This document shows, in pieces, positions 1-64,000 of a stretch of 64,000 nucleotides of DNA. Every line of letters starts with the position of its first letter. Position 1 is the stretch's first letter. A program made the translations under genes and the position numbers. Source of the stretch: Methanobrevibacter gottschalkii DSM 11977 (GTDB lineage Archaea; Methanobacteriota; Methanobacteria; Methanobacteriales; Methanobacteriaceae); the NCBI RefSeq assembly GCF_003814835.1, contig NZ_RKRG01000001.1, forward strand, positions 248,001 to 312,000, in the 5' to 3' direction. A model generated the notes under the pieces. That model saw only the letters and a program-made list of their open reading frames with translations, had not been told where the DNA came from and did not search any database.

Positions 1-3000
1 CAATAGTTAAATAAGAAATGAACTCTTTAGTTAAGTAATCCTTTTTAGATGCAATAGCTTTAATCGAATAACCCGCAGGAGTATAACTATCATCAAATTT
101 ATATCTTAATTTTGCTACACCATTTGAAGAAGTTGCATTACCAATTTCTTCCCCACAAATATAAAATTTAACCAATACCCCATCAACACCAACATTCAAA
201 ACAATATCTGCAGTACCCAAATAATTAATCGTTACTTCCGGAATTAATCCATTTAAAATATAGATGTAATTACCTTTAACAAAATTATTATTTGTGTTAT
301 TAATAGCTTTATCACCAATACCCATTTCAGAATTTAAATAATTGTAAAATAAATTATTTTTAATTGCTAATTTATCAATAACAATTGCATAACCTTTTTT
401 AGAAGTTATATTATTGCCAGATATATTATTACTAGAAGAATTAAATTTAAGACAGATTCCAGCAACCCCAACACCTAATGAATCACACACATTATAAGTT
501 ATTTCCTCACCAGTAACATTATTCATTACAATATTATTAAGGATAATATTATTCTCAGCATTTGAAAGTGCAATAGCATATGCCTGCTTAGCTTTTATAT
601 CAAGATTATTCCCTTTAATAAAATTACCATTCGACCTAAAAACTTCAAGTCCATAAACAATATCTGAAGTTAATTTTAGATTATTATCTTTAATAATTGA
701 TTTTTGAGACCCTTCTAAATTAATACCATATGAAAAATTATTAGATTTAGCATTAACAGTATTTGAAATGAGAGTTGTGTTTTTTGATTCATGGCCAATA
801 ACTAAACCTTGAACAAAATAATCTCCTTCCAAAACAATATTATTGTTAATAAATTGATTATTAGATGCATCTTTTCCTTCAGGAGCATCATGCCCAGTAT
901 TAGAACCTAATACACCCATACCATAAATATAATTATCATTAGACTTTACATAAATATTATTATTTGAAAAGGTATTATTATGACTATTAAAATATAAATC
1001 TATACCAACAATAGAATTTGTAGATATATTATTATGATAATTATTTCCCCAACTTGAATTAAATGTATTAGATGTTTTATTAAGCTTAGAAGTTGCATTT
1101 ACTTTATTTCCAGAAATATTGCAACCAGAAGAATAAGCCATCAAAATACCATAAGTCCTATAAACCTCATTTAAAACATGATTTCCAGTTATAGTATTCC
1201 CACTTGTACAAACAGTATCTCCACCAACACAAGTAGAACCATCTATACAATTAGAATTGCCATCAACACAATGACTATTTTCAAATACATGCTCAATACC
1301 AGTTCCAATGGTATGAATACTATTATTGATAAAATTACAATCATAGACACTTATAGCAAGTAATGTATAAGTTAAATAATTACCATTAGATGTAAGGTTA
1401 TTATTCAAAACATCAATATCGCTTGATTCTACAACATAAATTGCATATGCTGCGTTTGGATCTGTTACTTCAATATTGCAATTAGAAATTATCGCTCCAC
1501 CAGTATTATATACAAGGATTCCCCATGCATTTATTCTTTCAGAATCTTTATTTTTAATTGTTAAATTTTCAATCCAGACACCTTCAGATATCCTAAAAGT
1601 AGCATTATAAAAATTCGGATTTTTACCAGTAATTTTGACTGCAGAATTAATATATATTACACCCTTATTCTCAAAATTACCATCGAAATATAAAATATCT
1701 CCATTTTTAACAACTGAATTTAAAGTACCTCCCACATCAAAATAATCATCATAATTTTCAGGAGTAATACTATAAGTTGTTCCCTTAAAGATATAACGTG
1801 GTTTTGATGGATCATATGACCCTTCAGGAGTTGCAACAATACCTTTACCCTTAGGAATAGTATTATTTTCAATAACATAACTAGTATCTGCATTAACCTC
1901 AATTGCATCAATTGCATACTTATTTCCAGTAGAAATATAGTTATCAACAATAGTTATATTCCCTGGCATTTTTTTAACACTTTCTTTTTTAACTAAAACA
2001 CCAACACCATTTCCACTTGTAATATTATTACCAACTACAACCAAATCAAAATATTCGCCTTTCCAAAAGACACCAGCACCAGATTCAGTAATTATACTAT
2101 TGTTTTTGATAGAAATATTACTTCCACTTGCCTGAATACCATATCCTGATGACACAACATCAATAGTATTATTTTCAATAATTGCATTATCAATAGCATA
2201 AATCGCACCAGAACCTGGAAGTATTCTTGCATTTTCAATAGAATTGTTTATTATTATCGCATTTGCTGAACCAACAATTCCATACTCCCCTCCAACTTCA
2301 ACAACAGGATGATTAAAATCCGCACCAGTAATATTAATAATCCTATTATTAAATATCTCATTAAATGCACCATTTGAAGTTGAAATGCCTCTGAATGCAC
2401 CAATTATCCTATTGGAATAAATTTTATTGTATCCACCCATTATCTGAATACCATAACCCCATGAAGTTGGCAAAACATTATATTTTACAGTGTTGTTGTA
2501 AATTAAATTATAATTAGAAACACCACCATGCAAAGGACCCCCATCATAGTAAGACAAATATATCCCGTTTGCATCATCACATTCAATATGATTGTTTGCA
2601 ATATAGTTATGATGAGCACCAGAAAGAAGTACAGGTGGTGTTGATCTAGTTCCTTGACCCCCATAATTCATACCATAATCACAGAAAAAATTATTTGATA
2701 CATTATTGTAATTTGCATTATTGGCTATGCAAATTGCATAAGAGGACATTCCTGTATTGTTAATAAAACAATCTTTTACAATGCAGTTACTTGCACCATT
2801 TAAGAAAATTCCATAATTATAATCCTCAGTATTAGCAATATTCAAGCCAATAATGGAACTTCCTGTTGCACCATTATAAAATGTGAAAACACCGTTTTTC
2901 ATTGGTTTTGATCCAGAATAAACAATATTTAAAGTTTTATTAAAATTAAAAGTTTTAGAACTAACTTCATTCCAATCTCCAGTAAAATTAAGTGTGTCCC

Positions 3001-3253
3001 CAGATTTAACCTTAGAAGAAATTAGATCACCATTATTATTAAAATAAATAGAATACTTTTCTACATTTATTTCATGTGTTGTAAATTCAGCTAGAACATC
3101 ATCATTAGAAAGCAAAATACTTTCATCCGATGGATTACTCAGAATAGAACCATTATTATTTAAAGTATCCTCCATATTATCACTAGCACAAACAGTAGCC
3201 ATTGATATAAAAATGAGGAATAATAATAATGAAATATTAAATTTTTTAACCAT
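1..3253 (-). CDS. Adhesin-like beta-helix surface protein (3' end outside window)
   Basis: The reading frame is open from an ATG at 3253 to the left edge with no stop, so at least 1,084 codons are present and the C-terminus lies outside the window. A GTGAGGTG ribosome site sits at 3258-3265. The product starts with a charged n-region and a hydrophobic stretch ending in a plausible signal peptidase site (VCAS, about residue 22), followed by about 900 residues of Asn-rich short repeats of the NNTISNN / GIYL / GNNIT type, the pattern of right-handed parallel beta-helix (NosD/PbH1-like) adhesins. Near the left edge it changes to an Ig-like domain (residues about 1,000 onward, with GVDGVLVKFYICGEEIGNATS). 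Such proteins are the main surface-protein family of gut Methanobrevibacter and probably mediate attachment or sugar binding outside the cell. The exact ligand cannot be told from sequence. It is downstream of and co-directional with the CobN gene, with 139 bases between them. Confidence 0.85.
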   Translation of the reverse strand, partial: MVKKFNISLLLFLIFISMATVCASDNMEDTLNNNGSILSNPSDESILLSNDDVLAEFTTHEINVEKYSIYFNNNGDLISSKVKSGDTLNFTGDWNEVSSKTFNFNKTLNIVYSGSKPMKNGVFTFYNGATGSSIIGLNIANTEDYNYGIFLNGASNCIVKDCFINNTGMSSYAICIANNANYNNVSNNFFCDYGMNYGGQGTRSTPPVLLSGAHHNYIANNHIECDDANGIYLSYYDGGPLHGGVSNYNLIYNNTVKYNVLPTSWGYGIQIMGGYNKIYSNRIIGAFRGISTSNGAFNEIFNNRIINITGADFNHPVVEVGGEYGIVGSANAIIINNSIENARILPGSGAIYAIDNAIIENNTIDVVSSGYGIQASGSNISIKNNSIITESGAGVFWKGEYFDLVVVGNNITSGNGVGVLVKKESVKKMPGNITIVDNYISTGNKYAIDAIEVNADTSYVIENNTIPKGKGIVATPEGSYDPSKPRYIFKGTTYSITPENYDDYFDVGGTLNSVVKNGDILYFDGNFENKGVIYINSAVKITGKNPNFYNATFRISEGVWIENLTIKNKDSERINAWGILVYNTGGAIISNCNIEVTDPNAAYAIYVVESSDIDVLNNNLTSNGNYLTYTLLAISVYDCNFINNSIHTIGTGIEHVFENSHCVDGNSNCIDGSTCVGGDTVCTSGNTITGNHVLNEVYRTYGILMAYSSGCNISGNKVNATSKLNKTSNTFNSSWGNNYHNNISTNSIVGIDLYFNSHNNTFSNNNIYVKSNDNYIYGMGVLGSNTGHDAPEGKDASNNQFINNNIVLEGDYFVQGLVIGHESKNTTLISNTVNAKSNNFSYGINLEGSQKSIIKDNNLKLTSDIVYGLEVFRSNGNFIKGNNLDIKAKQAYAIALSNAENNIILNNIVMNNVTGEEITYNVCDSLGVGVAGICLKFNSSSNNISGNNITSKKGYAIVIDKLAIKNNLFYNYLNSEMGIGDKAINNTNNNFVKGNYIYILNGLIPEVTINYLGTADIVLNVGVDGVLVKFYICGEEIGNATSSNGVAKLRYKFDDSYTPAGYSIKAIASKKDYLTKEFISYLTI

Positions 3254-3392
3254 AATACACCTCACTAATATAAATTCAACTATATTTTAAAGTAAAATTA
3301 AATTAAACTTTAAAAATAATCTAATATATTACTCTATTTATAATTAAAGTATATTTAAAAATTTCTAAAAATAAAAAAAGTTGATGATTAAA

Positions 3393-6300
3393 TTAATAAT
3401 CATCGAAATCTTCATCTTTTTGATTTCTAACATATCCAACTAAGAAAATTACAATTAAAATAATAATAGCAATTATAACAAATATTGGCATGCTAGATTC
3501 AGCGCCACTAGTAGATTTAGAAGCGGATTGTTGGGACAACTCATATGCATCAGCACCTGAATCACCTGATGAATCACTAGAATCTTGAGATTGTGAAGCA
3601 GATTTTGCATCACCTGCTTGAGAGGAATCTCCTCCAAAAGATGTTTTATCCCCAGATTCTGAATCTGATTGTTTATCTTTAGTAGTTCCATTAACAATTC
3701 CTTGTGCATTATTATCATTATTAGCGGAATCTTTTTCCACCTCATACAAAGGATCAGTATTAGTAGCTTGTGCCAATATTTTTGCAAATTCTGCTTTTTG
3801 AGCAGGAGTTAATGAACTTACTTGAATGACCTTGTTATTAAAATCCAAGTTTTTACAAGTGTGGTGACAACATGCAACACCATATTTTAAAACTTGTCTC
3901 ATATATTCATCAGCGAGTTTCTGAAGGGTTTCACTATCTGCATCCCAAGTACCTTGAGTTGCTAAGTAAATCATGTGCGCAATAGCAGATTGAATACCGT
4001 AAGAAGTACTTGCATCTCTAACACCACTAGCTAAGTCTAAAAGGGTATTGGACATTTGATTACCTAATTCCTTATTCAACTTATTACCACTAATAGTCAA
4101 AATACCGAATGTATTCTGCATTCTTGAAGCAATCCAGTTCATACCTGCAGCAGTTCCTTTAAGAGGTTTAAGATATTTTGGATTCAAAAGAGTGGTTCTG
4201 ATTTCAAACTCCATCTCTTCCTCATAAGTTCTAGTAACATATTTATTCTTATCACGGATATCAACAAATGAAGTATCAGGTCTGCTTAAACCTGCTTTTT
4301 GCCTTAAAATTGAAGCAGCATTATATAATCCCCCAAACCAATCATAGTAATCATCAGAATCTAAAATTCTCCAAGTACTATCTAGGTTTTGTGTTATTAA
4401 CTCTGTTTTTGTAAGGAGATATTTGTAAGTATCTTTTTGTTTAGTGATATTGATATTACCCTTCTCATCAATAGTCCATGAAAATGAAACAGTATCCAAA
4501 TAAACATTCATACCTTCCACATTAACTGTGGAAATATTCCAATTAGCAGTATTTGGAATAAGAGTACTCATACCAGTACCCTCAAGAATATTGCCCGGAA
4601 GACCAAATAATCTATCAAGAGTAGGATATTCATTATAATGTTTTATAACATAATTATCATTTTCACTTTCACCAGCATTTGCCGCTAACCTAGTGGCAGT
4701 TACCATCCAAGTAATCCAATCTTTATTACTTGTAACTAAACTTGCATATACATCAATCCTAGGTCTGTTAACAACAGAACCATTGTGTAATTTAACTTTT
4801 AAGTCCTTTAAAGGAAGTAGTTCAACGCCAATTACTTTACCATTTTCTGCCCATTTCGGTTTACATCCTAAGAAGTATAAAAATTCTGCAACACCAATTC
4901 CTTCAGTTCTTGATATTTCTGTACCCCATAAGATTAATGCAGTCATTTCAGGCCATTTACCATGTTTTTCATAATAATCCGCAAGCAATAAATTCACTAT
5001 ATTGACTGCAGATTCATATGCTGCTTCAGATGGCATTCTAGTAGGATCGGATGCATATCCATCATATCCTGTTGGAATTGAATCACCATATGCAGGATCC
5101 GCAAATAAACCTGCTTTAACATATCCACCAGATAATGCAGTGAGAATTGCATTCCATTCATTGTTATTTTGGATATTTATAATTACATCTTGAGCATATT
5201 TCATTGATGAGAATAATGAACTATCTTTATTTACACCTAACTTATTAACCAAATCCAAAACAGAAGATCCGTTAACTAAGCCATCAACATAGTTTCTTAA
5301 GAATGCCTGAATAGTATGACGTTCATTAAGGTATTTTACATCTCCTTGAATATCTTTATAAAAATCTTTGCCTTTTAAATTAGGATATAAAAATTCCATT
5401 ATTTGATTATAAATCTTAGTTTGAGAAGTTACGATTGTAACAACTTCTTCAGATAGTTCATTACCTGTTAAAACTTTACCCAAATTATGTAATCCATAAG
5501 TCATTAGGTCATCACCCATACTTTCAAGATAAAGGTGCAATTCCTCAAGCCAGTGATTAAAAGACTCACCTTTAGACATCTTTCTGAAACCTAAATTAGG
5601 AGCTAATTTAAGAATTTTTTCTTTATATATATTAGCATTAGAAGTAACATTGAGTTTAATCTGATTATTATAACTATTAATATAATTATTTAAAATCGAA
5701 TAATTACCATATAACTCAGATGATACTATAGCAGGAGTCATGTGAGTAATAAGCATTGCTAAACCTCTATCCCTTGCAACCATAGCTTCACCAGGATTAG
5801 ATACAATATATGGATATATTGTTGGAATTCTTGTTAATTCATAGGACCAATCTCCAGAACCAACACCGATATTTTTACCAGGTAACCATTCTAATGTTCC
5901 GTGTGTTCCCATACTAACAATTGCATTAGCCTTTGTTACTTTATCCATCCACTCATAAAATGCAACATATTGCTGATGAGGAGGTAATTTCAAATCATGG
6001 TAATTTTGAATAACTTCACCAATATCTGCTTCTTCCCAACCTCTGCTTGGTTGATAAGTAATAAAAATATTGCCAAACCAAACACCAGGAATAACCAAAT
6101 ACTGTTTACCATCACTAGCTGTATAAACCATTGATTTACCTAAACCAGCACCCCATTGAGTAACCATTTCCTCATATAACTCATCTGGAAGATCTGAAGT
6201 TAAATCAATGAACTCATCCATTGAGATTAATTGGTTATGTTTAACTAATTCATCCCAATTCTTTTCAACATATTTTTTTAACAAACCCCCAGCCCAGGAT

Positions 6301-8207
6301 CCTTTGTTACCACTATCAATTAATAAATTAGTGAATTCTGTAATATTCATCATTTTCCTAATATCCCCAATAGCATAACCATTTTCATACAATTTAATAA
6401 GTAAATCATAAGTACTTTGCATTACATCCAAATAAGATGCGCCAATTTCGGCTTTACCAGGAGGATAATTATAAAGAACAATAGCTATTGTTTTTTCAGA
6501 GTTATTTAAATCTTTCAAATCAGCCCACCTACTACTGAGCTGAACCATCTTATCAACACCTGATTGAATTACATGAACCTTATCCTCATCTAGATACGAT
6601 AAAATAACAGGACTAAACACCCCTTCAAAACTCGGATAAGTCACAGAGTAAGTCCACTCAACTTGAGGTCCAAGTTCACTTTCATAACTGTATTTTGAAA
6701 TTTCATTTACACCTTTAAGGATTTCAACATCAATATCAGATAAATCTTTTTCAGCAGAACCATTAGCATAACTTAAAGACCAACTATATAATGAAGTAAT
6801 AGAAGAAATTCCTATTTTTGAGACATTATTAATTTTATTTAATATTGAAGACATTGAAGGATCTGTAGAAAATTTAAAAACATTGAATGCAGGCCTTCCA
6901 ATTTCTTCATAACCTCTAATTAAAGAATCAACAACTTCCCCACCACAATAGTAAGAAACAATAGCTATGAATTTCTTATTAGGATTAAATCTATCAATAA
7001 ATTGATTTTCAAACTGTTCAAATAAAGTAGTAGGATCCAATAGATCTACAAACCACTTTGGATAATCCTGTATCATCCAATTTAAACTACCAATTCCATC
7101 AACACCATATCCAGGATTAGTTTTAATCCAATTATTTATTAAACTACCTTCAGGATATATGGTGAAAATACCTAAATCTGGATGATAAAATCCACATTCT
7201 GGACCCATTTGAGGAGCATTAGAATCATTAAGTGTGGGATTTTCATATTTTGACGGATTAATTAAATAATACACATATTTCAAATAGTTTTCCATATTAT
7301 GATACAAAACATCTGATAAGTTAATGTCTTTGGCTTGGAAATAAGAACCAATATAAGTGTTTTCAATAGTATTGAAAGTATTATTCTTCGAGTTTGCACC
7401 AACAATGTGTAAACCAGTAGCGTTTAAAATTGAATTACTATAAACACCGAATGTATATGCAACATTATAATTTGCATTAGCTGGAGAGATAGCAAGCAAT
7501 TTTTTTAATTTTTCAGCAGTGAATATGGCATATGCTCCTTCGGAAAACATATCAATATGAATGAAACGTGCATACCCAACTAACCATTCACGAGACACAT
7601 CATAATCTTGCCCAGTGCTAATGAAAGCCACTCTCTTAGACATATTCATTAAAACATTTAACTTTTCATTATGGGATTTATAATCTACAAATAATAGAAT
7701 ATCAGGAATAAAGTCAAATGATCCTTTTAAAGTTCCGGATTTTTTAGTAAAATCCAATACTTTAGATTTTTTTGGTTCATAATCTGCATAACTAACTTCA
7801 ACATAATATTTGGTTGATTTTAAATTTTTAATTAAAACTGAACCTTTTGAATCTGTCTTATGTGTTGAAATTAATTTATCATTAGCACCATATAATTTAA
7901 CTGTTGCATTAGCTAAATTATAACCATCCTCATCCCATGTATTAGCCGTTTCATTATAATGATGTTTAACATTAATCTGAATATTATTATTAGTCGCAGC
8001 CAATAGAGGTTCATCTACTTGAAAACTCTGTATTTGTTGAATACCAACATCATCTTCAACAGTGGATAAAACATCAGTTACTGTAGTGTTATTCTGTGCA
8101 AAAACGCAGTTTAATGAAAACAATATAAACATAACTGCAAATAATGTAAATAACAACTTATTATCTAATCTTTTCGTTATTTTCACCCCCTTTACATCAA
8201 TATACAT
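3393..8207 (-). CDS. Surface-anchored CobN/ChlH-type chelatase subunit
   Basis: The 1,604-residue product carries the CobN / magnesium-chelatase H family core: GTHGTLEWLPGK near residue 766, NPGEAMVARDRG shortly after, WGTEISRTEG near 1,091, RPRIDVYASL near 1,149 and a LNPK...NTFGI block near 1,330. In cobalamin synthesis CobN inserts cobalt into hydrogenobyrinate diamide with CobS and CobT, in the cytoplasm. This copy is different: residues about 17-37 form a signal peptide ending VFA/Q, residues about 75-160 look like a carboxypeptidase-regulatory/Ig fold, and after the core come a Ser/Asp/Gly-rich linker (about 1,480-1,570), a single hydrophobic segment (about 1,571-1,592) and a short acidic tail. 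The chelatase domain is therefore predicted outside the membrane, where ATP-driven insertion by a CobST-like motor is unlikely; tetrapyrrole or metal binding is an alternative. The start is uncertain: ATG at 8207 lacks a ribosome site, while an AAAGGGGGTGA site at 8183-8193 points to GTG 8186, ATA 8180 or ACG 8177. Confidence 0.88.
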   Translation of the reverse strand: MYIDVKGVKITKRLDNKLLFTLFAVMFILFSLNCVFAQNNTTVTDVLSTVEDDVGIQQIQSFQVDEPLLAATNNNIQINVKHHYNETANTWDEDGYNLANATVKLYGANDKLISTHKTDSKGSVLIKNLKSTKYYVEVSYADYEPKKSKVLDFTKKSGTLKGSFDFIPDILLFVDYKSHNEKLNVLMNMSKRVAFISTGQDYDVSREWLVGYARFIHIDMFSEGAYAIFTAEKLKKLLAISPANANYNVAYTFGVYSNSILNATGLHIVGANSKNNTFNTIENTYIGSYFQAKDINLSDVLYHNMENYLKYVYYLINPSKYENPTLNDSNAPQMGPECGFYHPDLGIFTIYPEGSLINNWIKTNPGYGVDGIGSLNWMIQDYPKWFVDLLDPTTLFEQFENQFIDRFNPNKKFIAIVSYYCGGEVVDSLIRGYEEIGRPAFNVFKFSTDPSMSSILNKINNVSKIGISSITSLYSWSLSYANGSAEKDLSDIDVEILKGVNEISKYSYESELGPQVEWTYSVTYPSFEGVFSPVILSYLDEDKVHVIQSGVDKMVQLSSRWADLKDLNNSEKTIAIVLYNYPPGKAEIGASYLDVMQSTYDLLIKLYENGYAIGDIRKMMNITEFTNLLIDSGNKGSWAGGLLKKYVEKNWDELVKHNQLISMDEFIDLTSDLPDELYEEMVTQWGAGLGKSMVYTASDGKQYLVIPGVWFGNIFITYQPSRGWEEADIGEVIQNYHDLKLPPHQQYVAFYEWMDKVTKANAIVSMGTHGTLEWLPGKNIGVGSGDWSYELTRIPTIYPYIVSNPGEAMVARDRGLAMLITHMTPAIVSSELYGNYSILNNYINSYNNQIKLNVTSNANIYKEKILKLAPNLGFRKMSKGESFNHWLEELHLYLESMGDDLMTYGLHNLGKVLTGNELSEEVVTIVTSQTKIYNQIMEFLYPNLKGKDFYKDIQGDVKYLNERHTIQAFLRNYVDGLVNGSSVLDLVNKLGVNKDSSLFSSMKYAQDVIINIQNNNEWNAILTALSGGYVKAGLFADPAYGDSIPTGYDGYASDPTRMPSEAAYESAVNIVNLLLADYYEKHGKWPEMTALILWGTEISRTEGIGVAEFLYFLGCKPKWAENGKVIGVELLPLKDLKVKLHNGSVVNRPRIDVYASLVTSNKDWITWMVTATRLAANAGESENDNYVIKHYNEYPTLDRLFGLPGNILEGTGMSTLIPNTANWNISTVNVEGMNVYLDTVSFSWTIDEKGNINITKQKDTYKYLLTKTELITQNLDSTWRILDSDDYYDWFGGLYNAASILRQKAGLSRPDTSFVDIRDKNKYVTRTYEEEMEFEIRTTLLNPKYLKPLKGTAAGMNWIASRMQNTFGILTISGNKLNKELGNQMSNTLLDLASGVRDASTSYGIQSAIAHMIYLATQGTWDADSETLQKLADEYMRQVLKYGVACCHHTCKNLDFNNKVIQVSSLTPAQKAEFAKILAQATNTDPLYEVEKDSANNDNNAQGIVNGTTKDKQSDSESGDKTSFGGDSSQAGDAKSASQSQDSSDSSGDSGADAYELSQQSASKSTSGAESSMPIFVIIAIIILIVIFLVGYVRNQKDEDFDDY

Positions 8208-8377
8208 AGCAATATAAAATAATCAACTATGAAATTAAATTTAATTTGAAAATATATAAATTTTATTAAAATTAAAAGAATCTTACAATTTTTCATATAC
8301 ATATTAACACAAATAAGATACATTTAAATAATATAATCCAACTAATTAAATGTACTAATATAAAAGAGGTGACATTA
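8208..8377. promoter_or_regulatory. Divergent promoter region between cobN-like and DUF1002 genes
   Basis: This AT-rich 170-base gap separates two divergent genes for secreted proteins. On the minus strand a TATA-like element (TTTATATATTTT) around 8254-8266 would place transcription start near 8233, leaving a leader that includes the strong ribosome site at 8183-8193. On the plus strand a TTTAAATAATATAA element around 8322-8335 fits the DUF1002 gene. Elements were read by eye and are predictions. Confidence 0.4.
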
Positions 8378-9220
8378 ATGCATAAAAATAGCATCATCAT
8401 AATTATTTTATCAATAACAATTATAGGAATGCTTATTCCAGCGGGTTTTTCAGCAAATGATTACCAAATTGTTATAACATACGGTGAAACTACAAAAAAC
8501 AATGCTGAATATAAGAACACTGTTGATTCATTCTTTGAAAATCAAGCACATATGGATTTAAAAGGAGTAAATTCCAAAATAATCACTGCCAATGAAGTGA
8601 ATAAAATTTCAAGTACAATAACTGGAAAAAGTTATAATTCAAATCAGATTTTCTCATCAGCACTAGTTGATTTAGGAGATAATGATAACCTTAAAGTTAG
8701 CGTAGACAAATCAAAAATTACCACAATAACTGGAGATATGTATCTCTCCGCATTAAAATCAGCAGGAATTACAAATGGCCATGTATATATAACAAGTCCC
8801 GTTACTGCGACTGGTGAATCTGCTTTAGCGGGAATTATGAATTCATATGAAGTAGCTACTGATGTTGAAATTCCCGCACCGGTTAAAGAAGCTGCAAACA
8901 AAGAGATTTATACACAAGCGGAAATTGTAAAAGAGTCAAATGTTAGTGCCGATGACTTATCAAACTTGGTTGATGATGTAAAAGAAACCGTTAAAGAAGA
9001 AAACATTACAGATTACCAGACAATAGTAAATATAATCAATAACACTACCATTAATTACAATATCAATTTAACATACAATGATATTGAAAACCTTGCTGAA
9101 AGTATTGAACAAATACAAAATGTTCAGGGAGATATTAACAGTTACCAGACAGAAGTAAATGATGTGCTAAATACTACCGATACATCAAATACTGGATTTT
9201 TAGACGGGCTATTCAACTAA
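8378..9220 (+). CDS. Secreted DUF1002 family protein
   Basis: The 280-residue product has an N-terminal signal peptide (hydrophobic residues about 5-25, ending GFSA/N) and a DUF1002 (YpuA-like) domain, recognised by the block DMYLSALKSAGITNGHV, then ITSPVTATGESALAGIMNSYE, and the following K-AANKEIYTQAEIV segment. The function of DUF1002 is unknown; the family is secreted in Gram-positive bacteria and occurs in gut methanogens. The last 100 residues are Asn/Glu-rich and helical, without a membrane anchor, so it may be released or bind another surface protein. I start at ATG 8378, with GAGGTGAC four bases ahead; an upstream GTG at 8369 lies inside that ribosome site. It is transcribed divergently from the surface CobN gene, which suggests a shared function or regulation, but this is inference. 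Confidence 0.85.
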   Translation: MHKNSIIIIILSITIIGMLIPAGFSANDYQIVITYGETTKNNAEYKNTVDSFFENQAHMDLKGVNSKIITANEVNKISSTITGKSYNSNQIFSSALVDLGDNDNLKVSVDKSKITTITGDMYLSALKSAGITNGHVYITSPVTATGESALAGIMNSYEVATDVEIPAPVKEAANKEIYTQAEIVKESNVSADDLSNLVDDVKETVKEENITDYQTIVNIINNTTINYNINLTYNDIENLAESIEQIQNVQGDINSYQTEVNDVLNTTDTSNTGFLDGLFN

Positions 9221-9251
9221 TAGTCCAATTTACTTTTTAAAAAATAATAAT

Positions 9252-9280
9252 AAATTGATAAATCATTCATCAATTTTTTT
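9252..9280 (+). terminator. Hairpin plus T-run after DUF1002 gene
   Basis: AAATTGAT at 9252-9259 and ATCAATTT at 9269-9276 form an 8-bp stem with a 9-base loop, followed by a run of T. It lies 31 bases after the DUF1002 stop and fits an intrinsic-type terminator. Confidence 0.5.
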
Positions 9281-9528
9281 AATAAACCAATAGTAATATT
9301 TTTCCCATAATCCACATAAACGGAGGCATGGAAAATACTGATCCATCAACATCCTTTCCAATTATTTTACTTAAATATTCTAAGTTTTCTTCCTCGGTGT
9401 ATACACCTGAATTTAATTCCCGACAAAGATTCATTGTTTCTTTAATAATTGATAAAATATCATCATATTCAGGATCATCAGTTGAAATTAATTCACCAGC
9501 CAATTCTCTTTCAAAAAATATTTTTCAT
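9279..9528 (-). pseudogene. Remnant of maltose/galactoside O-acetyltransferase
   Basis: The frame read from 9503 down gives a typical maltose-acetyltransferase (Mac) N-terminal domain: AGELISTDDPEYDD..., NLCRELNSG, then SVFSMPPF. Right after PPF, at about 9315-9317, the frame breaks; in the neighbouring frame the expected continuation VDYGKNITIG can be read, so one base seems to be missing from a TTTTAT run. At the 5' end a likely original ATG at 9528 is also out of frame with the Mac domain. The whole left-handed beta-helix acetyltransferase domain, about 120 residues in intact enzymes, is absent: the sequence runs into AT-rich DNA and the DUF1002 terminator. It is therefore non-functional. 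The intact enzyme acetylates sugars with acetyl-CoA. Confidence 0.75.
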
Positions 9529-9586
9529 AATAATCACAATTAAAAAGTATATTACCAAACCTATACCAATGTTGCACAATACAACA

Positions 9587-9910
9587 TTATATTATTTTCC
9601 GCAATTCCCCTAAATTTAACTCAATGAACTGTTTATACTTAGGATTAGCCAATATCTGATATTGTTTTTTATTTGTCCTCATATATGCATTATACATTAA
9701 ATCTTGCAATTCTGAAACATCACTATCAAGGATAATATTTAATTTGATTCTTTGTTCAACAGTTAAATCATTTATATGGGACTGAATTGCTGATTCAAAC
9801 TTATCAACTAAATTGGAATTCTTTTTGGCCATTTTTTCCAATACAAAAGAAGGCACTAGAGTAAATAAATGATTATACTCAACAACATCATCATACGTAA
9901 TATGTTCCAT
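9587..9910 (-). CDS. Small hypothetical protein, 107 residues
   Basis: I do not recognise this family. The product is soluble, charged and predicted largely helical, with no signal peptide, cysteine pair or known motif. It starts HITYDDVVEYNHLFTLVPSF and has a block VEQRIKLNIILDSDVSELQDLMYNAYM. The start is ATG 9910, four bases after AAGGTGAT; the GTG three codons upstream is part of the ribosome site. It stands alone between the acetyltransferase remnant and the RNase P RNA gene. A 5-bp inverted repeat (TGTTG...CAACA) overlaps its 3' end. Confidence 0.6.
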   Translation of the reverse strand: MEHITYDDVVEYNHLFTLVPSFVLEKMAKKNSNLVDKFESAIQSHINDLTVEQRIKLNIILDSDVSELQDLMYNAYMRTNKKQYQILANPKYKQFIELNLGELRKII

Positions 9911-10001
9911 CACAATCACCTTATATTCAATATCAGCATATAAGTATAAATAAATTATTAAATATTTTGAAAAATAGCAATATAATATTATAATTAATTA
10001 A

Positions 10002-10292
10002 TCATGGCCTGTTAAGAGTAACCCACCTTCTGTTTTACAGCATTCATCTTAGCGTGCTACCTTGCCTACTCAAGAGATTATCGGCAACTTTGCTCTTGCA
10101 TCCTATGGAATGGCCGTTTCACCTGTTCTTTTAATGTCCTCAATTAAATATCATAGTCCACCATTAAAAGACGTATCGTTTCTGCTCCAGTGTCATGCTT
10201 CTCAGCATACGTTTTTCAACGCCATAGTCTTGTATGATGGGCGGAGTTTCCTTAGTTAATAAAAACCAGCAGCTGTCTTTAACTTGCCATGA
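10002..10292 (-). ncRNA. rnpB: RNase P RNA (archaeal type)
   Basis: Read on the minus strand, this 291-base region has the conserved RNase P landmarks in order: a CR I-like GGAAACTCCGCCC near the 5' end, an internal GAAACGGCC segment, a CR IV-like AAGATGAATGCTG, and the CR V-like ACAGAAGGTGGGTTACT near the 3' end. The ends were set from the closing P1 helix: TCATGGC at 10292-10286 pairs perfectly with GCCATGA at 10008-10002, extended by GTTAAAGA with TCTTAAC. RNase P removes 5' leaders from tRNA precursors together with the archaeal Pop5/Rpp proteins. It lies only 24 bases downstream of the initiator tRNA on the same strand and has no obvious TATA box of its own in that gap, so the two are probably co-transcribed. 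Confidence 0.9.
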
Positions 10293-10316
10293 AAAAATAA
10301 TCAATTATAATAATAG

Positions 10317-10391
<75 letters not shown>

Positions 10392-10439
10392 ATATGAATA
10401 AAAACAGTATATGTTTATACTATATCATATAGCAAACAT

Positions 10440-10457
10440 ACTATATAAATCTTTCGT
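10440..10457 (-). promoter_or_regulatory. Predicted TATA/BRE for tRNA-iMet and RNase P RNA
   Basis: On the minus strand CGAAAGATTTATATAG forms a purine-rich BRE followed by a TATA box (10442-10449). Transcription would begin near 10420, about 30 bases before the tRNA 5' end. Confidence 0.5.
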
Positions 10458-10504
10458 AAAAATAGATAAAAATCGAAGAAAATAAAATATTTTAAAAAAA
10501 TAAA

Positions 10505-11035
10505 TTATTTATTTTCTAAAGATTCTATTCTTTTATCCAAATCATCCAATCTTTCCCCAGTGATTTTTTGGAATTCTTCAGATGATTGTTTAAACTCATT
10601 GAAATTTTTTTCTAAAGTATCTACATTATTAGTAGTTTCATCAAATTTAGCTTGAAGATTATCCAAATCGTTTGTAGTGGCTAAAGACCAGTCTTTAATT
10701 AATTGATCACTTTTTTGATCTAAAAATGCATCAAGTTTATGGGAAAATGCGCTAGTGTTAATAGTAGAACCATCAATATCACTTAATTTAACTTTTATTC
10801 TTTTACCCATTGATTCAGATTCCTCTTTATCACCTAAAACATCTTCTTTAGATAAATCATAACTTGAATCAACATTATTTTTACCTAAAACTTCGTCCAT
10901 GTGCGCATCTGCACTTTCAGGTACAATGTTTTTTAATTTATCCATAGAAGATGGACTATTTAGCAAATAATAATAAACTAAAATAAAAATAGCAACAACT
11001 AAAATTAAGATTGCAACTGCTTCAATAGCATCCAT
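10505..11035 (-). CDS. Membrane-anchored coiled-coil protein
   Basis: The 176-residue product has one N-terminal membrane segment (residues about 5-25, AVAILILVVAIFILVYYYLL), an acidic middle part, and a C-terminal heptad-like region (about 115-176, LDNLQAKFDETTNNVDTLEKNFNEF... and LDDLDKRIESLENK) predicted to form a coiled coil. No enzymatic motif is visible. It is the second gene of a pair: the upstream gene at 11044-11454 ends eight bases before it and has the same architecture, so the two may form a hetero-oligomeric membrane scaffold. I do not recognise either family; an envelope or chromosome-tethering role would be a guess. Confidence 0.75.
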   Translation of the reverse strand: MDAIEAVAILILVVAIFILVYYYLLNSPSSMDKLKNIVPESADAHMDEVLGKNNVDSSYDLSKEDVLGDKEESESMGKRIKVKLSDIDGSTINTSAFSHKLDAFLDQKSDQLIKDWSLATTNDLDNLQAKFDETTNNVDTLEKNFNEFKQSSEEFQKITGERLDDLDKRIESLENK

Positions 11036-11043
11036 ATTAACAC

Positions 11044-11454
11044 CTATTTATTCATTTTACTAAGTTTTTTCTCTTTTGCTTCAATTTCTTTAAGCATTTT
11101 TTCTAACTTTCTTTGTTCGGTTTCAGCTTCGAGTCTGGCTAATCTTTCATTAATCTCAGAGTGAAGATAACCAACATTACTTCTCACTTCAGTTGTAGAT
11201 TGCCTAATAGCTGAAAGACTGTCCTGTTGCTCTTGAGGTAATGGAATTGGATTGTCCATTAACCTTTTAGATTCAATGTCTTTTTCCACCATAGACATTT
11301 TTTTAAGTTCAATTTCTTTTTCAAGAATTAAAATTGAATTTTTTGATTGTGCAACTTTTTTCCATTGAAAAACAATAACTATCAATACAATAGCAACAAT
11401 TACCAGAATTATCAAATAAAAAATTTGATCAGGTATTGTAGGAATAGCTTCCAT
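11044..11454 (-). CDS. Membrane-anchored coiled-coil protein
   Basis: The 136-residue product starts with a short outside-facing N-terminus, a membrane segment at about residues 10-30 (IFYLIILVIVAIVLIVIVF), and then nearly continuous charged helix with heptad spacing to the end (ILEKEIELKKMSMVEKDIESK, RLARLEAETEQRKLEKMLKEIEAKEKKL). It is the first gene of a two-gene operon with the similarly built protein at 10505-11035. A GGAGGTT ribosome site lies before the ATG. The promoter gap (11455-11556) is shared with the divergent methionine aminopeptidase gene. Function unknown. Confidence 0.75.
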   Translation of the reverse strand: MEAIPTIPDQIFYLIILVIVAIVLIVIVFQWKKVAQSKNSILILEKEIELKKMSMVEKDIESKRLMDNPIPLPQEQQDSLSAIRQSTTEVRSNVGYLHSEINERLARLEAETEQRKLEKMLKEIEAKEKKLSKMNK

Positions 11455-11556
11455 TTTTTAACCTCCAGTTATATTTATAGAGTAAACTAATATAAATATA
11501 AATATAAAATTTATTTATTAAATAATTAATTATTATATTAAAGAAGGTAATAATAT

Positions 11557-12474
11557 ATGATGGAATCTTATATAAAAGCTGGAAAAATTGTTTCAAAAAT
11601 ACGTAGTGAAGCTTCAAAAATGATTGTAGATGGAGCATTAGTTATAGACCTTGTAAACTACGTGGAAAGTGAAATATTAAAAACTGGTGCTGAAATTGCA
11701 TTCCCATGTAATGTATCAATAAATGAAATTGCAGCTCATTATACTTCCCCTATTAGAGATGAAACTGCATTTAAAGCAGGTGACATGGTGAAATTAGATT
11801 TAGGTGCAATGGTAGATGGATGTATTGCAGATTCAGCAGTTACAATCATAGCTAATGGGAATATTGATGAAAATTACAGTCAAGATGAAATTAATCTACA
11901 TGAGGAAATCCAAGAAGCATCTGCAGCAGGTCTTGAAGCTGCAATCGCTACAGCAAGAGCAGGAATTGAAGTTTCGAAAATAGGTGCTGCAGTCCATGAA
12001 GCAATTGCGGAATACCATTTAAATCCGATATTCAATTTAACTGGACATAGCTTAGAACAGTACAATTTACATGCAGGCATTTCCATTCCAAATTATGACA
12101 ACCACGACAATTATATTTTAGAGGAAGGTCAAGCCATTGCAATTGAACCTTTTGCAACCAATGGAGAAGGTATTGTAAATGATGCGCCAGGGCATTATAT
12201 ATTTTCATACATGGCAAATAAACCATTCAGAATGAAAAGCACTCAAAAAGTTTTAAAATATATTCAACACAACCACAGAGATGTTCCATTTTCTGGAAGA
12301 TGGATAACCAATGAATTTGGAGAAAGAAAAGGATCAATCGCTTTAAAGCAACTATCAGAATCCATGGCAATTTATCCATATGCCCCTCTTCGTGAAAAAG
12401 AGAATTGTTTTGTAAGTCAAAAAGAGCATACAGTAATTATTGAAAAAGAAGGTTGTACTGTTACAACTATATAG
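11557..12474 (+). CDS. map: Methionine aminopeptidase (type 2)
   Basis: This cytoplasmic metalloprotease removes the initiator methionine from new proteins. The 305-residue product has the pita-bread fold signature: His61 (AAHYTSPIRD), metal ligands Asp81 (KLDLGAMVDG), Asp92 (IADSAV), His164 (LTGHSL), Glu197 (AIEPFA) and Glu290 (QKEHTVII). The segment inserted between His164 and Glu197-Glu290, about 60 residues with the HNHRDVPFSGRW helix region, marks the archaeal/eukaryal type 2 enzyme. Length matches archaeal MAPs (about 295-300). Two ATG codons occur in tandem at 11557 and 11560, after GAAGGT; the first is used here. It is divergent from the coiled-coil operon and convergent with frhB. 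Confidence 0.95.
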   Translation: MMESYIKAGKIVSKIRSEASKMIVDGALVIDLVNYVESEILKTGAEIAFPCNVSINEIAAHYTSPIRDETAFKAGDMVKLDLGAMVDGCIADSAVTIIANGNIDENYSQDEINLHEEIQEASAAGLEAAIATARAGIEVSKIGAAVHEAIAEYHLNPIFNLTGHSLEQYNLHAGISIPNYDNHDNYILEEGQAIAIEPFATNGEGIVNDAPGHYIFSYMANKPFRMKSTQKVLKYIQHNHRDVPFSGRWITNEFGERKGSIALKQLSESMAIYPYAPLREKENCFVSQKEHTVIIEKEGCTVTTI

Positions 12475-12491
12475 AAGAAATTTATTTCTTC
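12474..12491 (+). terminator. Hairpin terminator after map
   Basis: GAAGAAA (12474-12480) and TTTCTTC (12485-12491) form a perfect 7-bp stem with a 4-base loop, followed by T-rich DNA, immediately after the map stop codon. Confidence 0.55.
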
Positions 12492-12548
12492 AACTTATTT
12501 TTTATTATAAATGATTTCCATTAAAAAAAAGAAAAAAAAGAAAGAAGA

Positions 12549-13400
12549 TTAATATATAGTAGGAACTCTAACTCCCATTTTTGCTCTTCTTTCAAATTCT
12601 GCACCGTTTTTGTCTTTTTTACCTTTAGCTAATTTTTCAAGTAAAGGAAGACCGAATTTTCCATCGTCAACAGGTTTTGTTTCAATTAAACCAGCAGAAA
12701 CTGCTTCTTTAAATATACTATTACCATCATCGGTTCTAGTTAAAACGGTAGACCATCCATCTGGAGATCCTACAGAACCAGTAGATATGTCAGCCCATTC
12801 AGCAACATAATCAGTACAAATGTTACATCCTGATTGTTCATAACCATGAGTTTCTTTAAGTTTTAAACCAGAATCTTCTCCATCTTTTGTTAACCAGAAT
12901 TTTCCTTTACCAATGTCCATTTTAGTAGCATCAGTTAACTTATCAAATCCTAATTTTGCAGTAGCAAAAGTGTCAAGAGAAGCCATAGGGAAGTTTTCCA
13001 TACAATAAATACCAATGATTAAATTAATTTTATTAACGACAAATCTTGTGAATGGATAAGCTTGTGCTTTTCTTAACCCTTGGATTTGACATGGTGTTGC
13101 TACAACTCCAATTTTTTCAAGACCGTATTGACGAGTTGCTTCTTTTAATACAGCTAAAGTAGGAGACATTGAATATTTAGTTCCAGCATTTGCAATTACT
13201 TCATCAGATGAAGTTACAACAGTAGGAACAGGTCTCCAATCATCATCAGGAGTTCCAGCTACAACAGCACCTTCAATTTTTCCTTCATCAAGTGCATAAC
13301 AAAGCAATGCAGATACAATTCCTCCATCTTGTGATACATCTAGGATTTTTTTCTCAGTAGCTCTTGCTGAGATTGCTTCTTTATAATTACCTAATGGCAT
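12549..13400 (-). CDS. frhB: F420-reducing hydrogenase subunit beta
   Basis: FrhB is the flavoprotein subunit of the F420-reducing [NiFe] hydrogenase. It holds FAD and one [4Fe-4S] cluster and passes electrons from H2 to coenzyme F420. The 283-residue product has the family N-terminus (DVSQDGGIVSALLCYALDEG), the VATPCQIQGLRKAQ segment, the cluster-binding IGIYCMENFP, and HGYEQSGCNICTDYVAEWADISTGSVG. Length is typical (about 280). It is the last gene of frhADGB, 11 bases after frhG, with a GGGGGAA ribosome site. Reduced F420 supplies the mtd and mer steps of CO2-based methanogenesis. Confidence 0.97.
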   Translation of the reverse strand: MPLGNYKEAISARATEKKILDVSQDGGIVSALLCYALDEGKIEGAVVAGTPDDDWRPVPTVVTSSDEVIANAGTKYSMSPTLAVLKEATRQYGLEKIGVVATPCQIQGLRKAQAYPFTRFVVNKINLIIGIYCMENFPMASLDTFATAKLGFDKLTDATKMDIGKGKFWLTKDGEDSGLKLKETHGYEQSGCNICTDYVAEWADISTGSVGSPDGWSTVLTRTDDGNSIFKEAVSAGLIETKPVDDGKFGLPLLEKLAKGKKDKNGAEFERRAKMGVRVPTIY

Positions 13401-13411
13401 ATTTATTCCCC

Positions 13412-14254
13412 CTAAAGTCCTGTTTCCTTTTTAATTCTTCCTTCAGGCAACCATGACCTTGGACACATCATATAACAAGATCCACATTTAATACATCTGT
13501 CTTTATCACAGCTAGGTCTACCTTCTGAGAAGCCCATTGCTCTAGTTGGACAAGCAAGAGCACAAGTTCCACAACCAGTACATAATCCTTGGCGAACTAC
13601 ATTGGTTAATACGTCACAACCACATCCTTTATCACATGCAGCCCAATCCATTGCAGGTTTTAAATAGTCTAAGTCGCCTTCACATAATGCAACTATAGTT
13701 TTTGCAATCATTTCAGGTGCAACAGGACAACCAGGAAGTGCTACATCCACTTTAACTAAAGAACCAATTGGTAAGAAAGATTCATGGCTAGGTTGAGCTT
13801 GTTGTCCTCCACGTGAATAAGTAGTGAAACAACCAGTAATAGCACAAGACCCGAATGCTGCAATTAAACCAGCTTTTTTCCTTGCTTCTAAAAGTTCATG
13901 TACACTATGTTCATCTTGTAAACATACAGAACCTTCAATTAAACATAAGTCCATTTCAGGCATTTCTTCAGCATAAGTTCCGTGAATCCATTTATCAACT
14001 AAAGTTTGTCCATATACAATATCAACCATATCAGTCAAAACAGTGGATAAGATATCATAATTTTCGGTTAAAGACATTGCATCTCCAGTACAACCACTTA
14101 AGTGTATGTAACCAATACGTGGTTTTGATGAAGCTGCTTTAGGTTCTTCTGCAGGTGCTTTTGTTTCTACAGGAGCAACCTCTTCAACTTTTTCATCTAC
14201 TTTTGGAGCAGGTTCAGCTGAACCGCCAAAAGCTTTTTTTAATTTATCAAACAT
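13412..14254 (-). CDS. frhG: F420-reducing hydrogenase subunit gamma (small Fe-S subunit)
   Basis: FrhG is the electron-transfer subunit that links the NiFe site in FrhA to FrhB. The hydrogenase small-subunit part begins at about residue 47 ([22 protein letters not shown]). In the usual proximal-cluster motif CTGC the second Cys is replaced by Asp here, which matches the Asp-ligated proximal cluster described for methanogen Frh. A C-terminal ferredoxin part holds two [4Fe-4S] motifs ([17 protein letters not shown] and [13 protein letters not shown]). Between the N-terminal helix and the Fe-S domain is a Pro/Ala/Glu/Lys-rich linker (about residues 13-45). Its start overlaps the frhD stop by one base (TAATG), implying translational coupling. 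Confidence 0.97.
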
Positions 14255-14823
14255 TATTTTACCCCGATTTCTTTTAAAATAATATCAATAGCTTCAGGAA
14301 TTGCCTTTTCTACAGATTCAGACAAACCCACATCGATGTCAGGTATTGGGATAGAAGCAGGTTTACAACCAACAATTACAACTTCACATTTTTCAGAAAT
14401 CTTTTGAAGTGGCTCTTCAACAGTCATACCATGAGGATTATCATATTTTCCTACTTGCATAGCATTAGGATCAAATATGCCCACAGTTCCAGGTTCGGCA
14501 TTTGATTCAACTACATCAATAACAATCAATTTTTTCCAGTCATACTCTTTGTATAACGGAAAGAAGTTCATTGGTGCTGCAGTTCCTCCATCAATAAACT
14601 GCACACTATCTGGTAAAGTTACACCTTCAAATTTTTCTTTGATTTGATTTAAAACATTCTTATCAAATTCATCTTCAACATACGAAGTAACCGCCGGATC
14701 ATAATAATCATTTTTATCATTAAAATATTTTTGTAAAAGATTAATAACTATTGGACCGTAGCCATCATCTTTAAATAATATATTTCCACATCCAATAACG
14801 ATTATATCCGAATCATAAGGCAT
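14254..14823 (-). CDS. frhD: Frh hydrogenase maturation endopeptidase
   Basis: FrhD is a HycI/HyaD-type endopeptidase that trims the C-terminus of the large subunit FrhA after nickel insertion; it is not part of the final enzyme. The product is 189 residues with the family start [18 protein letters not shown], whose Asp/Glu-like residues and later Asp ([12 protein letters not shown]) and [10 protein letters not shown] His are the expected nickel-sensing ligands. [19 protein letters not shown] block also fits. It sits between frhA (17 bases upstream, GGAGGATAA ribosome site) and frhG. Confidence 0.95.
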
Positions 14824-14839
14824 TATTTATCCTCCACAA

Positions 14840-16054
14840 TTATATTCTCACCATTTCATTCTTGAGAATGGATTTATCTTCATCGTCAACAACCATTACG
14901 TGAGTAGCACATGATAAACAAGGATCATATGCTCTGATAACATGTGGTCCATACTCGTGATGGAATCCTTCAGTAGCTGGTCCCATTGTAGGAATGTTCC
15001 AAGTAGTTGGTACAATAGCAGAGTAGAATTTAGTTTTTCCTTCGACAACCTTAGCCATATGTACATTGGTTCCCCTAGGACCTTCAATTACACCAAAACC
15101 AAGTTCTCCAGTTCCTCTTTTATCATAACTTACTTTTGCAGGAGCAGCAGGATCAATTGCATCCAAAGCTTCCATACATGCATCGTAGTTTTTTAACATT
15201 TCATCTGCACGAGCCACATGTTGTGCATTTACACCTTTACCTTTAAATCCAGCAAATTTTTCCATTCTTGCTCTAGGACCAGTTTCAACATTTTCACCAT
15301 TAATTAATGGAATTACAGAACAAGCCTTTTTACCAATTTCAGGGTCATCATACCAAGCTTCAGGTAAAACTTCTGAGAAAACGTCCATATCGAAATCGTT
15401 GGTTCCATAAGTTGCATCAGTTGCCATTAATGGTCTGTTTATTACACCTAAATCATCAGGTAAACCTTTTTCAACAACACAGTTTTTGATTAGTTCAATG
15501 TGTTCTTCGAGTTTTGGTCTGAGTGCAGTCATTCTTTCGATTAATCTTTCTTTAGTGAATGGAGTAATGTTTCTAGCCATTCCACCAACTCTTACATCAG
15601 ATGGGTGGATACCTTCACCAGCAATCATGTCTACAACATATTGTACTGTTTTTCTTACTTCACTTACACTGTCAACAGCTGTAGCGAATAAATTTTCAGG
15701 TACAAAATCAGTTGCAATTAAAAACTGGTGAATAGCTGCACTGTTAATGTTGTGTGCTGCTAAAGTAGCTTTTCTTAACAATTTAGCATTTTTAGGAATT
15801 TCGATTCCTAAAGCCATATCCATTGCTTCTGCAGAAGCCAAAGTATGTGGAATTGGACAAACACCACAAATTCTTTGACATAAAACAACAGCAGATTCAG
15901 GAGCTTTGTCAAGAACCATCTTTTCTAAACCCCTAACCGGAGTTATACTTAAATACATACCTTTTGTAACTATCCCCTCATCATCAACTTCCATGACTAA
16001 TTCGGCATGGCCTTCTTGACGAGTTGTAGGAGATATAACTACTCTATCTTTCAA
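14840..16054 (-). CDS. frhA: F420-reducing hydrogenase subunit alpha (NiFe large subunit)
   Basis: FrhA carries the [NiFe] active site that splits H2. The 404-residue product has both nickel motifs: N-terminal [11 protein letters not shown] (about residues 59-69) and C-terminal [10 protein letters not shown], followed by a 17-residue tail (from [10 protein letters not shown]) that FrhD would remove. All four active-site residues are Cys, so this is not a selenocysteine form. I place the start at TTG 16054, six bases after GAGGTG, giving [19 protein letters not shown], which aligns with other FrhA N-termini; the upstream GTG at 16063 is part of the ribosome site. First gene of frhADGB. Confidence 0.97.
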
Positions 16055-16063
16055 ATATGTCAC

Positions 16064-16214
16064 CTCAATTATAGAAATTAGAAACTAACGATACATATAT
16101 ATATTAACAAATATTAATAAGTAATACTAAAAAAATTATATAGAAATATATATAAGACATAAATGACCAAGTTATATTATTATATCTAATATTCAATTCA
16201 AAGGAGGGGAAAAA
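16064..16214. promoter_or_regulatory. Divergent promoters of frhADGB and the Ser/Gly protein
   Basis: For frhA (minus strand) a TATA element AATATATATATG lies at 16094-16105, about 40 bases upstream of the TTG start. For the plus-strand gene a GAAATATATATAAG element lies at 16143-16156. No clear operator was recognised. Confidence 0.45.
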
Positions 16215-16742
16215 TTGGATAAAGCAAACATAATTATTTCAATCATTATCGTTTTATGTGTTGCAGCAGCAGTTGCGGCATATGGTATTACAAATAGCGA
16301 TAATCCAATCTTTTCTGACTTATCCAGTATGTCAGCAAATGATAATGATGCTGGAAATGGAATAGGAAATAATACAGTTACAGGAAATGGAAGTGGAAAT
16401 ACAATAGCAACCACATCCGGTTCAGGAAGTGGATCCAGCAGTAGTTCAAGCTCCGGAAGCGGATCAGGTTCAGGATCTGGAAGTGGATCCAGCAGTAGTT
16501 CAAGCTCCGGAAGCGGATCAGGTTCGGGATCTGGAGGAGGATCCAATAGTAACTCAAGAACACATTTATCATATTCAGAAGCAAAAAGTATTGCAAATGA
16601 TGCTATTGAAGAAGCTGGATGTTATGCAGGAAGTGGATCATATTCTGGAGGATACTGGTACTTTACTGTATATGATGCAAATGGTAATAATGTAGACACC
16701 ATAAGTGTTAATGACAACACTGGTGCTACCGGAAGAGGATAA
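16215..16742 (+). CDS. Secreted/anchored Ser/Gly-repeat protein with PepSY-like domain
   Basis: The 175-residue product has an N-terminal membrane/signal segment (residues about 5-24, IIISIIIVLCVAAAVAAYGI), an Asn/Gly/Thr-rich stretch, a pure Ser/Gly low-complexity linker (about 70-110), and a compact C-terminal domain starting LSYSEAKSIANDAIEEAG and ending YDANGNNVDTISVNDNTGATG, which has the helix-then-sheet pattern and final V..NTGA of PepSY-like domains. PepSY domains are small modules, often protease-inhibiting, outside the membrane. The lack of a clear cleavage site leaves open whether it is released. Start is TTG 16215 with a strong GGAGGGG site five bases ahead. It is divergent from frhA; a functional link is not implied. 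Confidence 0.75.
   Translation: MDKANIIISIIIVLCVAAAVAAYGITNSDNPIFSDLSSMSANDNDAGNGIGNNTVTGNGSGNTIATTSGSGSGSSSSSSSGSGSGSGSGSGSSSSSSSGSGSGSGSGGGSNSNSRTHLSYSEAKSIANDAIEEAGCYAGSGSYSGGYWYFTVYDANGNNVDTISVNDNTGATGRG
16425..16532 (+). repeat. Two tandem 54-base repeats coding Ser/Gly linker
   Basis: Units 16425-16478 and 16479-16532 differ at a single base (a to g in the second), each coding 18 residues. A partial third copy follows (GGAGGAGGATCC). Near identity suggests recent duplication or slippage and likely length variation between strains. Confidence 0.85.
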
Positions 16743-16839
16743 TTTTTAAAATTAATCCTTTTTTATTTTTTTATTAAATATGCAAAAAATGGATAACTAT
16801 ATATAATAAAAATAACAAAATTATTATTGTTGTATGTGA

Positions 16840-16913
16840 GGGCCCGTAGCCTAGCTGGATAGGGCGTCGGACTTCTAATCCGAAGACCCCGGGTTCAAAT
16901 CCCGGCGGGTCCG
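16840..16913 (+). tRNA. tRNA-Arg (TCT)
   Basis: Cloverleaf with acceptor GGGCCCG/CGGGTCC, anticodon arm TCGGA-CTTCTAA-TCCGA (anticodon TCT, codon AGA) and T arm GGG-TTCAAAT-CCC; discriminator G, no CCA, no intron. A TATA-like element (ACTATATATAATA, about 16796-16808) lies upstream. Confidence 0.93.
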
Positions 16914-16967
16914 CTCTTTATACACTCTTTTTTTAAAATAATTTTTTAAAGTTAATTTATAAATTTT

Positions 16968-17041
16968 GGGCTTGTAGCCTAGTCTGGAAGGGCGTAAGAC
17001 TCCTAATCTTAAGATCGAGGGTTCAAATCCCTCCAAGTCCG
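16968..17041 (+). tRNA. tRNA-Arg (CCT)
   Basis: Cloverleaf with acceptor GGGCTTG/CAAGTCC, anticodon arm TAAGA-CTCCTAA-TCTTA (anticodon CCT, codon AGG) and T arm GAGGG-TTCAAAT-CCCTC; discriminator G, no intron. It is 54 bases after tRNA-Arg(TCT), and the pair reads both AGA and AGG. A TTTATAAATTTT element just upstream could be its own promoter. Confidence 0.92.
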
Positions 17042-17047
17042 TGATTT

Positions 17048-18226
17048 TTAAAAATTATCTAAAGTAACAATTTTATCTTGTTTTTTTATTTTATCAAAAG
17101 AAATCTGACCATATTTACCCCCACCACCAGGAATAACATTTATTTCACCATTTCTAAATGCATTAATAGCTGGAGCAATATTTAAATCAATTTTTTCTAT
17201 ATCATCCAAGCTGACATTAATTAAAACATCAATTTCTGTGCCAAAATTATCAATCAGCTTCTGCCATTTACCTTGAACTGTTTTTGTAGTGACGCCTTTC
17301 TCATAAACAGAAGAGATTATTTCTGCCAAAGGCATCAAATGAACATATTTTGGTCTGAACGCCGGGTGTTTAGGTTTATCATAGTCAGCAATTTCAGAAA
17401 TTCTAAAGTCAACTCCTTTTTTAATGGTTCCGCCACAGCTACATTTCATTTTATTTTCATGAGCAATCATAGGATCAATCAAATTATAACATTTAGTACA
17501 TGCAGTCATGTGATATTTTCCTAAGTTCGGCACCAAACCATAATTAGCTTTAATCTTGTTATGTTTAAATGCATTTTTTATTGAAGAAAAAGAAATATCT
17601 TTAAGCTCTATTTGATTAAATTCCCTGCCCAATCTATGAGGCCATGGAGAATGTGCATCCGAATTAGTGAGAAAAGGAAAATCTTTAAGTTCTGAAATTC
17701 TATCCGCCATGAACGTATCGGCAGATAAACCTAATTCTACAAAATCCACTCTTTTTTCATAACAATCATAAATACTATCATACGATTTATACATTCCAGT
17801 CCACGGAGTAAATGCATGGGCAGGACCAATCAAACAATCATAATCCCGAACCAACTCTAACAGTTCAATTCCAGATAAATTGGTTTTTGGTCTACCATCG
17901 ATTTTTTTATTTTTAGATGGAAGCTTATATGACAGTTCACGAGCAATATCAATATTTGGAATAATAATTAAATGATGAATTCTATTTCTTCCTTCAACTT
18001 CTGTTGTTAAAACAAAATTCATATCATCACTATTATAAATTCCATCCCCACAATATACTGTACTTTCCTCAATCATATCTAACCAATTAGGATGAAACGC
18101 ATCACCAGTTCCTAAAAGATTTAAACCTTTTAACTTAGATTTAGCAGCCATGTTCTTTATTAACATGTCTTTTGATGATGCCATTGAAAAACAACTATGA
18201 ACATGAAAATCAGCATTTACTAACAT
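17048..18226 (-). CDS. Endonuclease Q-like PHP-domain DNA repair nuclease
   Basis: The 392-residue product belongs to the archaeal PHP-domain family (TIGR00375) that includes endonuclease Q, which nicks DNA 5' to deaminated bases. PHP metal motifs are visible: ADFHVHSCFS (residues 5-14), GTGDAFHP (about 39-46), TEVEG...HHLIII, GPAHAFTPWTG and TNSDAHSP. A zinc-binding segment follows (CTKCYNL...MKCSCGGTI), then PAFRPKYVHLMPLAEII and a C-terminal helical part ending INVIPGGGGKYGQI, typical of EndoQ. In Thermococcales EndoQ acts with PCNA; the pcn gene is nearby here. The ATG at 18226 has no ribosome site, but a TATA-like element lies about 25 bases upstream, so the mRNA is probably leaderless. 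Its 3' end almost touches tRNA-Arg(CCT) on the other strand. Confidence 0.85.
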   Translation of the reverse strand: MLVNADFHVHSCFSMASSKDMLIKNMAAKSKLKGLNLLGTGDAFHPNWLDMIEESTVYCGDGIYNSDDMNFVLTTEVEGRNRIHHLIIIPNIDIARELSYKLPSKNKKIDGRPKTNLSGIELLELVRDYDCLIGPAHAFTPWTGMYKSYDSIYDCYEKRVDFVELGLSADTFMADRISELKDFPFLTNSDAHSPWPHRLGREFNQIELKDISFSSIKNAFKHNKIKANYGLVPNLGKYHMTACTKCYNLIDPMIAHENKMKCSCGGTIKKGVDFRISEIADYDKPKHPAFRPKYVHLMPLAEIISSVYEKGVTTKTVQGKWQKLIDNFGTEIDVLINVSLDDIEKIDLNIAPAINAFRNGEINVIPGGGGKYGQISFDKIKKQDKIVTLDNF

Positions 18227-18320
18227 GGTTAAATGTTTGAAATTAAATTATATTTATTTTTCTAAAACTTAAGTTTAGAAATATGGGTAAAATAAAAAAA
18301 GTAAATGAATATATTGAAGT

Positions 18321-19097
18321 TTATCCAATATATCTTAAATCATCGGCATTTCCAGTATTAGCCTTATTAATCAAATCTTGTTCCATTTGTTGAGCTTTAG
18401 CAATCATTTGTCTGGTTTCTTCAGCTCTTTCATCTAATTTATCAGTATTGATTTCAAAATTAAGTAATAATGATAATTTTTTCAAAATAGCTTCAGCAGA
18501 TTCGGCATCAATGAAATATCCTGGAGTTTCACCCATAAGACAAGCCCCCTGAATTCCCTGACGAATTCCTAAACCTAAAAATAAACCAGAAGCGCCAACA
18601 ATACCCCCATCATTAGATCTGATTTCAATTCCGGCTTCTTTTAATAATTCAATAGTAGCTTCATCACTAGCCGCACCATAAACTTTAGGATTTTCAACAG
18701 GCTGAGGTATAGCCATTCCACCCATAGTGAACATTCTAGTTATTCCATAACCTTTAACAAAATCTAAAATATCTTTACAGACCAAATATTGTCCTTCAGG
18801 AGATAAAGCTTGAGTGTTACCAACAAGAACGATTAAATCCAAATTGTCTTCACCAACATCTTTTAAATAATATAACTCATTAAGCATATTACCTATAATC
18901 CCATCCTCTTTAATAAGAACTTGAGGTGGAAAAGCTGGGGAATAAATTTCAGCAAATTTGGTTGCATTCAATTCATCAATCATATGATCTGCAGCCAATT
19001 TACCAACATGTCCAAGACCCGGCAATGCTTCAATGAAAATAGGATTTTCAAGTTCGATTTCTTTTAAAATATTTATTTCAGCAGTGTTCACGGACAT
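18321..19097 (-). CDS. PAC2-family proteasome-assembly-like chaperone
   Basis: The 258-residue product matches the archaeal PAC2 family (COG2047 / PF09754): [23 protein letters not shown] near the N-terminus, [65 protein letters not shown] and [16 protein letters not shown], with a coiled C-terminus. Eukaryotic PAC2 helps assemble the 20S proteasome; the archaeal role is not settled. Its ATG overlaps the nop10 stop codon by one base, so it ends the eif2A-nop10-PAC2 operon, an arrangement seen widely in archaea. Confidence 0.88.
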
Positions 19098-19264
19098 TAC
19101 TCCTTCATTGATTCTTTTTTCAAAATACGACGATATTTTCCATATTTATCCTCAACAGAAAATTTAGGAGGATAAATAACTTTAAGTTTCCCGCCGCATT
19201 TAGGGCAGGAATCTTTTAAAGTATAAATTCCACATTCAGGACATTTATTCATTTTCATGTTCAT
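19097..19264 (-). CDS. nop10: Ribosome biogenesis protein Nop10
   Basis: This short gene codes 55 residues with the Nop10 pattern: [24 protein letters not shown] (zinc ribbon, four Cys) then [19 protein letters not shown]. Nop10 is a core protein of archaeal H/ACA ribonucleoproteins (with Cbf5, Gar1, L7Ae) that guide pseudouridylation of rRNA. Three in-frame ATGs occur at 19264, 19258 and 19252; 19258 would give the MKMNKC start common in the family. It lies six bases after eif2A, and its stop overlaps the PAC2 start (TAATG). Confidence 0.93.
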
Positions 19265-19270
19265 AAGAAT

Positions 19271-20071
19271 CTAATTATTATCTAACTCTCTTAGAAAAGA
19301 ACCGTTACCTTCAGATTCTTCAATAACTGCAATACATCTATCAGCTGCGGCTTTAAGAGCTTTTTCAGCCAATATGTAATCAGTAGATTTTACAGTAATC
19401 CTGTATCTTGGTGCACCAACACATTGGACTTTAATTTCTTCCTCTTCATCACCATTATCTTCAGCAGCTTTAAGTGCATCAATGATAATTTCAACACCAT
19501 TAGGTACGAAAGTTTCAATATCGACATAACCACTAATGTGAACTTCAGGAGGAGTGATATTTCTCTGCGCTACTTCAGTAATAGCATCAGCCCAATCTTG
19601 CGGAATTCCTTCTTCAGTAAGTGAACCCGCACCTTCTTCAGAAGCAGTTTCAAAAGCACCATAAACATCTCCAAAGATATCCATGAGTTCATAACCTACT
19701 TCATCATAAGCATCATCCAAACTTTTATCCAATGATTTTGCAGATAATTCTAAGAATTTTTCAGCTTTTTGCTCTATTTTCCAATGTTGGATTTTTTTAG
19801 TTCTTTGGTCTTCACGAATTCTTTTTAAAGAAGCATCAACATGCCCCTTTTTAGGATTGACTCTGAGAACACGACAAACAATTTTTTGATTTTCCCTTAC
19901 ATGATCTCTGATGTTTTTAACCCAACCAGAAGACACTTCAGAAATATGAATAAAAGCTTCTTTGCCCTGATATTCTTCTAATTTAGCAAAAGCCCCATAA
20001 TTAAGAACTTTATAAACAGTACCAACAATAAGTTCCCCTTCATCAGGCCATTCTTGACTTTTTCTTACCAT
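19271..20071 (-). CDS. eif2A: Translation initiation factor aIF2 subunit alpha
   Basis: aIF2-alpha is part of the heterotrimer that brings initiator Met-tRNA to the small ribosomal subunit. The 266-residue product starts [20 protein letters not shown] and contains the S1/OB domain (about 12-84, with [28 protein letters not shown] and [15 protein letters not shown]), the helical middle domain (about 90-175), and the alpha-beta C-terminal domain ([41 protein letters not shown]). Length is typical. GGTGAGAAT precedes the ATG. It sits between rps27e and nop10. Confidence 0.96.
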
Positions 20072-20134
20072 ATTCTCACCAACATTAATAAATAATTATA
20101 AAAAATAGTAAAAAATAAGTTTAAACTAGAGCAC

Positions 20135-20314
20135 CTAGTTTAAAACTTTTTCAATATGTGCAGTGATTTTAGCTTTAGCACCGCGAGATTTGACAAGAGT
20201 TTTACCACAAATAATACATTTAACATCAGATGCTGCACGATCAAATATTACTTGTTCATTGTCACAATCCAAACATTTAACTTTTAAAAAGTTTCCTCTA
20301 CCTTTACTAACCAT
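20135..20314 (-). CDS. rps27e: 30S ribosomal protein S27e
   Basis: The 59-residue product has the S27e zinc ribbon, FLKVKCLDCDNEQVIFDRAASDVKCIICGKTL (two CxxC pairs), followed by the basic tail. I use ATG 20314, four bases after AGGTGAT; a GTG at 20323 is inside the ribosome site, which itself overlaps the rpl44e stop codon, so translation is coupled. Confidence 0.95.
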   Translation of the reverse strand: MVSKGRGNFLKVKCLDCDNEQVIFDRAASDVKCIICGKTLVKSRGAKAKITAHIEKVLN

Positions 20315-20323
20315 GTTAATCAC

Positions 20324-20602
20324 CTATTTAGCTACAAATTCAGGTTTTCCTGTTCTGAAAGATTGTTTAATATGAGATTTACCGCATTCTTTACATTTGA
20401 GTCTTAAATCTAATTTTTTAACAGGTTTATTTCCAGCAGGTAAAGGTCTTGGATAACCTCTGTAACCAGCAGTTACACGTCTGAATTGTCTTTGTCCCCA
20501 AGTTAATTCACTAGCTTTTCTTTTTTTAGCAGTGTGAACTTCATGCATTGTGTGTTTTTTACAGTGCGGACAGTAAGTTCTTTTTTCTTTTGGTATTTTC
20601 AT
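20324..20602 (-). CDS. rpl44e: 50S ribosomal protein L44e
   Basis: The 92-residue product matches archaeal L44e: [21 protein letters not shown], the basic middle [20 protein letters not shown], and the second zinc half [24 protein letters not shown]. It binds 23S rRNA near the E site. It is the first gene of rpl44e-rps27e; the spacing to the next gene is nine bases. A TATA-like element (TTTATATAAT, about 20736-20745) suggests its own promoter and a leader of about 110 bases. Confidence 0.96.
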
Positions 20603-20819
20603 TTTTTCACCATAATTAATAAATCATTGTAACTCTATTCATGAATTTATCTAAATCCAATATATGTATTAAAAAACTAGAGATTAAGACTGTATTGTAA
20701 CGCATCAAGTCTACACACAGCAAAAATCCAAATTATATAAAATATAATTTTTTATTATCACAAATAGATACGATTAGTATATCTATTTATTAAGTTATTT
20801 AAATGTAATGGAAAATCAG
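20603..20819. other. Intergenic gap between gins51 and rpl44e
   Basis: The 217-base AT-rich gap holds the predicted rpl44e promoter and leader. No ORF, tRNA or convincing small RNA was seen. Confidence 0.4.
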
Positions 20820-21695
20820 TTAAATTTTAATTTGACGACCTTTTCTATTTTTGAAAAATACTTTTGCATTTATCAAAGGCAAAGTCACCAAGTCTTGAGG
20901 TCTGAATGGACCATAGACTTTTTCATCAACACCCACAATCGGATTAATCTCATCAAAAACCAACATAGTAACAAGTTCTGTATCCCTAGCTAACTTTTTA
21001 GACTCCAAATCATAAAATTCATCTTGTTTATCAAAAGCATTAGGATTTATCTCAATACTTTTCTCAGGAATATTTCCAGCCTGAGTTTTTGGAATGGACA
21101 TTGTTTTAGATTCGATTTTAGGTTCTAACGGTTCTTTTTTTAGTGGTTTTGCCCTACTAATCTCATCTAAACGATTTAAAACTTCATCTTCAGATTCATT
21201 ATCATGTGTTAAATTACTAACTTTAGGCTTAATTTCATCATGTTTTGGCACCAATGTGTTAGTTTGAGTTTCTTTAGGTTTAACAAATTCATCATCATCG
21301 GATAATTTTTCTAAAGAAATATTTCCCCTATGATTTTTTAAGGTATCCAATAAAGAAAAATAAAATTTTTCCTCTTCAGGAGTTAAATTAAGAGGAGTAG
21401 TATCAACTAAATCAAATTTAGGTTTTCCAGTGAACAGCCGATAAGATCTATGGATATTTACAACTGCAGCATCAGTTATTTTATGTTCTCTTCTTTCACA
21501 AATCTCAGTTGCAATAATTTGAGCTTCTTTAAGCATTCCATGAATATTAGAAAATGGATCTCTGATTGCTTCTTGCCTTAACTCATCCAAATATTCATGA
21601 ATACTTGCATAAAAATTTTCATCTACACGAGCTAAAGTACCATTATTACGCTCTTTTTTTTGAATTTTACGCAATTCTTGATAAAATTGATCCAC
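20820..21695 (-). CDS. gins51: GINS complex subunit Gins51 (Gins15)
   Basis: Archaeal GINS stabilises the replicative MCM helicase and links it to GAN/Cdc45 and primase. The 291-residue product has the Gins51 A domain at the N-terminus (FYQELRKIQKKERNNGTLARVDENFY, then LRQEAIRDPFSNIHGMLKEAQ) and the small B domain at the C-terminus (MLVFDEINPIVGVDEKVYGP, FRPQDLVTLPLINAKVF), joined by a long polar linker (about residues 140-235), the A-then-B order of Gins51/Sld5-Psf1. The GTG at 21695 is preceded by GAGATGAT. It lies 61 bases downstream of pcn and about 220 bases upstream of rpl44e. Confidence 0.92.
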   Translation of the reverse strand: MDQFYQELRKIQKKERNNGTLARVDENFYASIHEYLDELRQEAIRDPFSNIHGMLKEAQIIATEICERREHKITDAAVVNIHRSYRLFTGKPKFDLVDTTPLNLTPEEEKFYFSLLDTLKNHRGNISLEKLSDDDEFVKPKETQTNTLVPKHDEIKPKVSNLTHDNESEDEVLNRLDEISRAKPLKKEPLEPKIESKTMSIPKTQAGNIPEKSIEINPNAFDKQDEFYDLESKKLARDTELVTMLVFDEINPIVGVDEKVYGPFRPQDLVTLPLINAKVFFKNRKGRQIKI

Positions 21696-21756
21696 TTAAT
21701 ATCATCTCTAAAGGTGTCTTTTAAAAATAAAAAAAGGACAAACAAATGAAAAAAAA

Positions 21757-22491
21757 TTAATCATCTGTTTCTAATCTAGGAGCAAGCAAGAAACTAAGTT
21801 TACCATCACCAGTAACCATATTAAGAGTTAAACTTAATGGCATGTCATTGCCTAAACTAATTTCAGCTTCCTCTGAAAATTTATCTGCTTTGAGCATTTC
21901 TCTAATCTTATCTAATGAGAATAAAGATTTTGCATGTTCTTGAATATTTTCGCCGTGAAGATATTTAATACTTGCATCACCAAATTCACCATCAGCAGAT
22001 GCCATAAAGTAATCTTCATCAACTTGTAAAGCTATTTTATCTGAAAAAATATCAATATCATTAATACAATCCTTTAAAATTGAAAAGCGTACTTTAAATT
22101 TTGTTGGGTGATCAATTTGAGGCGGAACAGGATTATCATATTCCATATCAATTAATCTAATTTTGAAAGTTCTTGTAGCATCGCCTTCAAAAGTGATAAT
22201 GAAATTACCTTCATCTAAAGACATCAATACTCTGTCTTGTGATTTAGCTCTTTTAAGAATTCTCATGAATTCATCAGTATCAATATTAATTTTTTCAGGA
22301 ACATCACAAACATATTCATCAAATAAACTTGATTTAAGCTCCAAATGTACGAAAGTTATGTGACTACGATCTAAGGCATCTAATCTCATGCCTTCACTAT
22401 CAGTTTGAATTTGTACTTCATCAACAATAGATGAAATAGCATCAAAACTGGTTTTTAGTATACTAGAATCACTTAATTCTGCTTTAAACAT
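21757..22491 (-). CDS. pcn: DNA polymerase sliding clamp (PCNA)
   Basis: PCNA encircles DNA as a trimer and tethers polymerases, FEN1, ligase and repair nucleases. The 244-residue product has the family's features: [39 protein letters not shown], a central interdomain segment, and the C-terminal [13 protein letters not shown] (the LAPR..E tail). Length is as expected (244-249). GAGGAT lies before the ATG. RFC, which loads PCNA, is encoded at 62959 onward in the same window, and an EndoQ-like nuclease lies downstream. Confidence 0.97.
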
Positions 22492-22563
22492 AAATAATCC
22501 TCTTATTAATAATATGAATATATATGTTTTTTATATATAATAAGTTTATCTTTTTAATATTGA

Positions 22564-23337
22564 TTATTTATTGCAGGCCTTTTTCATGCAAGAAACATAT
22601 TCTTTTAAATATTTTGTAGCATTTTCTCCATGTTCTTCAATTATTTTTACAATCGCACTTCCCACTATAACACCATCAGCAATTTTAGAAATATCTTCAG
22701 CTTGTTTAGGCGTGTTAATACCAAAACCAACTGCTAATGGTAAATCAGTTACTTCACGAATATCTTTCAATATAGAATTTAAGTCTGTTTTGATTTCACT
22801 ACGCATTCCAGTAACCCCTAATGAAGACACCACATAAATAAATCCAGTAGCATCACCCGCAATCATCTTAATTCTTTCACTTGAAGTGGGAGCAATTAAT
22901 GAAATAACATCTACACCATTTTCAAGAGCAATATCTTTAATCTCACCTTTTTCCTCATAAGGCAAGTCTGGAGATATGATGCCATCGACTCCTAATTCTC
23001 CACATTTCTTAAAAAACTCTTCATACCCATAAAAGAAAACAGGATTAATATAAGTTAAAAATACTAAAGGAATGTCAGTTTTCTCACGGACTCTCTTTAC
23101 AATACCAAATACATCATCTGCTGTTGTATTATGCTTTAAGGCACGTACATTTGCATCTTGAATTACAACACCTTCAGCCATTGGATCAGAAAATGGAATT
23201 CCAATTTCTATCAAATCACAACCTGCTTCTTCCATTGCCAGAATATATTCAACAGTTTTATCAATTGTCGGGTCCCCTGCAGTTAAAAAACCAATGAATG
23301 CAGTTCCATTTTTAAATGCATCAGCTATTTTACTCAT
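22564..23337 (-). CDS. trpA: Tryptophan synthase alpha chain
   Basis: TrpA cleaves indole-3-glycerol phosphate to indole and glyceraldehyde 3-phosphate and passes indole to TrpB. The 257-residue TIM barrel has [15 protein letters not shown], the catalytic Glu region [19 protein letters not shown], the catalytic Asp in [14 protein letters not shown], and phosphate-binding [11 protein letters not shown] and [10 protein letters not shown]. It is the last gene of trpEGDCFBA and overlaps trpB by eight bases. Confidence 0.97.
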
Positions 23338-24514
23338 TTAATTCAACTCCCCTATATTCCGCAATTGATCTGACATCCTTGTCCCCTCTTCCTGAAAGAC
23401 AAATCATTATAATATCTTCTTTGTCCATTAATGGTGCTATTTTCATGACATGGGCAACGGCATGTGCACTTTCAATAGCAGGAATAATACCTTCCATTTT
23501 TGATAAATATTCAAATGCGGTAACTGCTTCTTCATCAGTTACAGGAACATATTCTGCCCTACCAATATCCCTTAAATAAGCATGCTCCGGACCAACACCC
23601 GGATAATCAAGCCCTGCAGAAACCGAATGTACTGGCGCAATCTGACCATAATTACTTTGATTAAATATTGATTTCATCCCATGGAAAATCCCAATTTTAC
23701 CTTTGGTTAATGCTGCTGCATTGTAAGGTGTATCAATACCTTTTCCACCAGCTTCACATCCTATTAGCTTAACTTCATCGTCATCAATAAAATTATAAAA
23801 AGCACCCATAGCATTACTTCCACCACCAACACATGCAACAACAGCAGCAGGGAGCCTTCCTTCTTTTTCTAAAAATTGTTCACGTGCTTCAGCACTAATT
23901 ACTGCTTGAAAATCACGAACTATCATTGGAAATGGATGGGGACCCATTGTTGAACCAATTACATAATTGGTATCATGAACACGAGCAATCCAATCTCTAA
24001 ATGCATCATTTACTGCATCTTTTAAAGTTTTAGTTCCGGATTTTACTGAATGAACTTTTGCCCCTAAAAGTTCCATCCTATAAACATTTAAAGCTTGTCG
24101 TTTAGTATCCAGTTCACCCATAAATACTTCACATTCCATATCCAAAAGTGCAGCAGCAGTTGCAGTAGCCACACCATGTTGACCAGCACCAGTTTCAGCA
24201 ATAACTCTTGTTTTTCCCATTTTTTTAGCAAGCAGAACCTGACCTAAAACATTATTAATTTTATGAGCTCCTGTGTGGTTTAAATCTTCACGTTTTAAAT
24301 AAATTTTAGCCCCACCAAGATCTTTTGTCATTCTTTCAGCATAATATAATAAAGAAGGACGTCCTGCATACTCTTTTAATAACATGTCAAGCTCTTCTAC
24401 AAAACCAGGATCACTCATGTAATGGTTGTATTGTTCCTCCAAATAAATCAATTCATTCATTAATGTTTCAGATATGTACTGCCCACCATATTCTCCATAT
24501 CTTCCTTTACTCAA
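23330..24514 (-). CDS. trpB: Tryptophan synthase beta chain
   Basis: TrpB is the PLP enzyme that joins indole and serine. The 394-residue product is the TrpB1 type: [11 protein letters not shown], the PLP lysine in [32 protein letters not shown], the phosphate-binding VGGGSNAMG, and [14 protein letters not shown]. Start is TTG 24514 after GGAGGTTATAAA; the site lies in the end of trpF, with a 4-base overlap (TTGA). Confidence 0.97.
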
Positions 24515-25110
24515 TTTATAACCTCCATAATTTCCTTAATCTTCATTTCATCTTTAAATCCATCAGTTTCAAGACCAGAACTTAAATCTATTGCATACGG
24601 ATTACATTCATGAATAGCTTCACGAACATTTTGGATATTTAATCCACCAGCTAAAAAAAAGTTCTTTTTTAAATCATTTCTTATCAATTGCCAGTCAAAA
24701 GTTTTTCCACTTCCTTTACCACTGTCCAGCAATAAATAATCTGCTAAAGATTTATCATATTTCAATAAATCAATATCCTGCGACATTTCAATAGCATTTA
24801 TAATTTTTAGTTCATAATTAGTCCTTTCTTTTATATCAATTATATATTCTTCACTTTCATTACCATGAAGTTGTGCAATTTCAATTATGCCCTCATTAAA
24901 TAAACCCAGTATTTCATCTTTTGATGAATTGACAAAAACACCAACAGAAAGGATATTTGAATTCAAATTATCTTTTAATCTTTTAGCCAAATCATGCGAA
25001 ATCTTTCTTTTTGAATCTGCAAAAACAAATCCAATATAATCGGGATTATACTTATTTACAATTTCAATATCTTCTAATCTTTTAATTCCACAAATTTTGA
25101 TTTTAACCAT
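24511..25110 (-). CDS. trpF: Phosphoribosylanthranilate isomerase
   Basis: TrpF carries out the Amadori rearrangement from PRA to CdRP. The 199-residue barrel has the family N-terminus [14 protein letters not shown] with the catalytic Cys, [21 protein letters not shown], the [12 protein letters not shown] block, [12 protein letters not shown] and [15 protein letters not shown] with the catalytic-region Asp and phosphate site. It overlaps trpC by eight bases and trpB by four. Confidence 0.96.
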
Positions 25111-25879
25111 TTTTTAACTCCGAAATCATGGACCTTTTATCATTACTTTTCATTAAAGTTTCGCCAATTAAAACAGCATCAACATCATTTTCTTTTAATT
25201 TAGTGACATCATCTTTTGTTTTAATACCGCTTTCTGAAACAAATATAACATCGCCACTTACACATCTACGTAGATTAATACTATTTTCAATATTTACAGT
25301 GAAATCTTTTAAATTTCTATTATTGACACCAATAATTTCCGCCCCAACAATCATTGCCATTCTAATTTCGTCAGCATCATGTGTTTCAACAATGACCGAA
25401 AGCCCCAAATCATGTGCCAAATTCAAATATTTCTTTAATTGAACAACATCAAGTATAGAAACTATTAATAATATGGCAGAAGCACCTAGCAATTTAGCTT
25501 CCCAAATCATATATTCATCAACAACAAAATCCTTTCTTAAAATTGGAATGGAAACATTTTCAGAAATTTCACTTAAATACTCATTAGATCCCATGAAAAA
25601 GAAAGGTTCTGTTAAGACTGAAATTGCAGAAGCGCCAGCCTGTTCATAATCTTTTGCAATATTCACATGATCAAAATTCTCAGCAATTAAACCTTTAGAA
25701 GGAGATGCTTTTTTAACTTCAGCAATAATTGAAATTCCATCCTCCATTAATGCTTTTTTAAAAGGAAACTCATCTGTCATTTCCATTGAAGAAACTTCTT
25801 TTTTAATTTCATCAAGAGGAATTGATTTTTTAGCTTGTTCAACCCTTTCTTTAGTTTTTTCGACAATTTCACATAACAT
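25103..25879 (-). CDS. trpC: Indole-3-glycerol phosphate synthase
   Basis: TrpC closes the indole ring. The 258-residue barrel shows SIIAEVKKASPSKGLI (catalytic Glu and Lys), ISVLTEPFFFMGS, ILRKDFVVDEYMIWEAKLLGAS (catalytic Lys), VETHDADEI, GVNNRNLKDF (catalytic Glu/Asn region), VSESGIKT and AVLIGETLM. It is separate from TrpF, unlike the fused enterobacterial enzyme. It follows trpD by five bases. Confidence 0.96.
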   Translation of the reverse strand: MLCEIVEKTKERVEQAKKSIPLDEIKKEVSSMEMTDEFPFKKALMEDGISIIAEVKKASPSKGLIAENFDHVNIAKDYEQAGASAISVLTEPFFFMGSNEYLSEISENVSIPILRKDFVVDEYMIWEAKLLGASAILLIVSILDVVQLKKYLNLAHDLGLSVIVETHDADEIRMAMIVGAEIIGVNNRNLKDFTVNIENSINLRRCVSGDVIFVSESGIKTKDDVTKLKENDVDAVLIGETLMKSNDKRSMISELKNG

Positions 25880-25884
25880 TTTAA

Positions 25885-26892
25885 TCAGCTGTTTGTAAAT
25901 TCAATAAAGTTTTCAAGTTGTTTTAATGCTTTTCCAGAATCAATTACCTCAGCTGCAAGGTCAACACCATCTCTTAAGGATTCAACTTTACCTGCAACAT
26001 ATAAACCTGCAGCAGAATTTAATAAAACTGCATTTCTTCTTGGTCCTTTTTCACCTTTTAAGATAGATAATGTAATTTCTGCATTTTCACGAGCATTTCC
26101 ACCAACAAGATCATCTTTTGATGCTAATTCCATGCCAAATAATTCTGGTGAAATTTCATAAGACATTGTTTTGCCATCTTTAAGTTCACACACAAAAGTT
26201 TTATCACTAGCTGAAATCTCATCCATTCCATCCATTCCATAAACAGACACAGCCGATGAAACTCCTAAATTTTTTAATACATCAATTAAAGGTTCGGCAA
26301 GTTCTTTTTCATAAACCCCCAATACCTGCATTGTAGCCCCAGCAGGATTAGTCAAAGGACCTAAGATATTAAATATTGTCCTAATTGAAAGTTCTTTACG
26401 AACATTAGCCACATATTTCATTGATAAATGATAATTTTGAGCAAACAAGAAACATAGATTTATTTTTTCTAAACATTTTATACTTTTTTCAGGTTCAATA
26501 TAAATGTTTACACCTAACTGTTCCAAAACATCCGCTGCACCACATTTGCTTGAAGCGGATCTGTTCCCATGTTTTGCAACAGGAACCCCCGCTGCAGATA
26601 TAACAATTGAAGAAGTAGTAGAAATATTGAATGTATTTGAACCATCCCCACCGGTTCCAACAATTTCTAAAACTTCCCTGTCATTTAATAACCTTACACA
26701 ATGAGCCCTCATAGCTTCAGCAGAAGCAGTAATTTCAGTTATAGTCTCTCCTTTCATAGACATGGCAGTTAAATAAGCACTCATCTGAACTTCACTTGCT
26801 TCACCACTCATAATTTCATCCATAGTTTGAAATGCCTCATCATGAGTTAAATCTTGATTTTTGTATACTTTTAAAATAGCTTCTTTAATCAT
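25885..26892 (-). CDS. trpD: Anthranilate phosphoribosyltransferase
   Basis: TrpD transfers phosphoribose from PRPP to anthranilate. The 335-residue product has the PRPP-binding VGTGGDGSNTFNIST, VAKHGNRSASSKCGAADVLEQLG, the ILGPLTNPAGATMQVLGVY segment and YGMDGMDEIS. Start ATG overlaps the trpG stop (ATGA). Confidence 0.97.
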   Translation of the reverse strand: MIKEAILKVYKNQDLTHDEAFQTMDEIMSGEASEVQMSAYLTAMSMKGETITEITASAEAMRAHCVRLLNDREVLEIVGTGGDGSNTFNISTTSSIVISAAGVPVAKHGNRSASSKCGAADVLEQLGVNIYIEPEKSIKCLEKINLCFLFAQNYHLSMKYVANVRKELSIRTIFNILGPLTNPAGATMQVLGVYEKELAEPLIDVLKNLGVSSAVSVYGMDGMDEISASDKTFVCELKDGKTMSYEISPELFGMELASKDDLVGGNARENAEITLSILKGEKGPRRNAVLLNSAAGLYVAGKVESLRDGVDLAAEVIDSGKALKQLENFIEFTNS

Positions 26893-27473
26893 AATATCCC
26901 TCTTTCAACTTTTTCTGCAAAATTTTCTATAATAGTCAAACCGTCTGGAGTTAGTATTGATTCCGGGTGAAATTGAAGTCCGTAAACATTAAATTCCTTA
27001 TGTTTAACTGCCATGATTTCACCATCATCTTTAGCCTTTGAAATAATTTCTAAGCAATCTGGAAGCGTGTCTTCAATTAGACTTAAAGAATGATATCTTC
27101 CGACACTTATCTCACTTGGCAATCCTTTAAATATGAAATCATAATGGAGAGAGATTTTTGAAGATTTGCCATGCATCAATCGTTTAGCATGAGAAATATT
27201 ACCTCCAAAAGCTGCACAGATTGCTTGATGACCTAAGCAAACACCAACAATAGGTATTTTATCATGAAATTCTTTAACTACATCAATACAGATTCCTGCA
27301 TTTTCAGGTTTTCCGGGACCCGGAGATAAAACAATTGCCTCCGGAGCTAAATCTTTTATCTCTTCGACTGTTATTTTGTCATTTCTATAAACCTGAATAT
27401 CCTTCATGACTTCTCCAATTAGTTGGTATAAATTGTATGAAAAACTATCGTAATTATCTATTAAAAGAATCAT
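26889..27473 (-). CDS. trpG: Anthranilate synthase component II (glutaminase)
   Basis: TrpG supplies ammonia from glutamine to TrpE. The 194-residue class I amidotransferase has VLSPGPGKPENAGI, the nucleophile loop GVCLGHQAICAAFGG, the HGKSS block, and the catalytic His-Glu in YGLQFHPESILTP. GGAGGTATTTT precedes the ATG; it overlaps trpE and trpD by four bases each. Confidence 0.97.
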   Translation of the reverse strand: MILLIDNYDSFSYNLYQLIGEVMKDIQVYRNDKITVEEIKDLAPEAIVLSPGPGKPENAGICIDVVKEFHDKIPIVGVCLGHQAICAAFGGNISHAKRLMHGKSSKISLHYDFIFKGLPSEISVGRYHSLSLIEDTLPDCLEIISKAKDDGEIMAVKHKEFNVYGLQFHPESILTPDGLTIIENFAEKVERGIL

Positions 27474-28993
27474 AAAATACCTCCATCAGCAATTTTCAAA
27501 GCATTAATTACAGCGGCCGCTTTATTTAAACATTCATCAAATTCATTATCTGGAACGCTATCTGCAACAATTCCTGCACCTGAACGGATGAAAACTTTAT
27601 TATTACGAGCAAATGCAATCCTAATTGATATGCAAGTATCAATATTTCCACTTAAATCCACATATCCTATAGCTCCACCATATATTCCTCTCTTATTATT
27701 TTCAAGCTCATTAATTATCTCACAAGCCCTTAATTTTGGAGCACCAGATAAAGTTCCTGCAGGGAGAATCGAATCAATAGCTGAAAGTGAATCCAAATCG
27801 CTTCTTAATGTTCCGCTAACCGTTGATCCGATATGCATCACATGTGAAAATTTCTCAACAGATAAATATTTATCAACACTTACAGAGCCGATTTCAGATA
27901 TTTTTCCAATATCATTACGACCTAAATCAACTAACATATTATGTTCAGCCAGTTCCTTTTCATCTGCAAGTAATTCTTTTTCGAACATCAAGTCTTCTTC
28001 TTCAGTTTTTCCACGAGGCCTTGTTCCGGCAAGCGGAAATGTGTATAATTGATTATCAGTTAATTTAACTAATGTTTCAGGTGAAGCGCCAGCTATTTCA
28101 ATATCATTACTTGAAAAATAAAACATGTAAGGAGAGGGATTAGTTGTTCTTAAAACCCTGTATGTATCAAACAAGCTTCCAGAAATATCTGCTTCAATTC
28201 TATTTGAGAGAACAACTTGAAATATATCCCCCTCATAAATATATTCCTTAGCTTTTTTGACCATTTCACAATATTTTTCACGTGAAAAAACTGGTGTAAA
28301 TTCTGATTTTAAATTAAGTGGTTGTATTTCTGCTTTTTTACCAGTTCTGATCAAATTTGCTATATTTTTTAGATTCTCACATGCTTTTTTATAATTACAT
28401 TCTAAATCATCAGTTTTCATGTTGATTATAATAATAATCTTTTGTTTGAAGTTATCAAATGCAATAACCTTATCAAATAACATCAGATCAATGTCTTTGA
28501 ATTGATCTTGATTCTCGGCATCTAAATTAAGAGAAGGCTCACTATATTTAATATAGTCATATGCAAAATATCCGACAAAACCTCCAGTAAATGGTGGCAA
28601 GTACTCAAGTTTTGGAGATTTATTTTTACTAACTAAATCTTTAATCACATCACTTGGAACATTAGTTTCAATTATTGTTTCCTCATCAGTTAATTCATTG
28701 AACTCCTTATCCCCTCTGATATGAACCATATTGTCATGACAAGTGACTTCCAGTAGTGGATCAAAACCTAAAAAACTGTATCTTCCCCATTTTTTTGAAT
28801 CTTCAACGCTTTCTAACATGTAAGTATGATTACTTATACCTTTCAGAATTCTTAAAACTTCAATAGGAGTGGCAATATCTGAAAATAGTTCATAAGATAT
28901 TGGAATCCTTTTATATTCTTCGTTTTTTCCTATTTCTATTACTTCTTCTAAACTTGGGGAAAACATAGTATCACTTAATATTTTCATCATCAT
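27470..28993 (-). CDS. trpE: Anthranilate synthase component I
   Basis: TrpE converts chorismate and ammonia to anthranilate and is normally feedback-inhibited by tryptophan. The 507-residue product has the N-terminal region with a LLESVEDSKKWGRYSFLG-like block (here MLESVEDSKKWGRYSFLG) and the chorismate domain with YEGDIFQVVLSNR, FSSNDIEIAGASPETLV, FPLAGTRPRGKTEEED, ELLADEKELAEHNMLVDLGRNDIG and AGTLSGAPKLRACEII. Three tandem ATGs occur at 28993, 28990 and 28987, without a clear ribosome site; the TATA box at 29015-29022 would start transcription at or just before them. It is the first gene of a seven-gene operon. Confidence 0.96.
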   Translation of the reverse strand: MMMKILSDTMFSPSLEEVIEIGKNEEYKRIPISYELFSDIATPIEVLRILKGISNHTYMLESVEDSKKWGRYSFLGFDPLLEVTCHDNMVHIRGDKEFNELTDEETIIETNVPSDVIKDLVSKNKSPKLEYLPPFTGGFVGYFAYDYIKYSEPSLNLDAENQDQFKDIDLMLFDKVIAFDNFKQKIIIIINMKTDDLECNYKKACENLKNIANLIRTGKKAEIQPLNLKSEFTPVFSREKYCEMVKKAKEYIYEGDIFQVVLSNRIEADISGSLFDTYRVLRTTNPSPYMFYFSSNDIEIAGASPETLVKLTDNQLYTFPLAGTRPRGKTEEEDLMFEKELLADEKELAEHNMLVDLGRNDIGKISEIGSVSVDKYLSVEKFSHVMHIGSTVSGTLRSDLDSLSAIDSILPAGTLSGAPKLRACEIINELENNKRGIYGGAIGYVDLSGNIDTCISIRIAFARNNKVFIRSGAGIVADSVPDNEFDECLNKAAAVINALKIADGGIL

Positions 28994-28996
28994 AAT

Positions 28997-29045
28997 ATCA
29001 TATATATGATGTACTATTTAAATCCTTGTTGTAATAAAATGTACA
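28997..29045 (-). promoter_or_regulatory. trp operon promoter with TGTACA operator-like site
   Basis: On the minus strand a TTTAAATA TATA box (29015-29022) is flanked upstream by AATGTACATT (29038-29047 region, TGTACA at 29040-29045) and downstream by AGTACATC and the palindrome ATCATATATATGAT (28997-29010). TGTACA is the TRP box bound by TrpY in Methanothermobacter. No trpY gene lies next to the operon in this window. The regulatory role here is inferred from the motif and position. Confidence 0.55.
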
Positions 29046-29068
29046 TTATTCTTCATGTTGAAAAAAAA

Positions 29069-29470
29069 TTAATTCATTTTGTCCTGTTCTTGACTAAACT
29101 GAATTACAATTTTTTTAATTTCCCTACTTTCCAAATATGGAATCTTATCTGTGATTTCCTTTTCCAAATCACGATTTAACTGAATCCTTTTTTGAGTGTA
29201 TTCATCCCCTTGAAAATCCATACGATACTGTTTGTTAAGATTTGAATATTCAGTAATCAATGGTTGAAGAATAGATTCTATATCTTTTTCCAATCTGTCG
29301 TTTTTAATTTTTTGTTTTCTAATTTCAATGACAAAACCTACAACAGTTACAAAAAATCCTAAAACAGTCACAGTCAATGCAGGAACAAAAAGTTTATCAT
29401 CATTTATAAAAAAAATTGTAACAAAAATTCCAACAAATATTAATAGAATGCCTATTTTTCTTAAATCCAT
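29069..29470 (-). CDS. Small membrane protein, two TM segments
   Basis: The 133-residue product has two hydrophobic segments (about residues 5-23 and 30-48, the second LTVTVLGFFVTVVGFVIEI) and a long charged, probably coiled C-terminus (RKQKIKNDRLEKDIESIL... REIKKIVIQFSQEQDKM) facing the cytoplasm by the positive-inside rule. I do not recognise the family. It follows the CPBP protease gene by 22 bases and precedes the trp promoter, so it is probably the third gene of the XRE-CPBP transcript. Confidence 0.65.
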   Translation of the reverse strand: MDLRKIGILLIFVGIFVTIFFINDDKLFVPALTVTVLGFFVTVVGFVIEIRKQKIKNDRLEKDIESILQPLITEYSNLNKQYRMDFQGDEYTQKRIQLNRDLEKEITDKIPYLESREIKKIVIQFSQEQDKMN

Positions 29471-29492
29471 ACTAAAACTCCTTAAAAATATT

Positions 29493-30269
29493 CTATAATT
29501 TATTAATATTTAATATATTCCATTGCTTTTTAATCAGAATTAAGATTAAAAAAGTTGAAATGATTGCTAAAACTGACATTATCAGCATAACAACATTATT
29601 TGTAAATAACATATTACCCACATCAGCAATAACAATAATTTCAGCAATTAAATTATTTAAAAAGTGTGCAAAAATTGGAACTAAAATATTATCTGTTCTT
29701 AAATATAAAACAGCCATACAAACAGCAAAAATAAATGCTGCAGTAATGCTTCCAAAACTATGTAGCGATGCAAACAAAATAGATGTAATTACAATTGAAA
29801 AATCCAATGGAATAATTAAATTTAGTCTATTTAACAAAACTCCTCTAAAAATTAACTCTTCTGAAATAGGTGAAATAAAAACTGTTGTTATAACCCCGTA
29901 AAAAACAAATAAAGAATTGTTAATATATTCAGAAGACATAACAATTGAATTTAAATTGGGAAAAACATTTAAAATAAAGTCTGACAAATAAAGCAGCCCA
30001 TAAGAAATAAAAACATTTAAAATTACGATTGCTGAAATAATTTTTAACGATTCAAATGTGAAAACTTTTAAAAAATCATGCTTAAAACTTGAAAATCCCT
30101 CTCTAAGTTTAAAAATAAAATAAAAAATAACAAAAATATAAATCCAAGCATTATTAATTTGAATAAGGTTTAATGAACCCAGCAACACATTAATAAGAAA
30201 TATGAAAAAAATAAAAATCAATAAACCCTTTAAGGTAACTAATTTAAGTTTTTCGTTAAGTGAAGACAT
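29493..30269 (-). CDS. CPBP-family intramembrane metalloprotease
   Basis: The 258-residue polytopic membrane protein (about seven hydrophobic segments) carries the CPBP/Abi (Rce1-like) motifs: SEELIFRGVLLNRL (motif 1, Glu-Glu and Arg), LFASLHSFGS (His motif 2) and VPIFAHFLNNLIAE (His/Asn motif 3). In this family the Glu and His residues bind metal; members cleave prenylated proteins or serve in bacteriocin self-protection. The substrate here is unknown. It lies 89 bases downstream of the XRE regulator gene and 22 bases upstream of the two-TM protein. Confidence 0.88.
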   Translation of the reverse strand: MSSLNEKLKLVTLKGLLIFIFFIFLINVLLGSLNLIQINNAWIYIFVIFYFIFKLREGFSSFKHDFLKVFTFESLKIISAIVILNVFISYGLLYLSDFILNVFPNLNSIVMSSEYINNSLFVFYGVITTVFISPISEELIFRGVLLNRLNLIIPLDFSIVITSILFASLHSFGSITAAFIFAVCMAVLYLRTDNILVPIFAHFLNNLIAEIIVIADVGNMLFTNNVVMLIMSVLAIISTFLILILIKKQWNILNINKL

Positions 30270-30358
30270 ATTATCAAAAAAGTTAAAATTTTATATAAAA
30301 TAGACTAATTAATGAAAAAATTAAAAATAAATCATGATCCAAATTTAATTAAATCCCA

Positions 30359-30562
30359 TCAATCATCTTCATTGAATATAAAAACATCTTCAATAGCAGC
30401 TTTCCCCAATATCTTAGTAATATGATAGGATAATAATAAGGAAGGATTATAGCGAGCATTTTCTAAAGCATTTATTGTCTGACGAGTCACACCAACCAAT
30501 TCAGCAAGATGTTGCTGAGTCATGCCCTTTTCTTGGCGAAACTTTCGTATTCTTGTTTCCAA
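30359..30562 (-). CDS. XRE-family HTH regulator
   Basis: The 67-residue product is a single helix-turn-helix domain: [39 protein letters not shown], with the recognition helix [10 protein letters not shown], followed by [22 protein letters not shown]. Such stand-alone regulators usually control their own operon with a membrane protein. I start at TTG 30562, four bases after AGGTGAT; the GTG at 30571 is inside that site. The downstream CPBP protease and two-TM protein are probably its partners, and a palindrome at 30612-30631 over its TATA box is a candidate operator. Confidence 0.9.
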
Positions 30563-30611
30563 ATATATCACCTATTAAACATGATTAATAGCAATCTTTA
30601 TTTTTTAAAAT

Positions 30612-30631
30612 AAAACATATATAAATGTTTT
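30612..30631. promoter_or_regulatory. Palindromic operator overlapping XRE-operon TATA box
   Basis: AAAACAT (30612-30618) and ATGTTTT (30625-30631) form a perfect 7-bp inverted repeat with a 6-base spacer; read on the minus strand it contains TTTATATATG, the likely TATA box of the XRE gene about 50 bases downstream. purB starts 77 bases away on the other strand. Confidence 0.45.
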
Positions 30632-30707
30632 GTAAACAAATACCCAAATTATAATAGTATTAAAGTAAAATATTATATTGTTATTCATAATTATGTGAGA
30701 TGATAAA

Positions 30708-32057
30708 ATGGCTATACATCCTATTGAATTCAGATATGGGACTCCTGAAATGAAAAATATTTGGGAAGAAGAAAATAAATTACAAAGAATGTTAGATGTT
30801 GAATCCGCATTAGCTCAAGCTGAAGGTAAACTTGGAATTATCCCTCAAGAAGTGGCTGATGAAATTTCATCAAAAGCTAACACAAAATATGTTAAATTAA
30901 CAAGAATGAAAGAAATTGAAGCTGCAACTAATCATGATATTGCAGCATTATCAAAATCAATTACAGAAGTTTGTGAAAATGGCGCAGGAGAATATGTGCA
31001 CTTTGGAGCAACATCCAATGATATTGTTGACAGTTCAAATTCATTATTAATTAAAGATTCAATTAATGTATTAAAAGAAAAATTAGAAAAATTAACTAAA
31101 ATCATGCTAGACTTAGCAAGTGAAAACAAAATGAAAGTATGTATTGGACGAACTCACGGACAACATGCTCTTCCAACAACTTACGGAATGAAATTTGCTC
31201 TATGGGCAGATGAACTCCACAGGCAATATGACAGATTAGAACATGCCGAATCAAATGTATGTGTTGGAATGATGGATGGTGCAGTAGGTACAACTGCAGC
31301 ATTAGGAGAACAAGGTTGGGAAATCCATAAAACTGTTGCAGAAATTTTAGGTTTGCCTGCAGCAACAATTACGAATCAGGTTGTCCAAAGAGACAATCAT
31401 GTTGAATTCATTAGTGTATTAGCTAATATTGCAAGTACTTTAGATAAAATTGGACTTGAAATTAGAAGTTTACAAAGAACTGAAATTATGGAATTAGGCG
31501 AGTACTTCGATCCTGAAAAACAAGTAGGAAGTAGCACTATGCCTCACAAAATGAATCCAATTACGGCTGAAAGAATCTGCGGCGTTGCAAGAATCGTTAA
31601 ATCATATGTAAATGCGGCATTAGACAACAATCCACTTTGGCACGAAAGAGATCTGACAAATTCATCTTGTGAAAGAATAATGTTTCCAGAAAGTTGTATT
31701 TTAACTGATTACATTTTAAACTTAACAATTAAATTAATGAGCAATCTCGTATTCTACGATGAAAATATCGAAAGAAACTTAAATTTCACCCATGGTTTGG
31801 TTATGGCTGAAAGATTAATGGCAGAACTTACTCGTGCAGGAATGGGAAAACAAACTGCTTACGGAATTGTAAGAAAAAATGCTATTAAAGCCAATAAAGA
31901 AAAATTATTACTTGGAGAGTTAATTTTAGAAGATGAAGAAGTTAAAAAATACCTTACTAAAGAAGATGTTGATAAAATAATGGATCCTCATACATATACC
32001 GGATCTATACCAACCATTATTGATGAATTACTTGAAAAATCAAAAGAGTGGTTTTAA
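30708..32057 (+). CDS. purB: Adenylosuccinate lyase
   Basis: PurB acts twice in purine synthesis: it releases fumarate from SAICAR and from adenylosuccinate. The 449-residue product belongs to the fumarase/aspartase superfamily: YVHFGATSNDIVDSSN, the catalytic His region GRTHGQHALPTTYG, and the signature loop GSSTMPHKMNPITAE (about residues 275-289) with the catalytic Ser. IHPIEFRYGTPEM is the usual start. GATGATAAA precedes the ATG. The gene stands alone, divergent from the XRE operon and convergent with copA. Confidence 0.97.
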   Translation: MAIHPIEFRYGTPEMKNIWEEENKLQRMLDVESALAQAEGKLGIIPQEVADEISSKANTKYVKLTRMKEIEAATNHDIAALSKSITEVCENGAGEYVHFGATSNDIVDSSNSLLIKDSINVLKEKLEKLTKIMLDLASENKMKVCIGRTHGQHALPTTYGMKFALWADELHRQYDRLEHAESNVCVGMMDGAVGTTAALGEQGWEIHKTVAEILGLPAATITNQVVQRDNHVEFISVLANIASTLDKIGLEIRSLQRTEIMELGEYFDPEKQVGSSTMPHKMNPITAERICGVARIVKSYVNAALDNNPLWHERDLTNSSCERIMFPESCILTDYILNLTIKLMSNLVFYDENIERNLNFTHGLVMAERLMAELTRAGMGKQTAYGIVRKNAIKANKEKLLLGELILEDEEVKKYLTKEDVDKIMDPHTYTGSIPTIIDELLEKSKEWF

Positions 32058-32069
32058 AATTAAAAAAAG

Positions 32070-32094
32070 AATTAATTGATATAATCAATTAATT
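32070..32094. terminator. Bidirectional hairpin between purB and copA
   Basis: AATTAATTGAT (32070-32080) and ATCAATTAATT (32084-32094) form a perfect 11-bp stem with a 3-base loop between two convergent genes. Confidence 0.6.
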
Positions 32095-34586
32095 TAAATA
32101 TTACTTTTTCTTTTTATTTCTGGAACATATCTTTTAAGCATTAATGAAAGAGATATGACTGTTACAGAACTCATTGCCATTGCAAGACCTGCCAATGCAG
32201 GTTCAAATGTTATGCCAAATGCAGGATATAAAATTCCTGCTGCAATAGGGATTAAAATTGAATTATATGCAAATGCCCAGAATATATTTTCTTTAATTCT
32301 GCGCATTACTTTTTTAGAGAATTGAATAGCTGCAACAACATTTTCCAAATCACCTTCCATAACAACAACATCTCCACTTTCCATTGCAATATCAGTACCA
32401 TTACCCATAGCTACACCAATATCTGCTTGTGTAAGTGCAGGAGCATCGTTAATTCCATCTCCAACAAATAAAACTTTCTTAGTGTGATTTGATTGAGCAT
32501 CTTTAACAATCTCCAATTTATTTTCAGGAAGAACACTCGCTTTTACATTATCAATACCAACTTCACGAGCCACATTTAATGCAGTAGATTCGTTATCTCC
32601 AGTTAGCATATATGTTTGAACACCCATTTTATGCAATTCTTCAATGGTTCTTCTAGAATTTTCTTTGATCTTATCTGATAGACTTAAAATACCTTTAACA
32701 GTTTTATCTTCAGCAAGGAAAATAATTGTTTTAGATAATTTCTCAAGTTCATAATATTTATCAGCAAGTTTTGAAGAAACTTCAACATTTTCTGATTCCA
32801 TTAAAGCTAAATTACCTGCAAGAATTTCTTTAGAATTGATTTCAGCTTTTAAACCTTTACCAGTGACATTTTCAAAACTAGTAGTCTGATCTAATTCAAT
32901 ATTCAACTCTTTTGCTTTATTAACAATAGCTTTTGCAATTGGATGGGTTGAATTTTGCTCAACACTTGCTACAAGTTTAATTAAATCTTCTTCAGAAGTA
33001 GCATATGCAATAATATCATCCACTTCAGGTTTTCCTTCAGTTATAGTTCCAGTTTTATCAAATGCTGCTACATCAAGCTGTCCTGCATTTTCTAATGTAT
33101 CACCATTTTTAATTAAGATTCCGAATTCAGCAGCCCTTCCAACACCTACAGTAACTGCAGTTGGAGTTGCAAGACCTAATGCACATGGACATGCCACAAC
33201 TAAAATGGAAATTAAGCAGGTAAGTGAGAATAGCAATGTTTCTCCAAGTACAAAGTACCAGATTAAGAATACAACAATAGCTATTGTTAAAATAACTGGA
33301 ATAAAGTATGATACAATAGTATTTGCGAATTTTTGAACTGGAGGTCTTGAAGATTGTGCTTTTTCAACCAAACGGATAATGTTCGAAAGTACCGTTTCTT
33401 TTCCAATTTTTTTAGCTTTAATATATAATACTCCATCCTGATTAATAGTGCCTGCAAACACCTCTTCACCATCTTTTTTTACTTTAGGAATTGGTTCACC
33501 ATTAATCATTGATTCATCCACACAAGATTCTCCGCCAACAACATCACCATCAACAGGAATCTTTTCACCAGGTTTTACAAGCAATAAATCATTTAATACA
33601 ATATCTGCAATAGACACTTCCTTTTGAGATGTAATTTCTCCGTTTTCATCGACTTCAATTGAAATTGCAACTGTAGGTTGAAGCCCAATCAATTCACGAA
33701 TTGAATCAGAAGTTCTTTTTTTAGCCCTTGCTTCCAAGTATCTTCCAATCATTAAAAATGCAGGAAGCATAACCGCAGAATCATAAAACATGAAAGTGTG
33801 ATCCAATACTATACCAAATGTTCCAAAAATACTTGAAACGTAAGCAACCATAATACCCATTGAATACATTACATCCATGTTCAAGTTTTTATGGCTTAAT
33901 CCATTCCATCCTGCTTTTAAAATTGGTAATGAAATGTAAATAAATGGTCCGATACTTACAATTAATGACAGTAATCCCATTGCAGAAATATGAAGACCAG
34001 TGACTTGATTTAAACTAGCAATAGGCCCCATTAATGGATCCCATCCACTAAACATTAAAATCATCAAAATAGCAGTAAATACTACGCCTACGATAATTCT
34101 AGTGAGTTTATCTTTTAGATCCTGTTGATAAATTGCTTCCTCATCAATTTCAGTTTGACCCTCAATACCTAAAAGTTCAAAACCTAAGGATTCAATTACT
34201 TTTTCAACCTCATTCATATCCAGTTTAGATGAATCATATCTTATTTTTGCAGTCTGAGATGTTAAATCAGCTTTAACATCAAAAATACCATCTACTCTAA
34301 TTAAAAAATTTTCGACATTCATAGTACACGATGCGCAATGCATACCCTGAATTCTTAAAGTCATTTCATCAGAGTGAAGTTCAAAACCTAAATTTTTAAC
34401 TAATCTTTCCATTTCTTCATAAGAAATTTTTTTAGGATTTATTGTAATATGTAACCTATTTGCCGCTAAATCAGCATCAACTTCTTCTACACCTTCAATT
34501 TTTCCGAAAGTTTTATTAACACTTAATACACAAGAAGCGCAATGCATTCCTTCAATTGGCAAATCCATTCTTTTGAGATAAGCCAT
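32094..34586 (-). CDS. copA: Copper-transporting P1B-type ATPase
   Basis: The 830-residue membrane pump exports monovalent copper (or silver). In order: two N-terminal heavy-metal domains with GMHCASC (residues about 14-20 and 82-88), membrane helices, the actuator domain (VDESMINGEPIPKVKKDGEEV), the CPC metal-site helix VACPCALGLATPTAVTVG (about 465), the phosphorylation motif DKTGTITEGKPE (about 514), the nucleotide-domain HP motif (STHPIAKAI), and GDGINDAPALTQADIGVAMG (about 713). The CPC plus Cys-rich HMA domains favour Cu+ over zinc or cadmium. GATGTGATGAA precedes the ATG. It is 72 bases downstream of the nitroreductase gene. Confidence 0.95.
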   Translation of the reverse strand: MAYLKRMDLPIEGMHCASCVLSVNKTFGKIEGVEEVDADLAANRLHITINPKKISYEEMERLVKNLGFELHSDEMTLRIQGMHCASCTMNVENFLIRVDGIFDVKADLTSQTAKIRYDSSKLDMNEVEKVIESLGFELLGIEGQTEIDEEAIYQQDLKDKLTRIIVGVVFTAILMILMFSGWDPLMGPIASLNQVTGLHISAMGLLSLIVSIGPFIYISLPILKAGWNGLSHKNLNMDVMYSMGIMVAYVSSIFGTFGIVLDHTFMFYDSAVMLPAFLMIGRYLEARAKKRTSDSIRELIGLQPTVAISIEVDENGEITSQKEVSIADIVLNDLLLVKPGEKIPVDGDVVGGESCVDESMINGEPIPKVKKDGEEVFAGTINQDGVLYIKAKKIGKETVLSNIIRLVEKAQSSRPPVQKFANTIVSYFIPVILTIAIVVFLIWYFVLGETLLFSLTCLISILVVACPCALGLATPTAVTVGVGRAAEFGILIKNGDTLENAGQLDVAAFDKTGTITEGKPEVDDIIAYATSEEDLIKLVASVEQNSTHPIAKAIVNKAKELNIELDQTTSFENVTGKGLKAEINSKEILAGNLALMESENVEVSSKLADKYYELEKLSKTIIFLAEDKTVKGILSLSDKIKENSRRTIEELHKMGVQTYMLTGDNESTALNVAREVGIDNVKASVLPENKLEIVKDAQSNHTKKVLFVGDGINDAPALTQADIGVAMGNGTDIAMESGDVVVMEGDLENVVAAIQFSKKVMRRIKENIFWAFAYNSILIPIAAGILYPAFGITFEPALAGLAMAMSSVTVISLSLMLKRYVPEIKRKSNI

Positions 34587-34658
34587 TTCATCACATCCGT
34601 TATATTATTATGATAACTATTAAACATACCACAATATAAAGTTTTTGTCATACCTAAA

Positions 34659-35450
34659 TTAGTAATAGGTTGCAGTGATATCCCTGTGAGGAATTGTTCT
34701 TCTGAATCTTTTTTTAGGATATCCAATTATAAAAGTAGAATACATATGTTTATTTTTATCAATATCTGGAAAAAATTCCATTAATTTATCATGATTAATT
34801 TCATCAGCTTTAAGAATAAAAAGAGAATAAAATCCTCCAAGACCTAAAGAATAAGCAAGTAATTCTAGACGAGTATTTGCAATAACTGCATTATTTTTAT
34901 CTGTTGAAAATGTTAAAATGAGTTGTTTTCCTTCCCATAACAATGGGTGGAATTTCTTTTTGGAATTATCTTTTAAATAATCGCCGAATTCTTTAATTCT
35001 GAAAAATTTATCTTCATCAACTTTAATAATATCATAAACGACATCCATAAATTCATCGAGTTTTTCATCTAAAACAACAAATTCAACATCTTGTTCGTTT
35101 TGAGCTGATGGTGAATAATATGCCCCTTCAAATAATTTTTCAAAAGTTTTTTTATCCACTTTTTTATTTTTAAACCAACGAATAGATCTTCTTTGTTTTA
35201 AAAGTTGAAGCAGATCATCATATTTAACAGGAATTTCATGAGAATTATACTCTTGGATTCTATCTTCATGACCTATGAAACTTTTTAAAGTTACTGCACC
35301 AACTTTACATACTGCCATACAATGTCCACACTCAAAACAATTATCACCCATTTCAACTGCAAAATCATCTACATAGATATTATCACGAATACATACTTGA
35401 GAGCATAATTTACAGGCAGTACATAATTCAGTATCAATAATTAATTTCAT
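34659..35450 (-). CDS. Ferredoxin-nitroreductase fusion protein
   Basis: The 263-residue product has an N-terminal 2x[4Fe-4S] ferredoxin domain (about 1-60: CTACKLCSQVCIRDNI and CFECGHCMAVCKVGAVTL) and a C-terminal FMN nitroreductase domain (from about 85: LLKQRRSIRWFKNKKVDKKTF, YYSPSAQNEQDVEFVV, and ANTRLELLAYSLGLGGFY). Such fusions occur in anaerobes and pass electrons from ferredoxin-type clusters to FMN for reducing an unknown substrate. Start overlaps the stop of the amidohydrolase gene by four bases (ATGA). Confidence 0.9.
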   Translation of the reverse strand: MKLIIDTELCTACKLCSQVCIRDNIYVDDFAVEMGDNCFECGHCMAVCKVGAVTLKSFIGHEDRIQEYNSHEIPVKYDDLLQLLKQRRSIRWFKNKKVDKKTFEKLFEGAYYSPSAQNEQDVEFVVLDEKLDEFMDVVYDIIKVDEDKFFRIKEFGDYLKDNSKKKFHPLLWEGKQLILTFSTDKNNAVIANTRLELLAYSLGLGGFYSLFILKADEINHDKLMEFFPDIDKNKHMYSTFIIGYPKKRFRRTIPHRDITATYY

Positions 35451-36661
35451 TTAACCACAATTCCATCTTGTATGACAGTTAATATATTATCATTATCGCT
35501 TAAAATAGAAATATCATCAAAAGGATTAGAATTGACCAGAACCAAATCCGCAATACAATTTTTCCTAACTTTGCCTAAGTCATCATTGCCTAAAAATTTA
35601 GCTGCATTCACAGTTCCGCTGGCAATTGCTTCTGATTCACTCATTCCAATATCAGTTAAATGAATTAATTCTTCTAAATTATGACCATGAGGAATAACCC
35701 CACTATCAGTTCCCATTAAAATATTAACCCCTTCTTCATAAGCAGCAGCAATATTTTCCTTGTGGACTTTAACTATTTCTTTTAATTTTGCTGTTTTTTC
35801 ACGAGCATAATTATCCCATGCCGGAAAACCGTTTTTATATAAAAATTGATGAACTAAAAGTGTTGGGACTAAACTAACATCATTTTCAGCCATTCGACAA
35901 GCAGTTTTCCTATCAATGAATGTTCCATGTTCAATTGATGAAAATCCAACATCAATACAATTATTCATTCCTTTTAAACTATGACAATGAGCAGAAACAC
36001 TCATATTATTTGCATTAGCTTCACATGCGATTGTTTTCAATTCTTTCTTGTTAAATTGTGCGAATTCTGGTGAATTGTTAGTTGTTAAAACTCCCCCACT
36101 ACACATTACTTTAATAAAATCAGCACCTGCTCTTTTTACTTCACGAGTCTTTTTTAAAACTTCTTCAACACCGTCACACCTTCCTTTTGGAAACCCAGGA
36201 TACATTATCTCCATATCCCAACCAGAAGGTAAAAGTAAATCAAAATGTCCTCCAGTAATGACAAGAGGAGTAACAGATAAATGAATTTTAGGAGCAGTAA
36301 ATAATTTTCTTTGTTGAGCTAATTTAAAACTTAAATCAGCAGATCCGCAATCTCTAATTGTTGTAACACCCGCATCAATAGTTTGCAAAGAATGAGGAAC
36401 TGCATTATAAAAATGAATTCCTAAAGGATTAGTCATGTTTTCTTCTTTATGAAACCCTTTTGCAAAAATATGAGTATGACAATCAATAAAGCCCGGAAGT
36501 AAATAATTATCCTCACCATCAATAATTTTAACATTATCTTTAGTGGATAGCTTATCCTGAGAGATTTCCTTAATCAGAGCATCTTCAATTAAGATATTCT
36601 GATGAGTTTTTATATCATCACCAGGATTAACAATATTTACATTTTCAATTAGAGTTTGCAT
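35447..36661 (-). CDS. Metal-dependent amidohydrolase (imidazolonepropionase-like)
   Basis: The 404-residue product is an amidohydrolase-superfamily enzyme: metal ligands in GFIDCHTHIFAKG (HxH), a Lys region (GADFIKVMCSGG), His in VSAHCHSLKG and SIEHGTFID, and Asp in MGTDSGVIPHG. The closest groups by motif are archaeal prolidase / Xaa-Pro dipeptidase-like and imidazolonepropionase-related enzymes (COG1228). The substrate cannot be called. GGGGTTAAA lies before the ATG; the gene is nine bases downstream of the AcnX-type small subunit. Confidence 0.87.
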   Translation of the reverse strand: MQTLIENVNIVNPGDDIKTHQNILIEDALIKEISQDKLSTKDNVKIIDGEDNYLLPGFIDCHTHIFAKGFHKEENMTNPLGIHFYNAVPHSLQTIDAGVTTIRDCGSADLSFKLAQQRKLFTAPKIHLSVTPLVITGGHFDLLLPSGWDMEIMYPGFPKGRCDGVEEVLKKTREVKRAGADFIKVMCSGGVLTTNNSPEFAQFNKKELKTIACEANANNMSVSAHCHSLKGMNNCIDVGFSSIEHGTFIDRKTACRMAENDVSLVPTLLVHQFLYKNGFPAWDNYAREKTAKLKEIVKVHKENIAAAYEEGVNILMGTDSGVIPHGHNLEELIHLTDIGMSESEAIASGTVNAAKFLGNDDLGKVRKNCIADLVLVNSNPFDDISILSDNDNILTVIQDGIVVK

Positions 36662-36670
36662 TTTAACCCC

Positions 36671-37060
36671 TTATAAAATTTCAATTGTTCCATTATCCCC
36701 ATCAACTTCAACTAAAGTCCCATTTGTTAAGTCTTTAGTTTGAGCTGGTGAGTCAACCATTGGAATATCGGACATGATAGCTCCTGTTGCAATAATTGGT
36801 TCTGCATTAAGACAGATTATGGCATTTGGAGCAGTATTATTTTTCATCATTTGGAAAATAACATAAGAACCAACAGTAGAACCCTTTCCACCAGGAATAA
36901 ATAAAACTTTATCTTTAATGCATTCTCCTTTTAATTCATGAGTAGGATCAATTACAATACCAGTTTCAGGATCAACACCACCAAGAAAACTAATTGGTTC
37001 AGATGAGACTATTAATTCACCTTTTCCTTTTCCTTTTGCAATATTTCTACATGTAATCAT
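36671..37060 (-). CDS. Phosphomevalonate dehydratase small subunit (AcnX swivel, DUF126)
   Basis: The 129-residue product matches the AcnX small subunit (DUF126): [58 protein letters not shown] and [19 protein letters not shown]. In archaea this swivel domain pairs with the AcnX large subunit to dehydrate 5-phosphomevalonate in the modified mevalonate pathway for isoprenoid lipids. The large subunit is not in this window. Start is ATG 37060, four bases after AGTGAT; GTG 37069 is part of that site. It is immediately downstream of truD. Confidence 0.88.
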
Positions 37061-37069
37061 ATTAATCAC

Positions 37070-38326
37070 TTAAATAACATCTTTTTTCATTATTTCTCTT
37101 AAAACAGCAGTAGCATAAGAGCCTTTATCAATTGAGAATTCACATAAAACCCCCTCATCAGTTGCAGTAGCTGAAGCATCCCATACTTTGAATCTCATTG
37201 ATCTTCTAAGACCATGACTTCCTAAGCGTGGCATTTTTGGAACTTCAAAATTGGCTTTTGTAATATTATAATTTGTTAAAATATCTTCTTCCATTTTTCC
37301 AACAGCATCTTCTGCAAAAGGAACCTTTGTACCATACAAGGGACAAGTTGGACTTGCTTGGAAATTATCAATTAATTCTTGAAATTCTTCAGGAGTTTTA
37401 TCTCGAACAATATGTTCTTCTGTGTCAATTATAATATCTCCTTCAATATATTTGTTAATTCCCATCTCTACTCTTTTACTTACAGCTTCATTAAATAAAT
37501 AAGATTGGTAAGCATGGACAAACATTCTTTGAAGTGGTTTTGGAAGTGCATGCAATGCATTCATATAATCTTTATCAGTTAATTCTCCTTTTTTAGATGC
37601 CTTGACTAATTCTTTTAGCATCATTTTTTCATAACGCATCCCCTTACCCATTAAATTAAATGCCTCTTCAAGATTTCCATCATCATATGCTTGTCTTGCT
37701 TTTTGGTTTTTCTCAGATTCATCCTCTTGAGGATTACCAATATAAACTCCAACAGCTTTTTCAAGGTCATTTTCAACCAATGCTTCCCCAACTAAATGAG
37801 TAATTGTTCTTGGTTTCCCGAATCTTTGCCAACCAAAGTAATTTGGAACACCAGTATGCTGAAGTTCATCTAAAACTTCGTTTGCAACATCAGCACTTTT
37901 TTCAATATCCTTCAAATCTTTAACTAGAATTCTGAATTTGTTTCCTCGAAGTTGACCCATTCTAAGTTTTTTACGACCACGAACGGTTTTTAAAAAATCA
38001 GTTTTGTAAATATCTAAAGCTTCGACTTGCTTAAACTGTTCTTCAGAATCCATATTTGCAATGCAAATCCATTGACGAGTGATAGCTTTTTTATCTTTCA
38101 TTCCTGCAAAGCCCATTCTTTTTCTTGAGATATGCAAATCACGAGCAATATCTAAAACAACATCCAATGTAGTTCTTCCTAATTTTTCAATCCATACATA
38201 AACATTGGGCCCTTCACCATCGGGAATAATTTCAGGAATTTCTTCTACGTAAAAATCTTCATATTGGTTTCTAATTGTTCCCCCAATACCTTCTTGAGCT
38301 GTAACATAAGTATTAGCATTTAACAT
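37070..38326 (-). CDS. truD: tRNA pseudouridine-13 synthase TruD
   Basis: TruD makes pseudouridine 13 in tRNAs. The 418-residue product has the N-terminal GTIRNQYEDFYVEEIPE, the catalytic-Asp motif GFAGMKDKKAITRQW, NYFGWQRFGKPR, and the long TRUD insertion domain (about residues 150-330), typical for archaea. I use ATG 38326, four bases after CGTGAT; any longer reading frame would run back through the tRNA-Arg gene. It begins 22 bases after the tRNA-Arg(GCG) 3' end, so it may share its transcript. Confidence 0.95.
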   Translation of the reverse strand: MLNANTYVTAQEGIGGTIRNQYEDFYVEEIPEIIPDGEGPNVYVWIEKLGRTTLDVVLDIARDLHISRKRMGFAGMKDKKAITRQWICIANMDSEEQFKQVEALDIYKTDFLKTVRGRKKLRMGQLRGNKFRILVKDLKDIEKSADVANEVLDELQHTGVPNYFGWQRFGKPRTITHLVGEALVENDLEKAVGVYIGNPQEDESEKNQKARQAYDDGNLEEAFNLMGKGMRYEKMMLKELVKASKKGELTDKDYMNALHALPKPLQRMFVHAYQSYLFNEAVSKRVEMGINKYIEGDIIIDTEEHIVRDKTPEEFQELIDNFQASPTCPLYGTKVPFAEDAVGKMEEDILTNYNITKANFEVPKMPRLGSHGLRRSMRFKVWDASATATDEGVLCEFSIDKGSYATAVLREIMKKDVI

Positions 38327-38347
38327 AATAATCACGGAAAAATATAA

Positions 38348-38421
38348 TGCCCTGGCCGGGATTTGAACCCGGGGAATGGGATCCGCAGTCCCATGTGTTA
38401 TCCAAACTACACCACCAGGGC
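38348..38421 (-). tRNA. tRNA-Arg (GCG)
   Basis: Cloverleaf with acceptor GCCCTGG/CCAGGGC, discriminator A, D stem GTGT/ACAC, anticodon arm TGGGA-CTGCGGA-TCCCA (anticodon GCG, codons CGC/CGU) and T arm CCGGG-TTCAAAT-CCCGG. No intron. A TATA-like element (AAAATTATATG, about 38439-38449) lies about 25 bases upstream. Confidence 0.88.
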
Positions 38422-38471
38422 CAATAAAATAAGATAACATATAATTTTATGATTTTAATAGTATTTAATGA

Positions 38472-38909
38472 TTACCATACAGATAAAGTATAAGAATAGT
38501 CATCATAATTACGTGTAGCAACTGAAACCATATTACTTTTTGAATAATCACCTGATGAGTCCAATATTTTTTCTTTTAAAATTTTATTCTCAGTAAATCT
38601 ATAATTTGTAAGATTTAAACTTTTAAATTTATTTTTACAAATTTTTGAAACTAAATTAATAGATTCTTTTGAATTTTTATTATCTTTTAAGATTTTAGAT
38701 ATCTCACCAATAAATGTCCTATCTGTAAAATTCACTTTTCCGCTTAGAATTTCCATGACATCTTGAGCAGTTCTGAATTCACATGAATCATAAGAATAAT
38801 CTGGACTTGGAATGGAAATTGCAGTATTTACAACTAAAAATACTATTGAAACAAGAATTACAGCAAGAATAGCATCAATGATATAAAAATATCCTTTTTC
38901 ATCTAACAT
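38472..38909 (-). CDS. Pilin-like secreted/membrane protein
   Basis: The 145-residue product starts LDEKGYFYIIDAILAVILVSIVFLVVNTA: a short charged leader with Lys-Gly directly before a long hydrophobic helix, the layout of archaeal class III (type IV pilin-like) signal peptides cut by FlaK/EppA-type peptidases. The remaining 110 residues are polar, Lys/Asn/Ser-rich, with two Cys, and lack a known domain. I would call it pilin-like rather than a proven pilin. The ATG has no ribosome site but a T/A-rich TATA-like stretch lies about 25 bases ahead. It follows the AIR-synthase-like gene by 51 bases. Confidence 0.65.
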   Translation of the reverse strand: MLDEKGYFYIIDAILAVILVSIVFLVVNTAISIPSPDYSYDSCEFRTAQDVMEILSGKVNFTDRTFIGEISKILKDNKNSKESINLVSKICKNKFKSLNLTNYRFTENKILKEKILDSSGDYSKSNMVSVATRNYDDYSYTLSVW

Positions 38910-38960
38910 GAATAAAAATAGAATTTCAAAATATTAAAAAAATAGTGAAGTGTGCAAATA

Positions 38961-40325
38961 TTAATTTGCACGAATGTGATTGATCACTTTTTCTTTTTTA
39001 GCAATAGCTGCATCAGAAGCTCTTTGAACTTTTTCTTTCATTTCTTCAAAGTCCTCAGGAGTTGTTTCACCAACTAATTTTTTAATTTTGGTATAAGCAG
39101 CTTCTCTGAATAACGGAACAAGTTTTTCTTCAGAAGAGTCTTCTTTAATTAATATTGGTTCTCCAGAAGTATTAACTTCACCGATTTCAGATATTGAAAC
39201 ATCATATTTTCCAACCACTTTTTTAATATCTCCAACGATTTCAGGAGGTGCAATCAACATTAGTGAATCAGTTGAAACTCCCAATGGGTCAATATTTAAT
39301 GTTTCAAGCATGTTTAATACATTTGGAGCAACCATTTGTCTGATTTCTTTTTCATAAAATTCTAAACCAACACCAGTTGTATTAGATATTTCATGAGCAT
39401 CTCCCCTAAGACCACCATTTGTTACATCAGTCATTGCATGAATGTCTTTTACAAGATCTGCTTCAAATAATGCATGGGATGCTTGAACAAAGTTTACATT
39501 CATTGTATCCCACACAACATCAAAGAAACCATTATATAAAGCTGTTGTTGTTATTGTTCCTCCACCTGAGCCTTCTGTTAAAAGAATTACATCACCGTCA
39601 GTTGCTCCTTTTCTTGCTGTTGGAGGATGATTTGAAACACCAACACTTCCAACAGCAGAAACAAACCTATCACCCAAAACCATGTCTCCACCAACACGCA
39701 ATGTACTTCCAGCTACAATTGGAACATCAACAAGTTCAGATACAGCAGCAACACCAGCAGTAAAGTCAAATATTTTAGCAACATCACCATCATCTGCCAA
39801 ATGAACATCACTTAAAATTGCAACGGGATCAGCACCCATTACACAAACATCCCTAAGGGTTGCTCTGGTTACATGAAAACCACCTAAAAATGGATATTCG
39901 CTTAAACGTGAATGAATTCCATCTACTGCAGTTGTAATATAAACATCATCATTGTTTGCTTTTGCTTTAACAACACCACCATCATCTTGTTCGGACGGAT
40001 TTATAAGTGATGCTGTATTTGTTGATGCGACAATTTCTGCAATTTTTCTGTGAACAAAGAAATCCCCAGCTCCGCGAGAACCTACTCCCATTTCACCCAT
40101 TAAAACATCGGCTTTGTTAACATTAGCTATTTCTTTTAAAAATTCATCACCACACTCTTGTAATTTAAGAGTTGTTGAAACTTCATCAATTACCGCTTTT
40201 GCCATTTCAACAGAGTTTTTTTCAGAAATTTTTTTATATTCCCTGATTCTTACAGCTAAAAGCTCTGTTAAATCATTATAATCATAATCATCAATTCTTG
40301 CTCTTACAAATCCTTCAATATCCAT
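38961..40325 (-). CDS. AIR synthase-related protein (PurM/HypE superfamily)
   Basis: The 454-residue product has the PurM/HypE/SelD fold: an N-terminal extension (about 1-80), the ATP-binding GEMGVGSRGAGDFFVHRKIA and DDGGVVKAKANNDDVYITTAVDGIHS, the core VTRATLRDVCVMGADPVAILSDVHLADDGDV, GSTLRVGGDMVLGDR, the C-domain LLTEGSGGGTITTTALYNG and DVTNGGLRGDAHEIS, and a charged helical tail. Family members use ATP to activate amides, carbamoyl groups or selenium. It is too long for canonical HypE (about 330) and lacks HypE's C-terminal Cys, so its substrate is unknown. It starts two bases after hisH, in the cfbD-hisH operon. AIR synthase proper is less likely. Confidence 0.85.
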   Translation of the reverse strand: MDIEGFVRARIDDYDYNDLTELLAVRIREYKKISEKNSVEMAKAVIDEVSTTLKLQECGDEFLKEIANVNKADVLMGEMGVGSRGAGDFFVHRKIAEIVASTNTASLINPSEQDDGGVVKAKANNDDVYITTAVDGIHSRLSEYPFLGGFHVTRATLRDVCVMGADPVAILSDVHLADDGDVAKIFDFTAGVAAVSELVDVPIVAGSTLRVGGDMVLGDRFVSAVGSVGVSNHPPTARKGATDGDVILLTEGSGGGTITTTALYNGFFDVVWDTMNVNFVQASHALFEADLVKDIHAMTDVTNGGLRGDAHEISNTTGVGLEFYEKEIRQMVAPNVLNMLETLNIDPLGVSTDSLMLIAPPEIVGDIKKVVGKYDVSISEIGEVNTSGEPILIKEDSSEEKLVPLFREAAYTKIKKLVGETTPEDFEEMKEKVQRASDAAIAKKEKVINHIRAN

Positions 40326-40327
40326 TG

Positions 40328-40924
40328 TTATAACTCCAAATTAGTAAAATTCTTTAAAATCTTAAGTCCTGCTATACCGCTTTTTTCAGGGTGAAATTGT
40401 GTTGAAAATAAATTATTTTGGCTTAAGCTAGCTACAATTTTCCCACCATATTCACAAACTCCTGCAATAATGCTTTCATCATCAGGGACAACATGATATG
40501 AATGAACAAAATAGAAAAATTCCCCATCTATTCCTTCTAAAATAGGTGAATTATTACATATTTTTAATTTATTCCAGCCCATATGAGGTATTTTAACATC
40601 CCCTGATAACAGTTCAACATGTCCTTTAAATAAGTCCAATCCTTTAACACCATCTGCTTCTTCACTTGAACTCATTAAAACCTGTTGGCCAAGACAAATT
40701 CCTAAAAATGGTTTATCTTCTGAAACATGTTCATGAATTACATCTCTAAATGGTTTTAAATTTTCCATTGCACTTCCAAACGCACCCACACCTGGCAAAA
40801 CAAGATAATCACTATTAGCAATTACCTCTTTATCATCACTAATTTTGTATTCTGCACCTATTTTTTTAAATCCGTTTGAAATACTTTTTAAATTTCCACT
40901 TTTATAATCAATAATCGTAATCAT
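40328..40924 (-). CDS. hisH: Imidazole glycerol phosphate synthase glutaminase subunit
   Basis: HisH supplies ammonia to HisF in histidine synthesis. The 198-residue class I amidotransferase has [37 protein letters not shown], the nucleophile loop [28 protein letters not shown], and the catalytic His/Glu in [20 protein letters not shown]. Its ATG overlaps the cfbD stop by four bases; hisF is not nearby. Confidence 0.96.
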
Positions 40925-41994
40925 TCATCTAACCATCCAATAGCTGATCTAATCATACCGCCAAAGTCTGAAAATACAATTTCATCAGTTCCAAGAGTTT
41001 TTGAATGAGCATCCAATTCAGCAACAACATGATTGTAACCTAAATCCCTTAAAGGTTCAACTAAACGAGGCCCATCTGTTATTGCAACAGACTCCACATC
41101 AAAGTCTTCAATTGGGAAAGCATGTGGAACACCAAATACAACAATTAAATCCAAATCCATATTTTTTAAGTATTCAGCTGCAACATCAGCAGTGATAGGA
41201 TATTCATCAAGCCCCCCTGTAATAAAATCAATTTCCATCGGCAATTCTTCTTTGATATTTTTTGCATGACATCTAATTCTTTCAAGACCAGTGCTGCCAT
41301 CAAGATTTGCTACAATGATAGGTTTATTATCTCTTCTAATATCTTTATAGTCAAAATTAATAATATCTGCAAACAGATATGCAGTTTCTTTTTTAGCATT
41401 ATGAACAAAAGCTACTTTTTTGCCATCTTTAATAGCGCGAACTACAAGTTTAGCAACATTTTCCTTTGAATCACCAAAGTTAGGTTTAATGTATTTTCCT
41501 TGTGCCATTCCACGGGTTTTTTCAACTTCAGTTGCTTTTTCAAGCATTTCAATTTGTCTATCCGCTTCACCTTGAGGTATAACACCACATTCTACTGCTG
41601 CTTCTAAAACCATAATAGCACCAACAGTATTGTCACCTTCACCAGATCCCCCATGAGACTCAACAGGTATTACAGTGCACGGCAAATCAGCATTAGCAAT
41701 AGCTTCTTTTAAATCTTCACCAATAATCATACTTGCACAAGTACCTACAACACCCATCAATTCTGGTTTAAACATGTCATAAGCTTTTTTTAAAGTTTCT
41801 TCTAACTTTTCACCAGCTCCTAAAATAAAATCGTTTTCGGCCATTGCAGTTGTTAAGACTCTTACTCCATCACTTTCTAATAACCTTCCAGTTCTAAAAC
41901 AACAACCATTTGGCCCGTGCATAACAATAACATCAACATTCATGTCTCTTAAAGTATAAAGAGACGCTGCAATTGGACTTGGTCTTGGATGCAT
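40921..41994 (-). CDS. cfbD: Ni-sirohydrochlorin a,c-diamide reductive cyclase, catalytic subunit
   Basis: CfbD is a NifD-like protein that, with the NifH-like CfbC, reduces Ni-sirohydrochlorin a,c-diamide on the way to coenzyme F430 of methyl-CoM reductase. The 357-residue product has the family N-terminus [39 protein letters not shown] with cluster-ligand Cys, [18 protein letters not shown] with the second Cys, [19 protein letters not shown], and [13 protein letters not shown]. It is the first gene of cfbD-hisH-AIRS-like, with AGGTGAAAAAA before the ATG. F430 and histidine genes sharing an operon have no obvious metabolic reason. Confidence 0.92.
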
Positions 41995-42078
41995 ATTTTT
42001 TTCACCTAAAATAATTTAACAAATAATTATTTTAAATTCTTAATTTATATAATTATACAATTATCAATTGGAGATTAA

Positions 42079-42480
42079 ATGATGAAACTAGATAAAAAAA
42101 TTTTAGAAGAAAAAATTAGAGAGTATAGGGATTTTAAAAGTTGTTCCGAATCAACATTAATGGGGCTTTGTGAAGCTGCAGAATATCCTATGAGTAAAGC
42201 AGAAATGTGTAAAATAGCATGCGGATTTGCAGGAGGAATAGGTGGAACATTTGATGAAGGGACATGCGGTGCTGTAACTGGTGCTTTAATAGCGAATGGA
42301 TTAGTATTAGATAATCCTGTTAAAATCAAAGAAAATGCAAAAGAGATTTTTAATTCTTTTAAAGAAAAATATGGAACCGTTTGTTGTGGTAAAATAACCA
42401 ACAATGGAAAAGATAAATCCCCATGTGTCGACTGCTGTGTATTTATTGCAAATAAAGTTGCTGATTTATGGGATGAATAG
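42079..42480 (+). CDS. C_GCAxxG_C_C family redox protein
   Basis: The 133-residue product shows the conserved Cys pattern of this family: KSCSESTLMGLCE, MCKIACGFAGGIGGTFDEGTCGAVTGALIANG, KYGTVCCGKI and SPCVDCCVFIANKVADL. The many Cys suggest a redox or metal/cluster-binding role, unproven in any member. GGAGATTAA precedes the ATG (a second ATG follows directly). It is divergent from cfbD, with 84 bases between. Confidence 0.85.
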   Translation: MMKLDKKILEEKIREYRDFKSCSESTLMGLCEAAEYPMSKAEMCKIACGFAGGIGGTFDEGTCGAVTGALIANGLVLDNPVKIKENAKEIFNSFKEKYGTVCCGKITNNGKDKSPCVDCCVFIANKVADLWDE

Positions 42481-42622
42481 CTTGTTGAAATGAAAATATG
42501 TAATAAACTATCAAAACATAGCCAGTTGTATGAATCATTTATTTTTCGACATTATCTTTCATTATAAATTAATTTTTTATATTTCAGTGCGAATATAAAA
42601 TTAGAAAGAATTATATTATATG
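42481..42622. other. Intergenic AT-rich gap
   Basis: I see no gene, RNA or strong inverted repeat in this stretch. With the remnant that follows (42623-42850) it makes a 371-base region without an intact gene. Confidence 0.3.
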
Positions 42623-42850
42623 CTAAGACTCAACAGCAATATATAAATAACAATACACTTTTCCATCAGAAGCAAAATCTTCTGGAACAGAACTTTCATA
42701 ATCAATATTGAAACTTCTTTTAATTTTTTCATTCCTTTGATTTTCCCATACTGTTCCCATGCATTTTGAGCACAAGTTGGGATATCTTCTCCTTTAATGT
42801 CATAAGTATTAATTAAATTTGAATTAAAATTATAGTCATCCTGGAGAATT
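42623..42850 (-). pseudogene. Remnant of a GyrI-like effector-binding domain
   Basis: No long ORF exists, but two frames of the minus strand read protein-like. Starting near 42840, one frame gives LINTYDIKGEDIPTCAQNAWEQ; further down, another frame gives a WENQRNEKIKRSFNIDYE segment followed by SDGKVYCYLYIAVES and a stop at 42623-42625. The order, spacing and final YIAVE strand resemble the C-terminal half of GyrI-like/AraC effector-binding domains (small-molecule-binding fold). The reading needs at least one frameshift and lacks the N-terminal half, so it is a decayed gene. Identification rests on pattern only. Confidence 0.4.
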
Positions 42851-42851
42851 A

Positions 42852-43337
42852 TTAAAATATTTTTTTAAATGGAATGAATCGATTAACTTTCTTTGAATAT
42901 TTTATGTATTCATCCCCATATCTTTCAAATAACCATTTTTCTTCTGTTTTTATTAGACTAATTGTTAAAAAAGCCCAGAATAGAAATGGTAAAAAGAATA
43001 ATAATATATTTTGTGAAATTAAAATTAATCCAATTGATATGAAAAGAAAACAGGCGTATATTGGATGAGATACAAAAGAATAAACTCCAGTTGTTACTAG
43101 ATTATTATTTTTAATATTCTTCATTAATTTTGAATTAAGTATTGCCAATAACCATAATACTATAGCAAAAATGATTGAAATTATTCCCAATGTAATAAGG
43201 AAGATATTTAGTTTATTTATATTATATACTGGTATAATTTTGTAAATTGAGGCTGCAATTGATAAAAAGGTTATTATAATTATTAATCCCATTAAATAAG
43301 GACCTACACCAAATAGCGGCAAATGTTTTTCATCCAT
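42852..43337 (-). CDS. Isoprenylcysteine methyltransferase-like membrane protein
   Basis: The 161-residue product has four to five hydrophobic segments and the C-terminal signature of the ICMT/PEMT family: LVTTGVYSFVSHPIYACFLFISIGLIL and IKTEEKWLFERYGDEYIKYSKKVNRFIPF, which form the SAM-binding pocket in relatives. These enzymes methylate isoprenoid or lipid substrates in the membrane; the substrate here is unknown. It is next to the effector-domain remnant and stands apart from the stomatin operon. The ATG at 43337 has only a weak upstream site. Confidence 0.85.
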   Translation of the reverse strand: MDEKHLPLFGVGPYLMGLIIIITFLSIAASIYKIIPVYNINKLNIFLITLGIISIIFAIVLWLLAILNSKLMKNIKNNNLVTTGVYSFVSHPIYACFLFISIGLILISQNILLFFLPFLFWAFLTISLIKTEEKWLFERYGDEYIKYSKKVNRFIPFKKIF

Positions 43338-43495
43338 ATGTTAATTGTATTTTTGATAGAATATAAATTTTTTGGTATGCCTAAATTTTGTTTATTGTGA
43401 TTAAACATATATTAAAATATTCTAGGTTAATGTTTCTAAAATCCAATGAGTATTTCATTAAAATAAGTACAATATTATAAAGAAGAGAATAAAAA

Positions 43496-44401
43496 TTATT
43501 CTTTTTTATCCTCTTTAAACAGCTCAGCTATACCTGCAACTGAACTTAAAACACCGCTTGATTCAAACGGTAAAAATATTTTAGATGCTTTTCCATCAGC
43601 TATTTTTTCCAGTGATTCCAAGTATTTAATAGCTATAAGACCATCATCAGGATTTCCTTCGTGAATTGCAGCATATACCTTTTCAATTGCCATTGATTCA
43701 CCTTCTGCTTCTAAAATTAAAGCTTGCTTTTTTGCTTCCGCCATTTTTTTAATAGATTCAGCTTTACCTTCTGCTTCTAAAATTGCTGCTTGTTTATCCC
43801 CTTCAGATTTTTTAATTTCTGATTGTTTATAACCTTCAGCTTCAAGAATTGATGCTCTTTTCATTCTTTCAGCTTTCATTTGTTTACTCATTGCCTCCAC
43901 TATATCCTTCGGAGGTTCAATTTTTTGTATTTCAACACGAACTACTTTACTACCCCATTTATCTGTAGCTTCATCCAATACTTCACGTAATTCTGCATTA
44001 ATCATTTCACGAGAAGTTAATGTTTGATCAAGTTCCAGATCCCCAATTATATTTCTTAAATTTGTTTGTGCAAGTTTTGTAATTGCTTGATAAAAGTTAA
44101 CTACATTATATGTTGCATTAAATGGGTCTACAACTTCATAAAAAATTACACAATCAACAACAACCACAGTATTGTCTTTTGTAATTACTTCCTGAGGCGG
44201 AACATCTACAACCTGTTCTCTTAAATCCACCCTTTCTAAATTTTCTAAAAATGGAATTAATACAACTATCCCACTTGAAACAGTTCTATTATATTTTCCA
44301 AGTCTTTCAACAACCCCTTTTTCATATGGCCTTAAAATTTTAACATATTTCATAGCAATGTAAACTAAAAATATGACAATTATTATTATTGTTTCTATCA
44401 T
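43496..44401 (-). CDS. SPFH/stomatin (band 7) family membrane protein
   Basis: The 301-residue product has one N-terminal membrane segment (about 2-20), the SPFH domain (ILRPYEKGVVERLGKYNRTVSSGIVVLIPFLENLERVDLREQVVDVPPQEVITKDN), TSREMINAELREVLDEATDKWGSKVVRVEIQKIEPP, and a long Ala/Glu-rich coiled region (SKQMKAERMKRASILEAEGYKQSEIKKSEG...). Stomatins form ring-shaped membrane scaffolds and often work with an NfeD protein, which is encoded 12 bases upstream. The NfeD partner supports a role in membrane protein quality control or microdomain formation. Confidence 0.93.
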   Translation of the reverse strand: MIETIIIIVIFLVYIAMKYVKILRPYEKGVVERLGKYNRTVSSGIVVLIPFLENLERVDLREQVVDVPPQEVITKDNTVVVVDCVIFYEVVDPFNATYNVVNFYQAITKLAQTNLRNIIGDLELDQTLTSREMINAELREVLDEATDKWGSKVVRVEIQKIEPPKDIVEAMSKQMKAERMKRASILEAEGYKQSEIKKSEGDKQAAILEAEGKAESIKKMAEAKKQALILEAEGESMAIEKVYAAIHEGNPDDGLIAIKYLESLEKIADGKASKIFLPFESSGVLSSVAGIAELFKEDKKE

Positions 44402-44413
44402 TTAAAACATCCT

Positions 44414-44821
44414 TTACTCAACTATTAATTTAATACTTTCTATTCCACATACTTTAACCGTGTCCCCAATGTCAACATTATTTTTTGCATAAGCGGACCA
44501 TTCTTCACCACATACTTTTACAATAATGTTCTTATCATCAATTTTTCGAACAACTTTAGCATTTCTTCCAATCAGCCTTTCTGCAGTAGTCTTTTTATTA
44601 ATTTCAGGTGTGACTTTAATTGCAAATTTTTTAGTAAACACCAATAAAATTATTGATATTACTATAAAAGCTCCAAATTGTGTGTAGAAATCAAATTTAA
44701 AATAATTTAATACAGCTGCAACTATTGAACTTATACCAAACCACACTAAAATAAAACTACCTGTAAGTATTTCCAATAAGAAGAACAGGATAGCCAATAT
44801 TATCCAAATAAAAATTTCCAT
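44414..44821 (-). CDS. NfeD-like membrane protein
   Basis: The 135-residue product has three to four N-terminal hydrophobic segments (IFIWIILAILFFLLEILTGSFILVWFGISSIVAAVL) and a C-terminal OB-fold domain (TTAERLIGRNAKVVRKID...GEEWSAYAKNNVDIGDTVKVCGIESIKLIVE), the short NfeD form without a protease domain. Start is ATG 44821, four bases after AAGTGAT; longer frames run into the promoter. First gene of the NfeD-stomatin operon. Confidence 0.9.
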   Translation of the reverse strand: MEIFIWIILAILFFLLEILTGSFILVWFGISSIVAAVLNYFKFDFYTQFGAFIVISIILLVFTKKFAIKVTPEINKKTTAERLIGRNAKVVRKIDDKNIIVKVCGEEWSAYAKNNVDIGDTVKVCGIESIKLIVE

Positions 44822-44858
44822 TTTAATCACTTGTTGATAGTTAACTATATAATTTATC

Positions 44859-44873
44859 AAGTATATTATACTT
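44859..44873. promoter_or_regulatory. Perfect 15-base palindrome at the NfeD promoter
   Basis: AAGTATATTATACTT (7-bp arms, 1-base centre) lies 38 bases upstream of the NfeD start and contains a TATA-like core, so it could be the promoter, an operator, or both. Confidence 0.35.
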
Positions 44874-45028
44874 AATTGTTTTTAAAATCTAACCATATGA
44901 AGTTAATCATTATACTCAAAACACAAATTCTACAAATTCTACCCAGTGCAAATAAAACATCGATTAAATTAACTAAAAATAGTAAAAAATAGATTTTTAA
45001 AAAAATTTTTGTAAAATTAACAATTTAT

Positions 45029-45460
45029 CTAAATATAAAACATAAATGAAGAAGCAGTATTTTTATCTGGTAAATCTCCACAAGCTATCATATCCATTAA
45101 TATTAATCCAATACAAAAGAATATGATAATTGATAATGCTTTTTTCCAGTACTCCATTCTTTTCGGCCATCTGAAAAACTCATGATTAAATGCCTCAATT
45201 TGTAAATAAATGAAGTATTTTAAAGATTTAATAATAATACCCAAATATAACCCACCATTAAATCTGTAATAAATCTTAAATTATTATTACATTCACGAAG
45301 CCCCTTTAATTGAGTTAAACCATCAATAACTGTTGGAATTGATAATAACATCACCAATAAAATAACATGAATTGTATAATCTACAAAAAAAGAAGTAAGT
45401 ATAATCAAACTAACAAGTTAAAATATAAATCCCAAACAGAATAAGAACATTTAAACTATA
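45029..45460 (-). pseudogene. Frameshifted DUF2085 membrane protein gene
   Basis: The minus strand has two partial frames. From 45408 down it reads ...LLSIPTVIDGLTQLKGLRECNNNLRFITDLMVGYIW, the signature of DUF2085 (P-x-x-x-DG-x-T-Q and GLRESNNxLRF). At about 45240 this frame ends in LLLNL, while the neighbouring frame continues GIIIKSLKYFIY, the expected next segment, followed by two further hydrophobic stretches to 45029. Upstream, towards 45460, a stop interrupts the frame just before the hydrophobic segment, and the Cys motif expected at the N-terminus (C-x-R-C-x-G-I-Y) is not intact (a CSYSVWDLYF-like stretch is visible). At least two disruptions imply an inactive gene; a sequencing error could explain one. 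Confidence 0.6.
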
Positions 45461-45542
45461 AATACGACTATTTAGTTTTTAAATTCTTCAAATTCATCAA
45501 CAAGAAGTTTATAGGAAATAAAATTAGAATGATTTAACCTAA

Positions 45543-45857
45543 TTAATCTGCATCTTCATCGAGTGTTTCCAAAAGAAAACTAACTGGCCTAAAACCATCA
45601 TTACAGGAAATCATTGCAGATTTTTTGTTTTTCATCCACCCATCATAAAAATCACTAGCACCATTAGCTAAAGCCATTACAAAAGGAGAAAGACTTTCCC
45701 AAGCACTATCACAGAAATCATCAGGTCTTGCCCAGCCATTTGCAATGAAAACCTGACCTTCTTCAACACTACATTCATGCTCCAAAGGGTTTTCATATTC
45801 TTCAATTAAATCATCATGCCTAACTTTTCTCATGACAGTAATTTTTACTTTTTTCAT
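45543..45857 (-). CDS. TIGR04076 family protein
   Basis: The 104-residue product matches TIGR04076, small anaerobe proteins of unknown function: KVKITVMRKVRHDDLIEEY, CSVEEGQVFIANGWARPDDFCDSAWESLSPFVMALANG and MISCNDGFRPVSFLLETL with conserved Cys residues. No membrane segment. GGAGATATT precedes the ATG. Single gene. Confidence 0.85.
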   Translation of the reverse strand: MKKVKITVMRKVRHDDLIEEYENPLEHECSVEEGQVFIANGWARPDDFCDSAWESLSPFVMALANGASDFYDGWMKNKKSAMISCNDGFRPVSFLLETLDEDAD

Positions 45858-46106
45858 AATATCTCCAAATCAATATTTTATGGTCTTTAAGACTTTTTTA
45901 TAATTCCAACATTTAATTACCTAATCTAATAATTTATCATTATTAATTTGCAGAATCTCCAATACTAAGTAATCCTATTTTTTTAAATCTTAACTACTGC
46001 TAACTTTAAGACAGCAGATTTTTTAAAAATAATACTTTAAATTAATTAGAACTTAACTTTTTAGTTAATTTAACCATAAACCTATAAAAATGAAAAAAAA
46101 GAGGAT
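45858..46106. other. Intergenic region between ychF and the TIGR04076 gene
   Basis: AT-rich 249-base gap. TTAACT-TTTT-AGTTAA at 46053-46068 could be the ychF terminator. CTGCT (about 45997) and AGCAG form a second weak hairpin before a T/A run. No ORF or RNA gene was recognised. Confidence 0.35.
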
Positions 46107-47297
46107 TTAACCTCTTGTTACAATACTAATAATGTCCCCATCCTTTAACTCATAATCGCTAGCTACACGCATGTTTCTTCTTGCATCAACAGCATGCATG
46201 AATTTATCACCAATATCCGTGTGTACAATGTAGGCCAATTCACGAGGAGTTGCACCATTTGGAACTAAAAATCCATCTGGTAAAACATTACCTTTTTGAT
46301 CTGTATATTTGTGTTCATCCTGAACCGGGTAGACAACAATCCTATCCAGTAATTCGAAAATTCCATAATTTAAAGCCTTCTGAACACCAGTACTGCCATA
46401 TTTGTCTAAAATATTAGTTTGAATATATTCCAATGCTTTAAGTTGATTTGGATTTAACTTATCAGCTTGTAAAATCTCAAAATGATCATCCCCTGAAATA
46501 TATGAAATTAAACCTGCTTCTGCTGCTCTTACAAGTGCAATTTCAGATTCCGCTGAAGTTGGAATTACATATGGATATTTTTCTTTAATTCTTTCAATAT
46601 TAGCTGCAGAAGTTGGAAGATCTGCTTTATTTGCAATAATCATCATTGGTTTGGCAATCCTTAAGATATTTCTTGTTAATTCTATTAAATCCTTTTCTTC
46701 CCATTTATTATAATCTGGTTCAATATTCCTTTTAGCTTCAATAATGTCCTCGATAGTTATTCCAGTACCGGACAATTGATCAAACAATACTTTTGAAATA
46801 TCCAAATGTTCAGCACCAACTTTTCTTATAAGTCTTACCCAATTTCTTGATAAAATTCCGTACATCCACATTACTATTTCTTCTTCTAAAAATTGAATGT
46901 CTTCTAATGGGTCATGACTTCCAGGATCGACAGGATTTCCCTCAATATCAGTTGAACCTGAAGCATCAATGACATGAATAAAAACTTTAGCTTGCATTAA
47001 ATCATCTAAAAACTTGTTACCTAATCCTTTTCCTTCATGTGCTCCAGGAACTAAACCTGCAACATCTATCAATTCAATTGGAAGCAATCTTTTTCCATCA
47101 ATACAAATTGAATTATGAGGATTACATGTAACTTCCAACTCCTTACATGGACAATCCTTAATTACATGAGCAACAGCTTTATTTGCATCAATTGTTGTAA
47201 ATGGGTAATTTGCCATTTCTACAGTAGATGCTGTTGCTGAATTAAAAAAAGAGGATTTCCCCACATTTGGTTTTCCACAAACTGCAATTTGAAGCAT
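46107..47297 (-). CDS. ychF: YchF/Ola1-type P-loop ATPase
   Basis: The 396-residue product is an Obg-family protein that prefers ATP: Walker [16 protein letters not shown] at the N-terminus, switch region [42 protein letters not shown], the NKAD motif (IIANKADLP), and a C-terminal TGS domain ([39 protein letters not shown]). It binds ribosomes and takes part in stress responses in bacteria and eukaryotes. Archaeal/eukaryal-type coiled insert is present. Start ATG 47297, four bases after AGTGAT. Confidence 0.94.
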
Positions 47298-47377
47298 AAT
47301 AATCACTTAATAATTAATAACACATTAATATCTGTATTTAAAATTATAAATAGTTTCAGAATGCATATAATATTTTA

Positions 47378-48247
47378 ATGAAAAACTATGATACTGATCG
47401 TCCTCCAGCAATGAAGATTCGACAGGGAATTCAAGATGCAATGACTTATTCACTTCCAGACAAGAAGTTTGAACCCAGTGAAATTGATTTGGTTGAAGTA
47501 GATATTAAATTAAATAATCTTGGATGGAACTTTCATAATTTTAAGATATTAAATCTAACAGACATTCATTTAGGTCAATGGATTAATCCGGAATACTTAG
47601 ATGAACTTATAGATTATGTCAATATTTTAAATGTCGATTTAATTACCTTAACTGGAGATTATTTTTCATACATAACAGAAGGTTATGAAAAATCCCTAAC
47701 TGACTCTTTTAAAAAATTAAAATCAAGATATGGAAAATTTGGAGTTTTAGGAAATCATGATCACTGGATGGATGCATCAAAAATTAGAGACATATTTAAA
47801 TCATCAAAGATCATAGATTTAAGCAATAAAGTTTATACTCTTGAAAAAGAAGGTGAATTTTTAAATATTTGTGGTGTTGACAGCTGCACTGTTTGTGCAG
47901 ATAATTTAGATGAAGTTTTAGTTAAAATTAGAGAAGATACTCCAAGTATTTTACTTGCCCATGAGCCAGATTTTGCAGAAGAATCATCTAAAACAAACAA
48001 ATTTGATTTGCAAATTTCAGGACATTCACATGGCGGACAATTCATAATCCCAAAATTCGAAACAACACCATTTAGAGGTCCGAACTCAAAAAAATACCCC
48101 GTTGGCCTTTATAAAGTTAGAAATATGATACAGTATACAAGTAAAGGACTTGGAACAAATTCATTCAGAATGCGAATTAATTGTAAACCTGAAATTACAA
48201 TAATTACCCTTAAAACAAATAGAAAACAAAAAATCGATGTAAAATGA
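47378..48247 (+). CDS. Calcineurin-like metallophosphoesterase
   Basis: The 289-residue product has all five metallophosphoesterase motifs: LTDIHLGQWIN (DxH), LITLTGDYFSY (GD), VLGNHDHW (GNHD), ILLAHEPDF and ISGHSHGGQFIIP (GHxH). It resembles YkuE-type phosphodiesterases but has no signal peptide or membrane segment. The substrate is unknown. No ribosome site precedes the ATG, while a TATA-like AAAATTATAAATAG lies about 28 bases ahead, so the transcript is probably leaderless. Its stop overlaps the start of the next gene (ATGA), coupling it to a membrane phosphodiesterase. Confidence 0.9.
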   Translation: MKNYDTDRPPAMKIRQGIQDAMTYSLPDKKFEPSEIDLVEVDIKLNNLGWNFHNFKILNLTDIHLGQWINPEYLDELIDYVNILNVDLITLTGDYFSYITEGYEKSLTDSFKKLKSRYGKFGVLGNHDHWMDASKIRDIFKSSKIIDLSNKVYTLEKEGEFLNICGVDSCTVCADNLDEVLVKIREDTPSILLAHEPDFAEESSKTNKFDLQISGHSHGGQFIIPKFETTPFRGPNSKKYPVGLYKVRNMIQYTSKGLGTNSFRMRINCKPEITIITLKTNRKQKIDVK

Positions 48248-50364
48248 ATACTCATAATATCATAACTTCAACAAAAAATATAATTAATTTAATTTTACTT
48301 GTTTTACTTAATATACTAGTTATAATATTAATGTCAGATTTATATGGAGATTTTTCCATAGGACCGTGGTATAATGCATTTTTCATAGTCCTTTCAATAA
48401 CCATAGCCAATACATTACTATGGCCAATTTTTAAAAGATTTTTTATGAAGTTCATGATACAAACTTTAGGCATTGGTACAATATTTATTAATGCATTAAT
48501 CTTTTATATTGCTTGTTACTTTATTCCGAATGTTGATGTTGGTTTTTATGCATCTATTAAAGTTCCGTTTTTCATGTCAATTGCCACAACAGTTGTTACA
48601 AACATGACAAACACTAATTATTACAATAGACATCTTAAAAATATTGTAAAATACGCCCTTAATAAAAAAATAGATTCAAAAAGCTATCCGGGAATTATAA
48701 TGCTTGAAATTGATGGATTATCAATAAATATTCTAAAAAAAGCAATTGACAATAATATAATGCCAACAATTAAAGAATGGATTGATTCAAGTACTCATAA
48801 TCTAAAAGAATGGGAAACAGATTTATCTTCTCAAACCGGAGCAAGCCAGGCGGGAATATTGCATGGAAATAATGAAAATATTGTAGCTTATAGATGGGTT
48901 GAAAAAGAAAATGACAATAAGATAATTGTTTCTGGAAAATTAAGCCATGCTCCACTAATAGAAAAAAGAATAAGTAATGGGGAAGGATTGCTTGTTGATG
49001 GAATAAGCGTTAGCAATATGTTTTCAGGAGATAGTAAAAGTGCACCATTAACTTCTTCAAAATTAGGGACACTAACTAGAATTAACCATAAAACATTAAA
49101 TACAGTATTTTTAGACACTTACAACTACCAAAGAATATTTACATTATTTTTATGGGACATTTTAGTTGAATTAAAATCACAAATTAAACATTTAATAAAA
49201 AATATCCAACCAAGACTTAGAAGAACAGTTGTTTATGCTGCTGTGAGAGCTGGTGCTAATGTAGTGCTTAGAGAAGTTACAACAGATATTCTGACAAGTG
49301 AAATATTAAAAGGAGAAATTGATACTGCATATGCAACATTTATGGGGTATGATGAAGTAGCCCATCACTCTGGAACACAAGATGAAGATGTGTGGCCAGT
49401 ATTAAAACAAATTGATACTCAAATTCAAAGGTTAACAAATGCAATTGATATGAGCAACAGGGGCTACAAACTTGTTATTTTATCAGACCATGGCCAAAGT
49501 AATGGGGCAACATTTAAACAAAAATATGGAATAACACTCGGAAATTATGTTAGAAGATTTCTTCCAGATGATTTAAAAGTTTATAGAAATGAATTTAATA
49601 TTGATCACTTTAGAGATGCAGTTTTTTCTGAAAATATAAAATTAAAAATTGTCAAAGAAAAAATAGGTGATTTTCGTGACGATATATTTGATGAAAATAC
49701 ATATTTTCAAAATATTAGAGATGAACTTGAAAATAAAAAACCTGCAATTATTTTTGATAATGAACAATACCAAAATTTAAGAAAAAAATATTCAAATAGT
49801 TTAGAATACATTAAAGGCCATGAAAGTATTGAACAGAGCACTAAAAAAGCAAAAGATTCTGAATTGATTGTTTTAGGTTCTGGAAACCTAGGATTAATAT
49901 ATTTAACAGAATGGAAACAACGCTTAACCTATGAAGAAATAGTTATGTTATTTCCTGAATTGATACCCGGCCTTGTAAAACATCCAGGAATTGGATTCAT
50001 TTTAGTTCATTCAATAACCAATGGAGGCATGGTGATTGGAGAAGATGGAATATACTATTTAGATACAGATAAAATAATTGGTGAAAACCCCTTAATTAAT
50101 TATGGAAAAAATGCTGCAAGACATTTAAAACGACAAAACACATTTAACAATATGCCCGACATAATGGTCAATGGTTTTTATGATGAAAAATATGATGAAG
50201 TAAATGCATTTGAAGAGTTAATTGGAAGTCATGGAGGTCTTGGAGGAGATCAAACAAAACCTTTCATTTTATATCCTTCTGAATGGGAAGATCCTGGTAA
50301 ATTAATTGGAGCTTCCTCAATTTACGAATTCTTAAAAAAAGAAATTAATGAATTAAAATCTTGA
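48244..50364 (+). CDS. Holin-4-like membrane domain fused to alkaline-phosphatase-superfamily phosphodiesterase
   Basis: The 706-residue product has four N-terminal membrane segments (about residues 12-135: IINLILLVLLNILVIILM; YNAFFIVLSITIANTLLWPIF; FINALIFYIACYF; FFMSIATTVVTNM), matching the small four-TM phage-holin-IV family, followed by a type I phosphodiesterase/alkaline phosphatase domain: MLEIDGLSINILKKAI (metal Asp), LSSQTGASQAGILHGNN (nucleophile region), TFMGYDEVAHHSG (metal Asp/His) and VILSDHGQSNG (metal Asp-His), then a GSHGGLGGDQTKPF segment near the end. The catalytic part is probably cytoplasmic or surface-facing depending on topology, which is unclear. Translationally coupled to the metallophosphoesterase. 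Its 3' end overlaps the convergent sirtuin gene by 12 bases. Confidence 0.85.
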   Translation: MNTHNIITSTKNIINLILLVLLNILVIILMSDLYGDFSIGPWYNAFFIVLSITIANTLLWPIFKRFFMKFMIQTLGIGTIFINALIFYIACYFIPNVDVGFYASIKVPFFMSIATTVVTNMTNTNYYNRHLKNIVKYALNKKIDSKSYPGIIMLEIDGLSINILKKAIDNNIMPTIKEWIDSSTHNLKEWETDLSSQTGASQAGILHGNNENIVAYRWVEKENDNKIIVSGKLSHAPLIEKRISNGEGLLVDGISVSNMFSGDSKSAPLTSSKLGTLTRINHKTLNTVFLDTYNYQRIFTLFLWDILVELKSQIKHLIKNIQPRLRRTVVYAAVRAGANVVLREVTTDILTSEILKGEIDTAYATFMGYDEVAHHSGTQDEDVWPVLKQIDTQIQRLTNAIDMSNRGYKLVILSDHGQSNGATFKQKYGITLGNYVRRFLPDDLKVYRNEFNIDHFRDAVFSENIKLKIVKEKIGDFRDDIFDENTYFQNIRDELENKKPAIIFDNEQYQNLRKKYSNSLEYIKGHESIEQSTKKAKDSELIVLGSGNLGLIYLTEWKQRLTYEEIVMLFPELIPGLVKHPGIGFILVHSITNGGMVIGEDGIYYLDTDKIIGENPLINYGKNAARHLKRQNTFNNMPDIMVNGFYDEKYDEVNAFEELIGSHGGLGGDQTKPFILYPSEWEDPGKLIGASSIYEFLKKEINELKS

Positions 50365-51204
50365 AAGCCAATAATCAAATATTTCATAAATCTCTTCATC
50401 AAAACTTATTGTTCTATCTTTATTTTGATCAATTGCATCTGGATAATCCCTATTTAATCTAATTAGAGTCATATTTTTATTATTATATGTCATTTGTTCA
50501 AATGGATATCTAATAATTGTTGGAGTGTTAAATCCAACTCCCAATTCTAAAAGTACAATGTTTTTATCTTCATCAATTCTGGATAAAAAATTCTGATAAT
50601 TACTGGCCATTTCATGCCATTTTTTATCTTCAATGAAGAATTGGTCTTTTCTTAGGTTAAGATCCATATTCCCTCCACAAACCGGACACTTAGGAACCAG
50701 ATTAGACGGAATTCTGCAACCTTCTATTTTTCCTAAAGATTCATAAACAAAATCCTCGTTTGAATATAATTTATCATGGCATCCTTTTTCACATTGCATT
50801 GAACCATAATCCCCTTGAGTTGCGAATATTCTTTTATCCTCAAAGTCATTAATCCAAAATTGATGTTCAACATTTGTTGTTAATACAAAATAGTCTTTAT
50901 CTTTAACTAAATTAAATAATTTTTTATATAACTCTGTTTTTCCAACAGAATATCTATTTACATAAACATGACGACACCAATAAGCCCATTTTTCCTCTTG
51001 AGTTTTAAATGGATAAAACCCTGCTGAATACATGTCCTTCATATCATATTTTTCAATGAAATCCTTGAAATTATCTTCAAATCTTTTTCCAGAATATAAT
51101 ATTCCAGCAGCTGCTGAAAATCCAGCTCCTGCACCAATAATAATATAATCTGCATTATCAATAGCTTCTTTGGATTTATTTAATCTTTGTTTGAAATTAT
51201 CCAT
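50353..51204 (-). CDS. Class M sirtuin (SirTM-like), protein ADP-ribosyltransferase/deacetylase
   Basis: The 283-residue product has the sirtuin Rossmann motif IIGAGAGFSAAAGI, the VLTTNVEHQFWIND block, zinc ligands (MQCEKGC... and PKCPVCGG) and the LELGVGFNTPTIIRYPFEQMT segment. The usual catalytic His of deacetylase sirtuins is replaced by Gln (FATQGDYGSMQ), as in SirTM enzymes, which transfer ADP-ribose to proteins. Bacterial SirTM modifies lipoylated GcvH-L; no lipoate genes are seen here. Start ATG 51204 lies four bases after GGTGAT and one base after the macrodomain stop codon, so the two are tightly coupled. Confidence 0.9.
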   Translation of the reverse strand: MDNFKQRLNKSKEAIDNADYIIIGAGAGFSAAAGILYSGKRFEDNFKDFIEKYDMKDMYSAGFYPFKTQEEKWAYWCRHVYVNRYSVGKTELYKKLFNLVKDKDYFVLTTNVEHQFWINDFEDKRIFATQGDYGSMQCEKGCHDKLYSNEDFVYESLGKIEGCRIPSNLVPKCPVCGGNMDLNLRKDQFFIEDKKWHEMASNYQNFLSRIDEDKNIVLLELGVGFNTPTIIRYPFEQMTYNNKNMTLIRLNRDYPDAIDQNKDRTISFDEEIYEIFDYWLSRF

Positions 51205-51205
51205 C

Positions 51206-51988
51206 TTAATCACCGAATAACTCTTTTTTATAAATCAAATAATCCGAATCTGTAAACACATTAAAAATTACATGCTTTAATGATGTTTCATTTGATTTTA
51301 AATATTCATCAACAGTTCCAATTGCAATTTTTGAAGCAAGTTCATGTGGAAAATTAAATACTCCAGTTGAAATACAACAGAATGCAATTGAGTCAAGATT
51401 ATTGTAATCTGCAACTTCCAAACAGGATTTATAACAATTAGCTAATGATTCACAATCATAATTAGATGGTTTAAAGCCTTGTGGAATAGTAGGACCAACT
51501 GTATGAATTACATATTTAGAAGGTAAGTTATAAGCACCAGTGATTTTAGCTTTTCCAACTTCTTCATCCTTACCCTGAATTTTCATTATCGTGTTACATT
51601 CATCCCTTAATTGAATACCTGCTGCTGAGTGAATAACATTATCAATGCAATTATGTAATGGAACAAAACATCCAAGTAACTTTGAATTAGCAGCATTAAC
51701 AATTGCATCCACTTTCAAAGTTGAAATATCACCCTGCCACAGCATTAATTTGCCCTTAACTTCAGCAATATCATCAACAGAAGTTAAATATTTATTAAAA
51801 GTTTCAGCAGTTAAAAAATCATCTTGGACATTTAAAAATTCCGAAGATACTTCATTAGGCATCCTAATATTCATTAATGCACGAAGCAAATTTCTTTTTT
51901 CAATAAAATTAGGCGGAACCTCAATTAATTCATCTCTTTCATTTATTAAGTAATTAATTAAAAAATCTAATTGCTCTTCAGTGTTTAT
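51206..51988 (-). CDS. Zinc-type macrodomain protein-ADP-ribosyl hydrolase
   Basis: The product reverses protein ADP-ribosylation. The macrodomain has [43 protein letters not shown], with the Cys and His pattern of the zinc-dependent class found beside Sir[22 protein letters not shown], and [20 protein letters not shown]. The family's N-terminal helical part ([37 protein letters not shown]) can be read upstream of the first standard start (TTG 51889). The only start consistent with it is ATA at 51988, placed exactly four bases after GAGGCGAT; there is no in-frame ATG, GTG or TTG between the upstream stop and 51889. About 260 residues. First gene of the macrodomain-sirtuin operon. Confidence 0.88.
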
Positions 51989-52084
51989 TTTAATCGCCTC
52001 ACATAAACATTACTTGTTAATATTTAAATGATTTTTGTAACCAAAAAGTAACTATTAATACCAATTTTAAATAAATAAGAAAAT

Positions 52085-52726
52085 ATGCAAACTGGAAAAA
52101 TTTTTATTATTGGGATTGGTCCTGGTGCTTCCGAATATTTAACTAAAAAAGCAATTGATACTGTAAAAACAAGTGATTATACCATTGGAAGTACAAGAGC
52201 AATTGAGTTATTTGATGATGTTCAAAATAAAATTGCATTTAATGTAAAAGAACTTTTAGAGAAATTAAATGAAGGTGTTCAACTTGCATGTAATGGAAAT
52301 ACCGTATCAATATTATCAACAGGAGATCCTGGTTTTTCAGGTGTTTTAAATACAGTTTTAAGAATTTCAAAAGAAAAAGAATTCCCAAATGAAAATATTG
52401 AAGTTATTCCAGGAATTAGTTCCCTGCAGCTTGCAGCTGCAAAATGCCATATCCAATGGGACAATGCTAATGTAATGACATTTCACGGTAGAGAAAATAT
52501 AGAGGACATCTTACCTGTCATTAACAATGGAAAGACAACAATAGCCCTTCCTTCAAGAAAAGTAAAAGATATGGCCCAGTTTTTACTTGACCATGGTGTT
52601 GAAGAAAATAGGAAAGTTGTGGTATGTGAGAGATTAAGTTATCCTGATGAAAACATTGTTGAGGCTACATTAAAAGATATTGCACAAAGTGAATTTACCT
52701 ATATGTGTATTATGATTATTTATTAA
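52085..52726 (+). CDS. cbiE: Cobalt-precorrin-7 (C5)-methyltransferase
   Basis: CbiE methylates C5 of the corrin ring in anaerobic cobamide synthesis, using SAM. The 213-residue product is in the tetrapyrrole methyltransferase family: FIIGIGPGASEYLTKKA at the N-terminus, VSILSTGDPGFSGVL, VIPGISSLQLAAAKCHIQWDNANVMTFHGR, and VVVCERLSYPDENIVEATL. CbiT is not fused, as expected for archaea. No ribosome site; a TTTTAAATAAAT element about 15-20 bases ahead suggests a leaderless mRNA. It is a single gene, divergent from the macrodomain operon. Confidence 0.94.
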   Translation: MQTGKIFIIGIGPGASEYLTKKAIDTVKTSDYTIGSTRAIELFDDVQNKIAFNVKELLEKLNEGVQLACNGNTVSILSTGDPGFSGVLNTVLRISKEKEFPNENIEVIPGISSLQLAAAKCHIQWDNANVMTFHGRENIEDILPVINNGKTTIALPSRKVKDMAQFLLDHGVEENRKVVVCERLSYPDENIVEATLKDIAQSEFTYMCIMIIY

Positions 52727-52851
52727 GATAATTTACAGTTAAAATTTATTTTAAAAGTCATTTACTATTTATTTTTAAAATTAAAACTTATATAGTTCAT
52801 ATATCAAACTTTAATCGTCGATTTGACAAAATTGACATTAAGGTAGATATC

Positions 52852-55662
52852 ATGAATGCGAAACTAAACACCACATGTTTCATTTTATTATTTATTTTTT
52901 TAATTACCGCAGTATCAGCGGCGGATAATAAAAATGAAACATTATTAACTCAAAAAGAAACAGATTCAAGTCAAAAATTATGTAAGTCAAGTGTTAGTAA
53001 GGAAACTTCTAAAAAAGAAAAAGTCACTCTTAAAGCACCTAATTTAAAAATGTATTATAAGGATGGAAGTAAATTCAAAGCAACAGTGAAAAATAAAAAT
53101 AAAAAAGCAATAACAAAAGCAAAAGTGGATTTTACTGTTAATGGCAAAGTTTATAACAAAAAAACTGACAGTAAAGGTGATGCTTACCTTACAATTAGCA
53201 GTTTAAAAAGTGGAAATTATCCAATTAAAATAAGATTTGCTGGAACAACTAAATACACTGCAATATCAAAAAAGAGCACAATTACAGTTAAAAGTACAAT
53301 AAAAAGTAATGATTTTAAGAAATACTATAAAAATACATCGCCCTACACTTCTAAATTTTATAATCAAAAAGGAAATATATTAAAAAATAAAGCCGTTAAA
53401 TTCAAGTTAAATAAGAAACATTACACTGTTAAAACAGACAAAAAGGGTGTTGGAAAATTACCGATTAATTTAAAACCTGGAACATACGCCATATCCATTA
53501 TAAATCCAAAGACATCTGAAACTGTAAATAAAAAAATAACTATAAAAAGTTTAATTAAAACTAAAGATTTAAGCATTAATGGGCAAAATGATGGTAAATT
53601 TAATGTAAAAGTATTTAATAATAAAGGCGAAGTTTATCCAAATCAAAAAGTTACATTTAAGATTAACGGAAAAACATATTCAAAAAAAACTAATAAAAAT
53701 GGCATTGCAACATTAGACATCAATTTAGATGTTGGGAAACACTCAATAACAACCGAATATATGGGTCTTAAAAATACTAATAAAATCAACATAAATAAAA
53801 TAGTGAAATCAACCAATTATATCCATACAACATTAATTCCAAATTATGTTAATGTTACAGCAAAATATGTGGTTAATAACTCTGTTTACTGTCTTAAATC
53901 TGGAATCAACGGCATCATAAAAATGCCAAAAAATGAAATATTTAAAATTCAAGTTGGGGGAAAAATTTACACATTTACAACAACTTCAATTAACGGAATA
54001 AATTCCATAACTCTTAGATACAATAATAATTATCTAGTGCCCTTTGATGGGAGTGGAGTAAAAAGTTATACAAACCGAAACAAGTTAACCTCAGATGGAA
54101 TAATTATTAGCAAAGTAAATGATTACACACAAATTGACTATCAGAGTAAAACAAAAGATAATACAGCTTTATTTGGATTTTATGCAAGTAAAGGATTAGA
54201 TAAAAGTGAAACATTAACATATGTGGAAAATGATAAAATAACTGCAAAAATTAACTTCAACACATTGAGTTTTGATGAATTCAGCTTACGATACAGTTTA
54301 TCTGCATTGCATGGAAAAACAATTTATAATTTCAATTATGGAAATTACAATGACACAATTAGATTTGCAAACACCAACACTCCCGTAACATTTAGTTATT
54401 TTGGAAATTCAATAGTAGGATATGCCTCACAAGAAACCATTATAACTAAATTTAAAGTTGATGAAATTAAAGAAGTAGAAAAAGAAGAGAATATAAGTTA
54501 CGGCCTTAATAAAAAATATAGAACTGCAATGGGATTTGAAGTTCTGCAATCATATACTCTGATTAATGAAAAAATAAATCAAAAAACTTTAGAGAATTGG
54601 GTTTTAAAAAATCCGGACTATTTAAGTAGATTTGGAGTAATGAATATTTATGGAATGCATTTAGCATCTCTTGAAGTAGCTTGGATTGCAGATATAATAG
54701 CAGATAAGAGCTCCAAAGAATTAAATGTGAATTGGAAAAGAAACAATACCCTAACAATATTAGGTGGAATAAACTTAGAAGACACTTATTTAAATATACT
54801 AAATGCAGACATGGGTATGAAAGTAACAGGCAAATTTGACAATGCATTCCTATTCAAATTATTAAATTCAATGAATTTACCAAATATTGAGGAATATGCA
54901 TTATTGAAAGTTGCATATAGATACTTGGATAAAAGTTCAAACTCATTAGATAATGTATTTTTATCCATTCTAAAAAACAACTTTAGTATTGCACAATTAG
55001 ATGACATGATTTACATATTTTCAGAAGCAAATTCAAAATCTGCAATTATATTAAATACAAGCAGCGGAGTTTCAAGTGTAGTTCTAGCTCAAAACTCCGT
55101 TTATAAAGGATCATCACTTAAAACCACACATGACTGTTGCGGTGTTGGAATTATACCAAAAGACATAATAAAAGGAATTAAAGAAACATTTAACATTATT
55201 AATAATGGATTATCAAACATATACCCCAATAAGACACATCCAATTAGTAAATTATTTTATATGGCTGCAAATTTACTTGCCAAACCATTAAATGGGGTTG
55301 GATCATTAGGTATGAATTTAATTACAACAATGGCACTTATACAAAGTGGAGGAACAACATATAGAAACGAAATGGTTGAAAAAAGTGATTGGCATGAAGT
55401 TATGGATAAAATTACTTTTACAAGACCAGGATATTTACAATCAAAAAAAATTTACAATATTCCGAATGAAAAAGGAGGATGTGATTTTATTGAAGTAAAA
55501 ATCAGAGATGATATGACATTAGATCGCAATAATGCAATCTATATAAGTGATGGGAAAACAAGAAAATTAAGTAAAACAGAGACTTACAAATATTTCATTG
55601 ATGACTACTGGACACCATTTAGTATGCCTCAAAAATATTGGGATAAAAGTTGGAACAGGTGA
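52852..55662 (+). CDS. Secreted Ig-repeat protein with large unknown C-terminal domain
   Basis: The 936-residue product has a signal peptide (about 1-23, FILLFIFLITAVSA/A) and three Ig-like repeats of about 85 residues (about 60-150, 150-235, 235-315), each with the pattern K-x-x-x-TDSKGDA-x-L-x-I..L-K-x-G-x-Y, known from Methanobrevibacter adhesin-like proteins. From about residue 340 to the end is a 600-residue region I cannot assign: it is not repetitive and contains TTHDCCGVGIIPKDIIKGI, PGYLQSKKIYNIPNEKGG and a basic YWDKSWNR end. No C-terminal anchor is visible. Two adjacent Cys are the only pair in the C-terminal half. The stop overlaps the ribosome site of the next gene, which codes a small membrane protein. 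A surface effector or adhesin role is inference. Confidence 0.8.
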   Translation: MNAKLNTTCFILLFIFLITAVSAADNKNETLLTQKETDSSQKLCKSSVSKETSKKEKVTLKAPNLKMYYKDGSKFKATVKNKNKKAITKAKVDFTVNGKVYNKKTDSKGDAYLTISSLKSGNYPIKIRFAGTTKYTAISKKSTITVKSTIKSNDFKKYYKNTSPYTSKFYNQKGNILKNKAVKFKLNKKHYTVKTDKKGVGKLPINLKPGTYAISIINPKTSETVNKKITIKSLIKTKDLSINGQNDGKFNVKVFNNKGEVYPNQKVTFKINGKTYSKKTNKNGIATLDINLDVGKHSITTEYMGLKNTNKININKIVKSTNYIHTTLIPNYVNVTAKYVVNNSVYCLKSGINGIIKMPKNEIFKIQVGGKIYTFTTTSINGINSITLRYNNNYLVPFDGSGVKSYTNRNKLTSDGIIISKVNDYTQIDYQSKTKDNTALFGFYASKGLDKSETLTYVENDKITAKINFNTLSFDEFSLRYSLSALHGKTIYNFNYGNYNDTIRFANTNTPVTFSYFGNSIVGYASQETIITKFKVDEIKEVEKEENISYGLNKKYRTAMGFEVLQSYTLINEKINQKTLENWVLKNPDYLSRFGVMNIYGMHLASLEVAWIADIIADKSSKELNVNWKRNNTLTILGGINLEDTYLNILNADMGMKVTGKFDNAFLFKLLNSMNLPNIEEYALLKVAYRYLDKSSNSLDNVFLSILKNNFSIAQLDDMIYIFSEANSKSAIILNTSSGVSSVVLAQNSVYKGSSLKTTHDCCGVGIIPKDIIKGIKETFNIINNGLSNIYPNKTHPISKLFYMAANLLAKPLNGVGSLGMNLITTMALIQSGGTTYRNEMVEKSDWHEVMDKITFTRPGYLQSKKIYNIPNEKGGCDFIEVKIRDDMTLDRNNAIYISDGKTRKLSKTETYKYFIDDYWTPFSMPQKYWDKSWNR

Positions 55663-55667
55663 TAAAA

Positions 55668-55988
55668 ATTAAAAAAGAAAGTAAATTTACAGTATCAATA
55701 ATTATAATATTATGTGCATTAATAGCTATAACCCTTGTTTATCCAAAATATAGTGCTATATGGGATGTGGCATTTCTCATTAGTATTTTTTACACAAGTA
55801 CACAAACAATTCTTGACACAAGTAAAAAATCTAAAAGAAAATTAAATATTAACATTGTGATTATAATAATATTCGCAACAATAATTGCATTTTATGAAAT
55901 GTCTATTGGAAATCCATTAATTTTTTCAACGGCATTATTAATACTTGCAAATTTGCTTGATAGCACTTTGAATAAAAAAAGTAATTGA
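55668..55988 (+). CDS. Small membrane protein coupled to the Ig-repeat protein
   Basis: About 106 residues with three hydrophobic segments (FTVSIIIILCALIAITLVYP; WDVAFLISIFYTST; INIVIIIIFATIIAFYEM...LIFSTALLILANLL) and basic loops; no known domain. The start is unclear. AGGTGAT at 55657-55663 overlaps the upstream stop codon, and the codon four bases on is ATT (55668). GTG at 55659 (in a GTGA stop overlap) and TTG at 55650 are alternatives that lack a separate ribosome site. The tight coupling to the secreted protein suggests a partner such as a membrane anchor or self-protection protein. Confidence 0.65.
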   Translation: MKKESKFTVSIIIILCALIAITLVYPKYSAIWDVAFLISIFYTSTQTILDTSKKSKRKLNINIVIIIIFATIIAFYEMSIGNPLIFSTALLILANLLDSTLNKKSN

Positions 55989-56016
55989 AAGTTAAAATAA
56001 TATTTTATTTTAACTT
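55989..56016. terminator. Bidirectional hairpin terminator
   Basis: AAGTTAAAATAA (55989-56000) and TTATTTTAACTT (56005-56016) form a perfect 12-bp stem with a TATT loop between convergent genes, flanked by T-rich DNA. Confidence 0.65.
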
Positions 56017-56025
56017 ATTTATTTT

Positions 56026-57327
<1,302 letters not shown>

Positions 57328-58137
57328 ATGATAAAGGTTGGTGAGAACATTAGTGAAATTCCAAAACTAAACTGTGAAAAAACAAAATGCAACATTGTTG
57401 ACTTCATTAAATCAAAAGTATCTGAATCTAAATCTAAAGGTATTGTAATTGGTTTGAGTGGAGGAATTGATTCAACACTTGCAGCATATCTTGCATGCGA
57501 AGCTGTTGGAAAAGAAAATGTATTTGGAGTAAGTATGCCATCCACTACCACACCAACTGAAGATAAAATTCATGCTATTGAAATAGCTCAAGAATTAGGA
57601 ATTAAATATAAAGAAATAGCTATTGACAGTGTTTTAAATGAATATTTATCTGTAACTCAATTAGACAATTATAATTTAGCCATAGGTAATTTAAAAGCTA
57701 GAATTAGAATGTCTATCATTTATTATTATGCTAACCATAACAACTACATCGTTTGTGGAACTGGTAATAGAAGCGAAATATTAATTGGATACTTTACAAA
57801 ACATGGGGATGGTGCATGTGATATTGAACCGATTGGAAACCTGTATAAAACCGATGTATTTAAATTAAGTGAATTTTTAAATATTCCAAAGGAAATCATC
57901 GAAAAACCTCCACGTGCAGGATTATGGGATAATCAAACTGACGAGGACGAAATTGGAATGAGTTATGATTTACTTGATCAGATTCTTTATTTATCTACTG
58001 AAAAATATATGAAAAATAATGAAATAGCTAATAGATTAAATATTTCAGCAGAGGAAGTTGACATGATTATTAATAAAATAATCAGGAGCAAACACAAAAG
58101 TAAAGTTCCTGAAAGCCCTGCAAAAACAATATTATAA
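57328..58137 (+). CDS. nadE: NAD+ synthase (ammonia-dependent)
   Basis: NadE amidates deamido-NAD+ with ammonia and ATP. The 269-residue product has the ATP pyrophosphatase loop [92 protein letters not shown] and the C-terminal [20 protein letters not shown], without a glutaminase domain. No ribosome site; a TATA-like element about 30 bases ahead suggests a leaderless mRNA. leuS follows after ten bases. Confidence 0.96.
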
Positions 58138-58147
58138 TGGTGATTTA

Positions 58148-61003
58148 GTGAGCGAAAATATTGAAAAGAAATGGCAGAAAAAATGGGCAGATGCAAAATT
58201 ATTTGAATCAAACCCAGATGAACGAGAAAAATTATACCTTACTGTTGCTTTTCCATACCCTAGTGGAGCGATGCATATAGGTCACGGACGTACTTACACA
58301 GTGCCCGATGTTTATGCAAGATTCAAAAGAATGGAAGGATATAATGTATTATTTCCAATGGCATGGCATGTGACTGGTGCACCAGTTATCGGAATAGCGG
58401 ACAGAATTAAAAGAAAAGACAAATGGACACTTGATTTATACCACAATGTTCATGGAGTTCCTAAAGAAACTTTACCAAAATTAGAAGACCCTGAATACAT
58501 TGTAAAATACTTTTCAACTGAATACCATGAAGTAATGGAAGAAATGGGTTATTCTATTGATTGGAGAAGAGAATTTAGAACAATTGATCCAACATACAGG
58601 AAATTCATCGAATGGCAAATTACCCAATTACACGAAAAAGGTCTAGTTGCAAAAGGCGAACATCCAGTGAAATACTGTCCTAACTGTGACAACCCAGTTG
58701 GAGACCATGATTTGCTTGAAGGAGAAGGAGTTGGAGTTAATGAATTAACATTGCTTAAATTCCCTATAGGAGATAAAATTCTTGTAACTGCAACTTTAAG
58801 ACCTGAAACTATTGTTGGAGCAACCAATATTTGGTTAAACCCGGATGTTGAATATGTCTTAGTCAATGCTAACGGTGAACGCTGGGTCATTACAAAAGAA
58901 GCTCACTACAACTTAAAAAATCAAATTAAAAACTTAGATATAATATCTGAAATTAATCCTAACGATTTAATTGGACAAATGGCTAAAAATCCGTTTACTG
59001 GGGAAGAATTACCAGTTTTCCCAGCAAGTTTTGTAAGTGAATCCTACGGAAGTGGAGTTGTTTTCTCTGAACCTGCAGATGCACCAGCAGATTACATTGC
59101 ACTTCAAGACTTAAAAAACAATGCCGAATTAATATCTAAGTACAATTTAGAAGGCATTATTGAAAATGTTCATCCAATTCCAGTATGTACGCTTAAAGGA
59201 TATGGAGAAATTCCAGCAGCAGACATCATTGAAAGACTTGGAATTACTGACCAAAACGATGAAAAATTACATGAAGCCACTAATGAATTATACAAAGCCC
59301 AGCACAGCAAAGGTAAAATTATTGATTCCATCCCTGATTTCGGTGGTATGAAAGTTCGTTTTGCTCGTGAAGAGTTAAAAGAAAAATTAATCAATGACAA
59401 CATGGCTACAATCATGTACGACTTTGCTGAAAGACCAGTAGTCTGCAGATGCGGCAACAATTGTGTTGTTAAGATTATGGACGACCAATGGTTCATGAAA
59501 TATGGTAATGAAGAATGGACTGAAAAAACCTTAGAAGTTCTTGATGGAGAAACCATAATCCCAAAAGAAATTAAAAATAATTTTGAATATTATCTCAACT
59601 GGTTAGATGATTGGGCTTGTTCAAGAAAAGTAGGACTTGGAACCAGACTTCCTTGGGACAATCAGTGGTTAATTGAACCTTTAACCGATTCAACAATCTA
59701 CATGTCATATTATACTATTGCAAAATACCTAAAAGACATGAACCCTGATGATTTAAACCTTGCTTTCTTTGACAAAGTTCTTTTAAACAAAGACTCCGGG
59801 GAAATTACAGTGCCGGCGGAAAAAGTTAAAGAAATTCAAGACGAATTCAACTACTGGTATCCTCTTGACTGGAGATTATCCGCAAAAGACCTTGTTGGTA
59901 ACCACTTAAGCTTCTTAATGTTCCACCACAGTGCAATTTATCCTAAAGATAAATGGCCAAGAGGAACTGTAGTCTTCGGTATGGGTCTTCTAGAAGGAAA
60001 TAAAATGTCTTCATCAAAAGGAAATGTTATATTACTTAAAGATGCAATCAAAGACTACTCCGCTGATGTTGTAAGGCTCTTCCTGATGGCATCTGCTGAA
60101 CCATGGCAAGATTTTGACTGGAGAGAAAAGGAAGTTCTCGGAACTAAAAGAAGACTTGAATGGTTTAGAGAATTTGCAGCAAGAGTTGAAGAAATCAAAG
60201 GTTCCCCATTAGATTTAAGTAACATTGAAGAAGTTGAATTAAAAAGAACTATTGATTTATGGATAATCAGTCAGCTTAATCAGCATATTAAAAATGCAAC
60301 TGAAGCTTTAGAAGTCTTCCAAACAAGACAAGCACTGCAAGATTCTTTATTCTTACTTAAAAAAGATGTAGATCATTACTTATACAGAGTAAAACACATA
60401 ATTGATGCACAAGATTCTGCAGTAATCTATGTTTTATCCACTGTTCTTGAAGCATGGATTAGACTCCTTGCTCCATTCACTCCTCACACTTCAGAAGAAT
60501 TATGGTCAACCTATGGCGGAGCTGGATTTGCAAGTGAAGCAGCATGGCCAGAATACAATGAAGAGCTTGTAAGTGCTGAAATTGAAAAATCAGAAGATTT
60601 AGTGGAAAACATCATTAAAGATATTGCCCACATCAAACAGATGGTTGGAGAAGATGTTGAAAAAGTCCACATTTATCTTGCACCTGACTGGAAATGGGAC
60701 TTATACAAAATAGCTGACGAAGTGGGAAAACCAGACATCGGACAGATTATGGGAAGAGCCATTGGATCTAAAATTCATGATGATAAAAAAGAAATTGCAA
60801 TGGTAGCTAAAAAAATCGGTAAAGAGATAACTAAAACAAGATATATCGGCAAAATCAACGAAGCAGAAATCTTATCTGATGCTCTTGACTACATCAAAGA
60901 AGAATGTGGAAATGAAGTTATCATCCATACTGATGACTCATACGATCCACAAAATAAGGCTAAAAATGCAATGCCATATAAACCTGCAATATTTATGGAA
61001 TAA
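58148..61003 (+). CDS. leuS: Leucyl-tRNA synthetase (archaeal type)
   Basis: The 951-residue class Ia synthetase has HIGH (HIGHGRT, residues 43-46) after AFPYPSGAM, the CP1 editing domain ([14 protein letters not shown] and the [15 protein letters not shown] block), KMSSSKGNV (about 619-623), and the archaeal C-terminal extension ending [12 protein letters not shown]. Length is as for other archaeal LeuRS. Start is GTG 58148, three bases after GGTGAT; the site lies in the intergenic gap after nadE, so the two are probably co-transcribed. Confidence 0.97.
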
Positions 61004-61025
61004 CAAAATTATTCCAACTTTTTCT

Positions 61026-61047
61026 TTTTATTTTAATTAAAATAAAA
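61026..61047. terminator. Perfect 22-base AT palindrome after leuS
   Basis: TTTTATTTTAATTAAAATAAAA (61026-61047) is fully self-complementary and follows the leuS stop by 22 bases; a terminator is likely, given AT-only composition with some doubt. Confidence 0.4.
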
Positions 61048-61088
61048 CCATCAAATTAATGACACAGTTATATTAAAAATAGTAAAAT

Positions 61089-61125
61089 AATTATAGCTAA
61101 AATTAATTAAAGAATAGCTATAATT
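61089..61125 (-). terminator. Inverted repeat over the trmI stop codon
   Basis: AATTATAGCTA (61089-61099) and TAGCTATAATT (61115-61125) form an 11-bp stem with a 15-base loop that includes the trmI stop, at the end of the htpX-trmI operon. Confidence 0.45.
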
Positions 61126-61849
61126 TTCGTGCAAATACCATATATCCGCTGTGACCAACCATTCGTGTTTTTGGTCTGACACCCTGAGGCCTAACTTCAA
61201 GACCACGTTCTAAAATTTCAAAAATCTCAATATCATAAAATCCTAATTTTTTTGCAATGCGATAAGAAATTTCTGCTTGATCAATGTAAGGGGCATAAAC
61301 TGTTAACCACCCGCCAACATTCAAACATTCCATTACTTCTTCAAATACCTCGAAAGGTTTTGGCAAATCTAAAAAGACCAAATCAATTTTATCTTCATCA
61401 ATCCCATCTTTAATATTCTTATTTTTAACATGAACATTAGTAATTCCAAATTTTTCAATGTTTTTCCGGGCAACTTCAGCAAAGTCCTCCCTAATTTCAT
61501 AGGTAAAGACATCACCTTCAGATCCAACAACATTTCCGAAGTTTAGTGCAATAGCTCCTGCACCTGTTCCAGCATCGACTACACGTGAGCCTGATCCCAA
61601 ACCAGTATGAGCCAATACCAATCCAATATCTTTTTTAAGGAGAATTGAACATCTTCTATCCATAATATCAATGAAATCATTGATATTCGGTTTTATAATT
61701 TTAAATGTGTGGTTTAAGTGACTTTTAACCTCTTCACCAATATCTGCATCATTTAATACATCAGCAGATACAATTCCCAAATCACTTTGGAAATCTTCTC
61801 CAGATTTTAAAACATACTTCTTACCACGTTCATCTAAAATCATTTTCAT
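61118..61849 (-). CDS. trmI: tRNA (adenine-N1)-methyltransferase TrmI-like
   Basis: The 243-residue SAM-dependent enzyme would make m1A in tRNA (positions 57/58 in archaea). It has an N-terminal small domain, then LGSGSRVVDAGTGAGAIALNFGNVVG (SAM motif I), VFTYEIREDFAEVARKNIEKFG, the catalytic-region LVFLDLPKPFEVFEEV, and GGWLTVYAPYIDQ. Length is typical. Its start overlaps the htpX stop by one base (TAATG). Confidence 0.92.
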   Translation of the reverse strand: MKMILDERGKKYVLKSGEDFQSDLGIVSADVLNDADIGEEVKSHLNHTFKIIKPNINDFIDIMDRRCSILLKKDIGLVLAHTGLGSGSRVVDAGTGAGAIALNFGNVVGSEGDVFTYEIREDFAEVARKNIEKFGITNVHVKNKNIKDGIDEDKIDLVFLDLPKPFEVFEEVMECLNVGGWLTVYAPYIDQAEISYRIAKKLGFYDIEIFEILERGLEVRPQGVRPKTRMVGHSGYMVFARKL

Positions 61850-62805
61850 TATTCTAACTCCGCTAATCTTTTAACTCTTTTTAATGAATCAGGATGGGTG
61901 GATAATAATTCCATGAGCCCATTTTTCCTTGAAACTTTAACATCGGAATTTGCAAGTCTTCTTAACTCATCATTAGATATTTTTCCATCACCATCAAAGT
62001 CAATTTGTTGGAAATCAGAAACATCATGCCTTGCATTGTTTACATCATTTATAAAGAATGCCCTGTTTGTATTTACTTCAGAAATTGTCTGCTTATCACA
62101 ACTAGCTGCACCATAAGATAATTTATAAAGTGCAGACACCAATGCTGCAGGACGGTTTCCAAAATCAACACTTGCTTCATCAGCATAGTATTCACGAGTT
62201 CTTGAAATAAAGAGCACCAGCAATTGACCAATCAAATAGAACACATATCCAAGAATTCCGATTATAATTCCGCCACCATTGTCATTATCTCCTGAAAACA
62301 TGAAAGATAATGCAATATAATAACAAATCATTGGAATAACACTAACAGCAGCAGTAACAATCATATCATTATGTTTAATATGCCCCATTTCATGACCAAT
62401 AACGGCTTTCAGTTCATCACGGTCAAGTAATCCCAAAATTGGACGGGTAATTGCAATGTGTCCACTTCTGCTTGATCTGCCATATGCAAATGCATTTGGA
62501 ATATTAATTTCAGATAAACCAATTTCTGGTTTTGGAATTCCAGCTGCGTCTGCTAATTCCTGAACCATCTGATGAATATGAGGTGCTTCAGCTTCTGATA
62601 AGGGCCTTACATTCATTGAACGTTTTACCAATGATGGTCCAAACCAATATTGTAAAAATACGATTACTAAGCTTGCTCCAAAGTATAATTTCCAGCTGCT
62701 CACACCAAGGTACAACCCTACAAGCATGATAAGGAAATATACAATAGTAAACATTACAACTGATGTAAGAATCATTCTTAACTTAAGTTTCCATGTATTT
62801 TTCAT
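61849..62805 (-). CDS. htpX: HtpX-like membrane zinc metalloprotease with EF-hand insertion
   Basis: HtpX removes damaged membrane proteins. The 318-residue product has N-terminal membrane segments (about 8-50), EIGLSEINIPNAFAYGRSSRSGHIAITRPIL, the zinc motif VIGHEMGHIKHNDM, two further membrane segments (about 150-205) and the third ligand region SRTREYYADEASVDFGN. Near the C-terminus residues 269-280 read DFDGDGKISNDE, a canonical 12-residue EF-hand/dockerin-like calcium loop, in a segment absent from bacterial HtpX, before the usual LLSTHPDSLKRVKRL. AAGGTGTTATAAAAT precedes the ATG. Coupled to trmI. Confidence 0.93.
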   Translation of the reverse strand: MKNTWKLKLRMILTSVVMFTIVYFLIMLVGLYLGVSSWKLYFGASLVIVFLQYWFGPSLVKRSMNVRPLSEAEAPHIHQMVQELADAAGIPKPEIGLSEINIPNAFAYGRSSRSGHIAITRPILGLLDRDELKAVIGHEMGHIKHNDMIVTAAVSVIPMICYYIALSFMFSGDNDNGGGIIIGILGYVFYLIGQLLVLFISRTREYYADEASVDFGNRPAALVSALYKLSYGAASCDKQTISEVNTNRAFFINDVNNARHDVSDFQQIDFDGDGKISNDELRRLANSDVKVSRKNGLMELLSTHPDSLKRVKRLAELE

Positions 62806-62958
62806 ATTTTATAACACCTTAATTTTTGTTGTAAACATTAGTTTTAAAATGCTCACTTTAAATATATATTTATTAGATTTCATATACTTTAAAAGTTAAT
62901 CAAAAAATAATTTAATTACAAAATACATAAATTTTACTATATAAAAAATGGTGATTAA

Positions 62959-63906
62959 ATGAGCGGACCATGGGTAGAAAAATATAGACCACAAAAATTA
63001 GAAGACATTGTAGGACAAAAACAGATTGTTGCAAGATTACAAAAATATGTAGGCGAAGAAAGTATGCCTAACTTAATGTTTACAGGTCCTGCAGGTGTTG
63101 GTAAAACAACCACAGCCTTAGCATTAGTAAAATCCATTTTAGGAGAATACTGGAGACAAAACTTTTTAGAATTAAATGCATCTGATGCAAGAGGAATTGA
63201 AACTGTAAGAAATAATATTAAAAATTTCTGTAGATTGAAACCTGTTGGTGCTCCATTTAGAATAATATTTTTAGATGAAGTGGACAACATGACAAAAGAT
63301 GCTCAGCATGCCCTTCGTCGTGAAATGGAAATGTATACTAAAACCGCTTCATTTATACTTTCATGTAATTACTCATCAAAAATCATTGATCCGATTCAAT
63401 CAAGATGTGCAATATTCAGATTTGCTCCAATTAAAGGAGAAGAAATTAAAGAACGTTTAAAATATATTTGTGAAAGTGAAGGATTCCAAGCTGATGATGA
63501 AGGTCTTGAATCAATTGTTTATTTTGCTGAAGGAGATATGAGAAAAGCAGTAAATGTCCTTCAAGCCGCAACATCCGAAGGAGAAACAGTCACAGAAGAT
63601 TCAGTTTACGAAGTTGTTTCAAAAGCTAAACCACAAGACATTGAAAATATGATAAATAAAGCATTAATGGGTGACTTTATGGGTGCTCGCACACTTCTTA
63701 GAGAAACTATAGTACTTCAGGGAACAAGCGGAGAAGATATGGTTACTCAAATTTACCAAGATGTTTCTAAAAGAGTTCTTGAAGGAAAAATGGATGCGTC
63801 AATCTACATGGATTTAATTGAATCTATCGCTGAATGTGATTTCAGAATAAGGGAAGGAGCAAATCCAAGAATTCAACTCGAAGCTTTGTTAACCCAATTC
63901 TTATAA
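62959..63906 (+). CDS. rfcS: Replication factor C small subunit
   Basis: RfcS is the AAA+ subunit that, with RfcL, opens and loads PCNA. The 315-residue product has [18 protein letters not shown], Walker [17 protein letters not shown] (about 42-57), [23 protein letters not shown] (Walker B and arginine region), [21 protein letters not shown] (SRC motif) and the C-terminal collar helices. Length is normal (about 320), with no intein. Start ATG three bases after GGTGAT. Confidence 0.97.
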
Positions 63907-63915
63907 GGTATATAA

Positions 63916-64000
63916 ATGTTATGGACTGATAAATACCGACCACAAGAATTAAGTGCAGTGGTAGGTAATAAAAAAGAGATTAAAATAATTACAGATTGGG
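63916..64000 (+). CDS. rfcL: Replication factor C large subunit (5' end only)
   Basis: The ATG at 63916, after AAGGTATATAA, opens a frame reading LWTDKYRPQELSAVVGNKK up to the right edge, the usual RfcL N-terminus (W-x-KYRP-x-x-L). It follows rfcS by nine bases, the standard archaeal rfcS-rfcL order. Most of the gene is outside the window. Confidence 0.9.
   Translation, partial: MLWTDKYRPQELSAVVGNKKEIKIITDW

Follow-up and report, generated by a model that had tools for sequence, protein, structure and literature searches.

An exported, membrane-tethered CobN/ChlH-fold protein of Methanobrevibacter gottschalkii, a candidate extracellular chelatase homologue with a putative ExbB-type partner module

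The 64,000-nucleotide stretch of Methanobrevibacter gottschalkii DSM 11977 DNA analysed here (the window) encodes a protein of the CobN/ChlH fold that is predicted to lie outside the cell. This raises the question as to what a class I chelatase homologue does there and what could drive it. The gene (3393..8207, minus strand, as are all its parts given below) is a single intact and uninterrupted open reading frame encoding 1604 residues from an ATG at 8207; a GTG at 8186 may be the true start, the equivalent codon being the one at which a relative, L023, begins. The protein opens with a signal peptide (aa 1-37, 8097..8207) that has K/R in its n-region, the h-region LLFTLFAVMFILFSL and a cleavage site predicted by eye between VFA and Q. 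The CobN/Mg-chelatase core with its head, neck and body (aa 304-1427, 3927..7298) is followed by a Ser/Asp-rich linker (about aa 1478-1571, 3495..3776) and a C-terminal transmembrane helix (aa 1573-1593, 3429..3491; MPIFVIIAIIILIVIFLVGYV), which ends in an acidic cytoplasmic tail, RNQKDEDFDDY. Kyte-Doolittle maxima over 15 residues reach 2.7 in the N-terminal segment and 4.0 in the C-terminal helix, against at most 1.5 and 0.6 at the corresponding ends of cytosolic CobN/BchH references, and both hydrophobic segments are absent from four cytosolic CobN references. Judged by these hydrophobicity patterns and their conservation in the family, the protein is predicted to be exported and membrane-anchored, as the initial annotation had proposed from the signal peptide, linker, helix and tail. 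The Ig- or CNA-B-like N-terminal domain that it had also described is fainter: a weak prealbumin/CNA-B-like domain (aa 92-152, 7752..7934) matches CarboxypepD_reg (E 5.8e-6), SdrD_B (5.9e-4) and SpaA (7.1e-4), none of which reaches the gathering score.

The core, delimited by the PF02514 (CobN/Mg-chelatase) match and an AlphaFold model, is complete, as had been claimed; the match covers profile positions 11-1089 of 1090 with an E value of 5.2e-183. Scores against the NCBIfam CobN and BchH equivalog models are far below their cut-offs, which places the protein in the PF02514 superfamily without a named family. The AlphaFold model (aa 290-1480, 32 rows, pLDDT 86, pTM 0.84) bears out the expected likeness to CobN (7c6o, TM 0.74) and, less closely, to ChlH (TM 0.71), both behind the best PDB match, HmuS (9d26, TM 0.78). 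HmuS, encoded in the hmuYRSTUV operon of Bacteroidota (PDB 9d26, 9p4s), is membrane-anchored and proposed to be periplasmic (PMC13227078), and it has been described as an extracytoplasmic CobN-like enzyme that works without ATP (EMBO J 2025, PMC12583661). The two proteins share an export signal, a C-terminal helix, the CobN/ChlH fold, the histidine of a GTHG motif and the lack of an AAA+ motor, and some HmuS also have the C-terminal Cys pair. Because HmuS is already known, an extracytoplasmic location is not new by itself: of the little-described anchored chelatase first suggested for this locus, the export, the tether and the preserved cleft stand, and the claim to an undescribed location does not.

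The cleft residues are well preserved. The GTHG motif (5898..5909) carries His769, the equivalent of HmuS His538, which is essential for heme demetallation and whose replacement in H538A abolishes activity (PMC12583661). In 12 window-type proteins His769 and its neighbours never vary, and 32 exported homologues keep them almost without exception. The second active-site position is occupied by Asp1286 in the motif DSDDYYDWFGG (aa 1283-1293, 4329..4361); this residue is His in HmuS, in BchH and in a ChlID-linked cytosolic protein, and Asp in CobN and in the whole window clade. The window protein thus resembles cytosolic CobN (7c6o) in fold, GxHG motif, DSDDYY motif and corrin-type second residue, but differs from it in being exported and anchored, in its C-terminal CCHHTC motif and in the lack of CobST and of a cob neighbourhood. 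It likewise shares the fold and catalytic His of the magnesium chelatase H subunit ChlH/BchH (PDB 4zhj), but is exported, has no ChlI/ChlD and carries Asp at the second position, where that subunit has His.

In two unrooted trees (64 rows under LG, 30 rows under a mixture model), the window type forms a clade of its own with support of 100, seen among the tree rows only in Methanobacteriales and separate from HmuS in both. Cytosolic CobN/BchH rows fall on one side of a branch with SH-aLRT support of 99 (LG) and 95 (mixture model); as the trees are unrooted, a single origin of export is unproven. HmuS of gut Bacteroides is the one characterised member of this exported CobN-like family. Signs against an extracellular role were looked for across the relatives: the cleft residues are kept in the 12 window-type proteins, no cytoplasmic form occurs in the window clade apart from one damaged copy, and co-occurrence with cytoplasmic CobST was not found.

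The reported absence of a chelatase partner nearby extends to the whole genome: a search for the AAA+/VWA partner with TIGR02442 (ChlI+ChlD-type subunit), which left out separate CobS and CobT models, gives no match at E<=0.001 in the genome of M. gottschalkii, and TIGR02442 or looser relatives match in 13 of 14 control genomes. No cob gene cluster lies among the flanking genes examined. By comparison, a true cytosolic CobN in G119, a Methanothermobacter-like genome that belongs to the same order, lies near a ChlI/VWA protein (L142) and groups with CobN/BchH in the tree, in a clade distinct from the window type. Candidate energy partners of another kind do exist, encoded elsewhere in this genome and next to the CobN gene in relatives.

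These candidate partners are an ExbB-type channel, a DUF2149 protein and a membrane protein of the DUF2162 family, which is not mentioned in the literature searched. Window-type orthologues of M. curvatus and Methanoflexus are held in CobN-DUF2162-ExbB-DUF2149 operons, and that of UBA586 in a CobN-DUF2162-ExbB row that reaches the contig end. Exported CobN proteins also adjoin the set in Methanococcoides, Methanosarcina, Nitrospira, Nitrospirae, Desulfotomaculum and a Firmicutes MAG, and a plasmid of Trichlorobacter lovleyi (Geobacteraceae) carries DUF2162, ExbB, DUF2149 and CobN directly in a row; its authors had already remarked that a CobN there stands next to TonB genes and lacks CobS/CobT (PMC3403914). 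The CobN/BtuS proteins of the Methanosarcina, Nitrospira, Trichlorobacter and Desulfotomaculum sets share with the window protein the export, the tether, a CCHHTCxN or CCDHTCxN motif and the module partners, but the window clade forms a branch of its own in Methanobacteriales and in gut Methanobrevibacter the module is non-adjacent, with a DUF1002 gene adjacent instead. In the hmu operon of Bacteroides finegoldii (HmuY, TonB receptor, HmuS, HmuT, ExbB, DUF2149), HmuU is a MotA/ExbB protein (E 2.3e-10) and HmuV a DUF2149 protein (E 2e-34). An equation of HmuT with DUF2162 was rejected, two HmuT proteins having no Pfam match, and homology to the archaeal set is therefore claimed for HmuU and HmuV only. 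In Runella, ExbB-DUF2149-CobN stands among genes for hypothetical proteins, along with a weakly matching NicO/DsbD-like permease.

The window CobN gene itself is unlinked to ExbB, DUF2149 and DUF2162, as it is in gut and rumen Methanobrevibacter at large, and hmuTUV-type genes in the same operon are absent from the 64-kb window. DUF2162 nevertheless occurs three times in the genome, always with ExbB and DUF2149 next to it: one copy by a further exported CobN, a paralogue on contig C3, in the operon DUF2162 - MotA/ExbB - DUF2149 - DUF3344; one unlinked (C3:228.0-229.7 kb); and one at C1:338 kb, by a gene for a secreted FmdE-domain protein and CbiM. Genes of the three families lie away from the window gene at C3:188.3-190.0 kb as well as at the unlinked site. 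All nine Methanobrevibacter genomes of the sample whose sole CobN is of the window type have kept the unlinked DUF2162-ExbB-DUF2149 operon. Across 83 genomes of the family, DUF2149 is present in 70 of the 71 with CobN, the exception being a 490-contig assembly, and of the 12 without CobN six, spread over five genera, also lack DUF2149. The Fisher p value of this co-occurrence (1.6e-5) ignores kinship, which inflates its significance, and the repeated joint absence of both genes is the better argument. Exceptions to co-retention in a 60-genome sample of the genus are mostly incomplete genomes.

An exclusive partnership between the unlinked operon and the window CobN was not upheld. In six genomes (G020, G022, G024, G032, G037 and G044) the single DUF2162 copy lies beside or a few kb from the paralogous CobN, so one set would have to serve both CobN proteins. 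Nor is the motor CobN-specific, since some genomes have DUF2149 without CobN, and at C1:338 kb of the M. gottschalkii genome it stands with an FmdE-like secreted protein. At this locus (L128:4520-14660, about 335-346 kb on C1), which adjoins CbiM and a ModE/TOBE-type regulator, a secreted, tethered FmdE-domain protein of 976 residues has a DUF2162-ExbB-DUF2149 set to itself directly after it, so that another exported protein is paired with the same motor.

A further feature separates exported from cytosolic proteins. Every archaeal clade of exported proteins, and several of the bacterial clades, closes the body with a motif that resembles G-x-x-C-C-[HD]-x-[TS]-C-x-N, represented in the window protein by CCHHTC-K-N (aa 1446-1453, 3849..3872); it is near-invariant in exported CobN homologues and missing from the cytosolic CobN/ChlH rows. 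HmuS of B. theta retains C-x4-C-x-N, and that of B. finegoldii is without the cysteines. DUF2162 proteins in turn, the FmdE-linked copy excepted, carry PCPxC within a hydrophobic segment, and a metal or electron relay may run from CCHHTC to this intramembrane PCPxC. In one exported paralogue (L149:902-11369) the motif takes the form CDCSC, and the gene adjoins a molybdate/tungstate-type ABC transporter with a TOBE domain.

The reading that we favour, at a probability of about 0.5, is that of an exported, anchored class I chelatase homologue, coupled to the proton-motive force, that binds an external metallotetrapyrrole and removes (or transfers) its metal; metal stripping is the best supported of the alternatives raised in the initial annotation. 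The tetrapyrrole would bind in the CobN-type cleft, where His769 and Asp1286 would act on the metal, either extracting it or holding the ring during its transfer. Close to the membrane a permease would receive the metal, possibly via the CCHHTC motif, and pass it inward. As extracellular ATP is unavailable, a proton-driven machine, the ExbB-type channel and DUF2149 together with DUF2162, would stand in for the AAA+ motor that drives cytosolic chelatases and would couple the proton gradient to the exported CobN or to DUF2162. Archaea and Firmicutes have no outer membrane, so in those that carry the module the motor must do something other than serve a TonB receptor, the role proposed for Bacteroides HmuU/HmuV; that they keep the S-(T)-U-V core without such a receptor argues that it acts on the chelatase or on its permease. 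The fullest version, in which ExbB/DUF2149 is the motor of the CobN-type protein itself, CCHHTC passes its load to PCPxC and the whole recycles nickel or cobalt in the gut, is tentative and has distinctly less than even odds. If it holds, rumen and gut methanogens would have a route to recover Ni or Co, the metals of their own key cofactors, by recycling corrinoids or F430 from cells that have lysed. The HmuS study left open what many archaeal HmuS/CobN/ChlH homologues are used for, in species without complete hmu operons (PMC12583661). Relative to the literature searched, the archaeal module, the unlinked motor, the CCHHTC signature and the DUF1002 pairing are new.

A surface receptor or scavenger that binds a tetrapyrrole (corrinoid, F430 or heme) for uptake, with no metal chemistry, survives best among the other explanations and is still rather unlikely. 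The head and neck of HmuS resemble periplasmic binding proteins (PMC12583661); the tether, the long linker and the Ig-like domain would suit such a role, and some family members have lost the catalytic His. However, GTHG, DSDDYY and FGG, which make up the complete active-site set, hardly vary in the window clade, beyond the needs of binding alone, and the motor module is co-retained. The losses concern two exported paralogues of Methanolobus (L117:13751-18037 and L118:4164-8462) in which CCHHTC is kept; from their sequences they are likely binding-only or otherwise altered members, so that binding-only proteins may exist in the family.

Less probable again is a true HmuS-type dechelatase freeing iron from gut heme. 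The common topology, nearest solved fold and catalytic His point that way, as do the HmuU/HmuV homologues in the genome; CobN-like proteins of M. barkeri also increase under some Fe/S regimes (PMC10846266), and a Methanothermobacter-like paralogue heads a feoAB operon. Against this, the His of HmuS LSLDHxxEFMGG (His1209) is Asp1286 in the window protein, the columns of the Met-rich domain IV insertion (about 1100-1400 of the alignment) are largely gaps, and the heme ligands Met79 and His254 of the HmuS head and neck, where the alignment is weak, appear unmatched. The window clade is separate from HmuS in both trees, and its system, in an archaeal host without an outer membrane, differs in having no HmuY or HmuR, an unlinked partner operon and a DUF1002 neighbour.

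Extracellular insertion, in which a metal is loaded into a metal-free tetrapyrrole before uptake, is quite improbable. Class I chelatases normally insert and the direction is unreadable from sequence, but in methanogens the metal enters the rings early and in the cytoplasm, by the CbiX and CfbA pathways. HmuS, the only tested exported member, removes metal (PMC12583661). An ordinary cobaltochelatase of B12 synthesis with a mis-annotated location, suggested by CobN-like cleft residues and the CobN label in databases, can be set aside almost entirely in view of the signal peptide and membrane helix, the lack of a ChlI/ChlD-type subunit in the genome (TIGR02442) and of a cob cluster in the flanking genes examined, and the different clade of the real cytosolic CobN that lies near a ChlI/ChlD-type protein in G119.

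For the favoured stripping or transfer of metal, the Asp at the second active-site position favours a corrin-like ring or a hydrocorphin over heme, with a corrinoid or Ni-F430 as the candidates. The evidence from relatives as to the metal conflicts. Cobalt is indicated by a cobalamin riboswitch directly before the DUF2162-ExbB-DUF2149-CobN operon in monoderm Desulfotomaculum (L106) and in Firmicutes HGW-8 (L107), a further riboswitch in the latter leading the adjoining CbiM-CbiQ-CbiO-CbiJ operon; iron by exported CobN-FeoA-FeoB operons in two Methanothermobacter-like genomes of the same order (L145:2463-8806, L150:3920-10228); and nickel by M. marburgensis CobN1, present at a high level only under nickel limitation (PMC12350162). 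CobN1 is at most a putative member of the window clade. The exported family seems to serve several metals, and for the window clade Co or Ni is probably likelier than heme Fe, the Asp-type cleft fitting them better. A cobaltochelatase mentioned for a faecal metaproteome was set aside, being a sirohydrochlorin cobaltochelatase, a different enzyme (PMC4829149).

Upstream of the CobN gene, a promoter block with a TATA box and TTTTCAAATTAAATTTAA (8235..8260, minus strand) is kept in most of 27 aligned intergenic regions, and Rfam finds no riboswitch at the gene. A secreted DUF1002 protein is encoded divergently (8369..9220, plus strand; likely start ATG 8378). Such a divergent partner occurs at 32 of 47 CobN loci, in gut and rumen Methanobrevibacter and usually at a spacing of 97-241 bp; it is missing at 11 other loci despite sufficient upstream sequence, all outside the core Methanobrevibacter clade. 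Reading the function of DUF1002 from its fold was dropped (pLDDT 69, no PDB match at E<=0.001, a marginal sequence match at E 0.16). A second DUF1002 gene of the genome (L129:6344-7201, contig C2) has no adjoining CobN, and in G059 the DUF1002 gene persists with CobN absent. A shared operator, GTAATAC...GTATTAC, upstream of the paralogous CobN, FmdE and CbiM genes was rejected as a regulon signal: its genome-wide count of 29 is lower than the 38 of a reversed-pattern control, and the second-best site stands beside unrelated genes.

The CobN gene is followed on its own strand, after about 140 bp, by a gene that runs off the window start (1-3253, minus strand); its product is a beta-helix repeat protein, adhesin-like and with a signal peptide. 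On the other side, the archaeal RNase P RNA gene occupies 10007-10287 (minus strand; Rfam RF00373, 200 bits), and the frh genes of the F420-reducing [NiFe]-hydrogenase (12549-16063, minus strand) lie about 4-8 kb from the CobN gene, in a neighbourhood that is syntenic across many Methanobrevibacter.
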